Shown in pieces: positions 1-62,035 of a DNA stretch of 62,035 bases (position 1 is its first letter; every line of letters starts with the position of its first letter). Origin of the DNA: a virus; the IMG/VR virus record IMGVR_UViG_3300046170_000133, positions 1-62,035 of that record; one strand, 5' to 3'. The position numbers were made by a program, and so were the translations under genes. Under the pieces are notes generated by a model, which worked only from the letters and a program-made list of their open reading frames with translations, searched no databases and had not been told where the DNA came from.

Positions 1-807
1 GCTACCGAGCAATTGGTCAACCGAATCAATAGACTCCGCTAACTCTTCAGATTGAAAGACCTGATCATTCAGAACTCTCGCTCTGTCATTATCAACTTTC
101 AACTTATCGAACATCGCATCTTTGAAAAATGCTCCGCCTTTATCTTTCGGCTTGAAGTTTTTCATCGCATCAATGACTCGCCCTAAAGAAGAATCTAAAT
201 TCTCCTTGGCATCATCCAACAAGAGTTTCTCGTTTTGACGATAGCTACCTTCAACTTGTGAAGCGATTTGTTTTCGCAACTTAGCTGAAGCAGTAGTACG
301 AATATCAGACTCAACTGAAGGAATGTTTCTGAAGTTAACATCAAAAACAAACTTTCGTGCTATCTCCCATTGCTCCAAATAGTCTTCCGATTTCCAAGCA
401 TTGCCCAAAGTATCTTTAGCACCTTCGACATAAGTCTCGTAGCTACCGATAAAATGATTGACCTCTCTATCCCACTCCAACTGAAACTTATTAATAGCTT
501 GTTGAACTTGTTCATAGTGAGTATTAGGTAACAGATAATAAACTGATTTATTACTGTCTCCTTCTTGCCATGGGTAAACATAAGGCTTGATCTCTCTGTT
601 CATAAACTTGTTGAACATTTTTCTCATATGAGAATTGATGTCAAAAGAATATAACTTCTTATCAACCTTGATGCTTCTATCATCAGCAGAATACATACCA
701 GTAACCTCATCGCTGATCTCACGATCAACTTTGATACCGCTAGGTATTTGCTTATGTATGTGAATTAAAGTCGCAACTTCTTGCAACACCGATTTTTTGT
801 TATCCAT
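1..807 (-). CDS. 316-aa partner protein of the MoxR/VWA operon, cut by the window start
   Basis: Only the first 269 codons are present; the complete copy is at 58771-59721. The start at 807 is chosen because GGAGGT lies 6 bases upstream, whereas an in-frame ATG four codons earlier overlaps that ribosome binding site. The protein is charged and largely helical in appearance and no catalytic motif is visible. On the circular map it lies between the AAA+ ATPase and the metallopeptidase/VWA gene. The function is unknown. DUF3150-type phage proteins often sit in this position, but that assignment is from memory of gene order only. Confidence 0.8.
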   Translation of the reverse strand, partial: MDNKKSVLQEVATLIHIHKQIPSGIKVDREISDEVTGMYSADDRSIKVDKKLYSFDINSHMRKMFNKFMNREIKPYVYPWQEGDSNKSVYYLLPNTHYEQVQQAINKFQLEWDREVNHFIGSYETYVEGAKDTLGNAWKSEDYLEQWEIARKFVFDVNFRNIPSVESDIRTTASAKLRKQIASQVEGSYRQNEKLLLDDAKENLDSSLGRVIDAMKNFKPKDKGGAFFKDAMFDKLKVDNDRARVLNDQVFQSEELAESIDSVDQLLGS

Positions 808-816
808 AGTAACCTC

Positions 817-870
817 CATAGATAATTAGTTAAAAGAACTGATTTCGATTCTTTTGAATCATCATCAGGC
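817..870 (-). promoter_or_regulatory. Leader element A with TTTT-loop hairpin (shared with element B)
   Basis: Directly upstream of the 316-aa gene. The plus-strand hairpin GATTC-TTTT-GAATC occupies 847-860, flanked by TTTC and ATCATCAG. Element B at 2042-2095 has the same flanks and loop, but its stem is GGAAC/GTTCC. Three base pairs differ and all three are compensated on the other arm. Both elements continue (minus strand) into CTTTTAACTA and then TCTATG at the ribosome binding site. A conserved RNA hairpin or protein-binding leader is inferred. Confidence 0.5.
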
Positions 871-910
871 AGACCACACAGTCCACGATCAGTTAGAACA
901 CAGAGCAGAG

Positions 911-927
911 AAAATATTACTGGTAAC
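911..927 (-). repeat. Dispersed motif copy (ACCAGT core with AT arm)
   Basis: Plus-strand reading AAAATATTACTGGTAAC, located between the stop of the ATPase gene and the start of the 316-aa gene. It matches the core and AT-rich arm of the dispersed family. The same copy appears at 59825-59841 in the terminal overlap. Confidence 0.6.
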
Positions 928-952
928 ATTTTCTCCACTCCAGTCCCTTGGA

Positions 953-2029
953 TTAGATCAATAAGTCTTGATGTCTAACCACAAAGTCAGAATAAACCTT
1001 AGTTTGTTTCAACTGAGATTTTATTCCCACCATAGTACGAACAAAGAAGATAGCAAACTCATCAGTCTGAAATTGCTCTACAAATTTTAGAGCGTTCTCA
1101 AAATGAATCGCTAACTCTGAGTCCTTCGATTCCTTAATGGTAGAAGTCAAAGCAACCGCAGTAGCGTATTGCAGACCCACACCTTCGGGAACATCCACCT
1201 TCTTGCCACCCAACACCTTTTCAAGATTTGGAACATCTTGCATCAAGGTTATGAAAGCCATGAACTCCGCAGTAAATTCTCGACCTACAAAACCATAGAT
1301 CAAGTTTTGCAGAATATCCTTGTCAGGATTTTGTGCTAGCACCTTAGACAAATTAGTGATTGTCCTAGGAGTCGCACTCGGCTCAACAATTTTGGGGTCA
1401 AAATTATTAAGGTACTGTGGCTGATACTGAATGAAAGCGATCAAGCGTTCATCAACACTATTTTCACTTGCCCACTTTAGCCAGTCGTTAGCGTTGCTCT
1501 CGAACTCGATCATCCCGACACGACCCATCCCATGTGCCACAATTTTGTTAGCACTTGATCTGTCGCTGTGACGATTTCCCGCTAGCACAATACTCCACCC
1601 TTCGGGGAAGACGTACTCGCCAAGTCTTCGTTCCTTAATCAACTGCGAAGCAATTGCTTGAAGGTCTTGACCCGCTTGAGCGAACTCATCTAAGAACAGC
1701 AGACCTTTACCTTTAGTCGGTAAATTTCCGAGCATTGCTCTCTTCTGAACTCCATCGACAATGTAAGGCAATCCGCCAAAGTCTACAGACTCAAAATGAC
1801 TCAGCCTAAAATCAACTAGACCAAATTGTTTAGCAGTCGGGGAAGCGTTATCCCAACTAACTGAAAGACCTTCCTCTTCAGCAAGGCTCTCTGCAAATTG
1901 ATAAATCGTTTCTGATTTACCAACACCCACAGACCCCAACACCAATGGTGTCTGATCTGCTAATTTCATCACGTGCATCATTCTTAAAGTCTGACTAGGC
2001 GATGACCCATTTATATTTTGTTCATCCAT
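953..2029 (-). CDS. MoxR/CobS-like AAA+ ATPase
   Basis: A 358-aa AAA+ ATPase of the MoxR/CobS type. Visible motifs are Walker A GSVGVGKS (residues 32-39), Walker B LLFLDEF, sensor 1 LAGNRH and a sensor-2-like ATPRT. Start 2029 is preferred over an in-frame ATG at 2044 because GGAG lies 7 bases before it. MoxR-type ATPases work with VWA-domain partners to remodel or activate target complexes, and such a partner is encoded at 57306-58778 in the same minus-strand operon on the circle. The target in the phage cycle is unknown. Cobaltochelatase CobS-like is an alternative name for the same architecture. Confidence 0.88.
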   Translation of the reverse strand: MDEQNINGSSPSQTLRMMHVMKLADQTPLVLGSVGVGKSETIYQFAESLAEEEGLSVSWDNASPTAKQFGLVDFRLSHFESVDFGGLPYIVDGVQKRAMLGNLPTKGKGLLFLDEFAQAGQDLQAIASQLIKERRLGEYVFPEGWSIVLAGNRHSDRSSANKIVAHGMGRVGMIEFESNANDWLKWASENSVDERLIAFIQYQPQYLNNFDPKIVEPSATPRTITNLSKVLAQNPDKDILQNLIYGFVGREFTAEFMAFITLMQDVPNLEKVLGGKKVDVPEGVGLQYATAVALTSTIKESKDSELAIHFENALKFVEQFQTDEFAIFFVRTMVGIKSQLKQTKVYSDFVVRHQDLLI

Positions 2030-2041
2030 AATTTTCTCCAT

Positions 2042-2095
2042 CATAGATTAATAGTTAAAAGACTGTTTCGGAACTTTTGTTCCATCATCAGAGCA
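2042..2095 (-). promoter_or_regulatory. Leader element B with TTTT-loop hairpin
   Basis: Sits just upstream of the AAA+ ATPase start. Hairpin GGAAC-TTTT-GTTCC at 2070-2083, with the same TTTC and ATCATCAG flanks as element A (817-870). On the minus strand the AAAAG spanning the loop could pair with the downstream CTTTT, giving a possible pseudoknot just ahead of the ribosome binding site. This would suit translational control of the operon, but nothing demonstrates it. Confidence 0.5.
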
Positions 2096-2338
2096 AGCAC
2101 ACACTTGCTGACAGTTTTGCATCCCACCATTGTGAGACTGTCCCCCTCTATTCTTTAATATTTGAGGAGCAGAACTTTATTCTTGTTCTGGGAACTTGGT
2201 GTATCGTTTACCGCCCTCGCATGCTTCCTAGCAACTGTCACTTGCTACATGGTCTCTGGGGTACGACCTAGGCTACTGTCACTTATCCCTAGGAATTTGT
2301 CAGAGTCGTATTGTGCTGTTCTATAAAACCTCCACGTT

Positions 2339-2355
2339 AAAATATAACTGGTAAG
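2339..2355 (-). repeat. Dispersed motif copy in the terminase upstream region
   Basis: Plus-strand reading AAAATATAACTGGTAAG. It has the ACTGGT core with the AT-rich arm on the left. A second copy follows at 2485-2499, adjacent to the terminase small-subunit start. Confidence 0.55.
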
Positions 2356-2484
2356 AAATTAACCAAACCAAGAAGACCGACACGCTGTCGGGGTTTGTTG
2401 ATCTGCTGTTTCTGTCCATGAGTTAACTCTACGCTAATGGGAGTAGATTGCAAGCACATTGCAGTCATTACATTAAGAAATAAA

Positions 2485-2499
2485 GACCAGTAAAATATT
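2485..2499 (+). repeat. Dispersed motif copy abutting the terminase small-subunit start
   Basis: GACCAGTAAAATATT ends four bases before the ATG at 2504. No Shine-Dalgarno sequence is visible in its place. The same arrangement, motif then ATG, occurs before the minus-strand genes starting at 50143 and 52063. Confidence 0.6.
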
Positions 2500-2503
2500 C
2501 CCT

Positions 2504-2992
2504 ATGACTGACGAGAAAAAACCAAACCTAAAAATAGTTAAAGACCGACCCGAAATTTTGACCCCGAAACAAAGACATTTTGTAGAACTCATAGTAAAGG
2601 GAAAGGTAACTTATAAAGAGGCATATGCAGAAGCTTACAATGTCACTCTAACGAAGTCAGGGAAGATACCTAAATGGGTAGAGACAGAGTCATCTAAACT
2701 GCTAGCAAACCCTAAGATAGCACTAAGCGTTCAGAGACTTATCAGTAAGCGAGAGGATGGTTCAGTAGCTTCTGGCATACGAACTAAGAACTATGTTCTT
2801 GAAAGACTAATGGCAGAGTCTAGGGATGCTGATTCAGATGCTAGCAGAGTCAGGGCATTAGAATTACTGGGTAAGACCATTGGAATATTCACAGACGTTG
2901 TGGAACAAAGAGAAGAGAGAGCAAGCGAAACGATAGCGGAAGAGATAGAAGAGAAGATCATCCGACTATTGGAAGAATCACAAAACGATTAA
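2504..2992 (+). CDS. terS: Terminase small subunit
   Basis: A 162-aa protein with a predicted N-terminal helix-turn-helix region (LTPKQRHFVELIVKG, then KEAYAEAYN) typical of small terminases, and an acidic helical C-terminus. The large subunit follows after 408 bases. The small subunit recognises the packaging site and regulates the ATPase/nuclease of the large subunit. The right-end copy (61438-61926) encodes the same protein with only synonymous changes, so this gene is under purifying selection. The start codon lacks a clear ribosome binding site. Confidence 0.85.
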   Translation: MTDEKKPNLKIVKDRPEILTPKQRHFVELIVKGKVTYKEAYAEAYNVTLTKSGKIPKWVETESSKLLANPKIALSVQRLISKREDGSVASGIRTKNYVLERLMAESRDADSDASRVRALELLGKTIGIFTDVVEQREERASETIAEEIEEKIIRLLEESQND

Positions 2993-3209
2993 TCAAATTT
3001 CTTAGCTAAAGAAAACAAAGACCACCCCTTTTGATTTTATGATCTGGATATTCTAGACGACCCCCACCCCCGCTAGAGAAACAGATTACTTGTCTACCAT
3101 ATATACATAGTGATCCACACATTTGATGTGCAGTTTTCATGTACCCCCCCCCTTCTTCTTTTTATGCTTGCATTTTGTAATCGCATATTACCTGTAACTG
3201 TAGGATAAA

Positions 3210-3231
3210 GGGGTAGGAATCCTACACCCCC
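3210..3231 (+). terminator. Possible terminator hairpin after terS
   Basis: Inverted repeat GGGGTAGGA / TCCTA..CCCC with a two-base bulge, followed by a T/A-rich stretch ending in TTTTT at 3246-3250. The U-tract is not immediate, so this is a weak call. Confidence 0.3.
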
Positions 3232-3253
3232 ATATATTATTATAATTTTTATG

Positions 3254-3283
3254 TTGACTTTCCATGTGAAGGGGTACTATTAT
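3254..3283 (+). promoter_or_regulatory. Sigma70-like promoter ahead of terL and the late genes
   Basis: A -35 box TTGACT (3254-3259) and a -10 box TATTAT (3278-3283) are separated by 18 bases. Each matches the consensus at five of six positions. It lies about 115 bases upstream of the large terminase start, at the head of the long plus-strand gene run. Confidence 0.5.
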
Positions 3284-3400
3284 GGTAGAGTATTGGAATA
3301 GATATACCTACTATGTAGTAAATACCAGATAAGTAATTACCAATTGGTTATACAAGGTATTGATTTTAAAGGAGTATCTACATTTCAGTATGTACCTACT

Positions 3401-4897
3401 ATGAATCCCAACATACTTAATCAAATCAAGAATCTAGATTCAGTTGAAAAGGCTGAGATGCTTGATCTGTTAGAAGAGTGGGAGTCTGCCAAAAGGCGTG
3501 AGGGTTCCCAGAATGATTTCTTAACCTTTGTGCAAGAGATGTGGACTGCTTTCATTCATGGTAAACACCACGAGATAATGGCTAAAGCTTTCGAGAAGGT
3601 CGTTAGAGGCGATCTAAAGCGTTTAATTATTAACATGCCTCCTAGACACACTAAGAGTGAGTTCGCTTCTTATCTGTTGCCTGCGTGGTTTTTAGGACAA
3701 TACCCTGAGAAGAAGATCATTCAGACTGCCCATACTGCGGAACTAGCTGTCGGCTTTGGTCGTAAAGTTAGAAACCTTGTCAACAATAATGATTTCAAGG
3801 ATGTCTTTCCTAATGTTAGTCTGCAAGCAGATAGTAAAGCTGCGGGTCGTTGGAATACCAACAAGGGCGGTGAATACTTTGCGATAGGTGTTGGCGGTGC
3901 GGTGACTGGTAAAGGTGCGGACTTATTAATTATTGATGATCCGCATTCAGAACAAGAAGGTGCATCTGCAGATGTGAATGTCTTTAATAAGACTTATGAG
4001 TGGTATACCTCTGGACCAAGACAGCGTTTACAACCGAATGGTGCGATTGTGGTAGTAATGACTAGATGGCATCAGCGTGATCTGACGGGTCAGGTAGTAG
4101 ATGCTAGCATTAAACGAGGTGGTGCAGATCAATGGGAAGTTATAGAACTGCCTGCGATCCTACCATCAGGCGAAGCTTTGTGGTCAGAGTTCTGGAAGCT
4201 AGAAGAATTAGAAGCGTTGCGTGCTGAACTGCCGAATAGTAAATGGCAATCTCAGTATCAACAAGACCCCACCTCAGAAGAAGGTGCGTTGGTCAAACGA
4301 GAATGGTGGCAGACTTGGGATCAAAGAGACCCACCAGATTGCGAGTTTGTCATCCAGTCTTGGGATACAGCCTTTATGAAGAATCAACGAGCAGACTATT
4401 CTGCTTGCACTACATGGGGAGTATTCTACAAAGAAGACGATGAAGGGATGCTAGCACCAAACATAATATTACTAGATGCTTATAAATCTAGACTAGAGTT
4501 TCCTGAGTTAAAAATAAAAGCTGCCGAAAAACATGCACAGTATAAACCTGATGCTTTGATTGTTGAGGCAAAAGCTGCGGGTATGCCTTTGATCTTTGAA
4601 CTAAGACAGACTGGGATACCGGTACAAGAATACACACCTAGTCGTGGTAATGATAAAATATCTAGAGTGAATGCAGTATCAGACCTATTTGCTTCAGGTG
4701 TCGTGTGGTGTCCTGAAACTAGATGGGCGGAAGAAGTAGTGGAAGAGTTTGCTGGCTTTCCTAATGTCGAACACGATGACTTAGTTGATAGTAGTACGCA
4801 AGCATTATTAAGATTTAGACAAGGCGGATTCATACCTTTACCAAGCGATGAAGAGGATGAGCCTTTAGAACATAACAAAGTCGCTGATTATTATTGA
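3401..4897 (+). CDS. terL: Terminase large subunit (packaging ATPase and nuclease)
   Basis: A 498-aa packaging motor. The ATPase half shows a Walker-A-like MPPRHTKSE and Walker B LLIIDDPHSE. The RNase-H-like nuclease half shows SWDTAF, IVEAKAAG and HDDLVDSSTQAL, which supply the acidic metal ligands. The ATG at 3401 is the first ATG in frame; a TTG at 3344 would add 19 residues. The AAAGGAG at 3368 serves neither well, so the start is uncertain. It docks on the portal encoded next and pumps DNA into the prohead. Confidence 0.93.
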   Translation: MNPNILNQIKNLDSVEKAEMLDLLEEWESAKRREGSQNDFLTFVQEMWTAFIHGKHHEIMAKAFEKVVRGDLKRLIINMPPRHTKSEFASYLLPAWFLGQYPEKKIIQTAHTAELAVGFGRKVRNLVNNNDFKDVFPNVSLQADSKAAGRWNTNKGGEYFAIGVGGAVTGKGADLLIIDDPHSEQEGASADVNVFNKTYEWYTSGPRQRLQPNGAIVVVMTRWHQRDLTGQVVDASIKRGGADQWEVIELPAILPSGEALWSEFWKLEELEALRAELPNSKWQSQYQQDPTSEEGALVKREWWQTWDQRDPPDCEFVIQSWDTAFMKNQRADYSACTTWGVFYKEDDEGMLAPNIILLDAYKSRLEFPELKIKAAEKHAQYKPDALIVEAKAAGMPLIFELRQTGIPVQEYTPSRGNDKISRVNAVSDLFASGVVWCPETRWAEEVVEEFAGFPNVEHDDLVDSSTQALLRFRQGGFIPLPSDEEDEPLEHNKVADYY

Positions 4898-4905
4898 GGT
4901 AAGTT

Positions 4906-7392
4906 TTGGCTATAGAAAAAAATCCTATGCAACCATCTACGCCTGTAGAAGGAACAATAGAACAAGGTGCTGAAGAAATTACTGTGGCGATAGAAAACCC
5001 AGACTCAGTTGCAATTGAAACTGATGATGGTGGCATGATTATAGACTTCGATCCCGATAGTAGTCCTATGGGTATGGAAGATTTTAATTCCAACCTTGCC
5101 GAGTTTATGTCCGATACCGACCTAAATGAAATGGGTCAGGACTTAGTCTCGCAGTTTGAAGCCGATAAAGATTCTCGTAGTGAGTGGGAAGAAAGCTACG
5201 TCAAAGGTTTAGATCAGTTAGGTTTAAAGATAGAAGAGAGAACTACCCCTTGGGCAGGAGCTTGTGGAGTCTTTCATCCAATGTTAAGTGAAGCTGTTGT
5301 CCGTTTCCAATCTCAGTCAATAGCAGAAATGTTTCCCGCCCAAGGACCAGTTCGCACTAAGTTAGTTGGTAAGATTACTACAGACAAAACTAAGCAAGCT
5401 CAAAGAGTTCAAGACTATCTTAATTATTTATTAACACATCAAATGTCTGAGTACCGAACTGAGACCGAGAAGATGTTATTCTCTTTACCCTTGGCAGGCT
5501 CTGCCTTTCGAAAAGTTTACTTTGATCCAAGCCTTGATAGACCAAGTTCTATTTTTGTTCCAGCCGAAGATGTAGTAGTTAACTATGGTGCAAGCGATTT
5601 AGAAACTTGTGATCGTGCTACTCATGTCATGCGTAAATCTTCAAACGATGTACGCAAGATGCAAGTCGCTGGCTTTTATCGTGATGTAGATATACCTGAG
5701 TCTAATGAAGGACAGTCAGATATTCGTAAGAAGTATGACGAAATGACAGGCGAATCAAAGACTTACAACTACGATGACCGACATACTATTCTAGAAATGC
5801 AAGTCAACCTTGATCTAGATGGTTACGAAGATATGATCGATGGGAATAAAAGCGGTATAGCTTTACCCTTATGTAGTCTCAATAGATTATCCAAGTGGCA
5901 TAGTCTTAAGTATTCGTAGAAACTATTACGAAGACGATCCTAAAAAATTAAGACGTATGCACTTTGTTCACTATCAGTATCTACCCGGATTAGGCTTCTA
6001 TGGCTTTGGTTTGATACACATGGTAGGTGGTTTAGCTAAATCTGCTACTTCAATACTCAGACAATTAGTTGATGCGGGTACACTATCTAATTTGCCGGGT
6101 GGTTTAAAATCTAGAGGTTTAAGAATTAAAGGGGATGACACACCAATTATGCCCGGAGAATTTAGAGATGTTGATGTGCCGGGTGGTGCGATCAGAGATA
6201 ACATTAGCTTCTTACCTTACAAAGAACCATCAGGAACTTTGTATCAACTCTTACAAAACATAGTAGAAGAAGGTAGACGTTTTGCTAGCATGAATGATAT
6301 GAAAGTATCTGACATGAACAATCAAGCACCAGTTGGTACTACGCTTGCTTTACTAGAAAGAAACATGAAAGTTATGTCAGCCGTGCAAGCAAGGCTACAT
6401 GCTTCGATGCGAAAAGAATTTGAAATATTAGTTGGCATAGTTAAAGACTTTACTGAACCAACTTATCCATACGAGATGGATGAAGAAGAATTTATTAAAG
6501 CTTCAGACTTTGATGATCGGGTAGATGTTCTACCAGTTTCTGATCCTAATGCTTCGACCATGGCACAAAGAATAATGCAATATCAGGCAGCCATGCAATT
6601 GGCAGCAACTTCTCCTGAAATTTATAATATGCCCGAGTTGCATAGGCAAATGTTAGAAACATTAGGTATCAGAAACGTAGATGATATTATTCCAAACAAC
6701 GATGACATCAAACCTGTTGATCCAATAACTGCAGTTCAGAATTTAATTAATGGTGTACCAGTTAAAGCTTTTATTACTCAAGACCATGAAGCACATATTG
6801 AAACAATAGCAGCAGCTCAACAAAATCCTGACGTAATACAAAAAATAGAAGCAAGTCCTACAGCTCAAAGCATCTTGGCTAATGCAAGTGCTTATGTAAA
6901 TCAACATCTAACTATGATGTTTAGAAAACAAGTTGAAGAAGAAATGGGTATACCTTTACCAGCAGAAGGCGAACCGCTACCAGCAGATGTTGAGAAACGT
7001 ATTTCTGATCTTGTAGCTGAAGCAGCCAAAGCGAGTTGCGATTACTTCTCAATCAAGAGCAGAACAAGACAGAATTGCAGCACAACAACAAGACCCACTT
7101 ATACAAATGCGTGAAAGAGAAGTGGCAATTAAAGAAGCTGACGTACAAAGAAAAATTGCTGGCGATGCTGCACGCATACAGCTAGATGCAGAGAAAGCTA
7201 AAAACCGAGATGAGATTGAAAGAGAAAGGATAGAATCTCAAGAGCAAATTGCAGGTGCTAGCATAGGGCAGAAAAGTTGCTAGTGATATGCTAGAAGCAG
7301 AGGAGAAAGCTGATAGCAAATCAGTAGAAAGATACAAGCAAGGTATTGACATTGCAAAAGATATAGCACAGAATCTAGATAGAGATGAGTGA
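4906..7392 (+). CDS. Portal protein, reading frame broken by three single-base insertions
   Basis: The head-to-tail portal. The start is a TTG with GAGGT five bases upstream. The frame is lost three times: an extra C in CCC at 5866-5868, an extra base near 7031-7035, and an extra A or G at 7265-7275. Removing one base at each point gives a single 827-aa protein with no stop, running through GLGFYGFGLIHMVGG and ending in a long charged helical tail. All three breaks are insertions, as in other genes here, so sequencing error is more likely than a true pseudogene. The end overlaps the next start at 7385. Confidence 0.85.
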
Positions 7393-7585
7393 TGAGTTCC
7401 AAGAATTAGCACTTTCAGATTTTCTGAAAACTAGAATCAAGGATTTAATTACTGATCACAAGGATCACCTAGCCAATGGTACGATCAAAGATCACGAAGA
7501 ATACAAAAGGCTATGTGGAATTATCGAGGGTTTAAACCTCGCAGAAAGAGAGATGGCTGACTGGATAGAAAGACACTCTCGCTAA
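7385..7585 (+). CDS. Small conserved virion-region protein, function unknown
   Basis: A 66-aa acidic helical protein starting inside the last codons of the portal gene (ATG within GATGAGTGA), which suggests translational coupling. It has no recognisable motif. Small ORFs at this position between portal and chaperonin or scaffold genes are common in related phages. Confidence 0.6.
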   Translation: MSDEFQELALSDFLKTRIKDLITDHKDHLANGTIKDHEEYKRLCGIIEGLNLAEREMADWIERHSR

Positions 7586-7617
7586 AGGAACTCGACTCCT
7601 AAAGTCGTGCAAACATT

Positions 7618-7989
7618 ATGACAGAAGCGGTAAAGACACCAGAACCTGACGTAGCTAGAAAACAACTGCCTGATCCAAAGGGTTGGAAAATTTTAGTTGC
7701 TATGCCACAAGCTGATGAAAAGACAGAAGGTGGTATTATTAAATCAACCCAAACAATAAAGAATGAAGAAGTAGGTAACATCTGCGGATATGTTCTTGAG
7801 TTAGGACCTGAAGCATATAACGATAAGAAAAGATTTGCTTCTGGACCATGGTGCAAAAAAGGTGACTGGGTTATTTTCCGTGCTTATTCTGGCACTCGCA
7901 TGGTTATGTATGGACAAGAGTTTCGTTTAATAAACGATGATACTGTGGAAGCAGTTGTCGAAGACCCAGCAGGAGTAGTAAGAGCATGA
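7618..7989 (+). CDS. GroES-like co-chaperonin
   Basis: A 123-aa protein with the core of a GroES/gp31-type co-chaperonin: a GWKILVAMP strand near residue 22, an acidic mobile-loop-like stretch (KTEGGIIKSTQ), VLELGPEAY, then CKKGDWVIFRAYSG and EFRLINDDTVEAVV at the C-terminus. Phage versions replace host GroES on GroEL to fold the capsid protein. Its place between portal and scaffold genes fits that role. It is longer than bacterial GroES (about 95 aa), as phage forms usually are. The stop overlaps the scaffold start by four bases. Confidence 0.8.
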   Translation: MTEAVKTPEPDVARKQLPDPKGWKILVAMPQADEKTEGGIIKSTQTIKNEEVGNICGYVLELGPEAYNDKKRFASGPWCKKGDWVIFRAYSGTRMVMYGQEFRLINDDTVEAVVEDPAGVVRA

Positions 7990-8993
7990 GTGAAACAGAA
8001 ATAATAAACGAAGAGCCTAACATTCCAGAACCAAGAATGTCTGACGAAGATAAATTTTTTGGTCAAACTACTGAAATTCAAACTGAAGTTGATGAAGGAC
8101 TATCAGTTGAAATAGTAGACGATACTCCAGAAGAAGATCGTAGACCACCAAAAGTAGAAACTCCAGAAGTAGAAGTTACTGATGATACAGTTGATCAAGA
8201 GATTACTGATTACAGCAAAAGAGCTGGAGACAGAATTAATAAACTCAAGTATGAGTTTCACGAAGAGCGTAGAGCTAAAGAAGCAGCAGTCAGAGAATCA
8301 TCTGAAGCTGTGCAAAGACTTCAAAGCTTACTCTCAGAGAATAAAAAACTTCAAGCCATGGTTGATCAAGGCGGAGAAGTTTTAAATAAGCAAGCAGCAA
8401 ACAATGCAGTATGGGCAAAACAAAACGCTCAGACTATGTACAAAGCTGCTTATGAAGCAGGCGATGCAGAAAAAATGGCAGAAGCACAAGAGCAACTATC
8501 AAAGGCTGTGCTAGCTGAACAAACTGCAAGCAGGATGGCAGAGAATGTACAAGAGGAAATAATTAAAAATATTCCTGAAGAAGAAGTGCAACAGCCAACT
8601 GATCCAGCCTTGCAAGCATGGTCAAGTAAAAACCCTTGGTTTATGGGAACTGATCCTACGCATAGAGAGATGACTAGCTATGCAATGTATTTAGATCAGA
8701 CTTTAAAACAACAAGGTGTAGACCCAAGCACACAAGCAGAGACTTATTACGCAAAGATAGATGAAGAAATGCGTGGTAAATATCCAAACTTTTTCGGAGT
8801 TACTCCACCTATAGAAATACAGGAAGAGACTCCAAAGCGACAACCTCAAACAGTTGTAGCACCCACATCGAGGGATAGTGGTACAAAAAAACCCTCGCAA
8901 GTACGTCTGACCCAGACTCAAGTTAAGATAGCTCGACAACTTGGTATTAGTCCGGAGCAGTATGCAAATCAATTATTAAAGGAGCAAACATGA
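7986..8993 (+). CDS. Scaffolding protein
   Basis: A 335-aa highly acidic protein. It has a disordered N-terminus rich in Glu, Pro and Thr, a long coiled coil (about residues 75-190), and a basic C-terminal end (KPSQVRLTQTQVKIARQLG) of the sort that contacts the capsid protein. This architecture, and the position just before the head genes, match phage scaffolds. It overlaps both neighbours by four bases. Confidence 0.78.
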   Translation: MSETEIINEEPNIPEPRMSDEDKFFGQTTEIQTEVDEGLSVEIVDDTPEEDRRPPKVETPEVEVTDDTVDQEITDYSKRAGDRINKLKYEFHEERRAKEAAVRESSEAVQRLQSLLSENKKLQAMVDQGGEVLNKQAANNAVWAKQNAQTMYKAAYEAGDAEKMAEAQEQLSKAVLAEQTASRMAENVQEEIIKNIPEEEVQQPTDPALQAWSSKNPWFMGTDPTHREMTSYAMYLDQTLKQQGVDPSTQAETYYAKIDEEMRGKYPNFFGVTPPIEIQEETPKRQPQTVVAPTSRDSGTKKPSQVRLTQTQVKIARQLGISPEQYANQLLKEQT

Positions 8994-9508
8994 CAGAGCA
9001 AGATAACACAACTAATGTGGAGGAAAATTCTGCAGAATCTTCTGAAAACCAAGAGCGTTCCCCTAGGGGATTAAATAGTCGAGAGGCTACCCAGCGTACT
9101 AAGAACTGGGAAAACCAAGGTAACCTACCTGATCCTGACCACCAAGATGGTTGGGTATTCAGATGGATCAGAACTTCCTTAGTAGGAAACTCTGATAATC
9201 CAAATGTATCTAGAAGATTTCGTGAAGGATGGCAACCCTGTCGTTTGGAAGATCATCCAGAGTTACAGATACATATGATGGATCACGAATCTGATTGGGC
9301 AAAGAAAGGTAATGTTGAAATAGGCGGACAGCTTTTATGTAAAATGCCAAAAGAAGATGCAGACGCTAGAGCTGCACACTTTGACAAAATTGCAAGAGAG
9401 CAAACAGAAGCTGTTGACAATACTTTCTTCAAAGACCAAGACAGCAGAATGGCTACCAAACAAGTATTTGAACGCAAAACAAAAACGACTTTTGGTAAAG
9501 ACTCCTAG
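8990..9508 (+). CDS. Conserved head-region protein, function unknown
   Basis: A 172-aa protein with a polar N-terminus and a conserved-looking Trp-rich core (GWVFRWIRTSL, REGWQPC). Proteins of this pattern lie between scaffold and capsid genes in other marine podovirus-like genomes, from memory. A minor head component is likely; no enzymatic motif is visible. Confidence 0.6.
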   Translation: MTEQDNTTNVEENSAESSENQERSPRGLNSREATQRTKNWENQGNLPDPDHQDGWVFRWIRTSLVGNSDNPNVSRRFREGWQPCRLEDHPELQIHMMDHESDWAKKGNVEIGGQLLCKMPKEDADARAAHFDKIAREQTEAVDNTFFKDQDSRMATKQVFERKTKTTFGKDS

Positions 9509-9515
9509 AGTCTTT
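9497..9515 (+). terminator. Hairpin overlapping a stop codon; weak terminator or processing site
   Basis: AAAGACT/AGTCTTT, 7-bp stem with a 5-base loop that contains the TAG stop of the preceding gene, followed by GTTTAATAATT. A second perfect hairpin, CTGTAA/TTACAG at 9532-9549, ends one base before the AGGAG of the next gene. Together they could set the ratio of scaffold-region to capsid transcripts. Confidence 0.35.
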
Positions 9516-9560
9516 GTTTAATAATTATATTCTGTAATTAATTTTACAGAGGAGTAAAAT

Positions 9561-10148
9561 ATGGCTTCATCAGCTACACCTATGGGTGCTAGACCAATGG
9601 GATCAGCCGTATCATGTGTTTACAATGCAAAGATTACTCACTATAAGATTGCTGCTAGTTATGGCACTTCAATCTTTTATGGTGACTTTGTAAAGTGGGC
9701 GGATGACAATCCTAATACAACAATTCAAAAGGATACTGGAACTACTTCCATGACTCCGATTGGTGTGTTTTTAGGAGTTTCTTATACTGATCCTTCTACT
9801 GGTCAAGCGACCTTTAATCAATACTATCCGGCATCTACCAATGCTAGCGATATAATGGCATACGTTGCTTCCGATCCATTCCTAGTCATGCAAATGCAAT
9901 CTGACGAATCGTTATCTCAAGATGATCTTGGGAAAAATGTAGCGGTAATTCAGACTGCTGGCTCGACTGCAATTGGAACAAGCAAGAATGCTGTCGATGG
10001 GAGTACAGCAGCTACTACTAACACTTTACCACTTAAGATTATTGACTTTGTCGATGGTCCTGATAGTGCTATTGGTGACAGTAATACTGACGTACTAGTT
10101 ATGTTTAACGCAGGACATCAGCTCCTGAATACAACCGGTATCGGTTAA
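9561..10148 (+). CDS. Head decoration-type protein
   Basis: A 195-aa Thr/Ser/Gly-rich protein with beta-type composition, translated from a clear AGAGGAG site immediately before the major capsid gene. Its size, composition and position suggest a capsid decoration or stabilisation protein. The N-terminal pattern MASSATPMGARPMGS recurs in marine phage head proteins as I recall. Confidence 0.55.
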   Translation: MASSATPMGARPMGSAVSCVYNAKITHYKIAASYGTSIFYGDFVKWADDNPNTTIQKDTGTTSMTPIGVFLGVSYTDPSTGQATFNQYYPASTNASDIMAYVASDPFLVMQMQSDESLSQDDLGKNVAVIQTAGSTAIGTSKNAVDGSTAATTNTLPLKIIDFVDGPDSAIGDSNTDVLVMFNAGHQLLNTTGIG

Positions 10149-10160
10149 GGAGAATAAATT

Positions 10161-11072
10161 ATGGCTGCAATATCAAGAGCGAATGAGCTTAAACAGCTCC
10201 TTCCGGGATTAAATGCCCTCTTTGGCGAAGAGTACACAATGCATGAAAACCAGCATGAAGAAATTTATGCGACTGAAAACTCCGAAAGAAGTTTCGAAGA
10301 AGAGTTAAAGTTATCAGGTTTCGGTGCTGCTCCAGTAAAAGATGAAGGTTCTGCTATCAATTACGATACAGCACAAGAGTCTTTTGTCGCTAGATATACT
10401 CACGAAACAATAGCTATGGGATATGCTATAACAGAAGAAGCTATGGAGGATAACCTCTATGTCTCGCTTTCTGCTAGATATACCAAAGCCTTGGCTCGTG
10501 CAATGGCGTACACAAAACAAGTAAAAGCAACTTCATTGTTAAACAATGGATTTACTTCTTTTAATAGTGGTGATGGTGTTACTTTATTTAGCACAGCTCA
10601 CCCACTTGTTAATGGTGCAACTAACTCAAACAGACCTGCAACTGGTGCTGACTTGAATGAAACATCTTTAGAAGATGCAGTAATTCAAATCGGAAAATAC
10701 ACCGATGAGCGTGGTCTCAAAATAGCTGCAAGACCTCAGAAGTTAATCATACCTTCTGATCTTCAGTTCGTAGCAACTAGATTGTTACAGAGTGACTATC
10801 GAGTTGGTACAGCAGATAATGACATTAACGCTATCAAAACTAACGGAGTAATTCCTGAAGGTTTTGTTGTTAACAATTATCTTACTGATACCAATGCGTT
10901 CTTCATTACCACAGATATACCTGATGGTATGAAGCACTTTGTTAGAAGTCCTATGACTACTAGCATGGATGGTGACTTTGATACTGGCAACGTCAGATAC
11001 AAAGCTAGAGAAAGATATTCCTTTGGAGTATCTGATCCACTAGGTATCTTCGGAAGTCCGGGGTCTAGTTAA
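10161..11072 (+). CDS. Major capsid protein, Mu gpT-like HK97 fold
   Basis: A 303-aa capsid protein. Recognisable features are the N-terminal region RANELKQLLPGLNALFG, the central AMGYAITEEAMEDNLY helix, LFSTAHPLVNGATNSN, and the C-terminal VRYKARERYSFGVSDPLGIFGS, which resemble the Mu gpT group. A ribosome binding site (AAGGAG) precedes the start and a strong terminator follows, as expected for the most highly expressed gene. The scaffold upstream implies no protease-delta-domain fusion, and no head protease gene was seen. Confidence 0.87.
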   Translation: MAAISRANELKQLLPGLNALFGEEYTMHENQHEEIYATENSERSFEEELKLSGFGAAPVKDEGSAINYDTAQESFVARYTHETIAMGYAITEEAMEDNLYVSLSARYTKALARAMAYTKQVKATSLLNNGFTSFNSGDGVTLFSTAHPLVNGATNSNRPATGADLNETSLEDAVIQIGKYTDERGLKIAARPQKLIIPSDLQFVATRLLQSDYRVGTADNDINAIKTNGVIPEGFVVNNYLTDTNAFFITTDIPDGMKHFVRSPMTTSMDGDFDTGNVRYKARERYSFGVSDPLGIFGSPGSS

Positions 11073-11085
11073 TAGATAGAATTAA

Positions 11086-11108
11086 GGGAAGCTTCGGCTT
11101 CCCTTTTT
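11086..11108 (+). terminator. Strong intrinsic terminator after the capsid gene
   Basis: GGGAAGC - TTCG - GCTTCCC followed by TTTTT: a perfect 7-bp GC-rich stem with an extra-stable UUCG tetraloop and a U-run, 13 bases after the capsid stop. Confidence 0.92.
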
Positions 11109-11132
11109 CTGTTTCTAGGATTTTTTAAAACT

Positions 11133-11172
11133 ATCTATCGACTGTCCTAGCAGACTTGCCAAGACGATAGAT
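11133..11172 (+). promoter_or_regulatory. Inverted repeat in the leader of the post-capsid operon
   Basis: ATCTATCG (11133-11140) and CGATAGAT (11165-11172) form a perfect 8-bp stem with a 24-base loop, 19 bases before the start of the next gene. It may protect or regulate the leader of the transcript that starts or reads through here. No clear promoter was identified. Confidence 0.35.
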
Positions 11173-11191
11173 TTAATTAAGGAGACTTAAT

Positions 11192-11647
11192 ATGGCGACA
11201 ACAACATTCACAGGTCCTGTAAAAGCAGGAACTATTAAAAACACAACAGGAACTACAGTAGGTACAGATGTAACTAATATCGGCTCAGTAGTTATGGCAC
11301 AAAGTGCTGTAATAGATATACTCGGTGCTAGTCACTTAAATCAAGTAGTAGCTACAATTCCTGCAAATTCACAAATTATAGATGTAGTATTAAATGTTAC
11401 TACTGTAAATAATGATGGCGGTGCAGCAACTGTATCTATTGGTACAGTAGCAGACGGAAACGCTTTTATCGATGGTCAGAATGTAAAAGCTTTAGCTACT
11501 ACTAGAGGTACTTTAGATACTGAAGCAACTGATGTAGGCACTACTGACATCCAAGTTTTAGCAGACTTTACAGGAGCTAATGGCGATTCAACTACCGGAA
11601 CTGCTTCAGCTACAGTAATGTATATTCAAAATAACAACTTAAGCTAA
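11192..11647 (+). CDS. Beta-rich head/virion protein
   Basis: A 151-aa Thr/Ala/Val-rich protein (ATIPANSQIIDVVLNVTTVNNDGG). It has no cysteine or enzymatic motif. A good AAGGAGA site precedes it. Composition and neighbours suggest a capsid-exposed decoration or head-fibre subunit; this is inference. Confidence 0.5.
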   Translation: MATTTFTGPVKAGTIKNTTGTTVGTDVTNIGSVVMAQSAVIDILGASHLNQVVATIPANSQIIDVVLNVTTVNNDGGAATVSIGTVADGNAFIDGQNVKALATTRGTLDTEATDVGTTDIQVLADFTGANGDSTTGTASATVMYIQNNNLS

Positions 11648-11657
11648 TAGGTAAATT

Positions 11658-12065
11658 ATGGCAGATGCAGTAACAACTCAAACCATCATTGATGGTGAAA
11701 GAAACTGTGTTATGAAGTTCACCAATGTTAGCGATGGCTCTGGCGAGTCAGCAGTAGCTAAAGTAGACGTTTCTGCTTTAGCTGCTAACGCTAATAGCAA
11801 AGCATGTTCTGAAGTAAGAATCATGCGAGTCAGCCATGCGATAGTCGGTATGTCAGTTCAATTATTATTTAATGCTACTTCTAATGTATTAGCTATGGAG
11901 TTAGCAGAAAGTAGTAACGGACATATGGACTTCCACAGCTTTGGCGGTGTTCCAAACAATGCAGGTACAGGCAAGAATGGTGACATTCTGTTTACAACTA
12001 AAGGTCACTCTTCGGGTGATACTTATTCTATAACTTTAGAAATGACTAAAGTTTATTCTGATTAA
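11658..12065 (+). CDS. Virion structural protein, function unknown
   Basis: A 135-aa protein of strand-type composition, following the previous gene by 10 bases. It resembles small structural proteins found downstream of capsid genes in marine podovirus-like genomes. No motif assigns a role. Confidence 0.5.
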   Translation: MADAVTTQTIIDGERNCVMKFTNVSDGSGESAVAKVDVSALAANANSKACSEVRIMRVSHAIVGMSVQLLFNATSNVLAMELAESSNGHMDFHSFGGVPNNAGTGKNGDILFTTKGHSSGDTYSITLEMTKVYSD

Positions 12066-12076
12066 AGGAGAAAATT

Positions 12077-12374
12077 ATGGCTAAGAAAAAATCTATTATC
12101 TCTGAAACAGGAGAATTTCCACCCGCTTATAATGTTTTGACAGAAGGCGATAATGGAATTTGGCTCAAAGTATTTGGACCTGATCCTGATTTAGAAGACG
12201 CACAAAGGAAAGCAGACGAACTCAATGGTGTAAGAGCTAGAGACAGCAAAGGGACATTACATAGCTGATGATCCTTCTACACCTGAGAATGAAGCTTATG
12301 TCGGTGGTAAAACACCTAAGAAAACTAAAGCTAAGAAGACAACTAAGAAGAAAACTTCTAAAGCTAAAAAATAA
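12077..12374 (+). CDS. Small protein with Lys-rich tail, frameshifted
   Basis: The first 58 codons are read in one frame; the gene then stops early at 12266-12268 because of an apparent extra G in GGG near 12252. In the +1 frame the protein continues GHYIADDPSTPENEAYVGG and ends in a KKTKAKKTTKKK-type tail, total 98 aa. The globular start and basic tail resemble other small virion-region proteins in this stretch. Treating the break as sequencing error restores an uninterrupted gene. Confidence 0.6.
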
Positions 12375-12385
12375 CGAGGGCAATT

Positions 12386-12583
12386 ATGGATGCTAAAAAA
12401 AATAAAAAGTATATGGCTGGCGGTGGCAAAATGAAAAAGTACATGGCTGGTGGCGGTAAGATGAAGAAGTACATGGCTGGCGGTGGTGCTACCAATGAAC
12501 CTAAAGTCGAAGCTTACAAAGACTATGTGCAAAGAATGTTTGGTGGCGGTGTTACAGGACCAGCCATGAAGAAAAACAAATAA
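12386..12583 (+). CDS. Small basic protein with three KKYMAGGG repeats
   Basis: A 65-aa protein whose residues 7-36 are three near-identical 10-residue units (KKYMAGGGKM). It then has a short amphipathic segment (EAYKDYVQRMFGGG) and a basic end. The repeats are also visible at DNA level as 30-base units with synonymous differences. A virion-associated or DNA-binding role is possible; the function is unknown. Confidence 0.6.
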   Translation: MDAKKNKKYMAGGGKMKKYMAGGGKMKKYMAGGGATNEPKVEAYKDYVQRMFGGGVTGPAMKKNK

Positions 12584-12604
12584 TAAACCAGTCACATATT
12601 TTGC

Positions 12605-12898
12605 ATGGCTAGAAGTACAAAGGACTCAAGGCTAAAACGAGCTGGGGTTAGCGGGTATAACAAACCCAAGCGTACACCTAGTCATCCCAAGAAATCTCAT
12701 ATTGTTGTTGCTAAAGAAGGCAGCAAAGTTAAGACTATTCGTTTTGGACAGAAAGGTGCTAAGACTGCAGGCAAACCTAAAGCGGGTGAGTCAGCTAGGA
12801 TGAAAGCCAAAAGAAAATCTTTTAAAGCTAGACATGCAAAAAATATTAAGCGTGGCAAAATGTCAGCAGCTTACTGGGCAGATAAGGTGAAGTGGTGA
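12605..12898 (+). CDS. Small very basic protein, possibly DUF6321-like
   Basis: A 97-aa protein with about one third Lys+Arg and almost no acidic residues (RMKAKRKSFKARHAKNIKRGK). It is a common type in marine phage late regions. Binding to packaged DNA or to RNA is a reasonable guess from charge. The family name is from memory and low confidence. Confidence 0.55.
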   Translation: MARSTKDSRLKRAGVSGYNKPKRTPSHPKKSHIVVAKEGSKVKTIRFGQKGAKTAGKPKAGESARMKAKRKSFKARHAKNIKRGKMSAAYWADKVKW

Positions 12899-13077
12899 GC
12901 AAACAAAAAAAATCAACAGTTAACAAAGCAGGTAATTATACTAAACCTACTATGCGAAAGAATTTATTCAATCGAATAAAAGCGGGAGGCAAAGGCGGTA
13001 AGCCGGGTCAATGGAGTGCTAGAAAGGCACAGATGTTGGCTAAACAATACAAAGCTAAAGGCGGAGGATATAAATAA
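12892..13077 (+). CDS. Small basic protein (GTG start)
   Basis: A 61-aa Lys/Gly-rich protein (RIKAGGKGGKPGQWSARKAQM) starting at a GTG that overlaps the end of the preceding gene. The last base of its TAA is the first base of the next gene's ATG. Function unknown; part of the run of basic mini-proteins. Confidence 0.55.
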   Translation: MVSKQKKSTVNKAGNYTKPTMRKNLFNRIKAGGKGGKPGQWSARKAQMLAKQYKAKGGGYK

Positions 13078-13226
13078 TGGAAACCTTTATTGGCATTATA
13101 GTAATACTTGCGATTGCAATATTACTTATTAAAAAATACAAACCTTCTTGGTACGAAGTTGCTAAGAATTATTTTACTAACACGATCACAAGCAACAAAA
13201 AAACTACTAAGTCTAAAAAGAAATAG
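13077..13226 (+). CDS. 49-aa single-pass membrane protein
   Basis: The start codon overlaps the preceding stop (TAATG). Residues 4-18 form a hydrophobic segment (FIGIIVILAIAILLI) followed directly by a Lys-rich cytoplasmic-type tail. No family is recognised. A membrane-anchored role during assembly or lysis is possible. Confidence 0.5.
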   Translation: METFIGIIVILAIAILLIKKYKPSWYEVAKNYFTNTITSNKKTTKSKKK

Positions 13227-13229
13227 TAA

Positions 13230-13925
13230 ATGTCTTACCTAATAAGTAACATTCCACATTTTAAATGTTGGGTAAGAAGAGAGTTTACAACTAACCATCA
13301 GAAATATCATGGAGAGTTTCTTCATGCTATAGCTATTGCAGTTAATACAATTCCAGATCGTTCTCTTAGTTTTCAAGTTGTCTTTACAGGTTGTGAAGCT
13401 GATAACGAAGAAGGCATGGAAAATGTACATGGTGGTGCTATGTGGGCAAGAATGCCTATTCAAGCTTTAGTAGCAGACATACCTGTTGAAGAGTGGGCAA
13501 TGCCTATGCCTGATCATATGTGTCAACCTTGGGATTGTGAATCTAGAGATCACTCGGTAATCATTATGGATAGAGTCAGTTCTAGTCCTTGGATAGCCAA
13601 GATTAATAATGACTTTTATACAGCTAAGTATTTGTTTACAGTTGATTATACTGATCATCATATTGCTGATGATCCAGCACAACACAAACAATCTCACGTT
13701 ATGTATGTAACTGAAGAAGGTGAATGGCAAGGCAATATAGTTGCTTTACCTAATAACAGAGTAAGAGCAACCAGTCCTGCTTTATGGGCAACTGGGGAAG
13801 GACCACCAGATTTTAGACCTTCTCAATATTTGCACTCAGCAGAAGGACATGAAAGCTATCTTGATCCAAACATTACATTTAATAATTTATATAGCGAAGG
13901 AGTAGAAACAGATGAAACTGAATAG
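13230..13925 (+). CDS. Conserved late-region protein, function unknown
   Basis: A 231-aa acidic protein with many His and Trp residues (VEEWAMPMPDHMCQPWDCES, DYTDHHIADDPAQHKQSH). The His-rich centre could bind metal, but no known metal-site pattern is clear. It is the only mid-sized protein in a run of very small basic ones and is probably structural. Confidence 0.55.
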   Translation: MSYLISNIPHFKCWVRREFTTNHQKYHGEFLHAIAIAVNTIPDRSLSFQVVFTGCEADNEEGMENVHGGAMWARMPIQALVADIPVEEWAMPMPDHMCQPWDCESRDHSVIIMDRVSSSPWIAKINNDFYTAKYLFTVDYTDHHIADDPAQHKQSHVMYVTEEGEWQGNIVALPNNRVRATSPALWATGEGPPDFRPSQYLHSAEGHESYLDPNITFNNLYSEGVETDETE

Positions 13926-14061
13926 ACGACAAAAGGAAACTTTAAAAAAACATAGCAAGCATCATACAAAAAAACACATGGATGAAATGGTAAAATCTAT
14001 GAAAACAGGCGTTAAGTTTGGTGATGCTCATAAAAAAGCTTTGAAGAAAGTTGGTAAGTAA
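13912..14061 (+). CDS. 49-aa Lys/His-rich mini-protein
   Basis: Starts inside the end of the preceding gene and ends on the first base of the next ATG. The sequence has KKHSKHHTKKHMDEM and FGDAHKKALKKVGK. Overlapping starts and stops with both neighbours support it as a real gene. Function unknown. Confidence 0.55.
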   Translation: MKLNRRQKETLKKHSKHHTKKHMDEMVKSMKTGVKFGDAHKKALKKVGK

Positions 14062-14297
14062 TGCCCTTAAAAAAATCGCAACGATCACTAAAGGATTGGG
14101 GTTCACAGAAGTGGCGTACTTCTGATGGCAAACCTAGCAAGGGTAAAAAAAGATATTTACCTGACAAAGCTTGGAAAGCTTTATCTGCTTCTGAAAAATC
14201 TGCAACTAATAAAGCTAAAGCTAAAGGTAATAGAAAAGGTAAACAATTTGTTAAGCAACCAAAAAGCATAGCAAAAAAAACAGCGAGGTATCGATGA
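14061..14297 (+). CDS. Small basic conserved phage protein
   Basis: A 78-aa protein, MPLKKSQRSLKDWGSQKWRT at its start, with KRYLPDKAWKALSASEKSAT in the centre and a KSIAKKTARYR end. This is a widespread small protein in phages and marine viral genomes, recognised from memory. It is often described only as a domain of unknown function. Confidence 0.65.
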   Translation: MPLKKSQRSLKDWGSQKWRTSDGKPSKGKKRYLPDKAWKALSASEKSATNKAKAKGNRKGKQFVKQPKSIAKKTARYR

Positions 14298-14413
14298 CTA
14301 TTTCAAGAACCAATATGCGTAACCAAGTTACTAAAAATGGTAAAAAAAAAAGAATCGTAACAAAAGAAACAAAAGGTAACTTAACAATAACAAGAATAAG
14401 ATATGGCGACTAG
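14294..14413 (+). CDS. 39-aa basic mini-protein
   Basis: ATG overlaps the previous TGA (ATGA) and the TAG lies 11 bases inside the next gene. The Lys/Arg/Thr composition matches its neighbours. It is too short for family assignment; the coupled overlaps are the main evidence. Confidence 0.45.
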   Translation: MTISRTNMRNQVTKNGKKKRIVTKETKGNLTITRIRYGD

Positions 14414-15095
14414 CGGAACTACTACATTCAATTTAGATTTAACTGAGATCATGGAAGAAGCCTTTGATCTTTGCGGTGTATCTATGATGTCAGGTGGAGA
14501 CTTCAATACTGCTAAACGTGCTTTAAATTTAATCTTTCTTGAATGGCAAAACAAAGGCTTAAATCTTTGGAAAGTAGAACAGGCTTCGGTAAGCTTAGTA
14601 GCAGGCACAAGTTCTTATGCAGCAAATTCTGCAGCATTAGAAATAGTAGATGCCTTTATTAGAACGGATGCAAATGATACAGATAAACAAATAGACACAA
14701 AGCTTAGAAGAATATCTAGAGTTGAATACAACCACCAAGCAAAAAAACTTACGCAGTCTAAACCTTCTCAGTATTATGTAGACAAAGGTACATCTGATAT
14801 AAATTTAGTAGTTTGGTCTACCCCAGACTCAGCACAGACGTATACTTTATTTTATGACTACATAAAAAGAATTGAAGATGCAGGTGCAAATGCAGATGTA
14901 AACCCCGATGTACCTGCTAGATATTTACCCTGTCTAACTTATGCTTTAGCTTTGAATGTAGCTATGAAATATCCTGAAGCAAATCCAAAAGTGCCTTTGT
15001 TAAAACAAAGATATGATGAGCTTTGGCGTGAGGTTTCTGAATCAGACAGAGAAAGAGCAGCAATAAAATTTGTACCTGATCTAGGATCGTACTAA
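14403..15095 (+). CDS. Head-tail connector (neck/adaptor-type) protein
   Basis: A 230-aa protein with a helical N-terminal half (EIMEEAFDLCGVSMMSGGDF, then LEWQNKGLNLWKVEQ), a beta-rich centre, and a C-terminal helix containing CLTYALALNVAMKYPEA and LKQRYDELWREV. This plan is typical of gp4/SU10-type neck proteins that bind under the portal. A second adaptor-like gene lies at 15900-16541. Its stop overlaps the next start. Confidence 0.6.
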   Translation: MATSGTTTFNLDLTEIMEEAFDLCGVSMMSGGDFNTAKRALNLIFLEWQNKGLNLWKVEQASVSLVAGTSSYAANSAALEIVDAFIRTDANDTDKQIDTKLRRISRVEYNHQAKKLTQSKPSQYYVDKGTSDINLVVWSTPDSAQTYTLFYDYIKRIEDAGANADVNPDVPARYLPCLTYALALNVAMKYPEANPKVPLLKQRYDELWREVSESDRERAAIKFVPDLGSY

Positions 15096-15895
15096 TGGCA
15101 TATGCAGCAGGAAAAAAAGCTTTAGGTATTTGTGATCGTTGTGGTTTTACAGTTAAACTAAAAGACTTAAAATACGAAGTAAGAGATTCAAGTCGAACTG
15201 GTTTTAGAGTTTGTATTAATTGTTTAGACCAAGATCATCCTCAGTTAAAAATAGGTGATGTAGATACCTCAGAAAAAATTTCTTTATTTAATCCTAGACC
15301 AGATACTGGCGAGCAAGACTCAACTATTTACTTTGGTTTTAATCCTGTCTCAAGTACAGGAAGTGTGCTTCGAGCTGAATTAGGCATAGCTAAAGTGCAA
15401 TCAGTAGTCCAAGGCGGAGGATCATCTAGCACACCTTTTACACTTACAAGTTTGTCTGCAACAGCTTTGTTAGGTACAGCTATAGTTACATCTAATGTAA
15501 CTCAAGTAGCAGTTACAGGTAATACAGCAACAAATTCAGTAGGTTCTGTATCTACTTTAATTGGCACAACTTTTGCAGTAACTGTTGCTGCTTACTATGG
15601 AGCAAACAAATATTATATAGATGGTACAAGACAAGCTACTGTTACTTTGAGTGAAGGTGCTACTTATACATTTGACCAATCTAATTCAAGTAATGCTGGA
15701 CACCCATTAAGATTTTCAACAACCTCTGACGGAACTCATGGTAGTGGCTCTGAATATACAACTGGAGTTACAACTAATGGAACTCCGGGATCAGCAGGAG
15801 CTTACACAAGAATTACTGTAGCGGTTGGCACACCAACACTTTATTATTACTGCACGAATCATTCAGGAATGGGTGGTCAGGCTAATACACCATAA
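15095..15895 (+). CDS. Virion protein with zinc-ribbon N-terminus and cupredoxin-like C-terminus
   Basis: A 266-aa protein. The N-terminus has CDRCG and CINC pairs (residues 13-48), a likely zinc ribbon. A Ser/Thr-rich linker follows. The last 90 residues carry GHPLRFS and YYYCTNHSGMGG: a His, then Cys-x2-His-x2-Met, the ligand order of type-1 copper sites in cupredoxins. It lies between neck genes, so it is probably a virion component. Whether it binds copper is inference; the fold may be used for carbohydrate or surface binding instead. Confidence 0.55.
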   Translation: MAYAAGKKALGICDRCGFTVKLKDLKYEVRDSSRTGFRVCINCLDQDHPQLKIGDVDTSEKISLFNPRPDTGEQDSTIYFGFNPVSSTGSVLRAELGIAKVQSVVQGGGSSSTPFTLTSLSATALLGTAIVTSNVTQVAVTGNTATNSVGSVSTLIGTTFAVTVAAYYGANKYYIDGTRQATVTLSEGATYTFDQSNSSNAGHPLRFSTTSDGTHGSGSEYTTGVTTNGTPGSAGAYTRITVAVGTPTLYYYCTNHSGMGGQANTP

Positions 15896-15899
15896 CACT

Positions 15900-16541
15900 A
15901 TGACTTATTCAGAATTAAAAAATTTAATACAAAATTATTTAGAAAACTCAGAGACTACTTTTGTAAATGATCTGCCACAAATAATTAAACAAGCAGAAGA
16001 AAGAATACTAAAGTCAGTTAAGCTGCCAAACTTTAGAAAAAATGTGCAAGGTAATTTAACTGCTGGTAATCAATATCTTTCTACGCCTAGTGATTTTTTA
16101 GATAATTTTTCTTTAGCAGTTATCTCAGGTACAACTCAAAACTTTTTGTACTTTCGTGATGTTAATTATATTAGAGAAGCTTATCCTGATACTTCAACAC
16201 AAGGAGAACCTAGTAACTATGCGTTATTTGATGACGATACTTTTATTGTTGCACCGACACCAAATGTAAACTATACCGCAGAGTTGCATTATTTTTATCG
16301 ACCAGCTTCAATAACTGCTGGTGCTGACTCAGGAGAAACATGGTTATCTAAAAATGCAAGCAATGCTTTATTATATGGTTGTTTGATAGAAGGCTATACT
16401 TACATGAAAGGTTCACAAGATTTACAAGCTGAGTATGAAAAGAGATATTTCCAAGCAGTCTCTAGATTAAAAAATCTTGGCGAAGCAGATAATACTATAG
16501 ATACTTATAGTTCCGGACAACTTAGACAACAGAGGACTTAA
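15900..16541 (+). CDS. SU10-type adaptor protein
   Basis: A 213-aa protein that matches the SU10 adaptor style: a helical start (LIQNYLENSETTFVNDLPQIIKQAEERILK), a central LSTPSDFLDNFSLAV, then FIVAPTPNVNYTAELHYFYRP and a C-terminal helix (YEKRYFQAVSRLKNLGEADN). It would form the ring beneath the portal that carries tail fibres and nozzle. The start 15900 is used rather than an upstream in-frame one because it does not overlap the preceding gene. Confidence 0.75.
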   Translation: MTYSELKNLIQNYLENSETTFVNDLPQIIKQAEERILKSVKLPNFRKNVQGNLTAGNQYLSTPSDFLDNFSLAVISGTTQNFLYFRDVNYIREAYPDTSTQGEPSNYALFDDDTFIVAPTPNVNYTAELHYFYRPASITAGADSGETWLSKNASNALLYGCLIEGYTYMKGSQDLQAEYEKRYFQAVSRLKNLGEADNTIDTYSSGQLRQQRT

Positions 16542-16831
16542 TGTTAAGCGTAGATAGTAAACCAGAAATAGGGACAGTAGATGTAGTAACTACATCAAAT
16601 AAAGGTTTGAGTCCAGAATATTGGACTGAAAGGATACTTGAGCGAATCGTTTCTATAAGTGAGACAGCCGACCCTATGGTCAAAGCACAGGCTGAAGCAT
16701 TTAAAGAATCTATTGCCCAAGTTATTTTAATTTATATTAGACAAGCAATTGCAAGTGACAGAAGTACAGTTGCTGGTCTGTTAGAAAAACAAGGTCATAA
16801 AGATATGGCTAATATTATAAGGAGGCTATAA
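16541..16831 (+). CDS. Small helical structural-region protein
   Basis: A 96-aa helical protein, coupled to both neighbours by one-base stop/start overlaps (TAATG). Small conserved proteins of this type follow the adaptor in related genomes. No motif is recognised. Confidence 0.5.
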   Translation: MLSVDSKPEIGTVDVVTTSNKGLSPEYWTERILERIVSISETADPMVKAQAEAFKESIAQVILIYIRQAIASDRSTVAGLLEKQGHKDMANIIRRL

Positions 16832-17262
16832 TGGCAATCTCTCAGGCAATGTGTACTTCATTTAAAAAAGAACTTTTAGAAGCAGTACACAATTTTAAAA
16901 ACTCAGGTGGTAGCACTTTTAATCTTGCTATGTATACAAGTTCTGCATCTTTGGGTGCAGCTACAACTGCATATACAACTAGTAACGAAATTTCAGGAAC
17001 TGGCTATACAGCTAAAGGCGGTGCATTAACTAGAGTTGATCCAACTACTAGTGGTACAACTGCTTTTACTGACTTCGCAGATTTAACTTTTTCTAGTTCT
17101 ACGATTACAGCTAATGGTGCATTGATCTTTAATGATAGTGCATCTGGTGATCCATCAGTTGCAGTCTTAGCTTTTGGTGGGGATAAATCATCTACCAATG
17201 GTGACTTTACAATTCAATTTCCAACAGCAGATGCTTCCAACGCAATTATAAGAATTGCATAA
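16831..17262 (+). CDS. Tail-region structural protein
   Basis: A 143-aa protein with a helical start (CTSFKKELLEAVHNF) and a Ser/Thr/Gly-rich beta remainder (NEISGTGYTAKGGALTRV). The pattern is frequent in marine phages immediately before fibre genes. A role as fibre-attachment or baseplate-like protein is inferred from position. Confidence 0.55.
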   Translation: MAISQAMCTSFKKELLEAVHNFKNSGGSTFNLAMYTSSASLGAATTAYTTSNEISGTGYTAKGGALTRVDPTTSGTTAFTDFADLTFSSSTITANGALIFNDSASGDPSVAVLAFGGDKSSTNGDFTIQFPTADASNAIIRIA

Positions 17263-20200
17263 ATGGCACTCGTATTAAACGATAGAGTAAAAGAAACTAG
17301 TACCACGTCAGGCACAGGCACGATCAATCTTGCCGGTGCTGTTACAAACTTTGAAACTTTTGTAGCTGGGATAGGTAATAGCAATACAGTTTACTATGCT
17401 ATCGTTCATCAAGATCAACCAGAATTTGAAGTAGGTATTGGTACTGTTACCGATGCATCTCCTGATACGTTGTCACGAACTACAATATTAAGTAGTTCAA
17501 ATAGTGATGGCTTAGTAAGTTTTAGTTCTGGAACTAAAGACGTATTCTGTACTTTACCAGCAAGTAAAGCAGTCTTTGAAAATGCAAGTAATGAAGTAGG
17601 AATTTCTAGTTTAAATATTGTAGATGGTTCATCTATAAATGGAACTATTACTTCATCAAGCAATTCACTTACATTAAATGGAAGAAATTCAGGTATTTTA
17701 ATATTACAAACAGGAAGTAGTGAAAGAGCTAGATTAAACTCTGACGCACTTACTTTGACAGCACCAAAGATAGCTCATGCGAGTAATTTAACAATAGATA
17801 CAGGTGGAGAAATAACTCTTGATGCTTCAGATGGCATTATAAGACTAAAAGATGATGGTACTGAATTTGGAAAAATATCACAAAATAGTAACAATTTAAG
17901 ATTTTTTAGCACTATTTCTGATGCCGACATTTTATTTCAAGGTAACGATGGTGGCTCATCTATAACAGCCCTTACCCTTGATATGTCTGCAGCAGGTAAA
18001 GCTACATTCAACTCAAGTGTATTTATAGGTAATCATTTATATCTTGGTGATAGCAAAAAAGCTATTTTTGGTGCAGGCGAAGATTTAAATATCTACCATG
18101 ATGGTAGTAATAGTTTTATACAAAATGATACTGGAATTTTAAATATAAAAAATGACGATATTAGATTTAAAACTTCTGGAGACGAAACTTCACTTAGAGC
18201 TGTAGCTAACGGAGCAGTAGAAATTATGCATAATAATTCTACTAAAATAACTACAACTTCAACAGGAGTAGACGTAACAGGCACAGTAACTGCTGATGGT
18301 TTGACTGTTGATGGTTCTGCAACATTTACTACAGCCGATAACAACCCACAGCTAACACTTATTTCTACAGATGCAGATGCTAATGTTGGTCCAGTTTTAA
18401 ACCTATATAGAAATAGTGCTAGTCCTGCCGATGGTGACGTATTAGGTCGTATTCTTTTTAAAGGCGAAGATGATGCAGGGAATGACGCTACCTTTGCTAG
18501 AATTGAAACAATCGCAACAGATGTAAGCAACGGCTCTGAAAATGCCAAAATGGAATTTTATGTTGCAATTAATGACACGTTTAATCCAAGCCTAACACTA
18601 GAAGACACAGGTGCAGCTACATTTAATTCTAGTGTAACAGCAGGAAGTTTTTTACAAGCTAATGGTCATATAAGCACAGGTTCTAACTCTGGAAGATTGA
18701 GAGCAGGATTGTTAAATCAAATTGAACTTTCACATAACGGCACTCATGGGGAGCTTGATGTTGATACAGGTAATTTAACACTTGATGTTGCTGGACAGAT
18801 TAAATTAGATGCTGATGGTGGATTTATTACTTTTGAAGATGGCGGAACACAATTTGGCTACATAGAAAATAGTAGTACAGATTTAGTCCTTGGAGCTAAC
18901 ACACAAGACAAAGACATAATTTTTAAAGGCAACGATGGCGGTAGTACAATAACTGCATTAACGCTTGATATGTCTGCAGGTGGTAAAGCTGTATTTGCAA
19001 GTAATATAGATTTTGGAGATGGTCATTTTATTGGAAATGATGGGGATGATAATTTATACATTGCAAGTAGTGCAGGAGAAAAAATTAGATTAGATTCACC
19101 AGATGAAATAATTTTAGATGCTGATGGTGGAAACATTACCTTAACCGATGGTGGCACAGCAATTGGTCAATTCCAATTAAATGATACCAACCATTTAAAA
19201 CTAGGTTCAAAAGTATCTGATGCTGATATTAGATTTTTTGGTAACGATGGTGGTTCTACTATAACTGCCCTTATTCTTGATATGTCTGAGGCAGGCACGG
19301 CTACCTTTAATAATGGTGTTGTTGTTCAAGGTGACTTGACTGTACAAGGTACTACAACAACTTTGAATACTGCTACCCTAGATGTAGAAGATAAAAACAT
19401 AACTGTAAACTTTGGCTCAGGTGATACTTCAGGTTCTGCTAATGGTGCAGGTATTACTATTCAAGATGCAGTTGATGCAAATACAGATGCAACTATTCTT
19501 TGGGATGCAAGTAATGATGAGTTTGATTTTTCACATACTGCAAATGTAACTGGAGGTGTTGTAGCTCAAACTAAATTAGCTGTAGGTGTGAGTGCTGTAC
19601 ATGGTTCTTATGGTCTATATAACCAAAACAATGCTTATTTTAATGGTGGTGTCACTATAGACGATAACTTAGCAATTACAGCAGGTTCTATATCAATTAC
19701 AGGTGATGGCAGTAATGCAACAACTTTAACTGAAAGTGGGTCAGGTGATTTTACTGTAGATACAGTAGGAAACATTGTTCTTAATGCTGATGGTGGCGGC
19801 ATACAGTTTTATGATGGTAGTGACTATATTGGTTCTTTTGGAAACTCAAGTTCTAACTTTTCAATCATGTCTAGAACAAATGATAAAGATATTGTTTTCA
19901 AAGGTATTGATGGCGGTTCTACGATTACTGCCCTTACTCTTGATATGTCTCAAGCAGGAGCAGCCACATTCAACGCAGGAGCTACCTTTGGAGGTGGTGT
20001 CACAGTAAATAGTGGTCATGTAAATATTGATGCAGGTTTATCATATCAATGGGGTGACTCACACGAAAGAATAGAACAAAGCGATGGCAATATAGAGTTT
20101 TTCACAAATAACAGTCAATCAATGACTTTATCTGGGTCAAATTTAGGAATTGGAACTACATCGCCAAATTCACCTTTAGAAGTAACTAAATCAGTAACAT

Positions 20201-22041
20201 TTAACAGTATTGATACCTTTGGGCAATTTGCTATTAAAACCGCTTCAGGTGCTACTGGCGATATGCTTAATTTTGGAGTAGATGGTGCTGATAGTTTAGC
20301 GTTTTTACAAGCACATGAAAAAGGCACTGATTTCATTCCTTTGGTTTTACAAAGATATGGTGGCAAGGTTGGAATTGGAACTGATTCGCCAGTATCAATT
20401 TTTCACACAAGAACTTCAGAATCTACTTCTAATCATAATTCAGGTGGTGGTTTTTCTTTAACAAGTTCATCAACAGCAAGTAGCAGAAACGCTAGAGTTT
20501 TCTTAGATGCAGACAATGGAAACTTTAGTACAAGTTCTGATGGTGCATACGCTTACCTTGAAAAGATAGGTGGTGGCGGAGCATTAAATATAATTAATCA
20601 AGATACAGCCGACATTAATTTAATGCATGGTGCTAATGTAAGATTAAAAATTAACACATCAGGGCAGATAGAAGGAGATATAGTAAACGGACATACTACA
20701 GAAAATACAGTAGCTAATGATGATGTTATAGCTTTCTACGATACTTCTGCTAGTGCAATGAGAAAAACTGCTATATCTAATTTACCCGGAGGAGGGGGAA
20801 GTGTTGCAGCAGATGATATTACTACAGGTGATGCGGCTGTTACTTTAGGAACTTCTTCAGGAGATATAACTTTAGATACTCCGGGAGACATTATTCTTGA
20901 TGCCGATGGCGATAATGTTTACTTTAAAGCAGGGGGAGGTAATCAAGCTTCATTTTCTTTTATAAATAGTGATGTTTATTTAGGTGTAGAAACACAAGAC
21001 AAAGATTTAATAATTAGAGGTAACGATGGCGGTTCAACAATAGTTGCCCTAACCCTTGATATGTCTGATGCAGGTACTGCTACCTTTAATCACGATGTAA
21101 AACTTGGTGATGATAGTATTCTTAAAATTGGAACTGATGGAGATTTACAGCTTACTCATAATAATAGTAATGGCACAATAAGTAACAGTACAGGTAATTT
21201 ATTATTAGATGTTGCTGGAGATATTATTTTAGATGCCGATGGTGGAGACATTAAATTTCAAGATGCTGGTACAGATATATTTTCTATTATAAATAATAGT
21301 AGTGATGCTAAATTAAAAATTGCTGTTCAAGATAAAGACTTACAATTTGAAGGTAACGATGGTGGTAGTGTCTTTACAGCTCTTACCCTTGATATGTCTG
21401 AAGGTGGCTCTGCAACTTTTAATAAAGATATTTTGTTATCTGATAATTCAGCTTTAAGATTAGGTACTGGTCAAGATTTGGCTCTGTTTCATGATGGAAC
21501 TGATTCAACTATTAGAAATACTACTGGAAATTTAATACTTGATGTAGCAGGAGATATAACTCTTGATGCTGATGGTGAAAATATAAAATTTTCTGATGCT
21601 GGAACTGAAGTAGGACAGATTGATTTAGGTTCTCAAAACTTTACTTTCAGATCACAGGTTGATGATAAAGATATAATATTTAGAGGACAAGATGGTACTT
21701 CGGAAATTGTTGCTCTTACCCTTGATATGTCAGAAGCTGGTGCAGCAACCTTTAACAACAACGTCACTGCTTTCTCAGACGAAAGACTAAAAGATAATAT
21801 TGAAACGCTTGAAGATGGTTTAGACAAAGTTGAACAACTTAGAGGTGTAACATATACCAGAGACGACAGAGAAGAAATAGGTGTCATAGCTCAAGAAGTA
21901 GAAAAGATTTTACCTGAGATAGTCTTAACTGCTAATGATGAAATGGGTACTAAGTCGGTTGATTACAGCAGAATAACTGCGGTATTAATTGAAGCAGTCA
22001 AAGAACTGTCTGCAAGAGTTAAAGAATTGGAAAGTAAATAA
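17263..22041 (+). CDS. Large tail fibre with C-terminal S74 chaperone domain
   Basis: A 1592-aa fibre. The N-terminal ~110 residues resemble phage virion-anchoring domains. The shaft contains seven imperfect repeats built around GNDGGSTITALTLDMS..G.ATF, starting near residues 226, 556, 660, 881, 1253, 1363 and 1475, with related GEITLDADGG units between them. The last ~88 residues (SDERLKDNIETLEDGLDKVE, later GVIAQEVEKILPEIV and VDYSRITAVLIEAVKEL) are a peptidase-S74 intramolecular chaperone, which trimerises the fibre and then cuts itself off. It recognises the host surface. Confidence 0.88.
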   Translation: MALVLNDRVKETSTTSGTGTINLAGAVTNFETFVAGIGNSNTVYYAIVHQDQPEFEVGIGTVTDASPDTLSRTTILSSSNSDGLVSFSSGTKDVFCTLPASKAVFENASNEVGISSLNIVDGSSINGTITSSSNSLTLNGRNSGILILQTGSSERARLNSDALTLTAPKIAHASNLTIDTGGEITLDASDGIIRLKDDGTEFGKISQNSNNLRFFSTISDADILFQGNDGGSSITALTLDMSAAGKATFNSSVFIGNHLYLGDSKKAIFGAGEDLNIYHDGSNSFIQNDTGILNIKNDDIRFKTSGDETSLRAVANGAVEIMHNNSTKITTTSTGVDVTGTVTADGLTVDGSATFTTADNNPQLTLISTDADANVGPVLNLYRNSASPADGDVLGRILFKGEDDAGNDATFARIETIATDVSNGSENAKMEFYVAINDTFNPSLTLEDTGAATFNSSVTAGSFLQANGHISTGSNSGRLRAGLLNQIELSHNGTHGELDVDTGNLTLDVAGQIKLDADGGFITFEDGGTQFGYIENSSTDLVLGANTQDKDIIFKGNDGGSTITALTLDMSAGGKAVFASNIDFGDGHFIGNDGDDNLYIASSAGEKIRLDSPDEIILDADGGNITLTDGGTAIGQFQLNDTNHLKLGSKVSDADIRFFGNDGGSTITALILDMSEAGTATFNNGVVVQGDLTVQGTTTTLNTATLDVEDKNITVNFGSGDTSGSANGAGITIQDAVDANTDATILWDASNDEFDFSHTANVTGGVVAQTKLAVGVSAVHGSYGLYNQNNAYFNGGVTIDDNLAITAGSISITGDGSNATTLTESGSGDFTVDTVGNIVLNADGGGIQFYDGSDYIGSFGNSSSNFSIMSRTNDKDIVFKGIDGGSTITALTLDMSQAGAATFNAGATFGGGVTVNSGHVNIDAGLSYQWGDSHERIEQSDGNIEFFTNNSQSMTLSGSNLGIGTTSPNSPLEVTKSVTFNSIDTFGQFAIKTASGATGDMLNFGVDGADSLAFLQAHEKGTDFIPLVLQRYGGKVGIGTDSPVSIFHTRTSESTSNHNSGGGFSLTSSSTASSRNARVFLDADNGNFSTSSDGAYAYLEKIGGGGALNIINQDTADINLMHGANVRLKINTSGQIEGDIVNGHTTENTVANDDVIAFYDTSASAMRKTAISNLPGGGGSVAADDITTGDAAVTLGTSSGDITLDTPGDIILDADGDNVYFKAGGGNQASFSFINSDVYLGVETQDKDLIIRGNDGGSTIVALTLDMSDAGTATFNHDVKLGDDSILKIGTDGDLQLTHNNSNGTISNSTGNLLLDVAGDIILDADGGDIKFQDAGTDIFSIINNSSDAKLKIAVQDKDLQFEGNDGGSVFTALTLDMSEGGSATFNKDILLSDNSALRLGTGQDLALFHDGTDSTIRNTTGNLILDVAGDITLDADGENIKFSDAGTEVGQIDLGSQNFTFRSQVDDKDIIFRGQDGTSEIVALTLDMSEAGAATFNNNVTAFSDERLKDNIETLEDGLDKVEQLRGVTYTRDDREEIGVIAQEVEKILPEIVLTANDEMGTKSVDYSRITAVLIEAVKELSARVKELESK

Positions 22042-22697
22042 TGGCGTTACCAAGTTCTGGAGCAATAAGTTTAAATGAAATACACGTTGAAGCAGGAGGT
22101 TCTTCTGGCAGTCAAGTTAGTATCAATGATACTGATGTTAGAGATATAAAAGAAATTAGTTCTGGTGCTGCTAGTTCGTTTAACAATTTTTATGGAGCAA
22201 AAGCTCCTTTTACTTTTACAGGAACTGTAGGAGCAGATAATCAAGATTTGCCCGGAAACGACTATAATGCTGCTAGAAATTTTCGTTATAGAGGTTTTTC
22301 AAAATCTGCTACATTTGCTGGTGGTAGTTCTTTTGGTACATTAAGTCCTACTACTAATTCTGATTATGTTAATAATACTGAAATAATAGAGTTCGATACT
22401 AATGGTGATAATCCCGGATCAAGTGCTTCATCTGGCGGATGCGAATTTCAACTAGGAGTAGATAATGTTAGCGGAAGTGCTAATAATATAAACACTGATG
22501 CTTCTTTTAAAAAAGTAGATATAGGTGGTACTGTTTTTAACAGAAGTGACGCTGCTTATAGTAATGGCGGACCAGATGGTGTTGATACATATTGGGTATG
22601 GAGCTATACAACAACCATCCCTGCTAATCAAACAGACGCAATGTCACCTTTTGGTGCAGCAGGTACTTCTTATACCGGTAAACTTAGAGGGCAATAA
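22041..22697 (+). CDS. Tail appendage protein
   Basis: A 218-aa protein. Its N-terminus, LPSSGAISLNEIHVEAGG followed by SINDTDVRDI and SFNNFYG, is a recurrent phage structural signature that probably attaches the protein to the tail. The remainder is Gly/Ser/Asn-rich and beta-type. It lies directly between the S74 fibre and another virion-region protein. Confidence 0.6.
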   Translation: MALPSSGAISLNEIHVEAGGSSGSQVSINDTDVRDIKEISSGAASSFNNFYGAKAPFTFTGTVGADNQDLPGNDYNAARNFRYRGFSKSATFAGGSSFGTLSPTTNSDYVNNTEIIEFDTNGDNPGSSASSGGCEFQLGVDNVSGSANNINTDASFKKVDIGGTVFNRSDAAYSNGGPDGVDTYWVWSYTTTIPANQTDAMSPFGAAGTSYTGKLRGQ

Positions 22698-23722
22698 TGT
22701 CTAAAATAAAACTTAGTGAATTTGACGCTAGTTCTTCTGAGGAAAATACTGAAGTTAAAAGCGACATAGACGAAAATGATCAGCCTTTTCAAAGATTATC
22801 TGTTTGGTCAACTCATCCAATTACAAAACAAAAAATTAGATGGGAATGGAATAAAACAGATAGTTCTGAAATTATATCCTACACAGATAATGAGCCTTAC
22901 GTTGAAGAAGATGATATTGATTACTATCAAGCTTTATTTCAAGCAAATAAATATCGTAGTTACTTAACTGATAACACTTTAATCCCAGCAACATCAGAAG
23001 ATAATGCAAGCTTATCTCCTGCTGTACCAAAAAATCCTAATACTTATGATGAAGTTTATGTAAATAAAAAATTAATAAGAGTAGATTACAATATAGGACT
23101 TTCTCAAGCAGACCCTTTACTTGCAGAAATAGAAACAGTTTTTGGAGCAGAACAAGATTGGGACAAAAATAGATTTAATATTATTGGAACTTATATAGAA
23201 CATGATGATGCACCACTAAGACCGCCTTACACAAATGTTAAAACTTATAGTTGGTATGACGTTTTTACAGAAGTTCCTGAAGACAGATTAAATACTTTTA
23301 AAGTACCTAGTGTTGGCTACACTTATAAAACATGGCACTCTATAAAATACAATACAGTTTCAGGTAAAAAACAACTTAAATTAGTTATAGCAGATAATGA
23401 TTACACAAGTAACTATCAAGAACATCCTGATACATTTATACCTAGACCAGATGTTCCTGTGTATGCAGACGGAACTTTTTTCTTTGCCAAAATATTTAAT
23501 GAAGATGGTACAGAAGCAGATGAATACGATGTGTTTTTTACAACAACAACAGATATTATGAAAAAGTTCTGTGCAAAAAAAGAACTTTCTTTTCCTGTGC
23601 CAGAAAGCAGAGAAGATGATTTTATTTGGATATATGGTTTAGTTTATGACAAGAATACATTAGCAATAAAACAAGTTAAAGGCTATGTTAGATATGCAGT
23701 AAATGAAGGCGAATGGCTTTAG
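22697..23722 (+). CDS. Tail-region protein, function unknown
   Basis: A 341-aa acidic protein without repeats. It starts one base from the previous stop. It has aromatic-rich segments (VKTYSWYDVFTEVPEDR, DDFIWIYGLVYDKN). It could be a fibre-associated or host-binding subunit, or a fibre chaperone; sequence alone does not decide. Confidence 0.5.
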   Translation: MSKIKLSEFDASSSEENTEVKSDIDENDQPFQRLSVWSTHPITKQKIRWEWNKTDSSEIISYTDNEPYVEEDDIDYYQALFQANKYRSYLTDNTLIPATSEDNASLSPAVPKNPNTYDEVYVNKKLIRVDYNIGLSQADPLLAEIETVFGAEQDWDKNRFNIIGTYIEHDDAPLRPPYTNVKTYSWYDVFTEVPEDRLNTFKVPSVGYTYKTWHSIKYNTVSGKKQLKLVIADNDYTSNYQEHPDTFIPRPDVPVYADGTFFFAKIFNEDGTEADEYDVFFTTTTDIMKKFCAKKELSFPVPESREDDFIWIYGLVYDKNTLAIKQVKGYVRYAVNEGEWL

Positions 23723-23838
23723 AAATAAACACAAAAAAAGTTAATAAAAAATTTAATGAAAAAATTAAATTAGAAAACAAATATAAAAAAGAGTTTGAAA
23801 AAAAATTCTACAATGAAAAAAAATGCTTGGAAGAATAG
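23713..23838 (+). CDS. 41-aa Lys/Glu-rich mini-protein
   Basis: Overlaps the end of the preceding gene by ten bases. Composed almost wholly of Lys, Glu, Asn and Phe with heptad-like spacing (KFNEKIKLENKYKKEFEKKF), so a short coiled coil is likely. AT-rich composition could generate such an ORF by chance, hence the low score. Confidence 0.35.
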   Translation: MALEINTKKVNKKFNEKIKLENKYKKEFEKKFYNEKKCLEE

Positions 23839-23891
23839 TAATATGCTTTAGCAGGTTAACAAAAAAAACAATAGATATAAAAGAGGTATAA

Positions 23892-24587
23892 ATGTTTGGT
23901 ATTTTAGCTTTTGCTGAAGGAGCATTTTCAGAATTAACAGCTACAGGTGACGTAGAAGTTTCAATAACAGGAGTAAATGCAACTGGTCAAACTAGTACAG
24001 CGTCAGCTCAAGGCTCAGCTTTATTACTAGTTTCTGGTAATGCAGGTACAAGTGTATTAGGAAACATCAATTTAGATATAACTGTTTTAGTTGCTGAAAC
24101 AGGTTTAGAAGCTGTATCCAGTTTAAATAACATTACTTTATCAACTCAAGTTTTAATTGCTGTTACCCAAAGTGCTTTGACAAGTGCATTAGGTAATGAG
24201 GTTGTTATAGGAAATGCAGTTACTGGAGTAACAGCTACAGCATCTACATCTAATTTAGGTGATGAAACTATAATAGGTACAGCAAATGTTGCGGTAACTG
24301 GTACAGAAGCAACGTCTGCTATTGGAAATCAAACTGTTGTTCCACAAATGAAATTTGAAGCAACAGGTTTTAGTGTTACTAATTCTTTAGGAAATGTTTT
24401 AGTTACTGCAGGTTCAGTAGTAATACCAACAGGAATACAATCAACTATATCTATAACTAGTGTTACAGTTTGGGGTTTAGTTGATGATTCACAAACGTCA
24501 GGTTTTACACCTGTTACAGATTCACAAACAGCAAATTGGTCAGAAGTATCTGATACACAATCTCCCAGTTGGGATGAAGTTGCATAA
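23892..24587 (+). CDS. Repetitive beta-type virion protein
   Basis: A 231-aa protein made of roughly 28-residue repeats ending in (S)LGN or (A)IGN followed by V/I-rich strands, and a C-terminal segment with three DSQT/DTQSP..W units (DSQTSGFTPV, DSQTANWSEV, DTQSPSWDEV). GAGGT precedes its start. It is probably a fibre or spike component displaying repeated strands. Confidence 0.55.
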   Translation: MFGILAFAEGAFSELTATGDVEVSITGVNATGQTSTASAQGSALLLVSGNAGTSVLGNINLDITVLVAETGLEAVSSLNNITLSTQVLIAVTQSALTSALGNEVVIGNAVTGVTATASTSNLGDETIIGTANVAVTGTEATSAIGNQTVVPQMKFEATGFSVTNSLGNVLVTAGSVVIPTGIQSTISITSVTVWGLVDDSQTSGFTPVTDSQTANWSEVSDTQSPSWDEVA

Positions 24588-24599
24588 TAAGGAGTTTAT

Positions 24600-25760
24600 A
24601 TGGCAAGTACATATGATAATGATTTAAGATTAAATGAAATGGCTACTGGTGATGGTAGTGGAACTTGGGGTGAAACTACTAACCTCAATTTATCTATGAT
24701 TGCAGAAGCATTTTCATATCAGACTGAAGCTACTTTTGGTTCTGATGCAAATGTCACAGCTACTATTGCTGATGGAGCTAGTGATAAATACAGAGGCATG
24801 TATATAAAAGTTACTTCTTCTACTTCTTTATCTGCAAGTAGAGATTTAACTATTGGTCCTACTACAGTTTCTAAAGTTATTTTTATTGAAAATTCAACAT
24901 CAGGTTCACAGTCTATTATAGTTAAACAAGGATCAGGTAATTCTGTAACTATTCCAAATGGCAAAAGCAAAGTTTGTTTTTTAGAAGGTACTGGATCAGG
25001 AGCTGGTGTATATGATGGCTTAGATAAATTAGCTTTATCTGCTAATGTCACTATAAACAATCAAACTCCTATAAGTTCAGGTAGTACAAATACTTTTACT
25101 AATAAAACCTTTGATGCTAATGGAACAGGTAATAGTATTACTAATATAGAAAATGCTGACATAAGTGGTTCGGCTGCAATTGCTTTTAGCAAAATGGCAA
25201 ACCTTACTGCTAGCAAAGCTTTACAATCTGATGGTAATGGTGACGTAAGTGCAAGCGGTGTAACTAATACTGAGCTTGGTTATTTGTCTGGAGTAACTAG
25301 TGCAATACAAACACAAATACAAAACATATATCCAGTGGGTTCTATTTATATTAATGCTGCAGTATCAACTAATCCTAGTTCTTTAATAGGTTTTGGAACT
25401 TGGGTACGCCATGGTGAAGGTAGAGTATTAGTTAGTCAAAATGATTCTGACAGTTCTTTTGATACTTTAGGAGAAACAGGCGGTACTAAAGATGCTGTTG
25501 TAGTTGACCACACTCACTCAGTTAATGAATCAGCACACCAACATAGTACGTTTATTCCAAAATTTTTAAATTATACTGCCGATAATTTTAGTGGTCGAAG
25601 CAGTTTAGAATCTGCTTTAATTAATAATGCTAATGGTGGTGTAGATATTACAACTACCTCTGTAACTACAGGTGTTTCTATAAATAGTGCAGGTGAATCT
25701 GGTACAAATAAAAACTTACAACCATACATAACTGTATATATGTGGAGAAGAACAGCGTAA
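24600..25760 (+). CDS. Tail collar-type fibre protein
   Basis: A 386-aa protein. The N-terminus (DNDLRLNEMATGDGSGTWGE) is a common phage fibre start. The C-terminal third (IYPVGSIYINAAVSTNPSSL, FGTWVRHGEGRVLVSQN, the His-rich DHTHSVNESAHQH, and a final NLQPYITVYMWRRTA) is the tail-collar/short-fibre head seen in many phages. It is likely a receptor-binding or tail-tip subunit. Confidence 0.72.
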   Translation: MASTYDNDLRLNEMATGDGSGTWGETTNLNLSMIAEAFSYQTEATFGSDANVTATIADGASDKYRGMYIKVTSSTSLSASRDLTIGPTTVSKVIFIENSTSGSQSIIVKQGSGNSVTIPNGKSKVCFLEGTGSGAGVYDGLDKLALSANVTINNQTPISSGSTNTFTNKTFDANGTGNSITNIENADISGSAAIAFSKMANLTASKALQSDGNGDVSASGVTNTELGYLSGVTSAIQTQIQNIYPVGSIYINAAVSTNPSSLIGFGTWVRHGEGRVLVSQNDSDSSFDTLGETGGTKDAVVVDHTHSVNESAHQHSTFIPKFLNYTADNFSGRSSLESALINNANGGVDITTTSVTTGVSINSAGESGTNKNLQPYITVYMWRRTA

Positions 25761-25933
25761 TGAGCAAGGAAGCTTTAAACAAAATAGAAACTCACGAGAA
25801 AGAATGTACTATTCGGTATCAAAATATCGAAAAGCGTTTAGATGAAGGTGCTAATAGATTTACTAGAATTGAGTTATTAATAGTAGGTGTTTATGCAGGA
25901 ATGGCTGCTATTGAAATAGTCTCTAGTTTATGA
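25760..25933 (+). CDS. Small coiled-coil/transmembrane protein, holin-accessory type
   Basis: A 57-aa protein: a charged helix (NKIETHEKECTIRYQNIEKR) followed by a C-terminal membrane segment (IELLIVGVYAGMAAIEIV). This order resembles XhlA/haemolysin-like phage proteins. The ATG shares its first base with the preceding stop. With 26358-26708 it frames the nuclease gene, suggesting a lysis-related pair. Confidence 0.5.
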   Translation: MSKEALNKIETHEKECTIRYQNIEKRLDEGANRFTRIELLIVGVYAGMAAIEIVSSL

Positions 25934-25942
25934 GGAAAAAAA

Positions 25943-26365
25943 ATGTATGAATATAATTGTGAAGTTGAAAGAATTGTTGATGGCGATACCATCGATGTTG
26001 TGTTGGACCTTGGGTTTGATATTCTTTATAAGTCTCGTGTTCGTTTATATGGTATTGATACTCCCGAGTCACGCACTCGTAACTTGGATGAAAAAGCTAG
26101 AGGAAAATTGGCATCTGCGTTTTTAGAAAATGCAATTAATACAGCAGAACAAGTAGTAATTAGAACAGAATTAAAAGATTCTCGTGGCAAATATGGCAGA
26201 GTATTAGGTAGCGTCATATGTGATGGCAAAGATATAAATGTAGATATGATAGATAATTACATGGCAGTGAAATACTTTGGACAAAGTAAAGAAGCAGTAG
26301 AAGCAGTTCATATGTCAAATCGAACCAGACTTATAGAGTTAGGAGTTTTTACACCAGATGAATGA
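25943..26365 (+). CDS. Staphylococcal-nuclease-like thermonuclease
   Basis: A 140-aa SNase-fold nuclease. Characteristic segments are VERIVDGDTIDVVLDLGF, RVRLYGIDTPESR (catalytic Arg and Glu) and RGKYGRVLGSV (second catalytic Arg). It lacks an obvious signal peptide, so it would act in the cytoplasm on host or phage DNA/RNA. AGGAAAAAAA precedes the start. Its stop overlaps the next gene. Confidence 0.82.
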   Translation: MYEYNCEVERIVDGDTIDVVLDLGFDILYKSRVRLYGIDTPESRTRNLDEKARGKLASAFLENAINTAEQVVIRTELKDSRGKYGRVLGSVICDGKDINVDMIDNYMAVKYFGQSKEAVEAVHMSNRTRLIELGVFTPDE

Positions 26366-26708
26366 AGTAGTTCAATTAATAAATGAAGTTGGTTTTCCAA
26401 TAGCTGCAGCCGGTGGGTTAGGATTTTTTATATGGAAACTTATTAACAGAATTATAGATGGCATGGAAAGTAAAATAGATACAGTTGATGACAAAGTGCA
26501 AGCACAATTAAATGCTTTAGAAGAAAGACTTGGCACAAAATTAGATAGTCAACATGGAATATTAGTATCATTAATTGATAGAGTAAGAAGTCTTGATAAT
26601 GAAATTATTAGGCAAGATACTTTAGTCAAAACAATTTTAGGTGTGCCACAACTAATAGATAGTCAAAAGATTGCTAAAGCAGATAGAGATGACCAGAGAA
26701 AAGACTAA
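26358..26708 (+). CDS. Holin-like membrane protein
   Basis: A 116-aa protein with an N-terminal membrane segment (GFPIAAAGGLGFFIWKLI, residues 12-29) and a long charged coiled coil, the plan of BhlA/UviB-like holins. It overlaps the nuclease upstream and CsgF downstream. It could alternatively be a membrane anchor for the curli genes. Confidence 0.5.
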   Translation: MNEVVQLINEVGFPIAAAGGLGFFIWKLINRIIDGMESKIDTVDDKVQAQLNALEERLGTKLDSQHGILVSLIDRVRSLDNEIIRQDTLVKTILGVPQLIDSQKIAKADRDDQRKD

Positions 26709-27171
26709 AAGAATATTAGAAAAAATAATGATTTCTGGATTTTTATTTACTGTCTTATTAATATTTGGTCAACATATTTTTGCAGATCAACTAACACATA
26801 AATTTAAGTCGCCAAGCTTTAGTGGTAATGGCACATCGAGTCATTATTTAACTATAGAAAATCAAGAACATACTAGAAAAATGACTATCAAAGAAGAGTT
26901 GCAAGCATTGCAAGATGAACTAGAACGTGATGCTGAAAATACTACTCTAGCTAGGTTTGTTAGAAATTTTGAATCTAGAATATATGCACAGCTATCAAGA
27001 CAACTAGTTGATAATTTATTTGGTGAGACTCCTAAAACAGAAGGAACTTTTGAATTAGAAGGTAGCACCATATCTTATGTAAGTGATGGCGTAACAATAA
27101 CTTTAAATGTATTAGATCAAGATGGCTCAACAACAACTATTTCTATTCCTGTCGGTTCTTTTACTTTCTAG
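26689..27171 (+). CDS. csgF: CsgF-like curli assembly factor
   Basis: A 160-aa protein with a signal peptide (MISGFLFTVLLIFGQHIFA, then DQLTHKF). The mature start THKFKSPSFSGNG matches the segment of CsgF that inserts into the CsgG pore (TFQFRNPNFGGNP in E. coli). Later, FESRIYAQLSRQLVDNLFG and DGVTITLNVLDQDGSTTTI mirror the CsgF helix and C-terminal strands. It should cap the CsgG channel at the cell surface and couple export to fibre nucleation. The start at 26689 overlaps the previous gene; an internal ATG at 26728 would begin at the signal peptide. Confidence 0.8.
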   Translation: MTREKTKRILEKIMISGFLFTVLLIFGQHIFADQLTHKFKSPSFSGNGTSSHYLTIENQEHTRKMTIKEELQALQDELERDAENTTLARFVRNFESRIYAQLSRQLVDNLFGETPKTEGTFELEGSTISYVSDGVTITLNVLDQDGSTTTISIPVGSFTF

Positions 27172-27922
27172 TTGTAGTTTGTTTCAGAACCTAAAAATTT
27201 TAGAAGAAGAATATAAAGCAGGCAAAGATCAATCTGCAAGCGTAGTTGGTATATTTTCTGATGAGTTGCTTAATGCACAAGCTCCAAAACAAAAACCAGT
27301 AATAGCAGTTTATCCAAATAGTTTTACTGATCAAACAGGACAAAGAAAAAGTAATAGTTCTTACGCTTTATTTTCTACAGCAGTAACTCAAGCACCACAA
27401 GCTTTACTTATTAGAGCTTTAAAACATACTGCTCGTGGTAAATTTTTTGTAGTAGTTGAAAGAGTTGGCTTAGATAATCTTACTAAAGAAAGACAGCTTA
27501 TTCGTTCATCAAGAAACGAAAAAGAAAAAAAATTAAAACCATTATTGTTTGCAGGAATAATAATGGAAGGTGCAGTAATTTCTTATGACACTAACCTACG
27601 TACAGGAGGTATGGGAGCAAGGTATTTAGGACTAGGCTCTAGTATAGAATATCGTGAAGATATAGTTAGTGTTAGTTTAAGATTAGTTTCGGTGTTGACT
27701 GGTGAAATACTTGTAGAAGTTTTAACTGAGAAAACTATATTTAGTTATGGAAAAACTCAAGACGCTTTTAAATTTATTGAACAAGGTACAGAACTTGTAG
27801 AAATAGAAGTTGGTAACGCAGTCAATGAAAGTCCAACAATAGCTTTACAAAAAGCAATTGAAGGAGCAATTCTAGAAATAGTTAATATAGGATATGAAAG
27901 GAGGTTTTGGTCTTATGAGTAA
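27122..27922 (+). CDS. csgG: CsgG-like outer-membrane curli secretion lipoprotein
   Basis: A 266-aa protein (E. coli CsgG about 277). A signal peptide ends in the lipobox LLSSC near residue 18, so it is a lipoprotein. Family segments include GIFSDELLNAQAPKQKPVIAV near residue 45, a FFVVVERVGLDNL strand-helix, the YLGLGSSIEYREDIVSVSL region corresponding to the membrane strands, and VEIEVGNAVNESPTIALQKA at the end. CsgG forms a nonameric outer-membrane export pore for curli subunits. It overlaps csgF by 50 bases. Confidence 0.87.
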   Translation: MAQQQLFLFLSVLLLSSCSLFQNLKILEEEYKAGKDQSASVVGIFSDELLNAQAPKQKPVIAVYPNSFTDQTGQRKSNSSYALFSTAVTQAPQALLIRALKHTARGKFFVVVERVGLDNLTKERQLIRSSRNEKEKKLKPLLFAGIIMEGAVISYDTNLRTGGMGARYLGLGSSIEYREDIVSVSLRLVSVLTGEILVEVLTEKTIFSYGKTQDAFKFIEQGTELVEIEVGNAVNESPTIALQKAIEGAILEIVNIGYERRFWSYE

Positions 27923-28634
27923 CTTTTTAAAAATATATGTTTTATTTTTTGCAATGATTACGTTTGCAGATAATGAAATATATATCGATCAGTCTGGTGC
28001 TACCGCTAATTTAGACATAGAGCAACAAGGTGGTAGCAATTTAATAGGTGGCACAACTGCTACTGCAGGTTCTTTAACTGCTTTAGATTTAGATGGTGCT
28101 ACTATGACATTAGACATAAATCAAATAGGTGCTTCTAATAAATTTTTAGGAGATATTTGGGCAGATAGTTATACAGGATTTTTTAATTTTGCAGGAGATA
28201 GCAATGTCTTCAACATGCAAACTGATCCTAGTAATACTTTTGGAGCTGATAACTCTAATGTAAATGTAGCAGTCACAGGCAATACAAACACTTTTACTCT
28301 TAATCAAGCTACTGCAGCTTTAGCTTCAGGTCTTGATTTAGATTGGATCATACAAGGAGGAGGTAATTCTATTACTGCCTCTATAGATATAGATGGTGCA
28401 ACAAACTATATGAATATAGATGGAAATGATAATACTGTTACATACGATGGCGATGGCACTAATGCCAGTGCTAATGGGTATTTTCATTTAACGCATGGTA
28501 GTGGAAACTCTAGGACATTTAATGTTACACAACAAAGCACACTTAATAACGACTGGCTTAAGATTGATTCTACTGGCTCTAATGGTACTTTCTGTATTAA
28601 CCAAGACGACCAAGGTTCAAGCACAGGCTGTTAA
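27915..28634 (+). CDS. Curlin-repeat (CsgA/CsgB-like) secreted protein
   Basis: A 239-aa protein with a signal peptide ending in ITFA before DNEIYIDQSG. The start at 27915 is fixed by AAAGGAGG nine bases upstream. The mature part has irregular curlin-type units of Gln, Gly and Asn (IYIDQSGATANLDIEQQGGSN, MTLDINQIGASN, FTLNQAT). It is more Asp-rich and less regular than CsgA. Two Cys lie in the last 14 residues (TFCINQDDQGSSTGC). It is probably the substrate of CsgG/CsgF; an amyloid state is inferred only. Confidence 0.7.
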   Translation: MSNFLKIYVLFFAMITFADNEIYIDQSGATANLDIEQQGGSNLIGGTTATAGSLTALDLDGATMTLDINQIGASNKFLGDIWADSYTGFFNFAGDSNVFNMQTDPSNTFGADNSNVNVAVTGNTNTFTLNQATAALASGLDLDWIIQGGGNSITASIDIDGATNYMNIDGNDNTVTYDGDGTNASANGYFHLTHGSGNSRTFNVTQQSTLNNDWLKIDSTGSNGTFCINQDDQGSSTGC

Positions 28635-29658
28635 TATAGGAGATATTTCTGAGCTAAATGGTAGTGCAGAAATAGTAAGAGACAAACCTTACGATGCTAA
28701 ATTAAAATTTGCTATTCAACAAAACGATCAAGCTGTTACAAAGAACGGAAGACTAGCCATAAAATTTTTAGATGACTCGCAAGTAAAACTTACTGAGTTT
28801 TCTGAATTAGTTATAGACGAATATATTTTTAATCCTGACCCTAGTAAATCAAAGATGGCTTTAAAATTTACTTTAGGTACAGCTAGATTTATTACAGGGA
28901 CATTTAATAAAATAGATAAACAGAACATAAAGTTATCTACACCAACAGCTAACATAGCAATCAGAGGTACAGACTTTACGGCAACAGTTGATGAATTAGG
29001 TAGAAGTCTAATTATTTTATTGCCAGATAGATTAGGTTTATCTAGTGGCGAAATAGAAGTTGTGACTGCTACTGGAAGCGTTTTGTTAAATAAACCTTTT
29101 GAATCTACTACTGTATCTGTATTTGAGTCATCACCAACTAAACCTTTAGTCTTAGACTTAACGCTTGATTTGATTGACAATATGTTAATTGTTACACCTC
29201 CTAAAAAAAATAAAGAGTTAATAGAGACTGAAACAAGCAAGCAAGATACAGTTTTAGATTTTAATGATTTAGATATTGATTATCTTGATGAAGATTTTTT
29301 AGACTCGGAAGAAGAATTAGAATTTACTGAATTAGATATAAATTTTTTAGATGTTAATTTCTTAGAAGACTTGTTAGATATAGTAGACGCTTTAGCTATA
29401 GCCGAAGAAGAAGATAAATTAAAACAAACTTCAGGAATAAATATAGTTGGCACAGAACTTGGACAAGATAAAGACACACAAATAACTACATTAGTTACTG
29501 GTCAATATGTAAGCTTCCGCAGAAATGTAAATCAAAACTTACGTTTAGACGTAGATGGTAGCAATGCTTACACATTAATTTTTGAACAAGATGGTGTAAA
29601 CAAAGTTGTTAAAGTAAATGGAGGAAGTGATTCAACAATATCACTCAGTCAGCAATAA
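28522..29658 (+). CDS. Periplasmic FecR-domain protein
   Basis: A 378-aa protein with a signal peptide (LRLILLALMVLSVL, then TKVQA) encoded over the last 113 bases of the curlin-like gene in another frame. Residues about 35-195 form a FecR domain (AVTKNGRLAIKFLDDSQVKL, LKFTLGTARFITG, STPTANIAIRGTDFTATVD). An Asp/Leu-rich stretch follows (LDINFLDVNFLED), then a C-terminal strand domain. FecR-domain proteins transmit or sense extracytoplasmic signals. The next gene is a CHASE2 cyclase, a known partner type. The start is a choice among several in-frame codons. Confidence 0.78.
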   Translation: MLHNKAHLITTGLRLILLALMVLSVLTKTTKVQAQAVNIGDISELNGSAEIVRDKPYDAKLKFAIQQNDQAVTKNGRLAIKFLDDSQVKLTEFSELVIDEYIFNPDPSKSKMALKFTLGTARFITGTFNKIDKQNIKLSTPTANIAIRGTDFTATVDELGRSLIILLPDRLGLSSGEIEVVTATGSVLLNKPFESTTVSVFESSPTKPLVLDLTLDLIDNMLIVTPPKKNKELIETETSKQDTVLDFNDLDIDYLDEDFLDSEEELEFTELDINFLDVNFLEDLLDIVDALAIAEEEDKLKQTSGINIVGTELGQDKDTQITTLVTGQYVSFRRNVNQNLRLDVDGSNAYTLIFEQDGVNKVVKVNGGSDSTISLSQQ

Positions 29659-31425
29659 TGAAAAAATTAATTTATCCATTACTTTTTATTTTAGTTTTAC
29701 CTTTTTTCTTTGGGTTATCTTTCATAGAAATCTTAAAGTTAAAAACTTTTGATGCTTTAGTAAAAGCTCAAGAGCCATCAGGTAATTTTGTTATCTTAAA
29801 TATTACAGAACAAAATGTATCCGATAGAGGTGGCTTTCCTTTTCCAAGACAAGACTATGCAGATATACATGCAGATTTATTAAGGAAAGGTGCATTAGGT
29901 GTTGGTTGGGTTATCGCATTTAGTGAACACGATAGATTTGGCGGTGATGAAGCATTTGCTTCAGTGTTAAATTTATCCCCCTCTATCTTGGCAATGTTTG
30001 AAAATAATAGTGGTAACTATCCTAAAACATCAGGAACAGTTTATTTAGGAGATGGAACACCTGCTAGCATAATGTCAAACGGAGTTGCAGAAAATATAGA
30101 TATTTTAAAAAGGTCTGCAGCACAAGGCATAGCAACAGCACCAGTAGATATAGATAACTTAGTAAGAAGAATACCTTTGTTGTTACAGACACCAAATGGA
30201 TTTGTTAGTGCTTTTGGTACAGAAGTTTTAAAAACTTTAACAGGCGGAAAAACTTATATAATAAAATCTACTACAGCAGGTATAGAAGAAATTACTGTAC
30301 AAGGCATACCGCCAGTCAAAACAGATACTCTAGGTAGAAAGTGGATAAGCTGGGTTAATACTCCAGAAACAAATTTAGATAGCATGGAAGTATTTGGCAA
30401 GTTTGTTTTTGTTGGAGTAACTGCTAATGGAGTTATGCCACAGATAGCTACGCCAGTAGGATTGTTAGAGCCACACAAAATACAAGCAGCTCTTTCAGAA
30501 TCTTTATTGATTCAAGATAGTCCGTATATACCAGCTTGGAGTATGCTTGCAGAATTAAGTATTCTTATAGTCTCTGTATTATTAGTTTGGTTTGTTTTGC
30601 AGTATGCTGGAATTTACTTAGGATTATTTGTGACTGGTAATATTTTCTTAGGTACTGCTATATCAGGGTTTTTTTTTGATACAATCAGGTTTATTACTTG
30701 ATGTTACTTGGACTTTAATATCACAATTTGTAACTGGCTCGCTAGCTTTTTATACTAGATTTAGAGAACAATATAAATTAAGACTACAAATTAAAAAACA
30801 ATTTGAACATTATCTCGACCCCAGACAAGTCAAACGATTGCAAGAAAATCCTGATTTGTTGCAACTTGGTGGTGAAACTAAAACAGCTACATTTCTTTTT
30901 ACTGATGTTAGAGGTTTTACAGCTATGTCAGAAAAACTCAAACCAGAAGATGTTACATACATAATGAATAAAGTATTAACAGCTCAACAGAAAGCAGTCC
31001 AAAAACATGGCGGTATGGTAGATAAGTATATTGGCGATGCAATGATGGCAATATTTAATGCACCATTAGATTTACAAGATCATCCCAAAGCAGCAGTAGA
31101 TTGTGCTTTAGAAATTGCAGAAAACATTAAAGCTTTAGCTGTTGAGTTGCAAGCAGAACGATTGCCAGAAATAGCAATAGGTATTGGAATTAATACTGGC
31201 TCGGCTGCAATAGGAAATATGGGATCAGAAAATAGATTCGATTATACAGCTATAGGTGATGCAGTTAACATTGCAGCTCGTTTAGAAAGTGCCACTAAAG
31301 AAAGAAAAGTTAATTTATTAATTGGTGAAGCTACTGAAAACTTATGTGGTTATCATTTAAAACCTTTAAAACCTATAGCAGTAAAGGGTAAAATAGAACC
31401 ATTAAACATTTATACATATGAGTAA
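29658..31425 (+). CDS. CHASE2-adenylate cyclase, frame broken at a T tract
   Basis: The first part (29658-30701) has an N-terminal membrane helix, a periplasmic CHASE2 sensor domain (FDALVKAQEPSGNFVILNIT, RGGFPFPRQDYADIH) and the start of a cluster of membrane helices. The second part has the rest of the cluster and a class III cyclase (FLFTDVRGFTAMSEKL, VDKYIGDAMMAIF, FDYTAIGDAVNIAARLE). The two metal-binding Asp residues and the adenine-specifying Lys are present, so ATP to cAMP is expected. The break is a run of nine T at 30669-30677; with eight T the product is one 588-aa protein. Translational slippage is the alternative to sequencing error. Confidence 0.83.
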
Positions 31426-31813
31426 AATATTATTAGGAGTTGTTGGCATTTTATTTATGGCTTGTAGTTTTTTGTATTGGCAAAATTCTAGACTAGCAGA
31501 AATAAATCAAGCCTTTGAACTACGAGACAAAGAACAGAAAGATGCAATAGAAAGCTTGCAAAATGATTTTAAATTGCAAACAGAAGGTTTGTTAGAATTG
31601 CAATCTAAGACCCAACAGTATGAACAAGAAATGCAACGCTACTTAGATGTTTTTAAAAGACACGACTTAAGTAAGTTAGCTTTTGCAAAACCCGGCTTAA
31701 TAGAACCCAGAGTAAATAAAGGAACTAAAAATGTATTTGAAAGTATTGAAGAGATCAGTCGTAATATTGATGTCCTTGATGATGGTTTACAGTTGCAGTC
31801 TAATACCGACTAA
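31418..31813 (+). CDS. Inner-membrane spanin (Rz-like)
   Basis: A 131-aa protein: an N-terminal membrane anchor (ILLGVVGILFMACSFLYW) and a long periplasmic coiled coil. This is the i-spanin plan. The next gene begins inside its 3' end in a different frame and encodes a lipoprotein, the classical Rz/Rz1 layout. It would fuse inner and outer membranes at the end of lysis. Confidence 0.65.
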   Translation: MSKILLGVVGILFMACSFLYWQNSRLAEINQAFELRDKEQKDAIESLQNDFKLQTEGLLELQSKTQQYEQEMQRYLDVFKRHDLSKLAFAKPGLIEPRVNKGTKNVFESIEEISRNIDVLDDGLQLQSNTD

Positions 31814-32102
31814 GCAAGTAGAAATAATAAGCAAACCATTAGAAAGAACAATTGTTCAACCTATCTTACCAAGAGAGATAGATTTAAAAGAACCTTATTG
31901 GTATGTAGTATCTACTAAAAATCTTCAAGAGTTCTTAGCTACTATAGAGAAAGATCAAGGCAAGGTTGTATTCTTAGCTATGTCTGTACCAGACTATGAA
32001 TTAATGTCTTATAACACTCAAGAGTTGAAGAGGTATATAAATGAACTTAAAGAAGTTGTGGTGTACTATCGAAAAGTTACGACTAATAAATCGGGAGAAT
32101 AA
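31731..32102 (+). CDS. Outer-membrane spanin-like lipoprotein (Rz1-like)
   Basis: A 123-aa protein with a signal sequence and lipobox (MSLMMVYSC, Cys at about residue 22). It starts 83 bases inside the i-spanin gene, with AAAGGA upstream. It is longer than usual Rz1 and contains a conserved-looking WYVVSTKNLQEFLATIEKDQG segment. The embedded position and lipobox support o-spanin; another lysis-associated lipoprotein is possible. Confidence 0.6.
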   Translation: MYLKVLKRSVVILMSLMMVYSCSLIPTKQVEIISKPLERTIVQPILPREIDLKEPYWYVVSTKNLQEFLATIEKDQGKVVFLAMSVPDYELMSYNTQELKRYINELKEVVVYYRKVTTNKSGE

Positions 32103-32103
32103 T

Positions 32104-32547
32104 ATGAACATTTCAAAAGAAGGAGTAGCTTTAATTAAAAAATATGAAGGTTGCGAGTTAGAAGCTTATCTTTGTCCTGCAGGTGTTTTAACTATTGCAT
32201 ATGGCAGAACCAAAAATGTTAAGGAAAATGATGTATGCACTTATGCTGAAGCAGAAGAATGGCTTGAAGAAGAACTTACTGAGTATGAGGATTATGTAAA
32301 AAAATTAGTTAAAGTATCTTTAGAGCAAAATCAATTTGATGCTTTAGTTTGCTGGACTTATAACCTTGGTCCTACAAATCTTAAGAAATCTACTTTGTTA
32401 AAACTTTTAAATGCAGGTGATTATCATACTGTGCCAAATCAAATGAAGCGTTGGAATAAAAGCAATGGTGAAGTTTTAGAGGGTTTGATTAGAAGAAGAG
32501 AAGCAGAAGCTTTGCTTTTTGAAGGCGAAGAGTGGGAGAAAGTATAG
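32104..32547 (+). CDS. Endolysin, T4-type lysozyme (GH24)
   Basis: A 147-aa muramidase. The signature KKYEGCELEAYLCPAGVLTI then AYGRT contains the catalytic Glu, and eight residues later a Cys where most relatives have Asp, then Thr after five more. This E-8-C-5-T triad is a known variant. The central QFDALVCWTYNLGPTNL and the C-terminal GLIRRREAEALLFEG are also typical. GGGAG lies six bases before the ATG. No signal sequence, so export would need the holin. It cleaves peptidoglycan during lysis. Confidence 0.88.
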   Translation: MNISKEGVALIKKYEGCELEAYLCPAGVLTIAYGRTKNVKENDVCTYAEAEEWLEEELTEYEDYVKKLVKVSLEQNQFDALVCWTYNLGPTNLKKSTLLKLLNAGDYHTVPNQMKRWNKSNGEVLEGLIRRREAEALLFEGEEWEKV

Positions 32548-34431
32548 ATGCCTTTGGTTAAGTTTCAGTTCAAACCCGGAATCAACAAAGAAGTAACTGC
32601 TTATGCAAATGATGGTGGCTGGTTAGATTCAGACAAGGTTAGATTTAGATTAGGTCGCCCAGAAAAAATAGGCGGTTGGGCAAAAAATTCACCTAATACT
32701 TTTGATGGCACTTGTCGTGCCATACATACTTACAAAGACACGGACTTAACTCATTATAATATTTTAGGTACACATCAAAAATTATATGTGCAAGAAGGTG
32801 ATACTTTTTATGACGTAACTGCAGTTAGAAATACAACTTCTGCAGGCGATGTTACTTTTGCTATTTCAAATGGCTCTTCTACTTTAACAGTAAATGATAC
32901 TAGTCATGGTTGTAATCCCGGAGATTTTGTTAGATTTAGAGCTGCAACAAGTTTAGGCGGTAATGTAACTGCAGCCGTTTTAAATACTGAGCATCAGGTC
33001 TTAGCTAATGTTAATGCAAACTCCTACACTATAGCACTTAGCGTAACTGCAAATGGTTCTGATAGTGGTAATGGAGGCAGTAGTACGGCTGGTCAGTATT
33101 ATATAAATGCAGGTCTTGACAACTATGTACAAGGTACTGGTTGGGGTGCAAGCACATGGAGTGATGGTACATTTGGTAGCACTAGTCCAGTAGCTGTAAA
33201 TAATCAATTACGTTTATGGTCGCTAGATAATTTTGGTGTAGATATGGTAGCTATTCCTAGAGGCGGTCCATTATATGTTTGGCAAAGCACTAATGGTACA
33301 AGTGCTGGTACAACAGGCAATGGTTTCTTTGATGCAAATCGAACAGTATTAGCTAGTTCTTTAGCTGGTGCTACTAATTGTCCTTTAGCTGCTTTACAAG
33401 TTATGACTTCAGATGTCGATAGACATATCTTAGCTTTTGGTTGCAATCCTATAGGCACTTCAACTATTGATCCTTTATTTGTAAGATGGTCTGATTCAGA
33501 AAGTTTAGTTGATTGGACACCATCTGCTACTAATTCATCAGGTGGTGTAAAGTTATCATCAGGTAGTCAAATTGTCGGAGCAATTAAATCACGACAAGAA
33601 ACTTTAGTATTCACTGATGCTAGTATATTTTCTATGCGATTTGTTGGCTCTCCATTTTATTTTTCTTTTAACGAGATAGCTAGTGGTATAGGCATGATAG
33701 CTCCTAAAGCTGGTGTATCTATAGGTAACATAGTTTATTTTATGGATGACGGAGCTTTTTATCGTGCTTCAGGTAATGTAGAAAGATTGCCTTGTACAGT
33801 TTTAGATTATGTATTTAGCGATATTAATAAGTCTGCAGCATTTAAAATATTTGCAGCAAACAATATTGAACACAGTGAAATACTGTGGTTTTATCCTTCA
33901 ACTTCTAGTACAGAAATAAACAGATACGTCTCTTTTAACTACGCAGAAAATGTTTGGACAGTAGGCACAACCTCAGACAACTTTACTAGAACTGCTTGGA
34001 ATCCTGCACCAAGTTTAAGTTTTCCATTAGCTACAGGTAAATTAGATACATCCGATAAAAATTATTTATACAACCATGAGTCAGGTAATTTAGGAGATGG
34101 CACAGCTTTTGGTGCATTCATAGAATCTGCCGACATAGACCTTGATCCTGCAGGAGAACAGTTTATGTATGTATCTAAAATAATACCTGACATAGAATTT
34201 AAAGATTCCACTAATGCTACTGATACAGTTAATTTAATATTAAAGGGTAGACGTTATCCAACTGAAACTCTTAGCACTTTATCTTCTAACGCTTTGACTG
34301 CTGCAACTAATTTTAAAAATACAAGAGGCAGAACTAGACAAATTACTGTGCGTTTAGAAAATACAAGTGGAGATTTTAAATGGCGACTAGGAGATACTAG
34401 ATTTGAAATAAGACCTGATGGAGCTAAATAA
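32548..34431 (+). CDS. Tail nozzle (gp10/SU10-like) protein
   Basis: A 627-aa protein. The start (FQFKPGINKEVTAYANDGGW, then DSDKVRFRLGRPEKIGGW) and later repeated strand motifs (RLWSLDNFGVDMVAIPRGGP, LYVWQS, FGCNPIGTSTIDPLFVRWSD) are typical of the large beta-propeller-like nozzle or stopper protein at the end of podovirus necks. It follows the lysozyme with no gap. It closes the DNA channel below the adaptor. Confidence 0.68.
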   Translation: MPLVKFQFKPGINKEVTAYANDGGWLDSDKVRFRLGRPEKIGGWAKNSPNTFDGTCRAIHTYKDTDLTHYNILGTHQKLYVQEGDTFYDVTAVRNTTSAGDVTFAISNGSSTLTVNDTSHGCNPGDFVRFRAATSLGGNVTAAVLNTEHQVLANVNANSYTIALSVTANGSDSGNGGSSTAGQYYINAGLDNYVQGTGWGASTWSDGTFGSTSPVAVNNQLRLWSLDNFGVDMVAIPRGGPLYVWQSTNGTSAGTTGNGFFDANRTVLASSLAGATNCPLAALQVMTSDVDRHILAFGCNPIGTSTIDPLFVRWSDSESLVDWTPSATNSSGGVKLSSGSQIVGAIKSRQETLVFTDASIFSMRFVGSPFYFSFNEIASGIGMIAPKAGVSIGNIVYFMDDGAFYRASGNVERLPCTVLDYVFSDINKSAAFKIFAANNIEHSEILWFYPSTSSTEINRYVSFNYAENVWTVGTTSDNFTRTAWNPAPSLSFPLATGKLDTSDKNYLYNHESGNLGDGTAFGAFIESADIDLDPAGEQFMYVSKIIPDIEFKDSTNATDTVNLILKGRRYPTETLSTLSSNALTAATNFKNTRGRTRQITVRLENTSGDFKWRLGDTRFEIRPDGAK

Positions 34432-34637
34432 TGGCAAGTAAATCATCACCCCCTTTACCATTACCTTTAGCAGACTATGAATTAGTAAATGAACAAATTA
34501 CTAGAAGAACCATTGAACAATTATTTCAAGATGTGTTTAGCGAAATATCAGGAGTAGAAGATTTAAAATCCGCTTCTGGTTCTAAAGCACTTAGACGACA
34601 TCAATTTTTATTAATGGGAGTTAAAGGTAATGTCTGA
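34431..34637 (+). CDS. Small structural-region protein
   Basis: A 68-aa protein with a Pro-rich start (SSPPLPLPLADYELVNEQIT) and a helical remainder ending in LRRHQFLLMGVKGNV. It overlaps the previous stop (TAATG) and the next start. Related short proteins follow the nozzle gene in similar phages. Role unknown. Confidence 0.5.
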   Translation: MASKSSPPLPLPLADYELVNEQITRRTIEQLFQDVFSEISGVEDLKSASGSKALRRHQFLLMGVKGNV

Positions 34638-34965
34638 TACTTTAAAAGTTTTAGGACAACAAGCACCTGCAGGTACTACAGAAACTATTCTTTATACTGT
34701 GCCTACAGCCACACAAACAACTATTAGTTCCATAGTAGCTTGTAATAGATCAGGCTCTGGCGTTACTTATAGAGTAAGTGTTGCAGTTGCAGGAGCGTCT
34801 ACCAGTAATAAAGATTATTTGTTTTTTGATAAAGCTTTAGCAGCTAACTCATCAGACACAATAGTTATAGGAATAACAGTCACAGAAACAGATAGAATTA
34901 ATGTATATGCCAGCGATGGCAATTTAAGTTTTACAGCTTTTGGTTGTGAAACCAAGGAGGAATAA
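34630..34965 (+). CDS. Small beta-type virion protein
   Basis: A 111-aa protein (LGQQAPAGTTETILYTVPTA, SIVACNRSGSGVTYRVSVAV, TDRINVYASDGNLSFTAFG). This is a recurrent phage protein type and probably a structural or decoration subunit. It is coupled to the gene before by overlap and to the one after by an AGGAGG ribosome binding site inside its end. Confidence 0.6.
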   Translation: MSDTLKVLGQQAPAGTTETILYTVPTATQTTISSIVACNRSGSGVTYRVSVAVAGASTSNKDYLFFDKALAANSSDTIVIGITVTETDRINVYASDGNLSFTAFGCETKEE

Positions 34966-34966
34966 T

Positions 34967-36667
34967 ATGAATGATCTTCAACAACAAGTACAAAATATAA
35001 GCCAACAAGGAAGGTTTGGTGATAATACACTTGTGCATATGAATCCTGCAGAGGTGCGAGGACTTGCACAAATGGGTCGTATCACTACTAACCCTAATAC
35101 AGGTTTAGCTGAAGCATTTAGTTTGAATGATTTTTTAGGATTTGCTGCTCCAATAGTTGGTGGTATTTTTGGTGGACCAATGGGTGCAGCACTAGCATCA
35201 GGTGCGGTTACTACTGCTCAAGAAGGTAGTCTTAAAGAAGGAATCAAAGCAGGTCTTTTATCTTACGGATTAGGTAGTGCATTCAGAGCTGCGGGTTCTG
35301 CAGCAAAAGATACAACTGCATTTGCAGGCAGTTTAAAAGATGCAGGTACAACAGTAGGAGATGCAACTGCAGCACAATTAGATGCTGCTACTAAAGCTGG
35401 TGCAGATGCATCAAAAGAATTCTTAGCAGGAAGTGCATCCTTAACTAATCCAAAAGATTTTGATTTTTCAGGATTTACAAAAGGTGCTAGCGAAATGTTT
35501 AGCACACCTTTTGCAGGACAAGGTCCTTTGCAAGCTGTAGGTAATGTAGCTGAAGGATTAACAGACCCGAAAGCTTTCTTACCATTAGCTGCTGTAGGCA
35601 CAGAAGCTGCATACCGAGCTGCTGAAGAAGATATGCAACAAGGCATAACTGCAGCAGAAGAGGATAGAGAAAGAAGAAGAATGCAAGCATTTATAGATAA
35701 TCCTGAACCAGTTATATTTTCTGCAAGCGGAGGTTTAACGCAATTTGCGGAGGGTGGCGATACTGATAATGAAGATATAGTTTTAAATGTACCGCAAAGA
35801 CAAACTCTTGCTATTAGTCCAGATTTTAGAGCAGGCTTTCAACCAGAAATGATGTACTTTGATCCAGCTACTATTAATCCTTCTTATGCTGCTTTGACTA
35901 ATCAACCACCAAATCAAACTTTAGGACCAGTAACTAATGCAAATCTTGATACAAGTGCTTTAAACACACCAGAGTATATAACTGAAAATATTACTAATAA
36001 CACAGATAAATTTGTTCCAACAGGTAATAAATTTTTAGGTATGGACTTAGGTGCTTTAATGGCTAATAGTCTTTCTGCTCAAGCTGTTGATCCTTACACA
36101 GCATATACAGGTGTTGAACCACCACAATTATTAGATGAAACAACAAGAACTATGGCTGAAGGTGGTGATACAGATTTACCAAATCCGGGTCTTAAAGCTT
36201 TACAAAAAGTTGCACCTAATGTTGTTAAAGATATGGGCTATCAAGAAGGCGGAATGACTGATGATCTTATGACAGAGACTATAGCTTTTATCTTAGGCGA
36301 ATCAGATGATGAAACTGTTGTAGAAAAATTTATAGAAATGTATGGTGCAGAAACTTACATGCAACTTAGAGATACAGTTCTAAAAGAAATAACTAACCCT
36401 CAAGCACAAACATCTGGTCTTATTGAAGGGCAAGGTAATGGCGGTATGGATGATGACTTGCTTGGAACTATAGGTGGTAAAGAAGCAATTGCAGTTTCTC
36501 AAGATGAGTTTATTGTGCCTGCCGATGTTGTTTCTATGTTAGGTGATGGTAGTTCAGATGCTGGTGCTAACAAACTTTATAAAATGATGGATGATGTTAG
36601 AACAGAAAAAACTGGTACAACTAAACAAGCTAGCAGAATTAACGATCAAAGGGTGATGCCAACATGA
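34967..36667 (+). CDS. Internal virion (ejection-type) protein
   Basis: A 566-aa protein. A Gly/Ala-rich hydrophobic region (FAAPIVGGIFGGPMGAALASG, about residues 60-85) could span a membrane during ejection. A central low-complexity helical region and Asp/Gly-rich linkers follow, including ASGGLTQFAEGG and TMAEGGDTDL. Similar proteins in marine podovirus-like genomes precede very large internal proteins. It probably enters the cell with DNA; that role is inferred. Confidence 0.6.
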   Translation: MNDLQQQVQNISQQGRFGDNTLVHMNPAEVRGLAQMGRITTNPNTGLAEAFSLNDFLGFAAPIVGGIFGGPMGAALASGAVTTAQEGSLKEGIKAGLLSYGLGSAFRAAGSAAKDTTAFAGSLKDAGTTVGDATAAQLDAATKAGADASKEFLAGSASLTNPKDFDFSGFTKGASEMFSTPFAGQGPLQAVGNVAEGLTDPKAFLPLAAVGTEAAYRAAEEDMQQGITAAEEDRERRRMQAFIDNPEPVIFSASGGLTQFAEGGDTDNEDIVLNVPQRQTLAISPDFRAGFQPEMMYFDPATINPSYAALTNQPPNQTLGPVTNANLDTSALNTPEYITENITNNTDKFVPTGNKFLGMDLGALMANSLSAQAVDPYTAYTGVEPPQLLDETTRTMAEGGDTDLPNPGLKALQKVAPNVVKDMGYQEGGMTDDLMTETIAFILGESDDETVVEKFIEMYGAETYMQLRDTVLKEITNPQAQTSGLIEGQGNGGMDDDLLGTIGGKEAIAVSQDEFIVPADVVSMLGDGSSDAGANKLYKMMDDVRTEKTGTTKQASRINDQRVMPT

Positions 36668-37135
36668 ATCAAGTAGCAAAAATACAAGAATCAACTTATG
36701 ACTATAGTATTGTTACTGTAGATCAATTAATTTTAATCTGGGATGGCATAAAAAAAATGTTAGAAAAGTCATGCAAGCGTTCTAGTGGGCAGAATAACTG
36801 TAGATGATATTTTTTATGAAGCTCTTAATGATAGAAAAAAAATCTGGATAATATTTGAAAACGATCAATTTAATATTAAAGGTGTACTAGTCACAGAGTT
36901 TTATGAATATCCCACGGGTAAACGCATGCTAAGTTTAGAGCATGTAGCTGGAGAAAAAATGGAAGAGTGGGTAGAGCTAGGTATAGATGCTCTAGAAGAA
37001 TATGCTAAAAATAATCAATGTCATGGTATTGAAAGTATAGGTCGTGCAGGATTTTGGAATTGGGTTAAAGACAGACCTGATTGGAAAAAGCTAGCAATCT
37101 TTTGTGAATACGAGGTAAACAATGAGAAAATTTAA
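36664..37135 (+). CDS. GNAT-like small protein, frameshifted
   Basis: The N-terminal 40 residues (from MNQVAKIQESTYDYSIVTVD, containing LILIWDGIKKMLEKSCKRSS) are read from 36664. An apparent extra G in GGG at 36787-36789 breaks the frame, after which GRITVDDIFYEALNDRKKIW and the rest follow. Merged, it gives 156 aa resembling phage GNAT-type proteins: a KxCKRS..G...DD segment, WIIFENDQFNIKGVLVTEF strands, and a C-terminal IESIGRAGFWNWVKDRPDW. No acetyl-CoA loop is obvious, so an acetyltransferase activity is unproven. Confidence 0.6.
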
Positions 37136-38151
37136 GGGCGGTGGTAGTTCAGGACCTAGCAGTCAAACAGTTGTACAAACGAATTTGCCTGAATATGCAG
37201 AGCCATATTTTACTAGACTATTAGGTAGAGCAGAAGGAGAGTCTTTACAAGGATATACACCTTATCGTGGTCAAAGATTATCAGACTTTACTGGTGATGA
37301 ACAACTAGCACAACGTATGACTGCTGGTTATGCTACTGCTGGAACACCTAAAGGATTAACTGATGCAACTAACATAGCAACTGGTATTGCTGGTACAGAT
37401 TTTGGTGCAGGACCTTCGCAATATAATAATCAATTTCAAGTTGATCCCTATAAACGTATAGGGTTTTGAAGAAGGTGTTTCTAGATTTATGAGTCCTTAT
37501 CAGCAAAATGTTACTGATATTGTAAAGCGTGAAGCTGTAAGAGATTCAGCTATAAGAGGTCAAGACATTGCTTCAAAAGCCACAACTACTGGTGGTCTTG
37601 GTGGTTATCGTGAAGCTATTTTACAAGGCGAAAGAGAAAGAAACTTAGGTCAAAGATTAGATGATATACAAACTAAAGGCAGTCAAGCAGCATACAATCA
37701 AGCAGTGCAACAGCTTGCTAGAGAAAGAGGTCTTGGTATAAAAGAATCTGCTTTGATGGAACAACTAGGACAAAGTGAAGAAAAATTAAGATTAGCTGGA
37801 GTTGGTGTTGATCAAGCAGGAGCTAAGATAGGTTTAGCTGGCAGTCAATTACTGGGTGATCTCTCTGGTGAAACACAAAAAGATGCTCTTGCTAGAATTG
37901 GTGCATTGGCTAACGTAGGAGAGCAACAAAGAGCTATGGATCAAGCTGGCTTAGATATGGGTTATGAAGATTTTTTACGTCAACAAAATTACACTAGAGA
38001 TCAGTTAGGATTTTTAAGTAATATTTTACAAGGTTTGCCAGTACAACCTAATCAAACACAGTCTACTTATGCTAGACAACCTACTTTATTTCAATCATTA
38101 CTAGGTGGTGGTTTACAAGGACTAGGTTTATACAAATCATTACAAGGATAA
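37122..38151 (+). CDS. Internal virion protein, frameshifted
   Basis: One 342-aa protein if a single base is removed from GGGTTTT at 37467-37473. The parts then join as KRIGF-EEGVSRFMSPYQQN. The N-terminus is polar and the rest is long helices rich in Gln/Arg/Glu/Ala (QQLARERGLGIKESALMEQL). It sits within the group of internal virion genes and overlaps the preceding one. An ejection-complex component is likely. Confidence 0.6.
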
Positions 38152-38155
38152 TATT

Positions 38156-39244
38156 ATGTCTAATTTAATTAAAGCAGCAGAAGAACTAGAATATGTGCCA
38201 AAAGAAAATTTAATTCAAATGGCTCAAGCAGGCGACACTAGATTCCCGCCTTATTTAGTTTTAGCAGAAATACAACGTAGAACTCAAAATGAGAAAGCAT
38301 ATAGTGCAATGCAACCACCGCCTACTACTACAGTAGCAGAAGAAAAAGTTGCAGAGTTTGCACAGTCAGGTTTAGGAGGCATGGCTTCTCCACTTTTCTC
38401 TCCTCCCCCAGAGGATTTGCCCATGTCTCCACCTATGCAGATGGCAGCTAGCGGTGGCTTAACCGGTTATGCAAATCAAGGTAGAACTACTTATGACAGA
38501 ACCTTTGGGGAACAACTACGGGCTAATCCATATCTTAAAACTCCTGTAGCTATATTTGATCTTATGGATTATCAAGGAGCAGGCAGAAGAGCTGTTCAAC
38601 AAGAACGAGAACGAGACGAGTTGAAGAAATTAGCAGAAAAATTTGCTATAGAAGAAGAAGATTATGATGATAATTTATTAGACAATAACCCTTTTGTTTT
38701 TCAAGATGGTAGCGGAAAACCGCCTCCAGATACAACTCCAACAACAGATGTATTTGGTACGTTAGATGAACTTAAAAAACGTATGCAAGATGTTGAGTAT
38801 AAATCTCCAACTGCTGATGATTTAAGAAATGATAGAACTTCAGAAACTCTTATGTATTTAGGTTCTTTAATTGCAGGTTCAACTGATAGAAAACAATTCG
38901 GAGAGGGTTTAGCTGACTTAACTAGCAAAGTCGTAGCTAGCAAAAGAGCTGATGATAGATTCTTAAATGAAGCTAAATTAAAAGAAAGAGGCTTGTTTAG
39001 TTCTGACTTGCAATTAGCTACAGCTTTAGAAACCTTAAAAGTTAAAGCAGTACAAGCTAAAAATACTGCAGCTAAAAATAAAATTGACGAAGCTCTTGGT
39101 ATGATTCAAGCTGCAAATCTTGCCGATATGCAGACTAGAAAAAAATTACTTGATCAAGCAACAAAAATATTTTTAGGTTTAGGTGGTGAAAGTGCAACAA
39201 GTCAAGCTGATGTAGATGCTATTCTTGGTGGTGCTAAAAACTAA
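38156..39244 (+). CDS. Internal virion protein
   Basis: A 362-aa protein. It begins with a short helical module (IKAAEELEYVPKENLIQMAQ, then GDTRFPPYLVLAEIQRR). A Pro-rich linker with the AASGGLTGYANQG motif shared in part with 34967-36667 follows, and then a long helical domain. Its stop overlaps the next start. Function is inferred from neighbourhood only. Confidence 0.55.
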   Translation: MSNLIKAAEELEYVPKENLIQMAQAGDTRFPPYLVLAEIQRRTQNEKAYSAMQPPPTTTVAEEKVAEFAQSGLGGMASPLFSPPPEDLPMSPPMQMAASGGLTGYANQGRTTYDRTFGEQLRANPYLKTPVAIFDLMDYQGAGRRAVQQERERDELKKLAEKFAIEEEDYDDNLLDNNPFVFQDGSGKPPPDTTPTTDVFGTLDELKKRMQDVEYKSPTADDLRNDRTSETLMYLGSLIAGSTDRKQFGEGLADLTSKVVASKRADDRFLNEAKLKERGLFSSDLQLATALETLKVKAVQAKNTAAKNKIDEALGMIQAANLADMQTRKKLLDQATKIFLGLGGESATSQADVDAILGGAKN

Positions 39245-42200
39245 TGCAAAGAATAAATTTACCAGATGGCAGATTTGTTGAAGTACCTGACGATATAACA
39301 AGAGAACAAGCAATAGATTTACAAAATCTTTTAGCTTCTGAATATCCAGATAATTATTCTCCTTATCAACCAGACATAGAAACATCTTTAGGTGGTGACG
39401 CTCTTGAAGTAGTTAAAGGTATACCTAGAGGTTTAGCTTCTACATTCTTGTCTGCTGGTGAAGGTATAAATAATTTATTTGATTCTGGCAATGACAATGA
39501 CCTAGGAGTTTATTTACGAGACTTACAACAAGCTCTTAATGAAAGTAGCATTGGTCCATCAGAAGGTTATGAGGATAGGTTTAGTTCTAAGCTAGGACAA
39601 GGTCTTGGTTCGTTTGCATCGTTTATGATTCCGGGAACACTAGCTGCTAAGACTGCAGGTCTTGCTGGTAAAGCTGCCAAGGTATCAGAAACTTTAACTA
39701 AAGCTGGTAAATCAACAGATCAAATAAATAAAGCAGTTAGAAAAGTTTATCGACCACAAACCTATTCAACTCTGGCATTAGCAATGCCTGTCGGTATAGC
39801 AGAACAAGGTCGTAATATTAGAGAAGCTGAAGCACTAGGCGAAGATGTTTCTGGTGGACAAGAGTTATTTGCAGAAATATTAGGTGCTGGTATTGGTGCA
39901 TCAGAAATATTTGCACCACAAAGATTGTTAAGAAGCATAGACAAAACAACTGCTGCTAGATTGAGAGTACCACAAAGATTAGTTGAGGCTTTACAGACTG
40001 GTGGTGTTGAGGGTTTACAAGAAATGACGGCTGGTATATTACAGGATGTAGTATCTAGAGGAGTTTACAGTGACAAGCTACCAATAGGAGACTCTGCTTT
40101 AGATGATGCAACTGTAGGTGGTGCTACTGGTTTTATAGCTGATTTATTTTTGCGAGGTATTGCTGGCAGGAAATCTTTTGGTAGTCAATATGAACAAGAA
40201 AAAGAAGCACAAACAGGACAACAAATAAATGAAGCTCGTAACAAAAATAAAAAATTCTATGAAACTGTAGAGAATGACAATGATATAGAAAATCTACAAA
40301 TACTAACTGAAGAACAAGCACAACCATTTGTTGGTCCGGTTAATGACAATATAATTCCAGAAGTTAACGAAACAAAAGAAAATATAGTTGAAGATGAATT
40401 AGACAAACTTCCTGTATTAGAAGATTTAATAGTTGAAACACAACAAATAGCTAATCCAACTACTAGAGAGTTTGACACAATATTTAATCTAGTAGGTTCT
40501 GAGACTGGTCAAATATTTGGTCAGTTCAATGATAACGAAACTGCTCTGCAAGCTAAACAAAAAATAGCTGCAGGAATATCTGCAGATTTTGTTAATAGAT
40601 TAGCTGATCAAACTGCTGATATAACTGGATTTGTAAATAACGGCACAATAAAAGCTTTAGGTCGTAAACTTTATCATCCTAATTACAATAATATAAATGC
40701 TAAAACTATAGCTATGTTTGATTCAAGAACTAGTGAATCAAGAAAAGCACAAGTGGCAGAGCAAAAAGAAATTGACGCAACTAAGGCTGAGATTGAAAAA
40801 GAAATACAAGCAATACAATTAGCTGGTGCTGGTTCGGTAAGTCCACAAACTTTGCAAAAATTAGAACGCTTAGAAAAAAAATTACAAACTTTGTCTGTTG
40901 TTGATTACAAACAAGGTAAGCAAAAACTAGTTAAACAAAAAAGAAAAGACCTTGCTCCTTTAGATCAAGTTTATGAGCGTGCAAGTAAATTAGGTTTAGA
41001 TCAAAAAAATAATTACACAATTAAAGAGGCAAAAAAACTTTTAAAACCTGAAGACTTTAATTCTTTAATGTCAGAAAAAGCTAACATAATTTACAAGACT
41101 GATGAAAAAACAGGAGCTATTAAATCTATTCAACAAGACGCTGACAGAATAGATGTAAGTCGTAAAGCATTGCAAGATACTTTGAGTAGTAAAAGAATAA
41201 AAACTAGAATAAATAGTCTTGAGTTTGAGTACATTGCTGAAACATTAGTTGGAGAAAAAAACTTTAACAAAATGAATCGAGGACAAAAAGAATTATTGAT
41301 AACCAGACTTAAAGGTTTGCCAATAATGTCTGATTTAGCCACAGGTTCTTTTGATGCTTTACAAAAACTACCTGACATGAAACCTAGAGAATATACTGCT
41401 CAAGATGTCCGAGCTTTTTATCGAGGTATAAAAAACGAACCAAGTGCTAGAGCTGTTACTGACAAAGAAATAGATTTCTTTTTTAATCTAAGAGATAAAC
41501 AACTTAATAAAAAACAAAGAGATCAATTCAAAAAAGATTTGGTTGAAAGTGGTAGAGCTATAAAAGTTGGTAATAGAGTGCGTTTAAATCCTGACTTTGA
41601 AAAAGTACAAGCACAACGTAGTACACCTTTCTTTGAAACTGAAGCAGAATATTTAGCTAGATTAAATAAATCTGGATTGCCACAAGAAACTATTAAAGAA
41701 AAAGTTGCTGTCCAATTATTAGAAAATAAAAATAGATTAGCCATACCTGAAGTTGATCCTAATAATGCTGAATCACAAATAAGCGAAGAAGCCAGAGAAG
41801 AGTTGTACAAAAGAATAGATGAAAGACTTGTAGGTTATGGTATATCAAAAGATATAAGAGTTAGGATAGTCAATGGCATTAGATCAAGTAGAAAGTTAGG
41901 TCTTACTTCAAGCGGTCAACCATATTTTAAAGCTAAAACAAAAGAAGAAGAAACTGCAGAGATGGAGTTTGATCAAAACTTAAATGACATATTTATCTTT
42001 AGTGAAAAAATATCAAAAGATATTGATGGCACACCGGAACAAAGAGAACAAGTCATAGATAATGTACTGGCTAATATAGACCATGAGACTATTCATGCCT
42101 TAATAAAATTAGATTTAATTACTGAGGCTGAATATCAAAACTTATTAGAGTTTGCTATTACAAAATTAGGATCAATGAACGTAACCATTAATGGTAAAAC

Positions 42201-45200
42201 CATGACTGAGTTACAAAGAATTAATCAAGCTTATGCAGACCTTACAAATCAAGATGCTTTGAATGAAGAATACATTGCTGAAATGTTTAGATTATATCGT
42301 GATAATCCTAAAGACTTTCAAAGCAAACCTAAGACTACTATAGAAAAAATATTAAATTTCTTTGCCGGTTTTGTAGAAGCTATAACTGGTTCAGTTTTTC
42401 GTAGTCCTTTAAGAGTTTTAGAAGATATAAGAACAGGAACTATTGGAGCAAGAAGTAGAAATACACAACGTAGTTTAAAAAATAGCAGACGAATATATGG
42501 TCAAGCATTAGCTATAGCTGAAACAAATCAAGCAGATGAACCTATCAATCTAGAAGATCAGTTTGATGAAACTGTATTTGATGAGCCTGCTCAAATAAGA
42601 AGAGGTCTTGGTGCTAGAGATTTATTAGGAGAATCTGATTTAGAAAATGATGTGCTTGCTGCATTTAGAAGAACCAATGGCAGAATAACTGCAAAAGATT
42701 TTCAAGATATATTCAAACGCTACAGTCCAAGAGGAACTGTACCACCCTTTAAAGATTTAAAAGAATTACAAAAAGATGTACAAGACGCTTTGCGTATTGG
42801 TGTCGATGCTAATTGGTATCAGCGTTGGTCTTTACAAGTTCCATTAGTTGTTGGTGCAGTAAATGTAAATGAATTTAGTGGAGTTTTTGGAATAACTTCT
42901 GAGCAAACAACACCAGAAAAAAACTTTCAAGATGCATTGAATACAATGATTACTGCAAGAGAAATTAATCCTGATACTAATAGAAAAAAATTCATAGCTA
43001 AACTTAGTGAATTGAATGTAGGTAAAAGAAACAAAGACAGATTAAATCGTATTGCAGATTTATATAAAGAAGGCATGTTTTTTAAAAAAGGTTCAGGACA
43101 AAAAACTCTTTTATATGCACAGACTATTGAGCAAGGAGCTTCAAATAGATTTGTACCCTTTGGTGTAATAGACATACACATGTTAAGAAAACTTGGGTTG
43201 ATACCTGCAGGAAAAAAATTAACTGCTGCTCCTGATATTTCTTATCAAGTAGGTAATGCCATGCTTAAAGCATTGTCTAGTTTAGATTACGTTGTTAATG
43301 GGCAAGTAACACAGATACCTGACGTAAGTAAAATACAAGCATTATTATGGGGTCATCAAAGATACACTGGCTCTACTAAAATTCATAACCAAGGCAGCTA
43401 TCAAGCTGCAGCAGCTCAAAGTAAAACTCAAATAGCAAAAATAAAAGAGATGCAAAGAACTGGTAAGTGGAATACCAAAGCATCTTTCAATGATAAATTT
43501 TTATATGGCTCTAGATTTGTAAACAATAACAACACATTTGATACCGACACAAAACATAATTTTACTAATGCTATTTTAGGAGCAGGTACTAAAGTTGTTA
43601 ATGAGTTTATGCCCGGCAGAGATAGAGGTTATGTACCTGACACTCTTATTATCTCGCAAGATATTAGAAACAAATTTTATTTTAAAACTCTTAATGCTTT
43701 ATCAACTGGTAATCAACTTAACTTTTTAGCTGAGTTAGGAATACCACATCAGATAACTTTAAGTGCTGGTAGTTGGCAAGGGGAATGGAATCCTAATCTT
43801 TTATTAAGTATGCCTATGACAGGTATGCCTACGCAAAGAGCTATAGCTAAATTAATTATGGATGCTACTTTGCAAGACAGTAATCTAATAATTAAACCAT
43901 CTGCACAAGGTATAGCTAAGACAGGTATCTATTTAGAAAATGCAGACGGCAGAGATTTTTCTGAGGAACAATTAACCGAAATATTAAATACAATAGATGC
44001 AAATGTTTCACAGACTGGTGGCACAAACTTTACTGTTATGCCACATAAAAATGTAAATGGTTTAACTTTCATTCATCCTAAGTCTTTTGAAGGTGAACTA
44101 ACTAAAGAAGACGTAGATCAATTTCTTCAATTTTTTACTGAAAATTTTCCAGCACAAGGTTATACTATTAGTCCTTATGGACAAGAATCAGAATACTACG
44201 AGTATAACGCAGGCGGAGCTAGAGGAGCTTTGCAAGAAATACAAAGTCAAGACACTGCCCTCGAACCATCCGATATACAAAGAGCAGCCATCCGTACTCT
44301 TTACCTCCCGTTCCAAAGAGTCTACGAAGACTTCGCAGAAGAAGTAGGCTTTACTGCTCGTACAGAAAAAGCTTACGAACTACCTGATAGTGCAATACAA
44401 CCTTTAAATGGTGCTATTGATAAGGCAGAGATTGATGCTATCGTAGAAATAGATAGACAAGTAAGAAACACTAGACCTACTGCTGTCCCTAGATTTAATA
44501 ATAATGCTAGCGGTTTTGCTAAGAAAATTGCTATAGATTTTGAGCAAGGTAATTTAGATTACTTGGATATACCTACCTTTAAAAGATCAGATACTAATGT
44601 GCCACCCGGCTCTGAAAAGTTATTTGAAGATATGAAAGCTACTACTCAAGAACCTAAAACTTTTTGGGAAAACATATCTGAAAATGTTGAATGGACTGAA
44701 AGTGTTAGCAGATTCTTAACAAGACAAAGAGCTAACTATATTTTTGGTTATGCAGCTATAGAAAAAAATATAAATAAAGGAGCTAAGACTTCTGCAAATA
44801 TTGCTGAAGAAGAATCAAGAGCAAGAACTGGTGCAATTCAAGCTCTATTATTATCAGATAAATCTAAAGGTGTTTTTGGTGCAATGTTAAATCATGGTGT
44901 ACCTACCTTAGATAAAGGGGTAGTAAGCGTAACTAAAGACAAACGCCTTTCACTTATAAATATATTTGGACCTTTAATTAATGAGATGAGAGAGACAGGT
45001 GTTGACTTAGAAAATACTTTTAAGGTTTATGCTATTGCAACTAGAGGAGTTAGATTAAATGAAAAGGGTATTGAAATACCTATGACTCCTGAACAGATAG
45101 AAGAAGGCTTAGCTTTAGGTAATAGCTATCCAATTGTTAAAGAAACATTTGAACTCTATCAAGAACAAAATGCTTACGTAATTGATTTATTAGTTGATTC

Positions 45201-47358
45201 AGGACTAGCTTCAAGAGAACCTAACTATACTGAGATCAGAAAAAGATTATTAGAATTAGGCATAGACAAAGCAAAAACTGCAGACAATGAGACGCTAATA
45301 GAACTAGCCACAGAAAGAAATACAATTTTAAAAACTGCAGACAAGATAGAACTCAGACCAACTGCAGAAGTATGGAAAGATAATGCAGACTATTATCCTT
45401 TCTATCGTGTTATGGCAGATGAATCTATTCAAGGTCCAAACATAGGAGCTGGTTCTCTTGGTGGTAACCCTTTAAATCAAAAACTAAAAGGAAGCAAAGA
45501 AGCATTAGAAGCCTCGCCTTTGTCAGTTATATTTAAGAATCAATTGGCTATAGTCAATGCTGCTATGAAGAACGATGCTCATAGAAAGTTAGTTAGAAAC
45601 TATATTAAAACTAAAAGCAATGATCCAGACAATGAATATCGTGCAAAAGAAATAAGTTCTAAAGAAGCACAAGGTTCAGATGTCATACCTATTTATGTAA
45701 ACGGAGTTAAAAGATTCTTTAAAGTTGAAGACCCAGAAATGTTATATGGCTTAACAACTGCAGGAATTTTAAATGAAAATACTATAGTTAAGTTTTTATC
45801 TTTCCCAGCTACTGTGCTTCGAGAGACTGTCACCCGAGACCCCGGATTTATAGCAGTAAATATGTTGCGTGATACCTTGTCAGCCTTTGTTACAAGTGGT
45901 GCTAACTTTACTCCTGTAATAGGAACAGTAAAAGGTTTTGCCGAAGACATGGAAAACTTAGAACGCTTTGGTATTTTAGGTGGCTATGATTATTCAGCCG
46001 ATGCCTTGAGTGTAGAAAAATATGTCAAGCAACAATTCAGATTAGCAGGCAAGGATGATAGAGGAGCAATGAATCCTACTACTATGGCACTCAAGCTATG
46101 GGATTTCCTAGGTAAACAAACTTATAAGTCTGATGGTGCAACTAGACAAGCAGTTTACAAAGGAGTCTACGAACAAACAGGAGACGAAGTTGAAGCAGCT
46201 TTCCAAGCTGGAGAAATAATTAACTTCTCAAGACGAGGCAATGATCCACTAGCAAGAGTAATCTTCTCAGCTATTCCATTTTTAAATGCAAGAGTTCAAG
46301 GACTTGATGTCCTATACAGAAGTATGACTGGTAAATATTCTGCTAAATATCCCGGAGCGTCTGTCACCTCAAACAAGCAAATGCAGAATCAAATCATCAA
46401 AGGTTTTATAACCCGAGGTGGTTTCTTAACTTTATTAACGGCTCTTTACTACGCTTTAGTTAGTGACGATGACCAATACAAAGAACGTAGAAGAGAAGAA
46501 CGAGATGATCATTGGATGATCTTTAGAGAAAAAGGACAAGAACCTTTGAAACTACCAGTACCTTTCGAGGTCGGTCTCCTGTTTAAGACTATCCCAGAAA
46601 GAATTATGGATACAATTGTTGGTAGTTCGACTACTGACGACCTGACTAGCACCTTAAAAAGAGGAGCATCCAATACTTTACTAATTGACCCGCTAGGTTT
46701 TCAAGCGATCAAACCTTTTATGGAAGCTTTCATAGATAACAAGAGTGGCTTCACTGGTAGTCCAATAGTTCCTCAGTATATGGAAAGCGGTCTTGAACCC
46801 TTTCAACAAAGCAGAGAAACTACTAACGAACTAGCTAGACTGATTGGTCGTACCTTTAATATCTCGCCCATCAAACTTGAGTATGTAATGAATGGCTATG
46901 GCGGTACATTAGGTGGCTATGTTCTGAGCCTCATAGATGCCTCTCTAAGGCAAATTACTGGGGAAGATTACATAACCCCTAGAATAGATCAGTTGCCTCT
47001 CTTGAAGCGTTTTATGGCTTCTCCGATTGGTGGCGGGTTACAACAACAATTCTATGAACTCAGAGCCGAGAGCGATAAGGTGGTGGCTACCATAAACTCC
47101 CTCAGAGAAGACCCGAAACTCGAAGACTCTTTAATTACTTACATGCGTAACAACGATGGCTTGATTAGAACCAGACAACAAGTGCTAGCGTTGGACAGAT
47201 ATATGACCTATTGGCGAGACCGAAGAGATAGAACTTTGCGTGACGACACCCTGTCAGTTGAAGTCAAAAAAGATTTATTGCAAGAGTTGGAATTAGAAAG
47301 AAACTTGAGATTGATGTACTTACCTGAGTTGCGAGAAGAAGCCTACGCAACCCAGTAA
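39244..47358 (+). CDS. Giant polyvalent internal virion protein with HExxH motif
   Basis: A 2704-aa protein, the largest in the genome. Residues 947-951 are HETIH, a zinc-metallopeptidase motif. A Glu in NEEYIAEMFRLY about 60 residues on could be the third ligand. The C-terminal part contains AGEIINFSRRGNDPL and FSAIPFLNARVQGLDVLYRS (about 2320-2360), typical of the large polyvalent-protein domain LPD38, followed by a hydrophobic helix (GFLTLLTALYYALV). Such proteins are carried in the head and injected before the DNA to open the envelope or modify host targets. Length suggests several enzymatic modules that were not all identified. Confidence 0.75.
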   Translation: MQRINLPDGRFVEVPDDITREQAIDLQNLLASEYPDNYSPYQPDIETSLGGDALEVVKGIPRGLASTFLSAGEGINNLFDSGNDNDLGVYLRDLQQALNESSIGPSEGYEDRFSSKLGQGLGSFASFMIPGTLAAKTAGLAGKAAKVSETLTKAGKSTDQINKAVRKVYRPQTYSTLALAMPVGIAEQGRNIREAEALGEDVSGGQELFAEILGAGIGASEIFAPQRLLRSIDKTTAARLRVPQRLVEALQTGGVEGLQEMTAGILQDVVSRGVYSDKLPIGDSALDDATVGGATGFIADLFLRGIAGRKSFGSQYEQEKEAQTGQQINEARNKNKKFYETVENDNDIENLQILTEEQAQPFVGPVNDNIIPEVNETKENIVEDELDKLPVLEDLIVETQQIANPTTREFDTIFNLVGSETGQIFGQFNDNETALQAKQKIAAGISADFVNRLADQTADITGFVNNGTIKALGRKLYHPNYNNINAKTIAMFDSRTSESRKAQVAEQKEIDATKAEIEKEIQAIQLAGAGSVSPQTLQKLERLEKKLQTLSVVDYKQGKQKLVKQKRKDLAPLDQVYERASKLGLDQKNNYTIKEAKKLLKPEDFNSLMSEKANIIYKTDEKTGAIKSIQQDADRIDVSRKALQDTLSSKRIKTRINSLEFEYIAETLVGEKNFNKMNRGQKELLITRLKGLPIMSDLATGSFDALQKLPDMKPREYTAQDVRAFYRGIKNEPSARAVTDKEIDFFFNLRDKQLNKKQRDQFKKDLVESGRAIKVGNRVRLNPDFEKVQAQRSTPFFETEAEYLARLNKSGLPQETIKEKVAVQLLENKNRLAIPEVDPNNAESQISEEAREELYKRIDERLVGYGISKDIRVRIVNGIRSSRKLGLTSSGQPYFKAKTKEEETAEMEFDQNLNDIFIFSEKISKDIDGTPEQREQVIDNVLANIDHETIHALIKLDLITEAEYQNLLEFAITKLGSMNVTINGKTMTELQRINQAYADLTNQDALNEEYIAEMFRLYRDNPKDFQSKPKTTIEKILNFFAGFVEAITGSVFRSPLRVLEDIRTGTIGARSRNTQRSLKNSRRIYGQALAIAETNQADEPINLEDQFDETVFDEPAQIRRGLGARDLLGESDLENDVLAAFRRTNGRITAKDFQDIFKRYSPRGTVPPFKDLKELQKDVQDALRIGVDANWYQRWSLQVPLVVGAVNVNEFSGVFGITSEQTTPEKNFQDALNTMITAREINPDTNRKKFIAKLSELNVGKRNKDRLNRIADLYKEGMFFKKGSGQKTLLYAQTIEQGASNRFVPFGVIDIHMLRKLGLIPAGKKLTAAPDISYQVGNAMLKALSSLDYVVNGQVTQIPDVSKIQALLWGHQRYTGSTKIHNQGSYQAAAAQSKTQIAKIKEMQRTGKWNTKASFNDKFLYGSRFVNNNNTFDTDTKHNFTNAILGAGTKVVNEFMPGRDRGYVPDTLIISQDIRNKFYFKTLNALSTGNQLNFLAELGIPHQITLSAGSWQGEWNPNLLLSMPMTGMPTQRAIAKLIMDATLQDSNLIIKPSAQGIAKTGIYLENADGRDFSEEQLTEILNTIDANVSQTGGTNFTVMPHKNVNGLTFIHPKSFEGELTKEDVDQFLQFFTENFPAQGYTISPYGQESEYYEYNAGGARGALQEIQSQDTALEPSDIQRAAIRTLYLPFQRVYEDFAEEVGFTARTEKAYELPDSAIQPLNGAIDKAEIDAIVEIDRQVRNTRPTAVPRFNNNASGFAKKIAIDFEQGNLDYLDIPTFKRSDTNVPPGSEKLFEDMKATTQEPKTFWENISENVEWTESVSRFLTRQRANYIFGYAAIEKNINKGAKTSANIAEEESRARTGAIQALLLSDKSKGVFGAMLNHGVPTLDKGVVSVTKDKRLSLINIFGPLINEMRETGVDLENTFKVYAIATRGVRLNEKGIEIPMTPEQIEEGLALGNSYPIVKETFELYQEQNAYVIDLLVDSGLASREPNYTEIRKRLLELGIDKAKTADNETLIELATERNTILKTADKIELRPTAEVWKDNADYYPFYRVMADESIQGPNIGAGSLGGNPLNQKLKGSKEALEASPLSVIFKNQLAIVNAAMKNDAHRKLVRNYIKTKSNDPDNEYRAKEISSKEAQGSDVIPIYVNGVKRFFKVEDPEMLYGLTTAGILNENTIVKFLSFPATVLRETVTRDPGFIAVNMLRDTLSAFVTSGANFTPVIGTVKGFAEDMENLERFGILGGYDYSADALSVEKYVKQQFRLAGKDDRGAMNPTTMALKLWDFLGKQTYKSDGATRQAVYKGVYEQTGDEVEAAFQAGEIINFSRRGNDPLARVIFSAIPFLNARVQGLDVLYRSMTGKYSAKYPGASVTSNKQMQNQIIKGFITRGGFLTLLTALYYALVSDDDQYKERRREERDDHWMIFREKGQEPLKLPVPFEVGLLFKTIPERIMDTIVGSSTTDDLTSTLKRGASNTLLIDPLGFQAIKPFMEAFIDNKSGFTGSPIVPQYMESGLEPFQQSRETTNELARLIGRTFNISPIKLEYVMNGYGGTLGGYVLSLIDASLRQITGEDYITPRIDQLPLLKRFMASPIGGGLQQQFYELRAESDKVVATINSLREDPKLEDSLITYMRNNDGLIRTRQQVLALDRYMTYWRDRRDRTLRDDTLSVEVKKDLLQELELERNLRLMYLPELREEAYATQ
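46323..46339 (+). repeat. Dispersed motif copy inside the giant internal protein gene
   Basis: TATGACTGGTAAATATT within codons for MTGKYS. It is the only strong copy I found in the late plus-strand genes, 1 kb before the end of the late region. Confidence 0.45.
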
Positions 47359-47359
47359 G

Positions 47360-47383
47360 AACCTGTGACTGGTAAATATTTTT
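47360..47383 (+). repeat. Dispersed motif copy after the late region
   Basis: CTGTGACTGGTAAATATTTT preceded by AAC and followed by TT, two bases after the stop of the giant gene. It shares the full 24-base pattern with the copies at 47861, 55579 (inverted) and 56717. Confidence 0.7.
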
Positions 47384-47387
47384 AGAA

Positions 47388-47411
47388 CCAGCGAGTTGGC
47401 TGGAAATTTTT
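47388..47411 (+). terminator. Terminator at the end of the late region
   Basis: CCAGC - GAGTTG - GCTGG followed by AAATTTTT, between convergent genes. The stem is short (5 bp) but GC-rich and the position is right. An alternative pairing of CTGGT (47369) with ACCAG (47387) is possible. Confidence 0.5.
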
Positions 47412-47416
47412 CAGGT

Positions 47417-47761
47417 TTATAAACCGCTTGCTTCTAGCCTAGTAATTATCTTCTCTTCCTTCAATGGCTTGACCGAAAAGAAGTCTTTGTACTCAGGATG
47501 TTTCACATGAAACAATCTGGCATAGAAACAAATGTAATCGTTACTAATCTTAAACTCGCCACCTTGGGTTTCTACTTCAGCGTTCCATCTAATCCTATTG
47601 ATGATCGCCCATTGGCTATACTTCTTACGACCAGAGTTGATTGCTTGGAAGGTATACTCCTCAAACTTCTGCCAGACATGAGGGTTGGCTTTGTGCCATG
47701 TCCACCATTTCTCCTTGCGTTCTTGTAGTTCATCTTGCAGTTGCTCTTTCAACATACTCAT
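47417..47761 (-). CDS. Conserved phage protein, function unknown
   Basis: A 114-aa protein, Trp- and Lys-rich (ERKEKWWTWHKANPHVWQKF, then YSQWAIINRIRWNAEVETQG). This is a recognisable widespread phage/prophage type usually found near recombination or replication genes. No catalytic role is known to me. It is the last gene of the minus-strand early operon. Confidence 0.65.
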   Translation of the reverse strand: MSMLKEQLQDELQERKEKWWTWHKANPHVWQKFEEYTFQAINSGRKKYSQWAIINRIRWNAEVETQGGEFKISNDYICFYARLFHVKHPEYKDFFSVKPLKEEKIITRLEASGL

Positions 47762-47762
47762 A

Positions 47763-48182
47763 TCATTCCTCCATACCTAGGTTTTTTCTAATGTTAGTTA
47801 AAATCTTTTCGTTCAGGCTACCCCCATCTCTAAACTTTGTCGGTGGTTTTGACGCAGATAAAACCTGTGACTGGTAAATATTTCTTCCCGCAGCGAGATT
47901 TTCCTGAACTTGTTCTAGTAATTCTGCTTCTGTGCCATAAGCATCCTCGAATCTTTTTTTGTAGGGATGTCTGCTGATTGGCTCGATGTGACCGCCATAG
48001 CGATGGTGTGAAGGGCAAAGCGGAAGCACATATAGATGAGCATCCTTGACAGTCTTGCCTTTAGTGTGGTGAATTTCTGCGGGTACATCTGGGAAACCTC
48101 GATTCGCACAGACAATACAACCTAACTGTTGCACCTTGTCCATGTATTCCTTTTCTTCTTTGCTTGGGTTTCTTCCTTTCAT
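47763..48182 (-). CDS. Ref-like (RecA-dependent) HNH-type nuclease
   Basis: A 139-aa protein with a zinc-type Cys pair (LGCIVCANRG), EIHHTKG and LPLCPSHHRYGG, the HNH/beta-beta-alpha metal layout of P1 Ref and related RecA-dependent nucleases. The length and the EKEYMDKVQQLGCIVC start agree with the family. It would cut DNA where RecA filaments form. The SSB-like, annealing and RecB-like genes in the same operon support a recombination role. Its 3' part contains a copy of the dispersed motif. Confidence 0.78.
   Translation of the reverse strand: MKGRNPSKEEKEYMDKVQQLGCIVCANRGFPDVPAEIHHTKGKTVKDAHLYVLPLCPSHHRYGGHIEPISRHPYKKRFEDAYGTEAELLEQVQENLAAGRNIYQSQVLSASKPPTKFRDGGSLNEKILTNIRKNLGMEE
47861..47886 (+). 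repeat. Dispersed motif copy inside the Ref-like gene
   Basis: CTGTGACTGGTAAATATTTC preceded by AAAC and followed by TT; 22 of 24 bases equal the copy at 47360. It lies in coding sequence (antisense to the motif as written), encoding IYQSQVLS. Confidence 0.65.
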
Positions 48183-48419
48183 AATTTATATGAGTAGCTA
48201 GTCACATGGCGGTTTAGTTCTCATTTGTGTTTCGTTCCTAACCTTGTCTACAAAGGATTTTATAAAGAATCGCTACCTAGCTACTACTAATTAATTAATG
48301 GCTTATCAGTCTCGGCATGCAACTGTTTTAACTGACTAACTTAGCTTACCCTCATTCAACCTAGAGTTTAATCTAGGTATTAGGCGATCACTCCTAGCCT
48401 TTGTAAGTACCATTACAAA
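48183..48419 (-). other. Intergenic stretch with small hairpin
   Basis: 237 bases within the minus-strand operon without a supported gene. A perfect inverted repeat CCTAGA/TCTAGG lies at 48360-48377, without a U-run. I saw no tRNA cloverleaf on either strand. It may hold an internal promoter or processing site for the last two genes. Confidence 0.35.
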
Positions 48420-48761
48420 TCATGCACCATAACGTGCTTGTTCTTTTCTCTGCGATACCTCCCTAGTTCTCCATACTTCATAACCAATCTCTAAACTTTT
48501 CAACTGTACTCTGATAGCTTCAAGCGTTCCCTTTGCCACACCAACCTTGAGTCTGGCTCGATACAATTCATCTGAAGCTTCAGCGTAAGTATCTTGTCCG
48601 CTATTAGTTTTAATTCCTTTGTCCATGGCTTGTAGCTTTAACGTAGCAAGAAGCTTCTTAACCTCGGCATCTTTCTCATGCACCTGATACATGGCTTGCT
48701 CAATCAAAGGCACTAAGTTCCTAATCTCGTGTTGCCAATTCTCTTGTATCTCGTCACTCAT
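48420..48761 (-). CDS. Small helical early protein, function unknown
   Basis: A 113-aa all-helical protein (NLVPLIEQAMYQVHEKDAEV, YEVWRTREVSQRKEQARYGA). The start is joined to the preceding gene by an ATGA overlap. Small proteins of this kind occur in early operons of many phages; the role is unknown. Confidence 0.55.
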   Translation of the reverse strand: MSDEIQENWQHEIRNLVPLIEQAMYQVHEKDAEVKKLLATLKLQAMDKGIKTNSGQDTYAEASDELYRARLKVGVAKGTLEAIRVQLKSLEIGYEVWRTREVSQRKEQARYGA

Positions 48762-48901
48762 ACAACCTCATACCTAAACCAACCATCGCCTTGTTCTACC
48801 CCCCACAAGAAAGCATCTTTCTCAGCTTCGGTATTAAAAGTATAGGTTTGGGTTACATCCTCATCAGTTCCCCATGTAATAGTTAAAGAAAGTTCCTTCA
48901 T
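48758..48901 (-). CDS. 47-aa early protein
   Basis: Starts with MKELSLTITWGTDEDVTQTY and ends GDGWFRYEVV. It is joined to both neighbours by four-base ATGA overlaps, which is the main evidence that it is real. Its beginning resembles that of the next gene upstream (MKKLYMFSNTVTVTEETQ), so the two may be related. No function is assigned. Confidence 0.55.
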   Translation of the reverse strand: MKELSLTITWGTDEDVTQTYTFNTEAEKDAFLWGVEQGDGWFRYEVV

Positions 48902-49086
48902 ACTTCCTCCTCTTCTAGTTCATCAGGGTTATCAATACATTCCCAGTCCCCACCATTAGCATCAACTTCATCTGTATCTCCACCACCTGATAAAAATATA
49001 TCAACCGCTTCTTCATAAGACTTAGCTTCAACTTGAGTCTCCTCAGTAACAGTAACTGTGTTACTAAACATATATAATTTCTTCAT
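48898..49086 (-). CDS. 62-aa acidic early protein
   Basis: A start strand (KKLYMFSNTVTVTEETQVEA), a helix (YEEAVDIFLSGGG) and a very acidic end (NPDELEEEEV). It resembles small proteins common in early phage regions; DNA mimicry is conceivable but unsupported. ATGA overlaps at both ends. Confidence 0.55.
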   Translation of the reverse strand: MKKLYMFSNTVTVTEETQVEAKSYEEAVDIFLSGGGDTDEVDANGGDWECIDNPDELEEEEV

Positions 49087-49442
49087 GCTTCCTCCTCTGC
49101 ATTTTCTATTATCGTTTCTAGTTCTTCGTGATAGTACATCTGTCTTGAGTCATGGAGAATCTTGAACAAAGCCTTGGCATCTTGTTCTGCAATCCTAGAA
49201 ACATCATCAATCCTGACATGCCTATAATCTGACCAGTAACCTTGGTAATCATCATCTGAAACCTTGCCTTCTATTTCAAACTGCCAATCCAGAAAAGCTT
49301 TTTCCCAAACATACTCCCCACTATCCTTGGTCTTTAAGACTTCTGCTTCTTTCATAAAGGTAGCTAAGACTGTGTGATCTCGGTACTCGTGATTCCCTTC
49401 ACGACAGAAGTCTTTGACTAGATAATAACTAAGCTTCTTCAT
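49083..49442 (-). CDS. 119-aa early protein, function unknown
   Basis: A mixed acidic protein (VKDFCREGNHEYRDHTVLAT, DDDYQGYWSDYRHVRIDDVS). It starts 14 bases inside the preceding gene. No motif is recognised. Confidence 0.5.
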   Translation of the reverse strand: MKKLSYYLVKDFCREGNHEYRDHTVLATFMKEAEVLKTKDSGEYVWEKAFLDWQFEIEGKVSDDDYQGYWSDYRHVRIDDVSRIAEQDAKALFKILHDSRQMYYHEELETIIENAEEEA

Positions 49443-49671
49443 TGTAGTATTCTTCTTCCATCATAGTCATTCTGCCTTCCATAATGCAGTCTATTTCAAT
49501 CTGAAGATTTTCAATCTCTGTTACGACCTTGAGTCTAAGAGAATTAATAGGACTATCAATATCGTAAGGTCTATCGCTGTTGTACTTATCGTACTCAGCA
49601 AAGCTTTTATTAACCCTAGCTTTGATCTCATCTATTATTTGTTCGTATCCATCATAACTTTGAAATGCCAT
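49429..49671 (-). CDS. 80-aa early protein, function unknown
   Basis: A helical acidic protein (EQIIDEIKARVNKSFAEYDK; ends TMMEEEYYNEEA). It has an excellent ribosome binding site, AAGGAGTAAAA, the same as that of the gene just upstream. The end overlaps the next gene. Confidence 0.5.
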   Translation of the reverse strand: MAFQSYDGYEQIIDEIKARVNKSFAEYDKYNSDRPYDIDSPINSLRLKVVTEIENLQIEIDCIMEGRMTMMEEEYYNEEA

Positions 49672-49673
49672 TT

Positions 49674-49922
49674 TTACTCCTTGGTTTCTTTTGTAATAAT
49701 AGTAGCTTCTTCACTACCGCCATTTAAAACTTGAATAAGATCAGCGATTAATTTTTGTTTGTGATCTTGTGCCATAGCTAATCTATCATTTAAGTTTCTG
49801 ATTTGTGTTTCAACAAACTTAGTCATGTTTAATAACTTCATTGAATCTTCATTAAAATCAGCTTCAAAATAATCCTTATTATCTAAAGTTAATAAGGGTT
49901 CTTGTTTTTTTTCATCAGACAT
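49674..49922 (-). CDS. 82-aa coiled-coil early protein
   Basis: Has a central coiled coil (MTKFVETQIRNLNDRLAMAQ, DHKQKLIADLIQVLNGG). AAAGGAGTAAAA precedes the ATG. No family is recognised. Confidence 0.5.
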   Translation of the reverse strand: MSDEKKQEPLLTLDNKDYFEADFNEDSMKLLNMTKFVETQIRNLNDRLAMAQDHKQKLIADLIQVLNGGSEEATIITKETKE

Positions 49923-49924
49923 TT

Positions 49925-50143
49925 TTACTCCTTTGTTTTGTTGTTGCTTTCCTCTAATGTCTTAGAGTATCCAAACTTTGGTTCAGTCAAAACCTTGTGA
50001 CCATACATCTCCGAAAACTTACGCTTCGCTATGATTGAGGTCAAAGGTTTCTCTCCATTCCCAAGTCTTTCTTTTGTGTTCAAACCAAACCATGTAGAAA
50101 AATTATCTGAGTATGGCTTGGAATCGTTGTAGTTAAACTCCAT
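49925..50143 (-). CDS. 72-aa early protein, function unknown
   Basis: Start chosen at 50143 (MEFNYNDSKPYSDNFSTWFG); an in-frame ATG at 50185 would add 14 residues and overlap the SSB-like gene. Neither has a Shine-Dalgarno sequence, but a copy of the dispersed motif ends right at the 50143 ATG, as it does at 52063. The protein has a LTSIIAKRKFSEMYGHKVL segment and no known motif. Confidence 0.45.
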   Translation of the reverse strand: MEFNYNDSKPYSDNFSTWFGLNTKERLGNGEKPLTSIIAKRKFSEMYGHKVLTEPKFGYSKTLEESNNKTKE

Positions 50144-50166
50144 AAAAATATTACCAGTTATATTTT
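50144..50166. repeat. Dispersed motif copy, two-armed
   Basis: AAAATATTACCAGTTATATT followed by TT (50145-50166): ACCAGT flanked on both sides by AT-rich arms in inverted arrangement. It is the clearest sign that the site is a symmetrical one recognised by a dimer. It abuts the start codon at 50143. Confidence 0.7.
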
Positions 50167-50168
50167 CT

Positions 50169-50483
50169 CTAAAACGGCACATCATCGTCAGAGATTTCTT
50201 TCTTCTCTGGCTCTGGAGTTGGCTCGACTTTTGTTTCGACTTTTGTTTCTTGCTTCATAGGTAAGTCCAAGCGAGCATACTTATACTCATTGCCATTCTT
50301 ACTAGTCCTATCCCACAACGCCACACGAATGTCTGCTTCCTCGCCCTCTTGCACCCTCTTGACCAAGTCTTTTAATAGGTCTCGGTCTAGAGTTATCTTG
50401 CCAGTCCAATCAGGTTGGGTTGCACTCTTCTTATAATTGTTGGTGTATATCGCACCATCACTTTGTTTTCTTTCTTCATCCAT
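50169..50483 (-). CDS. SSB-like protein with acidic DDDVPF tail
   Basis: A 104-aa protein. The start region (DGAIYTNNYKKSATQPDWTG, then KITL) and the central IRVALWDRTSKNGNEYKYARLD look like an OB-type strand set. The protein ends EKKEISDDDVPF, closely matching the acidic C-terminal tip by which bacterial SSB recruits partners. GGAGGA precedes the start. With the annealing protein and nuclease beside it, a single-strand DNA binding role in recombination is likely, although it is short for an SSB. Confidence 0.6.
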   Translation of the reverse strand: MDEERKQSDGAIYTNNYKKSATQPDWTGKITLDRDLLKDLVKRVQEGEEADIRVALWDRTSKNGNEYKYARLDLPMKQETKVETKVEPTPEPEKKEISDDDVPF

Positions 50484-51177
50484 TGCTTTTGTCCTCCAAT
50501 AATTTTGACCTAGCTTTAAAAATCTTATCTAATTCATCACGCTTCTCGTGATACCTTTCGCCAAGTATGGCTATTTTTTCCATGTTGGCTTTGTAAAAAC
50601 CTCTTAGGTCTTCAATCGTAGTCATGGCTTCTATGATTTTGCCTTGCCCTTCGACAAAGACATCTGCCCAAGCCTCGGAATATTCTTCAGTCTCTTTAAC
50701 TTCTAACTCAATCACTTCAGCAGTAACATCCTCAGTAGTTTTCTTAGGCTTTGGTTTATCCTCTGAAGCTTTATCCTTTTCTTCGTCAGGCAAGTCATCA
50801 GACATACCTCTATAAAGGTCTATGCCTAACCCAAACATCGCTATAGCTTTGACAAAACATCTTTGTTTGTTGTCATTAATCTGCCTTGCATCAGGCGAAA
50901 TAACAGCTTTGTTCTTATAATCCATGACTGGCAAGGTAGCAAATCTAGAACACTCTCCAATCGTAATAAGACAACCGACTTCTTGTGTACCATCGTCAAA
51001 TTTCTCTGGTATAGAGAAATCATATATAGCTTCTGGATAATGTTGCTGAAGCAACCACCATGCTCTGCTCCAAGATAAATAACTAAGATTCATCTTCTCT
51101 TCAACATACTCAGAAACGTCTACCTTACTAAGGGTATCCCATATCTCTTTATACGTTGGCTCTTTTTTATTGGTCAT
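50476..51177 (-). CDS. DUF1071-type single-strand annealing protein
   Basis: A 233-aa protein with the DUF1071 core: KMNLSYLSWSRAWWLLQQHY, YDFSIPEKFDDGTQEVGCLI, LPVMDYKNKAVISPDARQIN and KQRCFVKAIAMFGLGIDLYRG. The family is grouped with Sak/Rad52-like phage annealing proteins. The start at 51177 has GGAG upstream and overlaps the nuclease gene end; a longer in-frame reading to 51258 lacks support. It would pair with the RecB-like exonuclease for recombination-driven DNA replication. The C-terminus is a charged helix. Confidence 0.8.
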   Translation of the reverse strand: MTNKKEPTYKEIWDTLSKVDVSEYVEEKMNLSYLSWSRAWWLLQQHYPEAIYDFSIPEKFDDGTQEVGCLITIGECSRFATLPVMDYKNKAVISPDARQINDNKQRCFVKAIAMFGLGIDLYRGMSDDLPDEEKDKASEDKPKPKKTTEDVTAEVIELEVKETEEYSEAWADVFVEGQGKIIEAMTTIEDLRGFYKANMEKIAILGERYHEKRDELDKIFKARSKLLEDKSNG

Positions 51178-52063
51178 TTCCAATCTCCATTTTGTATTGA
51201 TCACAGAAGTCAGAGACATCACAATAGTCTTTGCACTTACGACTCTCGCCTTTAGCAAACTCTATGGTCAGTCCTTTCTCTGCACTCTTGTTAATATAAT
51301 CCTCTGCTTCCTCATTAGTTGCCAGTACACGTAAGGCTCGTACCCTTCGTGGTTTGATAACTCGATAAGCATCGGGTTGTTTCCATCGCTCAACATCCGA
51401 ACAAGGAGGAAGAGTACCTGAGATCAGATACTCGCCCTCGGCTTCTTGATGGAGGTTAACTCTTTCATAGATGAAATCTTTTTGCTCTTGCTCTGTCCAC
51501 ATCTTGATAGGTATGACAGAGATATTAGAATCAGGATAGTCTGCACCTGAGTTCTGCTTCTGCCTGAGAGACCAATCCCTATTGACTGTAATAATCTCAA
51601 GCTTCTCTAATTCTTCGTTGCGATTCTGTCTGAATAGCCATGCATAGATATTCAATTGTTGTTCCCATTCTATCTTGCCCTCGCTCATGGCTCGCATCAC
51701 AGTCCAAGCCGAGGTTACTTTTAAATCCTTGAGGGTCTTATCCTTTATCGACATCGAATCAAACTGACCGCTTATAGTCCATCCATTTATCTGAGCATAC
51801 ATTCTTTCTTCTGCAATGATATCCTCTTGACCCTCGTTAGCTTTCTCCATTACATAATGGCAAGCAGTACCTAAGAGTTTCCATATCTGGTCAGAGACAT
51901 CCAACACAATCTTATCGTCAAACTCTTTTGCTAGCACTCTCTGTCTGGGAGACTGAAGCAAACCAGTAGCACTAATCGTAGACTTACCCCTAGTGTAAGA
52001 ATCTGATTGCACAGATCGAACAATCTCTTGGGGTAAGTTTTTTGTGTTGGTTAGCTTGACCAT
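51167..52063 (-). CDS. RecB/Cas4-like PD-(D/E)XK nuclease
   Basis: A 298-aa nuclease. Motifs are HYVMEKANEGQEDIIAEERM, GQFDSM (catalytic Asp, about residue 100), LKDLKVTSAW (D-x-K) and EWEQQLNIYAW (QxxxY). It ends with C-x3-C and a further Cys (RKCKDYCDVSDFCDQY) that may hold an iron-sulphur cluster as in Cas4/AddB relatives, whose first Cys would need to lie upstream. It would resect DNA ends for the annealing protein. No ribosome binding site is visible; a dispersed-motif copy abuts the ATG. Confidence 0.8.
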   Translation of the reverse strand: MVKLTNTKNLPQEIVRSVQSDSYTRGKSTISATGLLQSPRQRVLAKEFDDKIVLDVSDQIWKLLGTACHYVMEKANEGQEDIIAEERMYAQINGWTISGQFDSMSIKDKTLKDLKVTSAWTVMRAMSEGKIEWEQQLNIYAWLFRQNRNEELEKLEIITVNRDWSLRQKQNSGADYPDSNISVIPIKMWTEQEQKDFIYERVNLHQEAEGEYLISGTLPPCSDVERWKQPDAYRVIKPRRVRALRVLATNEEAEDYINKSAEKGLTIEFAKGESRKCKDYCDVSDFCDQYKMEIGNDQ

Positions 52064-52096
52064 AAAATATTTAACCAGTTATATTTTTTACCAGTT
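52064..52096. repeat. Two overlapping dispersed motif copies before the RecB-like gene
   Basis: AAAATATTTAACCAGTTATA then TTTTTTACCAGTT. Two ACCAGT cores share AT arms in the 24-base gap between two minus-strand genes. The first copy ends at the ATG of the nuclease; the second overlaps the stop codon of the upstream gene. Confidence 0.7.
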
Positions 52097-52852
52097 GAAG
52101 TGTTTTCTATCTGCATCTGTGCCAAAGTGAAAGATAGCTTTCAATAATCTAGCAACACCACCAGAGTAAGATACTTTTCTAGTACCATTCAAAAGATAAG
52201 TTTCTTTACAAAGATTAAAGACAGATACGTTTCCTTCTTTCCATCTGCATAACATTTGCTTGTGTGCTTCTTTACTTCCTTTCTGGAATCCACCCACAAC
52301 ATTCCTTTCAACAACAAGATTGCCTTTGATGTTGCTCCCAAGTAAACCTATTTCATGGTAGGTATAAGTAGAAGCAAATCTATAATCAACCTTCTCAATG
52401 ACCTCTTCTTTTTCCTTGGTCTCTTGAATGTTGTTAATAACCACAGTCTTCTTCTCTATTACTGGAGTCTCTTCTGGATTATCTAAGCCATGCACAAGGT
52501 TAGCTTCTGCATCTTTCATTGCTCTAGACAGAGCAGTTTCCCTTTCTGAGTTAGGAGTCCAAGGTACTTCTTTTACTATCTGAGTCTTACCATTTGGTAA
52601 CTCAAAATAAGAAACCATCTTGTGTTTCAATTGACCCGCCCAAATTTTCCAACCATTTTGTTTGGTCAGTTCTTGACCAGTAAATGTCTTGAGTTCGTTA
52701 GTAGCAAGGTTGCCTAGAATAACTACCTCGCTTTTTCCGAAGTCTTCAAACTGCTCTTCTTTAACATTAAGCACTTTGTAAACTCCACCTCTCCCTTGGG
52801 AGTCTGCTTCTTTTCTTCTTTGGAGAAGCGAACCACTTTTGTATAGTTTCAT
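52088..52852 (-). CDS. 254-aa early protein, function unknown
   Basis: Starts MKLYKSGSLLQRRKEADSQG. The centre is Glu/Lys-rich (IEKKTVVINNIQETKEKEEV) and the end is rich in Gly, Arg and aromatics (NGTRKVSYSGGVARLLKAIF). No Shine-Dalgarno sequence is visible upstream. It lies just ahead of the RecB-like gene and may belong to the recombination set, but no family is recognised. Confidence 0.5.
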   Translation of the reverse strand: MKLYKSGSLLQRRKEADSQGRGGVYKVLNVKEEQFEDFGKSEVVILGNLATNELKTFTGQELTKQNGWKIWAGQLKHKMVSYFELPNGKTQIVKEVPWTPNSERETALSRAMKDAEANLVHGLDNPEETPVIEKKTVVINNIQETKEKEEVIEKVDYRFASTYTYHEIGLLGSNIKGNLVVERNVVGGFQKGSKEAHKQMLCRWKEGNVSVFNLCKETYLLNGTRKVSYSGGVARLLKAIFHFGTDADRKHFNW

Positions 52853-52876
52853 ATGTTAAGTTTTAGTTAAAATTTA

Positions 52877-53125
52877 TTACTCAGTTCTCCAGATGCCAAC
52901 ACCATCCTCTAACTTCACAACCTTAAACTGAGTATCCAATCTCCTAGATTTGAAGCGAGTGATAGCATTCCTTATTATCTTGATCTCTTTGTCTATCTTT
53001 TTCTTAGGCAAATCAACCCCAATAAAATCTCCAATAACCATCTCTTCCAAAGGCAAATCATATTTGATAGGCTTACCTCTGACAGGCTTTGGTATTGGAA
53101 CATCCTTCTGAATTTTGTAATCCAT
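52877..53125 (-). CDS. 82-aa early protein, possible regulator
   Basis: First gene of the leftward early operon (DYKIQKDVPIPKPVRGKPIK, then LEEMVIGDFIGVDLPKKKID). The C-terminal half (IRNAITRFKSRRLDTQFKVV) could be a small nucleic-acid-binding unit. This type of short protein with a KPxRGKPxKY start is frequent in phages; the role is unknown. Confidence 0.5.
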   Translation of the reverse strand: MDYKIQKDVPIPKPVRGKPIKYDLPLEEMVIGDFIGVDLPKKKIDKEIKIIRNAITRFKSRRLDTQFKVVKLEDGVGIWRTE

Positions 53126-53224
53126 GATGTCATCATATCACAAGAATCTAAAATCGGGACACTAATATGTAAAAAAAGTGTAAATAAAGTGTGTTGCCTA
53201 TGTGCAGTCAATCTGATACCATCA
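53126..53224. promoter_or_regulatory. Divergent early promoter region
   Basis: A 99-base gap between divergent early genes. On the minus strand TTGACT (53199-53204) is followed after 17 bases by TTTATT, a modest sigma70-like pair driving the recombination operon. On the plus strand no good pair was found. Confidence 0.35.
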
Positions 53225-53486
53225 ATGACCATGGAGATTGATAAGGTAATTTACAAAAGAGTTATTGAACAAGCAGTAAGAGACCTCGCTTCCAAAGACC
53301 CCAAGAAACAAGATCAAGCAAGAGACTATTTTAGATCAGATGATTTTAGAAATCTGTCTGTAGAAGTAGGCTTTCGATTTTTATTTGGTTAAAGAAGCAA
53401 TCGAACTCCTGCTAGATTATCCTCTGGTATCTCGTAAGAAGATGGCTAATGAAATGAATAAGGTCATCAAAGAATTCTTACAGTAG
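53225..53486 (+). CDS. Small early protein, frameshifted
   Basis: The first frame encodes MTMEIDKVIYKRVIEQAVRD and continues to a stop at 53390-53392. If one base near 53371-53375 is removed, the protein runs on as GFDFYLVKEAIELLLDYPLV and ends at 53486, giving about 86 aa. The joined product is evenly helical and ends with KMANEMNKVIKEFLQ. A +1 insertion agrees with the other breaks in this contig. Function unknown; it precedes the primase-helicase. Confidence 0.5.
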
Positions 53487-53500
53487 GTACTAGATGGTAG

Positions 53501-53554
53501 TTAGTAAGTATATATTTTAGTAAGTATATAGTTAGTAAGTACATAGTAAGTTTA
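53501..53554 (+). repeat. Short direct repeats (iteron-like) before the primase-helicase
   Basis: TTAGTAAGTATATA occurs at 53501-53514 and 53517-53530, TTAGTAAGTACATA at 53532-53545, and ATAGTAAGTTTA at 53543-53554. The spacing is 16, 15 and 11 bases. The array ends 17 bases before the primase-helicase ATG. It could be an operator for an early regulator or a replication iteron set. Confidence 0.7.
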
Positions 53555-53571
53555 AACATACATGGAGAAAA

Positions 53572-55344
53572 ATGCAAAGTAAAGAAATCAGACACCACAT
53601 TGACAACCATCCGAAGACCTCTTCGTTGGCACTAGGTCAGTACAAAATCAAGTGTCCAAGTTGTTCAGACCAAAGGCGAAAGAACAAGAATGACACCCCA
53701 TTAAGCGTAAAGATAGAAGCAGATAAAATTATTTATCATTGCTTCCATTGTGAATTGAAAGGAATAATATCTAGAACACAAGGAGAGAGACCCATGAAGA
53801 TAGTACCTACAAAAGAATCAAAACAAAAACCTATAAAAGTAGCAGAAGAAAACTCAGACAAAGCTATCGAATGGCTAGCAGGCAGAGGTATATCATGGGA
53901 GGTTGCAGAAAAACATGGCGTTGTCGCCAAGGTGAACAAGAAACATTTACCAGTCATAGGTTTTACCTTCGCCTCAGAGAATGGCTCTGATTACGAAGCA
54001 GTCAAATGGCGTAGTGCCAATGGTAAGAAAGATTTCTGGTGGGATAATAATGCTAGCAAACTGTGGGGTAATTATCTTGAAGATGAAAAGAAAGAAACGA
54101 TTGAGGATACTGTTGTAATTACTGAAGGAGAGATGGATGCTTTGGCTATAGCTGAAGCCTTTAAAGATTACAACATCAGAGTTTATAGCGTTCCGAATGG
54201 CAGTCCGAATAAGATTTCAGAAGGAAAGGTAGACCCATCTGAGGATGGTAGATTCAAGTATGTTTGGAATGATAGGGAAAAGTTAGATGGTTTCAATAAG
54301 ATTATACTGGCAAGTGATTGTGATGAAGCGGGAGATTGTTTAGTCCATGAACTAAGCAGAAGACTAGGGAAAGAGAAATGCTATCGAGTAGATTATAAAG
54401 GTTACAAAGATGCTAACGAACTCTTACTCAATACTAACGCGATAGAAGTAAGGAAACAAATACTCAATGCTCAACCAATTCCTTTGCATGGATTGAATAG
54501 CATTGATCATTATCAAGACGAATGGCAATCTCTTTATGAGCAAGGAGAACCTAGCGGAATATCTACTGGAATTAAATCTCTTGATGACATTGTTACTTTG
54601 CAGACTGGTCAACTCTATGTGCTGACTGGGTATGCAGGTCATGGTAAGTCTGCTTTCTTAGATCAATTGGTAGTGAATGCGGGTAAGATGTATGGATGGA
54701 AAACTTGCTTTGCTTCTTTTGAGAAACCGCCAACCCTTCACGCAATACAACTTGCACAAATATTAACTGGTAAGAGTTTCTACAAACCACAATATGTGGG
54801 GTCGGAAAGGATGTCGCAACACGAGAAGGATGATGCCCAAGCATGGATTACTGAACACATTTTATTTCAAGACTATATGGATGGTGGTTTGCCTACGATC
54901 TCTGCGGTCTTAGAGAAGGCGAAGCACTCTATCCAGAGGAATGGCACAAGGATTGTTTGTATTGACCCCTTCAACTTTATCCATGCAGAGAAGACGTATG
55001 CCCTTGAAACCGATATGGTTAGTGAGATGCTAACCAAGGTTCAACTCTTTGCCAAGCAACACGATGTCTTAGTTATCTTTGTAGCACATCCAAGTAAACC
55101 TATGGACAAGTCAGGTAAAGTCGTACCGAATCTACTTGACGTTGCTAAATCTATGGCATGGTCAACTAAACCAGACGTAGGTTTGACTGTCCATCGAGGG
55201 GATGATGGGGTAGAAATTCATTGCACTAAAGCAAGATGGTATTGGAATGCACAACTAGGTCGTGTTATGCTGAATTATAATCCGAGTAATGGTAGGTATG
55301 AGGAGCATACGAAAAAAGAAGATGACTTCAATTGGGAGTTTTGA
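53572..55344 (+). CDS. Bifunctional DNA primase-helicase (T7 gp4-like)
   Basis: A 590-aa protein. An N-terminal zinc site has CPSC (28-31) and CFHC (about 57-60). A TOPRIM primase core follows with ITEGEMDALAIAEA (about 182) and ILASDCDEAGD (about 246). The C-terminal DnaB-type helicase has Walker A GYAGHGKSAFL (about 352) and the later IVCIDPFNFI Walker B. It primes and unwinds DNA at the phage fork. No DNA polymerase gene was found, so a host polymerase is presumably used. GGAG precedes the start. Confidence 0.92.
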   Translation: MQSKEIRHHIDNHPKTSSLALGQYKIKCPSCSDQRRKNKNDTPLSVKIEADKIIYHCFHCELKGIISRTQGERPMKIVPTKESKQKPIKVAEENSDKAIEWLAGRGISWEVAEKHGVVAKVNKKHLPVIGFTFASENGSDYEAVKWRSANGKKDFWWDNNASKLWGNYLEDEKKETIEDTVVITEGEMDALAIAEAFKDYNIRVYSVPNGSPNKISEGKVDPSEDGRFKYVWNDREKLDGFNKIILASDCDEAGDCLVHELSRRLGKEKCYRVDYKGYKDANELLLNTNAIEVRKQILNAQPIPLHGLNSIDHYQDEWQSLYEQGEPSGISTGIKSLDDIVTLQTGQLYVLTGYAGHGKSAFLDQLVVNAGKMYGWKTCFASFEKPPTLHAIQLAQILTGKSFYKPQYVGSERMSQHEKDDAQAWITEHILFQDYMDGGLPTISAVLEKAKHSIQRNGTRIVCIDPFNFIHAEKTYALETDMVSEMLTKVQLFAKQHDVLVIFVAHPSKPMDKSGKVVPNLLDVAKSMAWSTKPDVGLTVHRGDDGVEIHCTKARWYWNAQLGRVMLNYNPSNGRYEEHTKKEDDFNWEF

Positions 55345-55843
55345 TGGTGTCACATTTGTAAATGACATTGGGAATCCTTATCTCCACGAAAGGCAAGACG
55401 TACATATAAGAAACGTAGACAATTCTAAGGTTGGCAGAGCAATAGTCTTTGACCAACACATCATTGATAAACTCTATACCAAAGATAAGCTTGACGAAAA
55501 GCAACATAATGTTTGTGATAAATACTTATCAGTCATAGCTCGAAGCGGTGCTTTCGCCAAAGCTCCCAGCTCCATGGAGAAAATATTTGACCAGTCACAG
55601 GTTTCTGCTGATGGTTCTCGTGCCTGCATTTTATCGCAAGTTCATCGAATAATTATTAGGGAATGTGGAAGGGATTCAGAGAAGGTGTTCTGGAAAGTTA
55701 TGACTGTCAATCCTAAAGAGATTGATCAGCCACAACTTGATTCGGTAGTAGCTTGTGCGAATGCCTTGCTACAGTATTGGTATGTTAATCAGCAGAGTCC
55801 GATTTCTTTATTTCAGAAAGCTTTTGTAGACCACTCTCAGTAG
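55322..55843 (+). CDS. Early protein downstream of primase-helicase, function unknown
   Basis: A 173-aa protein beginning inside the last codons of the helicase. The C-terminal half is helical (DKYLSVIARSGAFAKAPSSM, VFWKVMTVNPKEIDQPQLDS) and weakly recalls the DUF6456-type helical domain of alphaproteobacteria and their phages. The 3' end overlaps the convergent ribbon-helix-helix gene by 59 bases. It carries a copy of the dispersed motif (55579-55604). Confidence 0.5.
   Translation: MTSIGSFDGVTFVNDIGNPYLHERQDVHIRNVDNSKVGRAIVFDQHIIDKLYTKDKLDEKQHNVCDKYLSVIARSGAFAKAPSSMEKIFDQSQVSADGSRACILSQVHRIIIRECGRDSEKVFWKVMTVNPKEIDQPQLDSVVACANALLQYWYVNQQSPISLFQKAFVDHSQ
55579..55604 (-). repeat. Dispersed motif copy in an early gene
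   Basis: Plus-strand reading GAAAATATTTGACCAGTCAC followed by AGGTTT. Its reverse complement is AAACCTGTGACTGGT then CAAATATTTTC, the long form of the motif with one extra C between core and arm. It lies in coding sequence. Confidence 0.6.
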
Positions 55844-56123
55844 GTTCGTCATAGTCATGGTTCTCAAATTCTTCTTTGGTCATACCCATCTCTATTGATC
55901 TACCTTGATTGCCCGCAAAGTAATCTTCGTTGTCTGATGTTATCGCTTGATACTTGTCAGGCTGTTCTACAATAGGTTCGCTTTTTATTTCGTGAAGGTT
56001 TGCATACTGATGTATCATTTGTATTAATTGTTTATTTAAAGAGCGACCTTCTTTCTTAGCTATGGCATGTGCCATTTCATAAGTCTCTTGATCACATCTT
56101 ACATAAAGATTTTTCTCTGTCAT
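55785..56123 (-). CDS. Ribbon-helix-helix (Arc/CopG-type) DNA-binding protein
   Basis: A 112-aa protein. The N-terminal 40 residues (EKNLYVRCDQETYEMAHAIA, KKEGRSLNKQLIQMIHQYA) form an Arc-type strand-helix-helix. The remainder is acidic and probably disordered. RHH dimers bind short palindromic operators, so this is a candidate reader of the dispersed two-armed motif or of the repeats at 53501; that link is speculation. Confidence 0.68.
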   Translation of the reverse strand: MTEKNLYVRCDQETYEMAHAIAKKEGRSLNKQLIQMIHQYANLHEIKSEPIVEQPDKYQAITSDNEDYFAGNQGRSIEMGMTKEEFENHDYDEPTESGLQKLSEIKKSDSAD

Positions 56124-56137
56124 ATATTGTCTCCAAT

Positions 56138-56470
56138 TTAATTTGTTAAGTGAATTTTAGGTTTGAGAAACTCGTCATCGTCTTGCAAATCTAATGCTTC
56201 AGCATCGCCTACTTCAGCCATAGCAATAGTTTCTTTGCCAATCGCATAGTAATTATTTTCAAGCAGAGACTCGGATGCTAACTTTAAAAAGTCTTCGTTG
56301 TTCTGTAGTAGCGGGTCTTTCCTTACCACATACATAGCCAGAATGAAGGCACTCTCGTGATCAGCAACTGTCCAAACCTTATGCACCCAACGACCCACAC
56401 TTTTCTGAGAAGACTTTACCTTTGGTTCAGGTATGTCTAATTCAAAAGTGTGATGGATAACTGCGTACAT
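56138..56470 (-). CDS. 110-aa early protein, function unknown
   Basis: Begins MYAVIHHTFELDIPEPKVKS, with a helical centre (ESAFILAMYVVRKDPLLQNN) and an acidic end. A perfect TATAAT lies six bases before the ATG with no ribosome binding site, suggesting a leaderless message. No family is recognised. Confidence 0.5.
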   Translation of the reverse strand: MYAVIHHTFELDIPEPKVKSSQKSVGRWVHKVWTVADHESAFILAMYVVRKDPLLQNNEDFLKLASESLLENNYYAIGKETIAMAEVGDAEALDLQDDDEFLKPKIHLTN

Positions 56471-56476
56471 CTAAAC

Positions 56477-56482
56477 ATTATA
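56477..56482 (-). promoter_or_regulatory. Perfect -10 box giving a possible leaderless transcript
   Basis: TATAAT on the minus strand (56482 to 56477), followed by GTTTAG and then the ATG at 56470. Normal spacing would place transcription start at or next to the A of the ATG. The -35 region is poor (CTTTCA at 17 bases). Confidence 0.5.
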
Positions 56483-56567
56483 GCATCTTGAAGGTATTAT
56501 GAAAGCTTTAGGCGGGCATCAACTTAAACCAATCGAAACGTCTAGGCACAAGTCAATGCCCTAAAAA

Positions 56568-56603
56568 AAGAGGAAGGCATGACTAAATAATCGCCTTCCT
56601 CTT
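56568..56603 (-). terminator. 11-bp hairpin with A/T run, terminator
   Basis: AAGAGGAAGGC (56568-56578) pairs with GCCTTCCTCTT (56593-56603). On the minus strand the stem is followed by TTTTTTT (the A tract at 56563-56569 overlaps the stem base). On the plus strand it is followed by AATCTTTTAAC, so it could act both ways. Confidence 0.75.
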
Positions 56604-56673
56604 AATCTTTTAACTAAAACTCTATGACATGGAGGTCATTGAAGTAATACAAACATTGTACTTTATTCACAAG

Positions 56674-56713
56674 TTATCCACAACTATAAATTTCTATCAA
56701 CAGGATATCCACA
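56674..56713 (+). promoter_or_regulatory. DnaA boxes
   Basis: TTATCCACA at 56674-56682 is an exact consensus DnaA box; ATATCCACA at 56705-56713 differs by one base. They are in the same orientation, 31 bases apart, about three helical turns. Host DnaA recruitment to a phage origin is a plausible reading. Confidence 0.5.
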
Positions 56714-56716
56714 GGC

Positions 56717-56741
56717 AAACCTGTAACCAGTAAATATTTTT
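56717..56741 (+). repeat. Dispersed motif copy beside the DnaA boxes
   Basis: CTGTAACCAGTAAATATTTT preceded by AAAC and followed by T. Against the copy at 47360, the central ACTGGT is replaced by its reverse complement ACCAGT while both flanks are kept. Confidence 0.7.
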
Positions 56742-56825
56742 GTAACCTATCACCAACCAGTCACCACGCATGTGTAATTGGAATACGCATCAAAAGGAAA
56801 AGTTCATGGTCTGTGACTCGCATAG

Positions 56826-56850
56826 AATATATAACCAGTAAATATTTTAT
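56826..56850 (+). repeat. Dispersed motif copy in the intergenic hub
   Basis: ATAACCAGTAAATATTTTAT at 56831-56850, with AATAT before it. It has the core with the right-hand AT arm conserved, 110 bases from the copy at 56717. Confidence 0.65.
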
Positions 56851-56901
56851 TTTACTAGCCACTTTTTTCACAAGCAGATGCAAAAAATTTAGACCAAAAA
56901 A

Positions 56902-56941
56902 AAAGCGAAAGCCTAACCATTTCTGGATAGACCTTCGCTTT
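56902..56941 (-). terminator. Intrinsic terminator of the VWA operon
   Basis: AAAGCGAA (56902-56909) pairs with TTCGCTTT (56934-56941). On the minus strand the stem is followed by a run of nine T (56904-56896). It lies 17 bases beyond the stop of the last gene of the leftward operon. Confidence 0.8.
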
Positions 56942-56958
56942 AATTTTATCTAAGTGAA

Positions 56959-57195
56959 CTAATAGTCGTGTGTATCTTCTGCCCAAGACTCATACATATC
57001 TTCTTCATACATATCGTATTTAGGATTAGTAAAAATCTCAGGTCGATAACTAGCTTTGACTTTATTAACACATTTCTCACAGACTGTTCCACAAGAAATA
57101 CCTTTTGCATCAACCAACTCATAAACGTCATTGCCTACATGATATAAGCTTCCGCATTCTAAGATTGGTTCATCTGTATCTGGATAATACTTCAT
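56959..57195 (-). CDS. 78-aa Cys-containing acidic protein
   Basis: Contains ISCGTVCEKCVNK, a CxxxCxxC cluster, with another Cys in ILECGSLYHVGND; a small zinc-binding unit is likely. The C-terminus is very acidic (YDMYEEDMYESWAEDTHDY). It is the last gene of the MoxR/VWA operon. Function unknown. Confidence 0.55.
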   Translation of the reverse strand: MKYYPDTDEPILECGSLYHVGNDVYELVDAKGISCGTVCEKCVNKVKASYRPEIFTNPKYDMYEEDMYESWAEDTHDY

Positions 57196-57305
57196 ACTTT
57201 TCTCCTATTTATTATGAATTTATTAAAATTTGACCTCCATACGTGGCTTCTAAGGGCAAAACTAAGAGGGGTTGAGGGGTAAGTAACCCCCCAAATAGAC
57301 CCCTC

Positions 57306-58778
57306 TCAGAATTGTCTGGGTAATATATCCATGTAAACAACCTTGCCGAATGGCAAGTCCTCAGAGTATGAAGACTGTTCTGAACATATCCACAAGACTG
57401 GAACGTCAGGCTCAACCTCTGGGTCAACCTCTCCATAACCATCAGTAAAGACAATGATTGCATCATAGTCATCATTGTCCTCTAGCTTTTGATGAAAAGC
57501 ATTGAATGGCGGAGTGAACTCTGTGCCACCAGTACCCGCACTAGGAAACTCATCCTTGTCAGGAAGAGAATCGCCCTGAGTAGTATCCCAAGTCTCCCAG
57601 TATTCGCCATTAGCATTTCGTAAAGCAATGCTAGCGAATCTGTTGACCGCAAGAACTTCTACCTGATACTGCTCGAACAAGTCCATAGCATTAGTGACGT
57701 AGTCATCTCGCTCATGTTCAGTAGACCCCGAAACATCAACCATCATTGCTATCTTTTTGATAGAAGGCTCGCTCTTCTTAGAAGGAAGATTGATACCTCT
57801 GTGTTGGTGTCTGCGATTGAGTCGAGACCATGAGTTAGAATCAGACTTAGTCGTTGAAAGAAAGTCTGCCATTTCATCTTCCCAACTCACAGAGACTTGA
57901 GTTATCTCAGCTTCTCTGCCACCGAGATAGTCAACACCGCCACTATGACCGATACCTTTTTCGAGTTTCTGAGCAACCATGACTTGAGCATCTAGAACAG
58001 TCATCTGTTCTTTAATCTCATCATCACTTAATGCTTGCCCATCCTCATCAGTAGCGGGAAGAATCGCACCCGCAAAAGAAGGCAACTCATTCAAGTCAAC
58101 TTCTCCGCTAGCACTTTTACCACCAGTCCCATCTTTTGGATTTTCTCTTTGGTCTCCTTCCTCATCGGATTGAGACCCGCCAGAAAACTCCTGACCAGTA
58201 ATATTTTCTTCTGCGTTTTGGTTCTGATCCTCAGATTGCTGACCGCCACCCTGACTGTCTTGATCTTCTTGTTCGTCTGAATCTTCCGAGTCAGAGTCTT
58301 GATCAATCAAGTCATTCAAAGCTTCGTCATCACTCATCAAAGTAGAATAGATTTTCTCGGCTGAATCTCTACCATACTTTTGAACATCAATCAGTCCGCC
58401 TTCTGGTAAAGGCTGACGTAATACATCATAGATATAATTGTTGATTGCATAATCACAAGCAATATTCCAAAGGTTAGCATTACGTCTACCCATCCTAAGA
58501 TGATGACCCCAAACAACGTGCAAAGTTTCGTGAATGATAACCGCAGTTATCTCTTCCATAGGTAGAGATAAAACAAAGTTAGCATTGAACTTGATGACCT
58601 TGCCATCGGTAGCCATGGTGTCAAACGAATTGTCTTCGATCAACTCCAACTGCAAGAGCATGCCCGCCATCCCAACTGAAGACTCAATCAGTCTGGCTTT
58701 TGCTTTTTGCATGATGTCCATCGCTGTGTATTTCGGATTGTGATAAATCTGATCACTTAAAGTATTGTAACTAGACAT
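57306..58778 (-). CDS. Metallopeptidase-like plus VWA-domain protein (DUF2201 type)
   Basis: A 490-aa protein. The N-terminal third has IIHETLHVVWGHH, an HExxH zinc-site motif. An acidic, Gln/Ser/Asp-rich linker (about residues 150-235) follows. The C-terminal VWA domain has an intact MIDAS: DVSGST, GGTEF and FTDGYG. The start at 58778 is set by GGAGGT seven bases upstream. Such proteins are co-encoded with MoxR/CobS-like ATPases, here the gene at 953-2029, and act as adaptors or activated partners. It overlaps the 316-aa gene by eight bases. A motif copy lies in the linker region. Confidence 0.85.
   Translation of the reverse strand: MSSYNTLSDQIYHNPKYTAMDIMQKAKARLIESSVGMAGMLLQLELIEDNSFDTMATDGKVIKFNANFVLSLPMEEITAVIIHETLHVVWGHHLRMGRRNANLWNIACDYAINNYIYDVLRQPLPEGGLIDVQKYGRDSAEKIYSTLMSDDEALNDLIDQDSDSEDSDEQEDQDSQGGGQQSEDQNQNAEENITGQEFSGGSQSDEEGDQRENPKDGTGGKSASGEVDLNELPSFAGAILPATDEDGQALSDDEIKEQMTVLDAQVMVAQKLEKGIGHSGGVDYLGGREAEITQVSVSWEDEMADFLSTTKSDSNSWSRLNRRHQHRGINLPSKKSEPSIKKIAMMVDVSGSTEHERDDYVTNAMDLFEQYQVEVLAVNRFASIALRNANGEYWETWDTTQGDSLPDKDEFPSAGTGGTEFTPPFNAFHQKLEDNDDYDAIIVFTDGYGEVDPEVEPDVPVLWICSEQSSYSEDLPFGKVVYMDILPRQF
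58191..58210 (+). repeat. Dispersed motif copy inside the VWA gene
   Basis: CTGACCAGTAATATTTTCTT within the acidic linker coding sequence (antisense). Core and right arm are conserved, with one A missing from the arm. Confidence 0.5.
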
Positions 58779-59721
58779 CTTTACCACCTCCGAAAACATT
58801 AGACATAAGGTTCTTGTTCAACTTGCTCTTGGAATCTTCCGCACTAGCAAGAACTTGCTTACGTTTAGACTCTCCCAACTCAGTTTTATCTCGAAGAGTA
58901 TCAACTGAATTAATGCTACCGAGCAATTGGTCAACCGAATCAATAGACTCCGCTAACTCTTCAGATTGAAAGACCTGATCATTCAGAACTCTCGCTCTGT
59001 CATTATCAACTTTCAACTTATCGAACATCGCATCTTTGAAAAATGCTCCGCCTTTATCTTTCGGCTTGAAGTTTTTCATCGCATCAATGACTCGCCCTAA
59101 AGAAGAATCTAAATTCTCCTTGGCATCATCCAACAAGAGTTTCTCGTTTTGACGATAGCTACCTTCAACTTGTGAAGCGATTTGTTTTCGCAACTTAGCT
59201 GAAGCAGTAGTACGAATATCAGACTCAACTGAAGGAATGTTTCTGAAGTTAACATCAAAAACAAACTTTCGTGCTATCTCCCATTGCTCCAAATAGTCTT
59301 CCGATTTCCAAGCATTGCCCAAAGTATCTTTAGCACCTTCGACATAAGTCTCGTAGCTACCGATAAAATGATTGACCTCTCTATCCCACTCCAACTGAAA
59401 CTTATTAATAGCTTGTTGAACTTGTTCATAGTGAGTATTAGGTAACAGATAATAAACTGATTTATTACTGTCTCCTTCTTGCCATGGGTAAACATAAGGC
59501 TTGATCTCTCTGTTCATAAACTTGTTGAACATTTTTCTCATATGAGAATTGATGTCAAAAGAATATAACTTCTTATCAACCTTGATGCTTCTATCATCAG
59601 CAGAATACATACCAGTAACCTCATCGCTGATCTCACGATCAACTTTGATACCGCTAGGTATTTGCTTATGTATGTGAATTAAAGTCGCAACTTCTTGCAA
59701 CACCGATTTTTTGTTATCCAT
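58771..59721 (-). CDS. 316-aa partner protein between MoxR-like and VWA genes (complete copy)
   Basis: The complete version of the gene truncated at the window start. It has an N-terminal segment (DNKKSVLQEVATLIHIHKQI), central long helices (QVQQAINKFQLEWDREVNHF), an Ala/Lys/Arg-rich part (TTASAKLRKQIASQVEGSYR) and a Ser/Asp-rich end. No enzyme motif is seen. Its fixed place between ATPase and VWA genes, with a close overlap with the latter, suggests a third subunit of the same complex or its substrate. Leader element A is directly upstream. Confidence 0.8.
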   Translation of the reverse strand: MDNKKSVLQEVATLIHIHKQIPSGIKVDREISDEVTGMYSADDRSIKVDKKLYSFDINSHMRKMFNKFMNREIKPYVYPWQEGDSNKSVYYLLPNTHYEQVQQAINKFQLEWDREVNHFIGSYETYVEGAKDTLGNAWKSEDYLEQWEIARKFVFDVNFRNIPSVESDIRTTASAKLRKQIASQVEGSYRQNEKLLLDDAKENLDSSLGRVIDAMKNFKPKDKGGAFFKDAMFDKLKVDNDRARVLNDQVFQSEELAESIDSVDQLLGSINSVDTLRDKTELGESKRKQVLASAEDSKSKLNKNLMSNVFGGGKDV

Positions 59722-59730
59722 AGTAACCTC

Positions 59731-59784
59731 CATAGATAATTAGTTAAAAGAACTGATTTCGATTCTTTTGAATCATCATCAGGC
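59731..59784 (-). promoter_or_regulatory. Leader element A, second copy
   Basis: Identical to 817-870; hairpin at 59761-59774. It belongs to the complete 316-aa gene in the right-hand overlap. Confidence 0.5.
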
Positions 59785-59824
59785 AGACCACACAGTCCAC
59801 GATCAGTTAGAACACAGAGCAGAG

Positions 59825-59841
59825 AAAATATTACTGGTAAC
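59825..59841 (-). repeat. Dispersed motif copy (overlap duplicate of 911-927)
   Basis: Same sequence and context as 911-927. Confidence 0.6.
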
Positions 59842-59866
59842 ATTTTCTCCACTCCAGTCCCTTGGA

Positions 59867-60948
59867 TTAGATCAATAAGTCTTGATGTCTAACCACAAAG
59901 TCAGAATAAACCTTAGTCTGTTTCAACTGAGATTTTATTCCCACCATAGTACGAACAAAGAAGATAGCAAACTCATCAGTCTGAAATTGCTCTACAAATT
60001 TTAGAGCGTTCTCAAAATGAATCGCTAACTCTGAGTCCTTCGATTCCTTAATGGTAGAAGTCAAAGGCAACCGCAGTAGCGTATTGCAGACCCACACCTT
60101 CGGGAACATCCACCTTCTTGCCACCCAACACCTTTTCAAGATTTGGAACATCTTGCATCAAGGTTATGAAAGCCATGAACTCCGCAGTAAATTCTCGACC
60201 TACAAACCATAGATCAAGTTTCTGAAGATTTCCTTGTCAGGCTTCTTGTGCTAGCACCTTAGACAAATTAGTGATTGTCCTAGGAGTCGCACTCGGCTCA
60301 ACAATTTTGGGGTCAAAATTATTAAGGTACTGTGGCTGATACTGAATGAAAGCGATCAAGCGTTCATCAACACCTATTTTCACTTGCCCACTTTAGCCAG
60401 TCGTTAGCGTTGCTCTCGAACTCGATTAATCCCGACACGACCCATCCCATGTGCCACAATTTTGTTTGCACTTGATCTGTCGCTGTGACGATTTCCCGCA
60501 AGAACTATTGTCCACCCATCAGGCAAGACATAGTCTCCAAGTCTTCGTTCCTTAATCAACTGCGAAGCAATTGCTTGAAGGTCTTGACCCGCTTGAGCGA
60601 ACTCATCTAAGAACAGCAGACCTTTACCTTTAGTCGGTAAATTTCCGAGCATTGCTCTCTTCTGAACTCCATCAAGAATATAAGGAAGTCCGCCAAAGTT
60701 CTACAGATTCAAAATGACTCAGCCTAAAATCGACCACACCAAATAGTTTTGCAGTCGGGGAAGCATTATCCAACTAACTGTAAGACCTTCCTTTTCAGCA
60801 AGACTTTCCGCAAATGATAAATCGTTTCTGATTTACCAACACCCACCGAACCAAGAAACTAAAGGAACTGTTCTGACTCTTTCATTATGTGAAGCATCTC
60901 CATAGTCCTGGACTAGGCGATGACCCATATACATTTTGTTCAATCCAT
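59867..60948 (-). pseudogene. Broken second copy of the MoxR-like ATPase
   Basis: Corresponds to 953-2029 but the frame is lost several times (for example near 60067, 60372, 60424 and 60700), leaving two readable pieces at 59867-60151 and 60404-60652. Between indels many differences are synonymous, for example around 60500-60540. It is probably low-coverage sequence of another strain and not a duplicated, decayed gene. Confidence 0.75.
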
Positions 60949-61437
60949 AATTTTTCTCCATCATAGATTAATAGTTAAAAGACTGTTTTCGGAACTTTTG
61001 TTCCATCATCAGAGCAAGCACACACTTGCTGACAGTTTTGCATCCCACCATTGTGAGACTGTCCCCCTCTATTCTTTAGTATTTGAGGAGCAGAACTTTA
61101 TTCTTGTTCTGGGAACTTGGTGTATCGTTTACCGCCCTATCATGCATCTTGTCTTCCTAACGATTGTCACTCTCGCTTTGCATGGTCTCTGGGGTACGAC
61201 CTAGGCTACTGTCACTTATCCCTAGGAATTTGTCAGAGTCGTATTGTGCTGTTCTATAAAACCTCCACGTTAAAATATAACTGGTAAGAAATTAACCAAA
61301 CCAAGAAGACCGACACGCTGTCGGGGTTTGTTGATCTGCTGTTTCTGTCCATGAGATTAACTCTACGCTAATGGGAGTAGATTGCAAGCACATTGCAGTC
61401 ATTACATTAAGAAATAAAGACCAGTAAAATATTCCCT
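60949..61437. other. Second copy of the structured terminase upstream region
   Basis: Corresponds to 2030-2503. Leader hairpin, the AGCAAG/CTTGCT and CCGACA/TGTCGG stems and both dispersed motifs (61272-61288 and 61419-61433) are kept. The stretch near 61138-61180 is rearranged relative to 2218-2255. Conservation of the hairpins against local divergence supports them as functional. Confidence 0.5.
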
Positions 61438-61926
61438 ATGACTGACGAGAAAAAACCAAACCTAAAAATAGTTAAAGACCGCCCCGAAATTTTGACCCCG
61501 AAACAAAGACATTTTGTAGAACTCATAGTAAAGGGAAAGGTAACTTATAAAGAGGCATATGCAGAGGCTTACAATGTCACTCTAACGAAGTCAGGGAAGA
61601 TACCTAAATGGGTAGAGACAGAGTCATCTAAACTGCTAGCAAACCCTAAGATAGCACTAAGCGTTCAGAGGCTCATAAGTAAACGAGAGGATGGTTCAGT
61701 AGCTTCTGGCATACGAACGAAGAACTATGTTCTTGAAAGGCTCATGGCAGAGTCTAGGGATGCTGATTCAGATGCTAGCAGAGTCAGGGCATTAGAATTA
61801 CTGGGTAAGACCATTGGAATATTCACAGACGTTGTGGAACAAAGAGAAGAGAGAGCAAGCGAAACGATAGCTGAAGAGATAGAAGAGAAGATCATCCGAC
61901 TACTAGAAGAATCACAAAACGACTAA
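61438..61926 (+). CDS. terS: Terminase small subunit, second (strain) copy
   Basis: Encodes the same 162 residues as 2504-2992. About a dozen nucleotide differences, all synonymous (for example in the region encoding RLISKR and at several Glu/Leu codons). It is intact, unlike the ATPase copy. This shows the two ends derive from real natural variants. The window ends 109 bases further on, in the gap before the large terminase gene. Confidence 0.85.
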   Translation: MTDEKKPNLKIVKDRPEILTPKQRHFVELIVKGKVTYKEAYAEAYNVTLTKSGKIPKWVETESSKLLANPKIALSVQRLISKREDGSVASGIRTKNYVLERLMAESRDADSDASRVRALELLGKTIGIFTDVVEQREERASETIAEEIEEKIIRLLEESQND

Positions 61927-62035
61927 TCAAATTTCTTAGCTAAAGAAAACAAAGACCACCCCTTTTGATTTTATGATCTGGATATTCTAGACGACCCCAC
62001 CCCCCTTAGACAAAGAGGTTACATGCCTAACATAT

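Follow-up and report, generated by a model that had tools for sequence, protein, structure and literature searches.

Type III hammerhead ribozymes (RF00008) are known from viroid satellites, plant retrozymes, and some bacteria and phages. In Perreault et al. 2011 (PMC3088659), (pro)phage hammerheads are described as clustered, with several per transcript, and as flanking single genes or short blocks of genes. The same text proposes that long phage RNAs are cut into gene-length mRNAs, reports that gene-flanking phage hammerheads self-cleave in vitro and in E. coli and that the A. tumefaciens set cleaves, and places the mapped 5' end of the transcript near, or coincident with, the cleavage site in HHphage of haloviruses HF1 and HF2. 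Hammerheads in phage leaders are already known. With respect to the core, the plus-strand hammerhead of CChMVd carries an extra A (De la Pena and Flores 2001, from the citing passages in PMC6155905 and PMC3705267), and a 2023 paper states that known hammerheads have no insertion of more than 1 to 2 nt between A9 and stem II (PMC10085705).

The viral DNA analyzed here (the window, 62,035 nucleotides) carries members of one ribozyme family that shares with RF00008 the CUGANGA/GAAA core, three helices, an open stem III, and a UH cleavage site. The family differs from RF00008 in several ways: almost every member has an additional U between A9 and stem II, loop I is UGUGUR and loop II AAAA, scores fall far under the Rfam gathering score of 48.5 bits, and some members have two-hairpin inserts at the A9/10.1 junction. 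As in the clusters described by Perreault et al. (PMC3088659), several ribozymes flank genes in one transcript. Unlike those clusters, a single type III family recurs here before the MoxR, DUF3150, and VWA genes of one phage group, and it is also found in phages without detected MoxR, DUF3150, or VWA genes. In HHphage, as described in the same source, a single hammerhead likewise lies close upstream of a phage gene; its insertions are near C3 and stem I, in a high-salt variant, whereas the window-type family has its insertion where the core meets stem II. The CChMVd ribozyme, as far as the citing passages describe it, also has one extra core nucleotide; in that case it is an A in a plant viroid, a single case and without hairpin inserts, whereas here a U is a family feature. 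The CChMVd A reportedly also lies between A9 and 10.1.

The preliminary description of this DNA had reported that the leaders of two minus-strand genes, a MoxR-like gene and a 316-aa gene, contain a duplicated hairpin with compensatory changes. The plus-strand hairpins GATTC-TTTT-GAATC (847-860) and GGAAC-TTTT-GTTCC (2070-2083) were confirmed, as were the identical flanks (TTTC and ATCATCAG) and the downstream CTTTTAACTA...TCTATG in the RNA of both leaders. Three of the five stem pairs differ between the leaders, and every difference is compensated. A complete type III hammerhead ribozyme surrounds this compensated 5-bp hairpin, which forms its stem II; the duplication and its compensation stand, and the reading as a simple hairpin near the ribosome binding site (RBS) with a pseudoknot does not. 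The leader boundaries given (817-870 and 2042-2095) cut the ribozymes short; these extend 5' to 894 and 2115. The other two stems lie just outside those boundaries and, like the core, had gone unnoticed. In the RNA, CUGAUGA flanks the hairpin 5' and GAAA flanks it 3'. The features are as follows.

2062..2115, minus strand: type III hammerhead ribozyme, leader of the MoxR-like gene (RF00008, 26.1 bits; family model R1, 74.3 bits; MFE fold)
between 2110 and 2109, minus strand: predicted cleavage site after C17 (GUC/A) in the MoxR leader, placed from U16.1-C17 beside A15.1 in the fold
2085..2091, minus strand: catalytic core CUGAUGA (C3-A9) of the MoxR leader, invariant in 50 aligned relatives
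2084, minus strand: extra U between A9 and G10.1 of the MoxR leader, the point of two-hairpin insertion in relatives (alignment A1, insert-length histogram, MoxR-leader alignment)
2070..2083, minus strand: stem II of the MoxR leader, GGAAC-AAAA-GUUCC, the hairpin described earlier
837..894, minus strand: type III hammerhead ribozyme, leader of the 316-aa gene, with a 7-bp stem III (descriptor match; R1, 70.4 bits)
between 887 and 886, minus strand: predicted cleavage site after C17 (AUC/G) in the 316-aa leader, placed from the fold and core alignment
847..860, minus strand: stem II of the 316-aa leader, GAUUC-AAAA-GAAUC, with the compensated differences
59751..59808, minus strand: copy of the 316-aa leader ribozyme in the contig's terminal overlap (descriptor and R1)
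60982..61036, minus strand: duplicate of the MoxR leader ribozyme within the contig's terminal overlap; its GAAA has one A more (R1)
953..2029, minus strand: MoxR-like AAA+ ATPase gene, 358 aa from an RBS-preceded ATG, downstream of the first ribozyme (phrog_1297, AAA_5)
58771..59721 (full copy) and 1-807 (head copy), minus strand: 316-aa gene, DUF3150-related, downstream of the second ribozyme
57306..58799, minus strand: third operon gene, DUF2201 metallopeptidase and VWA-like (Pfam), overlapping the end of the 316-aa gene

A 3.1-kb stretch at the head of the contig (1-3127) recurs at its tail (about 58,915-62,035) with 96% identity. In the tail copy, many indels break the MoxR gene and add the A to the ribozyme's GAAA. 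The repeat appears to come from a circular or terminally redundant assembly of noisy long reads whose ends were not merged, or from two strains.

The MoxR leader RNA reads ACUGU-C/AGCAAGU-GUGU-GCUUGCU-CUGAUGA-U-GGAAC-AAAA-GUUCC-GAA-ACAGU, and the 316-aa leader RNA reads AACUGAU-C/GUGGACU-GUGU-GGUCUGC-CUGAUGA-U-GAUUC-AAAA-GAAUC-GAA-AUCAGUU (slash, predicted cleavage site). Both follow the type III order (stem III-H17-stem I-CUGANGA-stem II-GAAA-stem III), with stems I and II closed by loops and stem III open. The class core (C3 U4 G5 A6 N7 G8 A9 ... G12 A13 A14) is found in each of the window's two leaders and throughout A1, a gap-free alignment of 50 equal-length ribozymes. The A15.1-U16.1 pair is U-A in 50 of 50 rows. 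C17 is present in both window leaders, and position 17 is C in 50 and A in 2 of 52 same-length matches, never G. The single extra U before stem II in the window lies within the 1- to 2-nt rule, which long-form relatives with 25 to 40 nt at this site would fail; among the A1 rows, 48 have U and 2 have A as the extra nucleotide. The MoxR leader has the hammerhead as its MFE fold (-15.8 kcal/mol). In the 316-aa leader, nearest-neighbor energies, which ignore tertiary contacts, favor a rival fold, with CUGAU paired to AUCAG, over the hammerhead by 2.3 kcal/mol. Among relatives, the MFE fold is the hammerhead in only 18 of 50, and the hammerhead lies within 1 kcal/mol of the MFE in 35 of 50.

The RF00008 Hammerhead_3 model matched the MoxR leader with an E value of 3.2e-4 in a search space of only 71 bases, and its 26.1 bits do not reach the gathering score of 48.5 bits; the element is therefore named a hammerhead ribozyme by structure and is not an RF00008 member by the Rfam rule. 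At the gathering score, Rfam gave no match in the window or in six relative loci. A search of the 316-aa leader gave no Rfam match, and whole-window and 1.6-kb scans by E value returned solely chance matches to unrelated families. Rfam misses this family probably because of the conserved extra U between A9 and stem II. In the 2011 survey (PMC3088659), the pipeline discarded candidates with a stem II mispair next to the core. That rule could have excluded this family and, together with the Rfam cut-off, may explain its lack of annotation; individual members may have been seen earlier in the same survey. No tested locus reaches the curated cut-off, and the family is probably unannotated in viral genomes.

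A full type III descriptor was used that required the core, three stems, and a UH cleavage site and permitted one extra base between A9 and stem II. In the window it matched both leaders and the terminal duplicate of one of them, and it gave 0 matches in 9.3 Mb of first-order Markov sequence, which puts the element far above chance. The strict descriptor, without the extra base, did not match the window copies. The family covariance model R1, whose training set includes both window leaders, scored the MoxR leader at E 1.6e-19 and the 316-aa leader (839-892) at E 2.3e-18.

Complete scans with stricter patterns identified 70 viral contigs; among bacterial genomes, only two contigs matched, both from CPR MAGs. 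Across the retrieved loci, 79 distinct type III hammerheads were found before long forms were considered. In A1, changes on both sides were seen at 14 of 17 pairs, and the covariation score was 0.896, versus 0.262 for shuffled and at most 0.172 for slid partners. RNAalifold recovered the three-way junction unprompted from the 50 relatives, with double changes at 14 of 17 pairs. Relatives with non-complementary stems would argue against the selection on RNA structure that had been proposed from the two leaders; the stems stay complementary (99.4% of 850 cells paired), which supports such selection, and covariation supports a core at which three helices join. The family shows strong conservation of loop I, UGUGU(R), and of loop II, AAAA, which would fit a fixed contact between the two loops.

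The rows of A1 were mostly picked by a descriptor that itself demands some pairing, and for this reason a pattern that imposes none matters. The pairing-free pattern CTGATGAT-N5-AAAA-N5-GAAA was scanned over 2.9 million viral contigs and gave at least 98 distinct matches. Stem II is complementary in 26 of the 98 distinct matches listed (25 by deduplicated script count, plus inspection). Among these 26, 24 meet the full descriptor, and the remaining 2 (L100 and L125) fit the hammerhead by eye with one stem I mismatch each. All 26 of the stem II-complementary matches listed also obey U16.1 and H17, a rule imposed by the descriptor and not by the pattern. The UGUG-type loop I is absent from the pattern, yet it occurs in most of the 24 descriptor matches listed.

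The ribozyme before the DUF3150-like gene in G001 (L321:4200-4251, minus strand) reads CUGAAUGA, with an extra A within the core, and is possibly a slow copy, a dead copy, or a sequencing error. Some other members have a short stem II. The CPR MAG contigs (L283 and L284; Campbellbacteria, Paceibacterota) carry the same ribozyme family, perhaps from a prophage or from binned phage sequence.

On the minus strand the gene order is MoxR-like gene, second ribozyme, 316-aa gene, and VWA gene. The MoxR-like gene matched the phrog_1297 ATPase (E 4e-70) and Pfam AAA_5 (22.1 bits, barely over the cut-off of 22). The 316-aa gene product is 29% identical (E 7e-40) to that of L325:973-1935, which exceeds the Pfam DUF3150 cut-off, and the third gene matched PF13203 (E 1.8e-35) and PF09967 (E 4.2e-9). 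A MoxR-type gene and a VWA gene thus occur in one block, as in a MoxR-VWA AAA+ chaperone module (RavA-ViaA-like pair). Relatives have 3 to 4 ribozymes in the MoxR-DUF3150-VWA block. In G001 they precede an 86-aa gene, MoxR (long form), the DUF3150-like gene, and the post-VWA gene (long form), and in G003 they precede DUF3150, VWA, and the two subsequent genes. The first and last ribozymes of the relatives' clusters were not found in the window with R1, and none follows its VWA gene. An RBS, an ATG, and an ORF lie 20 to 50 nt downstream of the ribozyme in 53 of 77 family members, compared with 2.7% of random positions.

Among 20 contigs tested, the window's terminase was found in 13 (72 to 94% identity) and MoxR in 14; neither was detected in G009, G014-G017, and G019, which are possibly fragments. 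The ribozyme family seems to span phage lineages. The window terminase is 55 to 58% identical to those of Pelagibacter phages HTVC027P, DSL-LC04, and 023Pt_psg01. No ribozyme of this family was found in these three nearest isolates by terminase, and the nearest isolated phages have no annotated MoxR gene. The association of one ribozyme family with repeated sites in a defined phage operon makes the role of phage hammerheads testable, since natural relatives have the same gene block with and without individual ribozymes.

Model searches of the relatives revealed longer members in which the site of the extra base holds 25 to 40 nt. A long-form scan gave 32 viral contigs and 16 distinct ribozymes, and 3 more came from the descriptor. 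The loci are as follows.

L006:4885-4971 and 8750; L057, L064, L088, L172, L266, L328, L330: long forms
L332, L336, L339, L341, L343, L344, L347, L023, L263, L342: long forms, continued

All 13 of 13 distinct inserts (25 to 40 nt) form two abutting hairpins with no linker, exactly at the extra-U site, a criterion reached by 0.4% of shuffled inserts. Helix A is usually GNRA capped, and compensated variation is seen in both inserted helices. Insert lengths at the A9/stem II junction were 0 nt in 9, 1 nt in 57, 15 nt in 1, and 25 to 40 nt in 19; the same search of a 4-Mb control found nothing. Long forms are located ahead of MoxR, DUF3150, and other genes. In L006, the long form precedes a MoxR gene 87% identical to that of the window and has the stem II of the window's MoxR leader, and its MFE fold is the hammerhead plus both hairpins (-33.7 kcal/mol). 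RF00008 scored this long form at 12.7 bits by reading the first inserted hairpin as stem II. That reading was rejected: it leaves stem III without a complement, and in the other long forms the first hairpin is not followed by GAAA. The window's own ribozymes have the U alone at the insertion point. In phage G014, a hammerhead-like element (L306) carries one insert of 15 nt at the A9/stem II junction and may represent an intermediate form.

As far as checkable, the long form is a new structural variant. The related phages may well encode active five-helix hammerheads, in which case the class would be more permissive at the A9/stem II junction than was thought. The two-hairpin form contradicts the published limit on core insertions (PMC10085705). 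The inserts may dock through tertiary contacts or act as sensors. MoxR leaders with a U and with a 32-nt insert, on the same stem II, form a natural matched pair in which cost and benefit are measurable, and an insertion point adjacent to the core is useful for engineering ligand-controlled ribozymes.

Taken with placement ahead of genes, the ribozyme anatomy, covariation, and core conservation read from the sequence make it highly probable that both leaders are type III hammerheads that cut their own transcript after C17 and separate messages; cleavage and its effect on expression are what we infer from these features. Points that tell against this reading are the more stable rival fold of the 316-aa leader, the close-energy folds of many relatives, the Rfam scores under the cut-off, the window's lack of the first and last cluster ribozymes, and the nearest isolates' lack of both ribozyme and annotated MoxR gene. 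Upon minus-strand transcription of the operon, stems I, II, and III would fold around CUGAUGA/GAAA in each leader, and each ribozyme would cut the nascent transcript after its C17 (2110/2109 and 887/886). The released mRNA would start with a 5'-OH and the stem I and stem II hairpins, the start codon lying ∼80 nt downstream. Within the window, the MoxR leader would be trimmed and the MoxR mRNA parted from the 316-aa/VWA mRNA; in relatives, 3 to 4 ribozymes would split the block into single- or two-gene messages. The likely gain would be processing without host nucleases, with expression or stability of the messages decoupled.

An alternative raised by the preliminary description is a duplicated cis-regulatory leader in which the hairpin and an AAAAG/CUUUU pseudoknot gate the RBS, with no catalysis. 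The compensated hairpin is real, and the loop is complementary to CUUUU in both window leaders and their close relatives. As a general feature, however, the pseudoknot was rejected: no more than 14 of 70 ribozymes have the complement, most of them in the MoxR-leader group and close relatives of one leader family, and in L005 the CUUU is instead taken into an extended, 9-bp stem III. Gating would also leave unexplained why CUGAUGA and GAAA are invariant, why a UH precedes stem I, and why stems I and III covary; this reading is largely refuted and very improbable. Even less credible is that the stem-loops serve host RNase III/RNase E processing or protein binding and that the hammerhead-like core is a coincidence. 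Stem-loops in intergenic leaders of polycistronic blocks would suit such sites, but the descriptor's 0 matches in simulated sequence, the invariance of the full core and the U16.1-A15.1 pair, and the Rfam type III hammerhead match (E 3e-4) argue against coincidence.

A somewhat stronger competitor, though still unlikely, is that the fold has been retained for something other than constitutive cleavage, either as a hammerhead relic or as a regulated ribozyme, for example as a switch under the control of Mg2+, a protein, or the ribosome in which the relatives' inserted hairpins act as sensors. Alternative folds of close energy in many members and the defined two-hairpin inserts in some are in keeping with this, and Perreault et al. 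suggest that cleavage by phage hammerheads may be regulated (PMC3088659). The core is nonetheless invariant over 50 sequences whose stems have diverged, which retained catalysis would predict, and several ribozymes per operon suit simple processing. Most likely, the ribozymes process phage mRNA.

Additional elements were seen around the operon and elsewhere in the window. A sigma-70 promoter scan of the leader region gave nothing above chance. An AT-rich intergenic motif like AAATATTTACTGGTTA occurs near operon genes at 56735, 56843, and 2497 (minus strand) and at 915 (plus strand) and is a candidate promoter or binding site. A terminator-like hairpin, AAGCGAAGG...GCTTTCGCTTTTTTTTT, follows the 78-aa gene at about 56,905-56,960 (minus strand) and may end the MoxR operon. 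After the terminase, adjacent ORFs of 337 and 385 aa (4906-7114) resemble two parts of a single portal-type gene interrupted by a frameshift, which a sequencing error may have caused.
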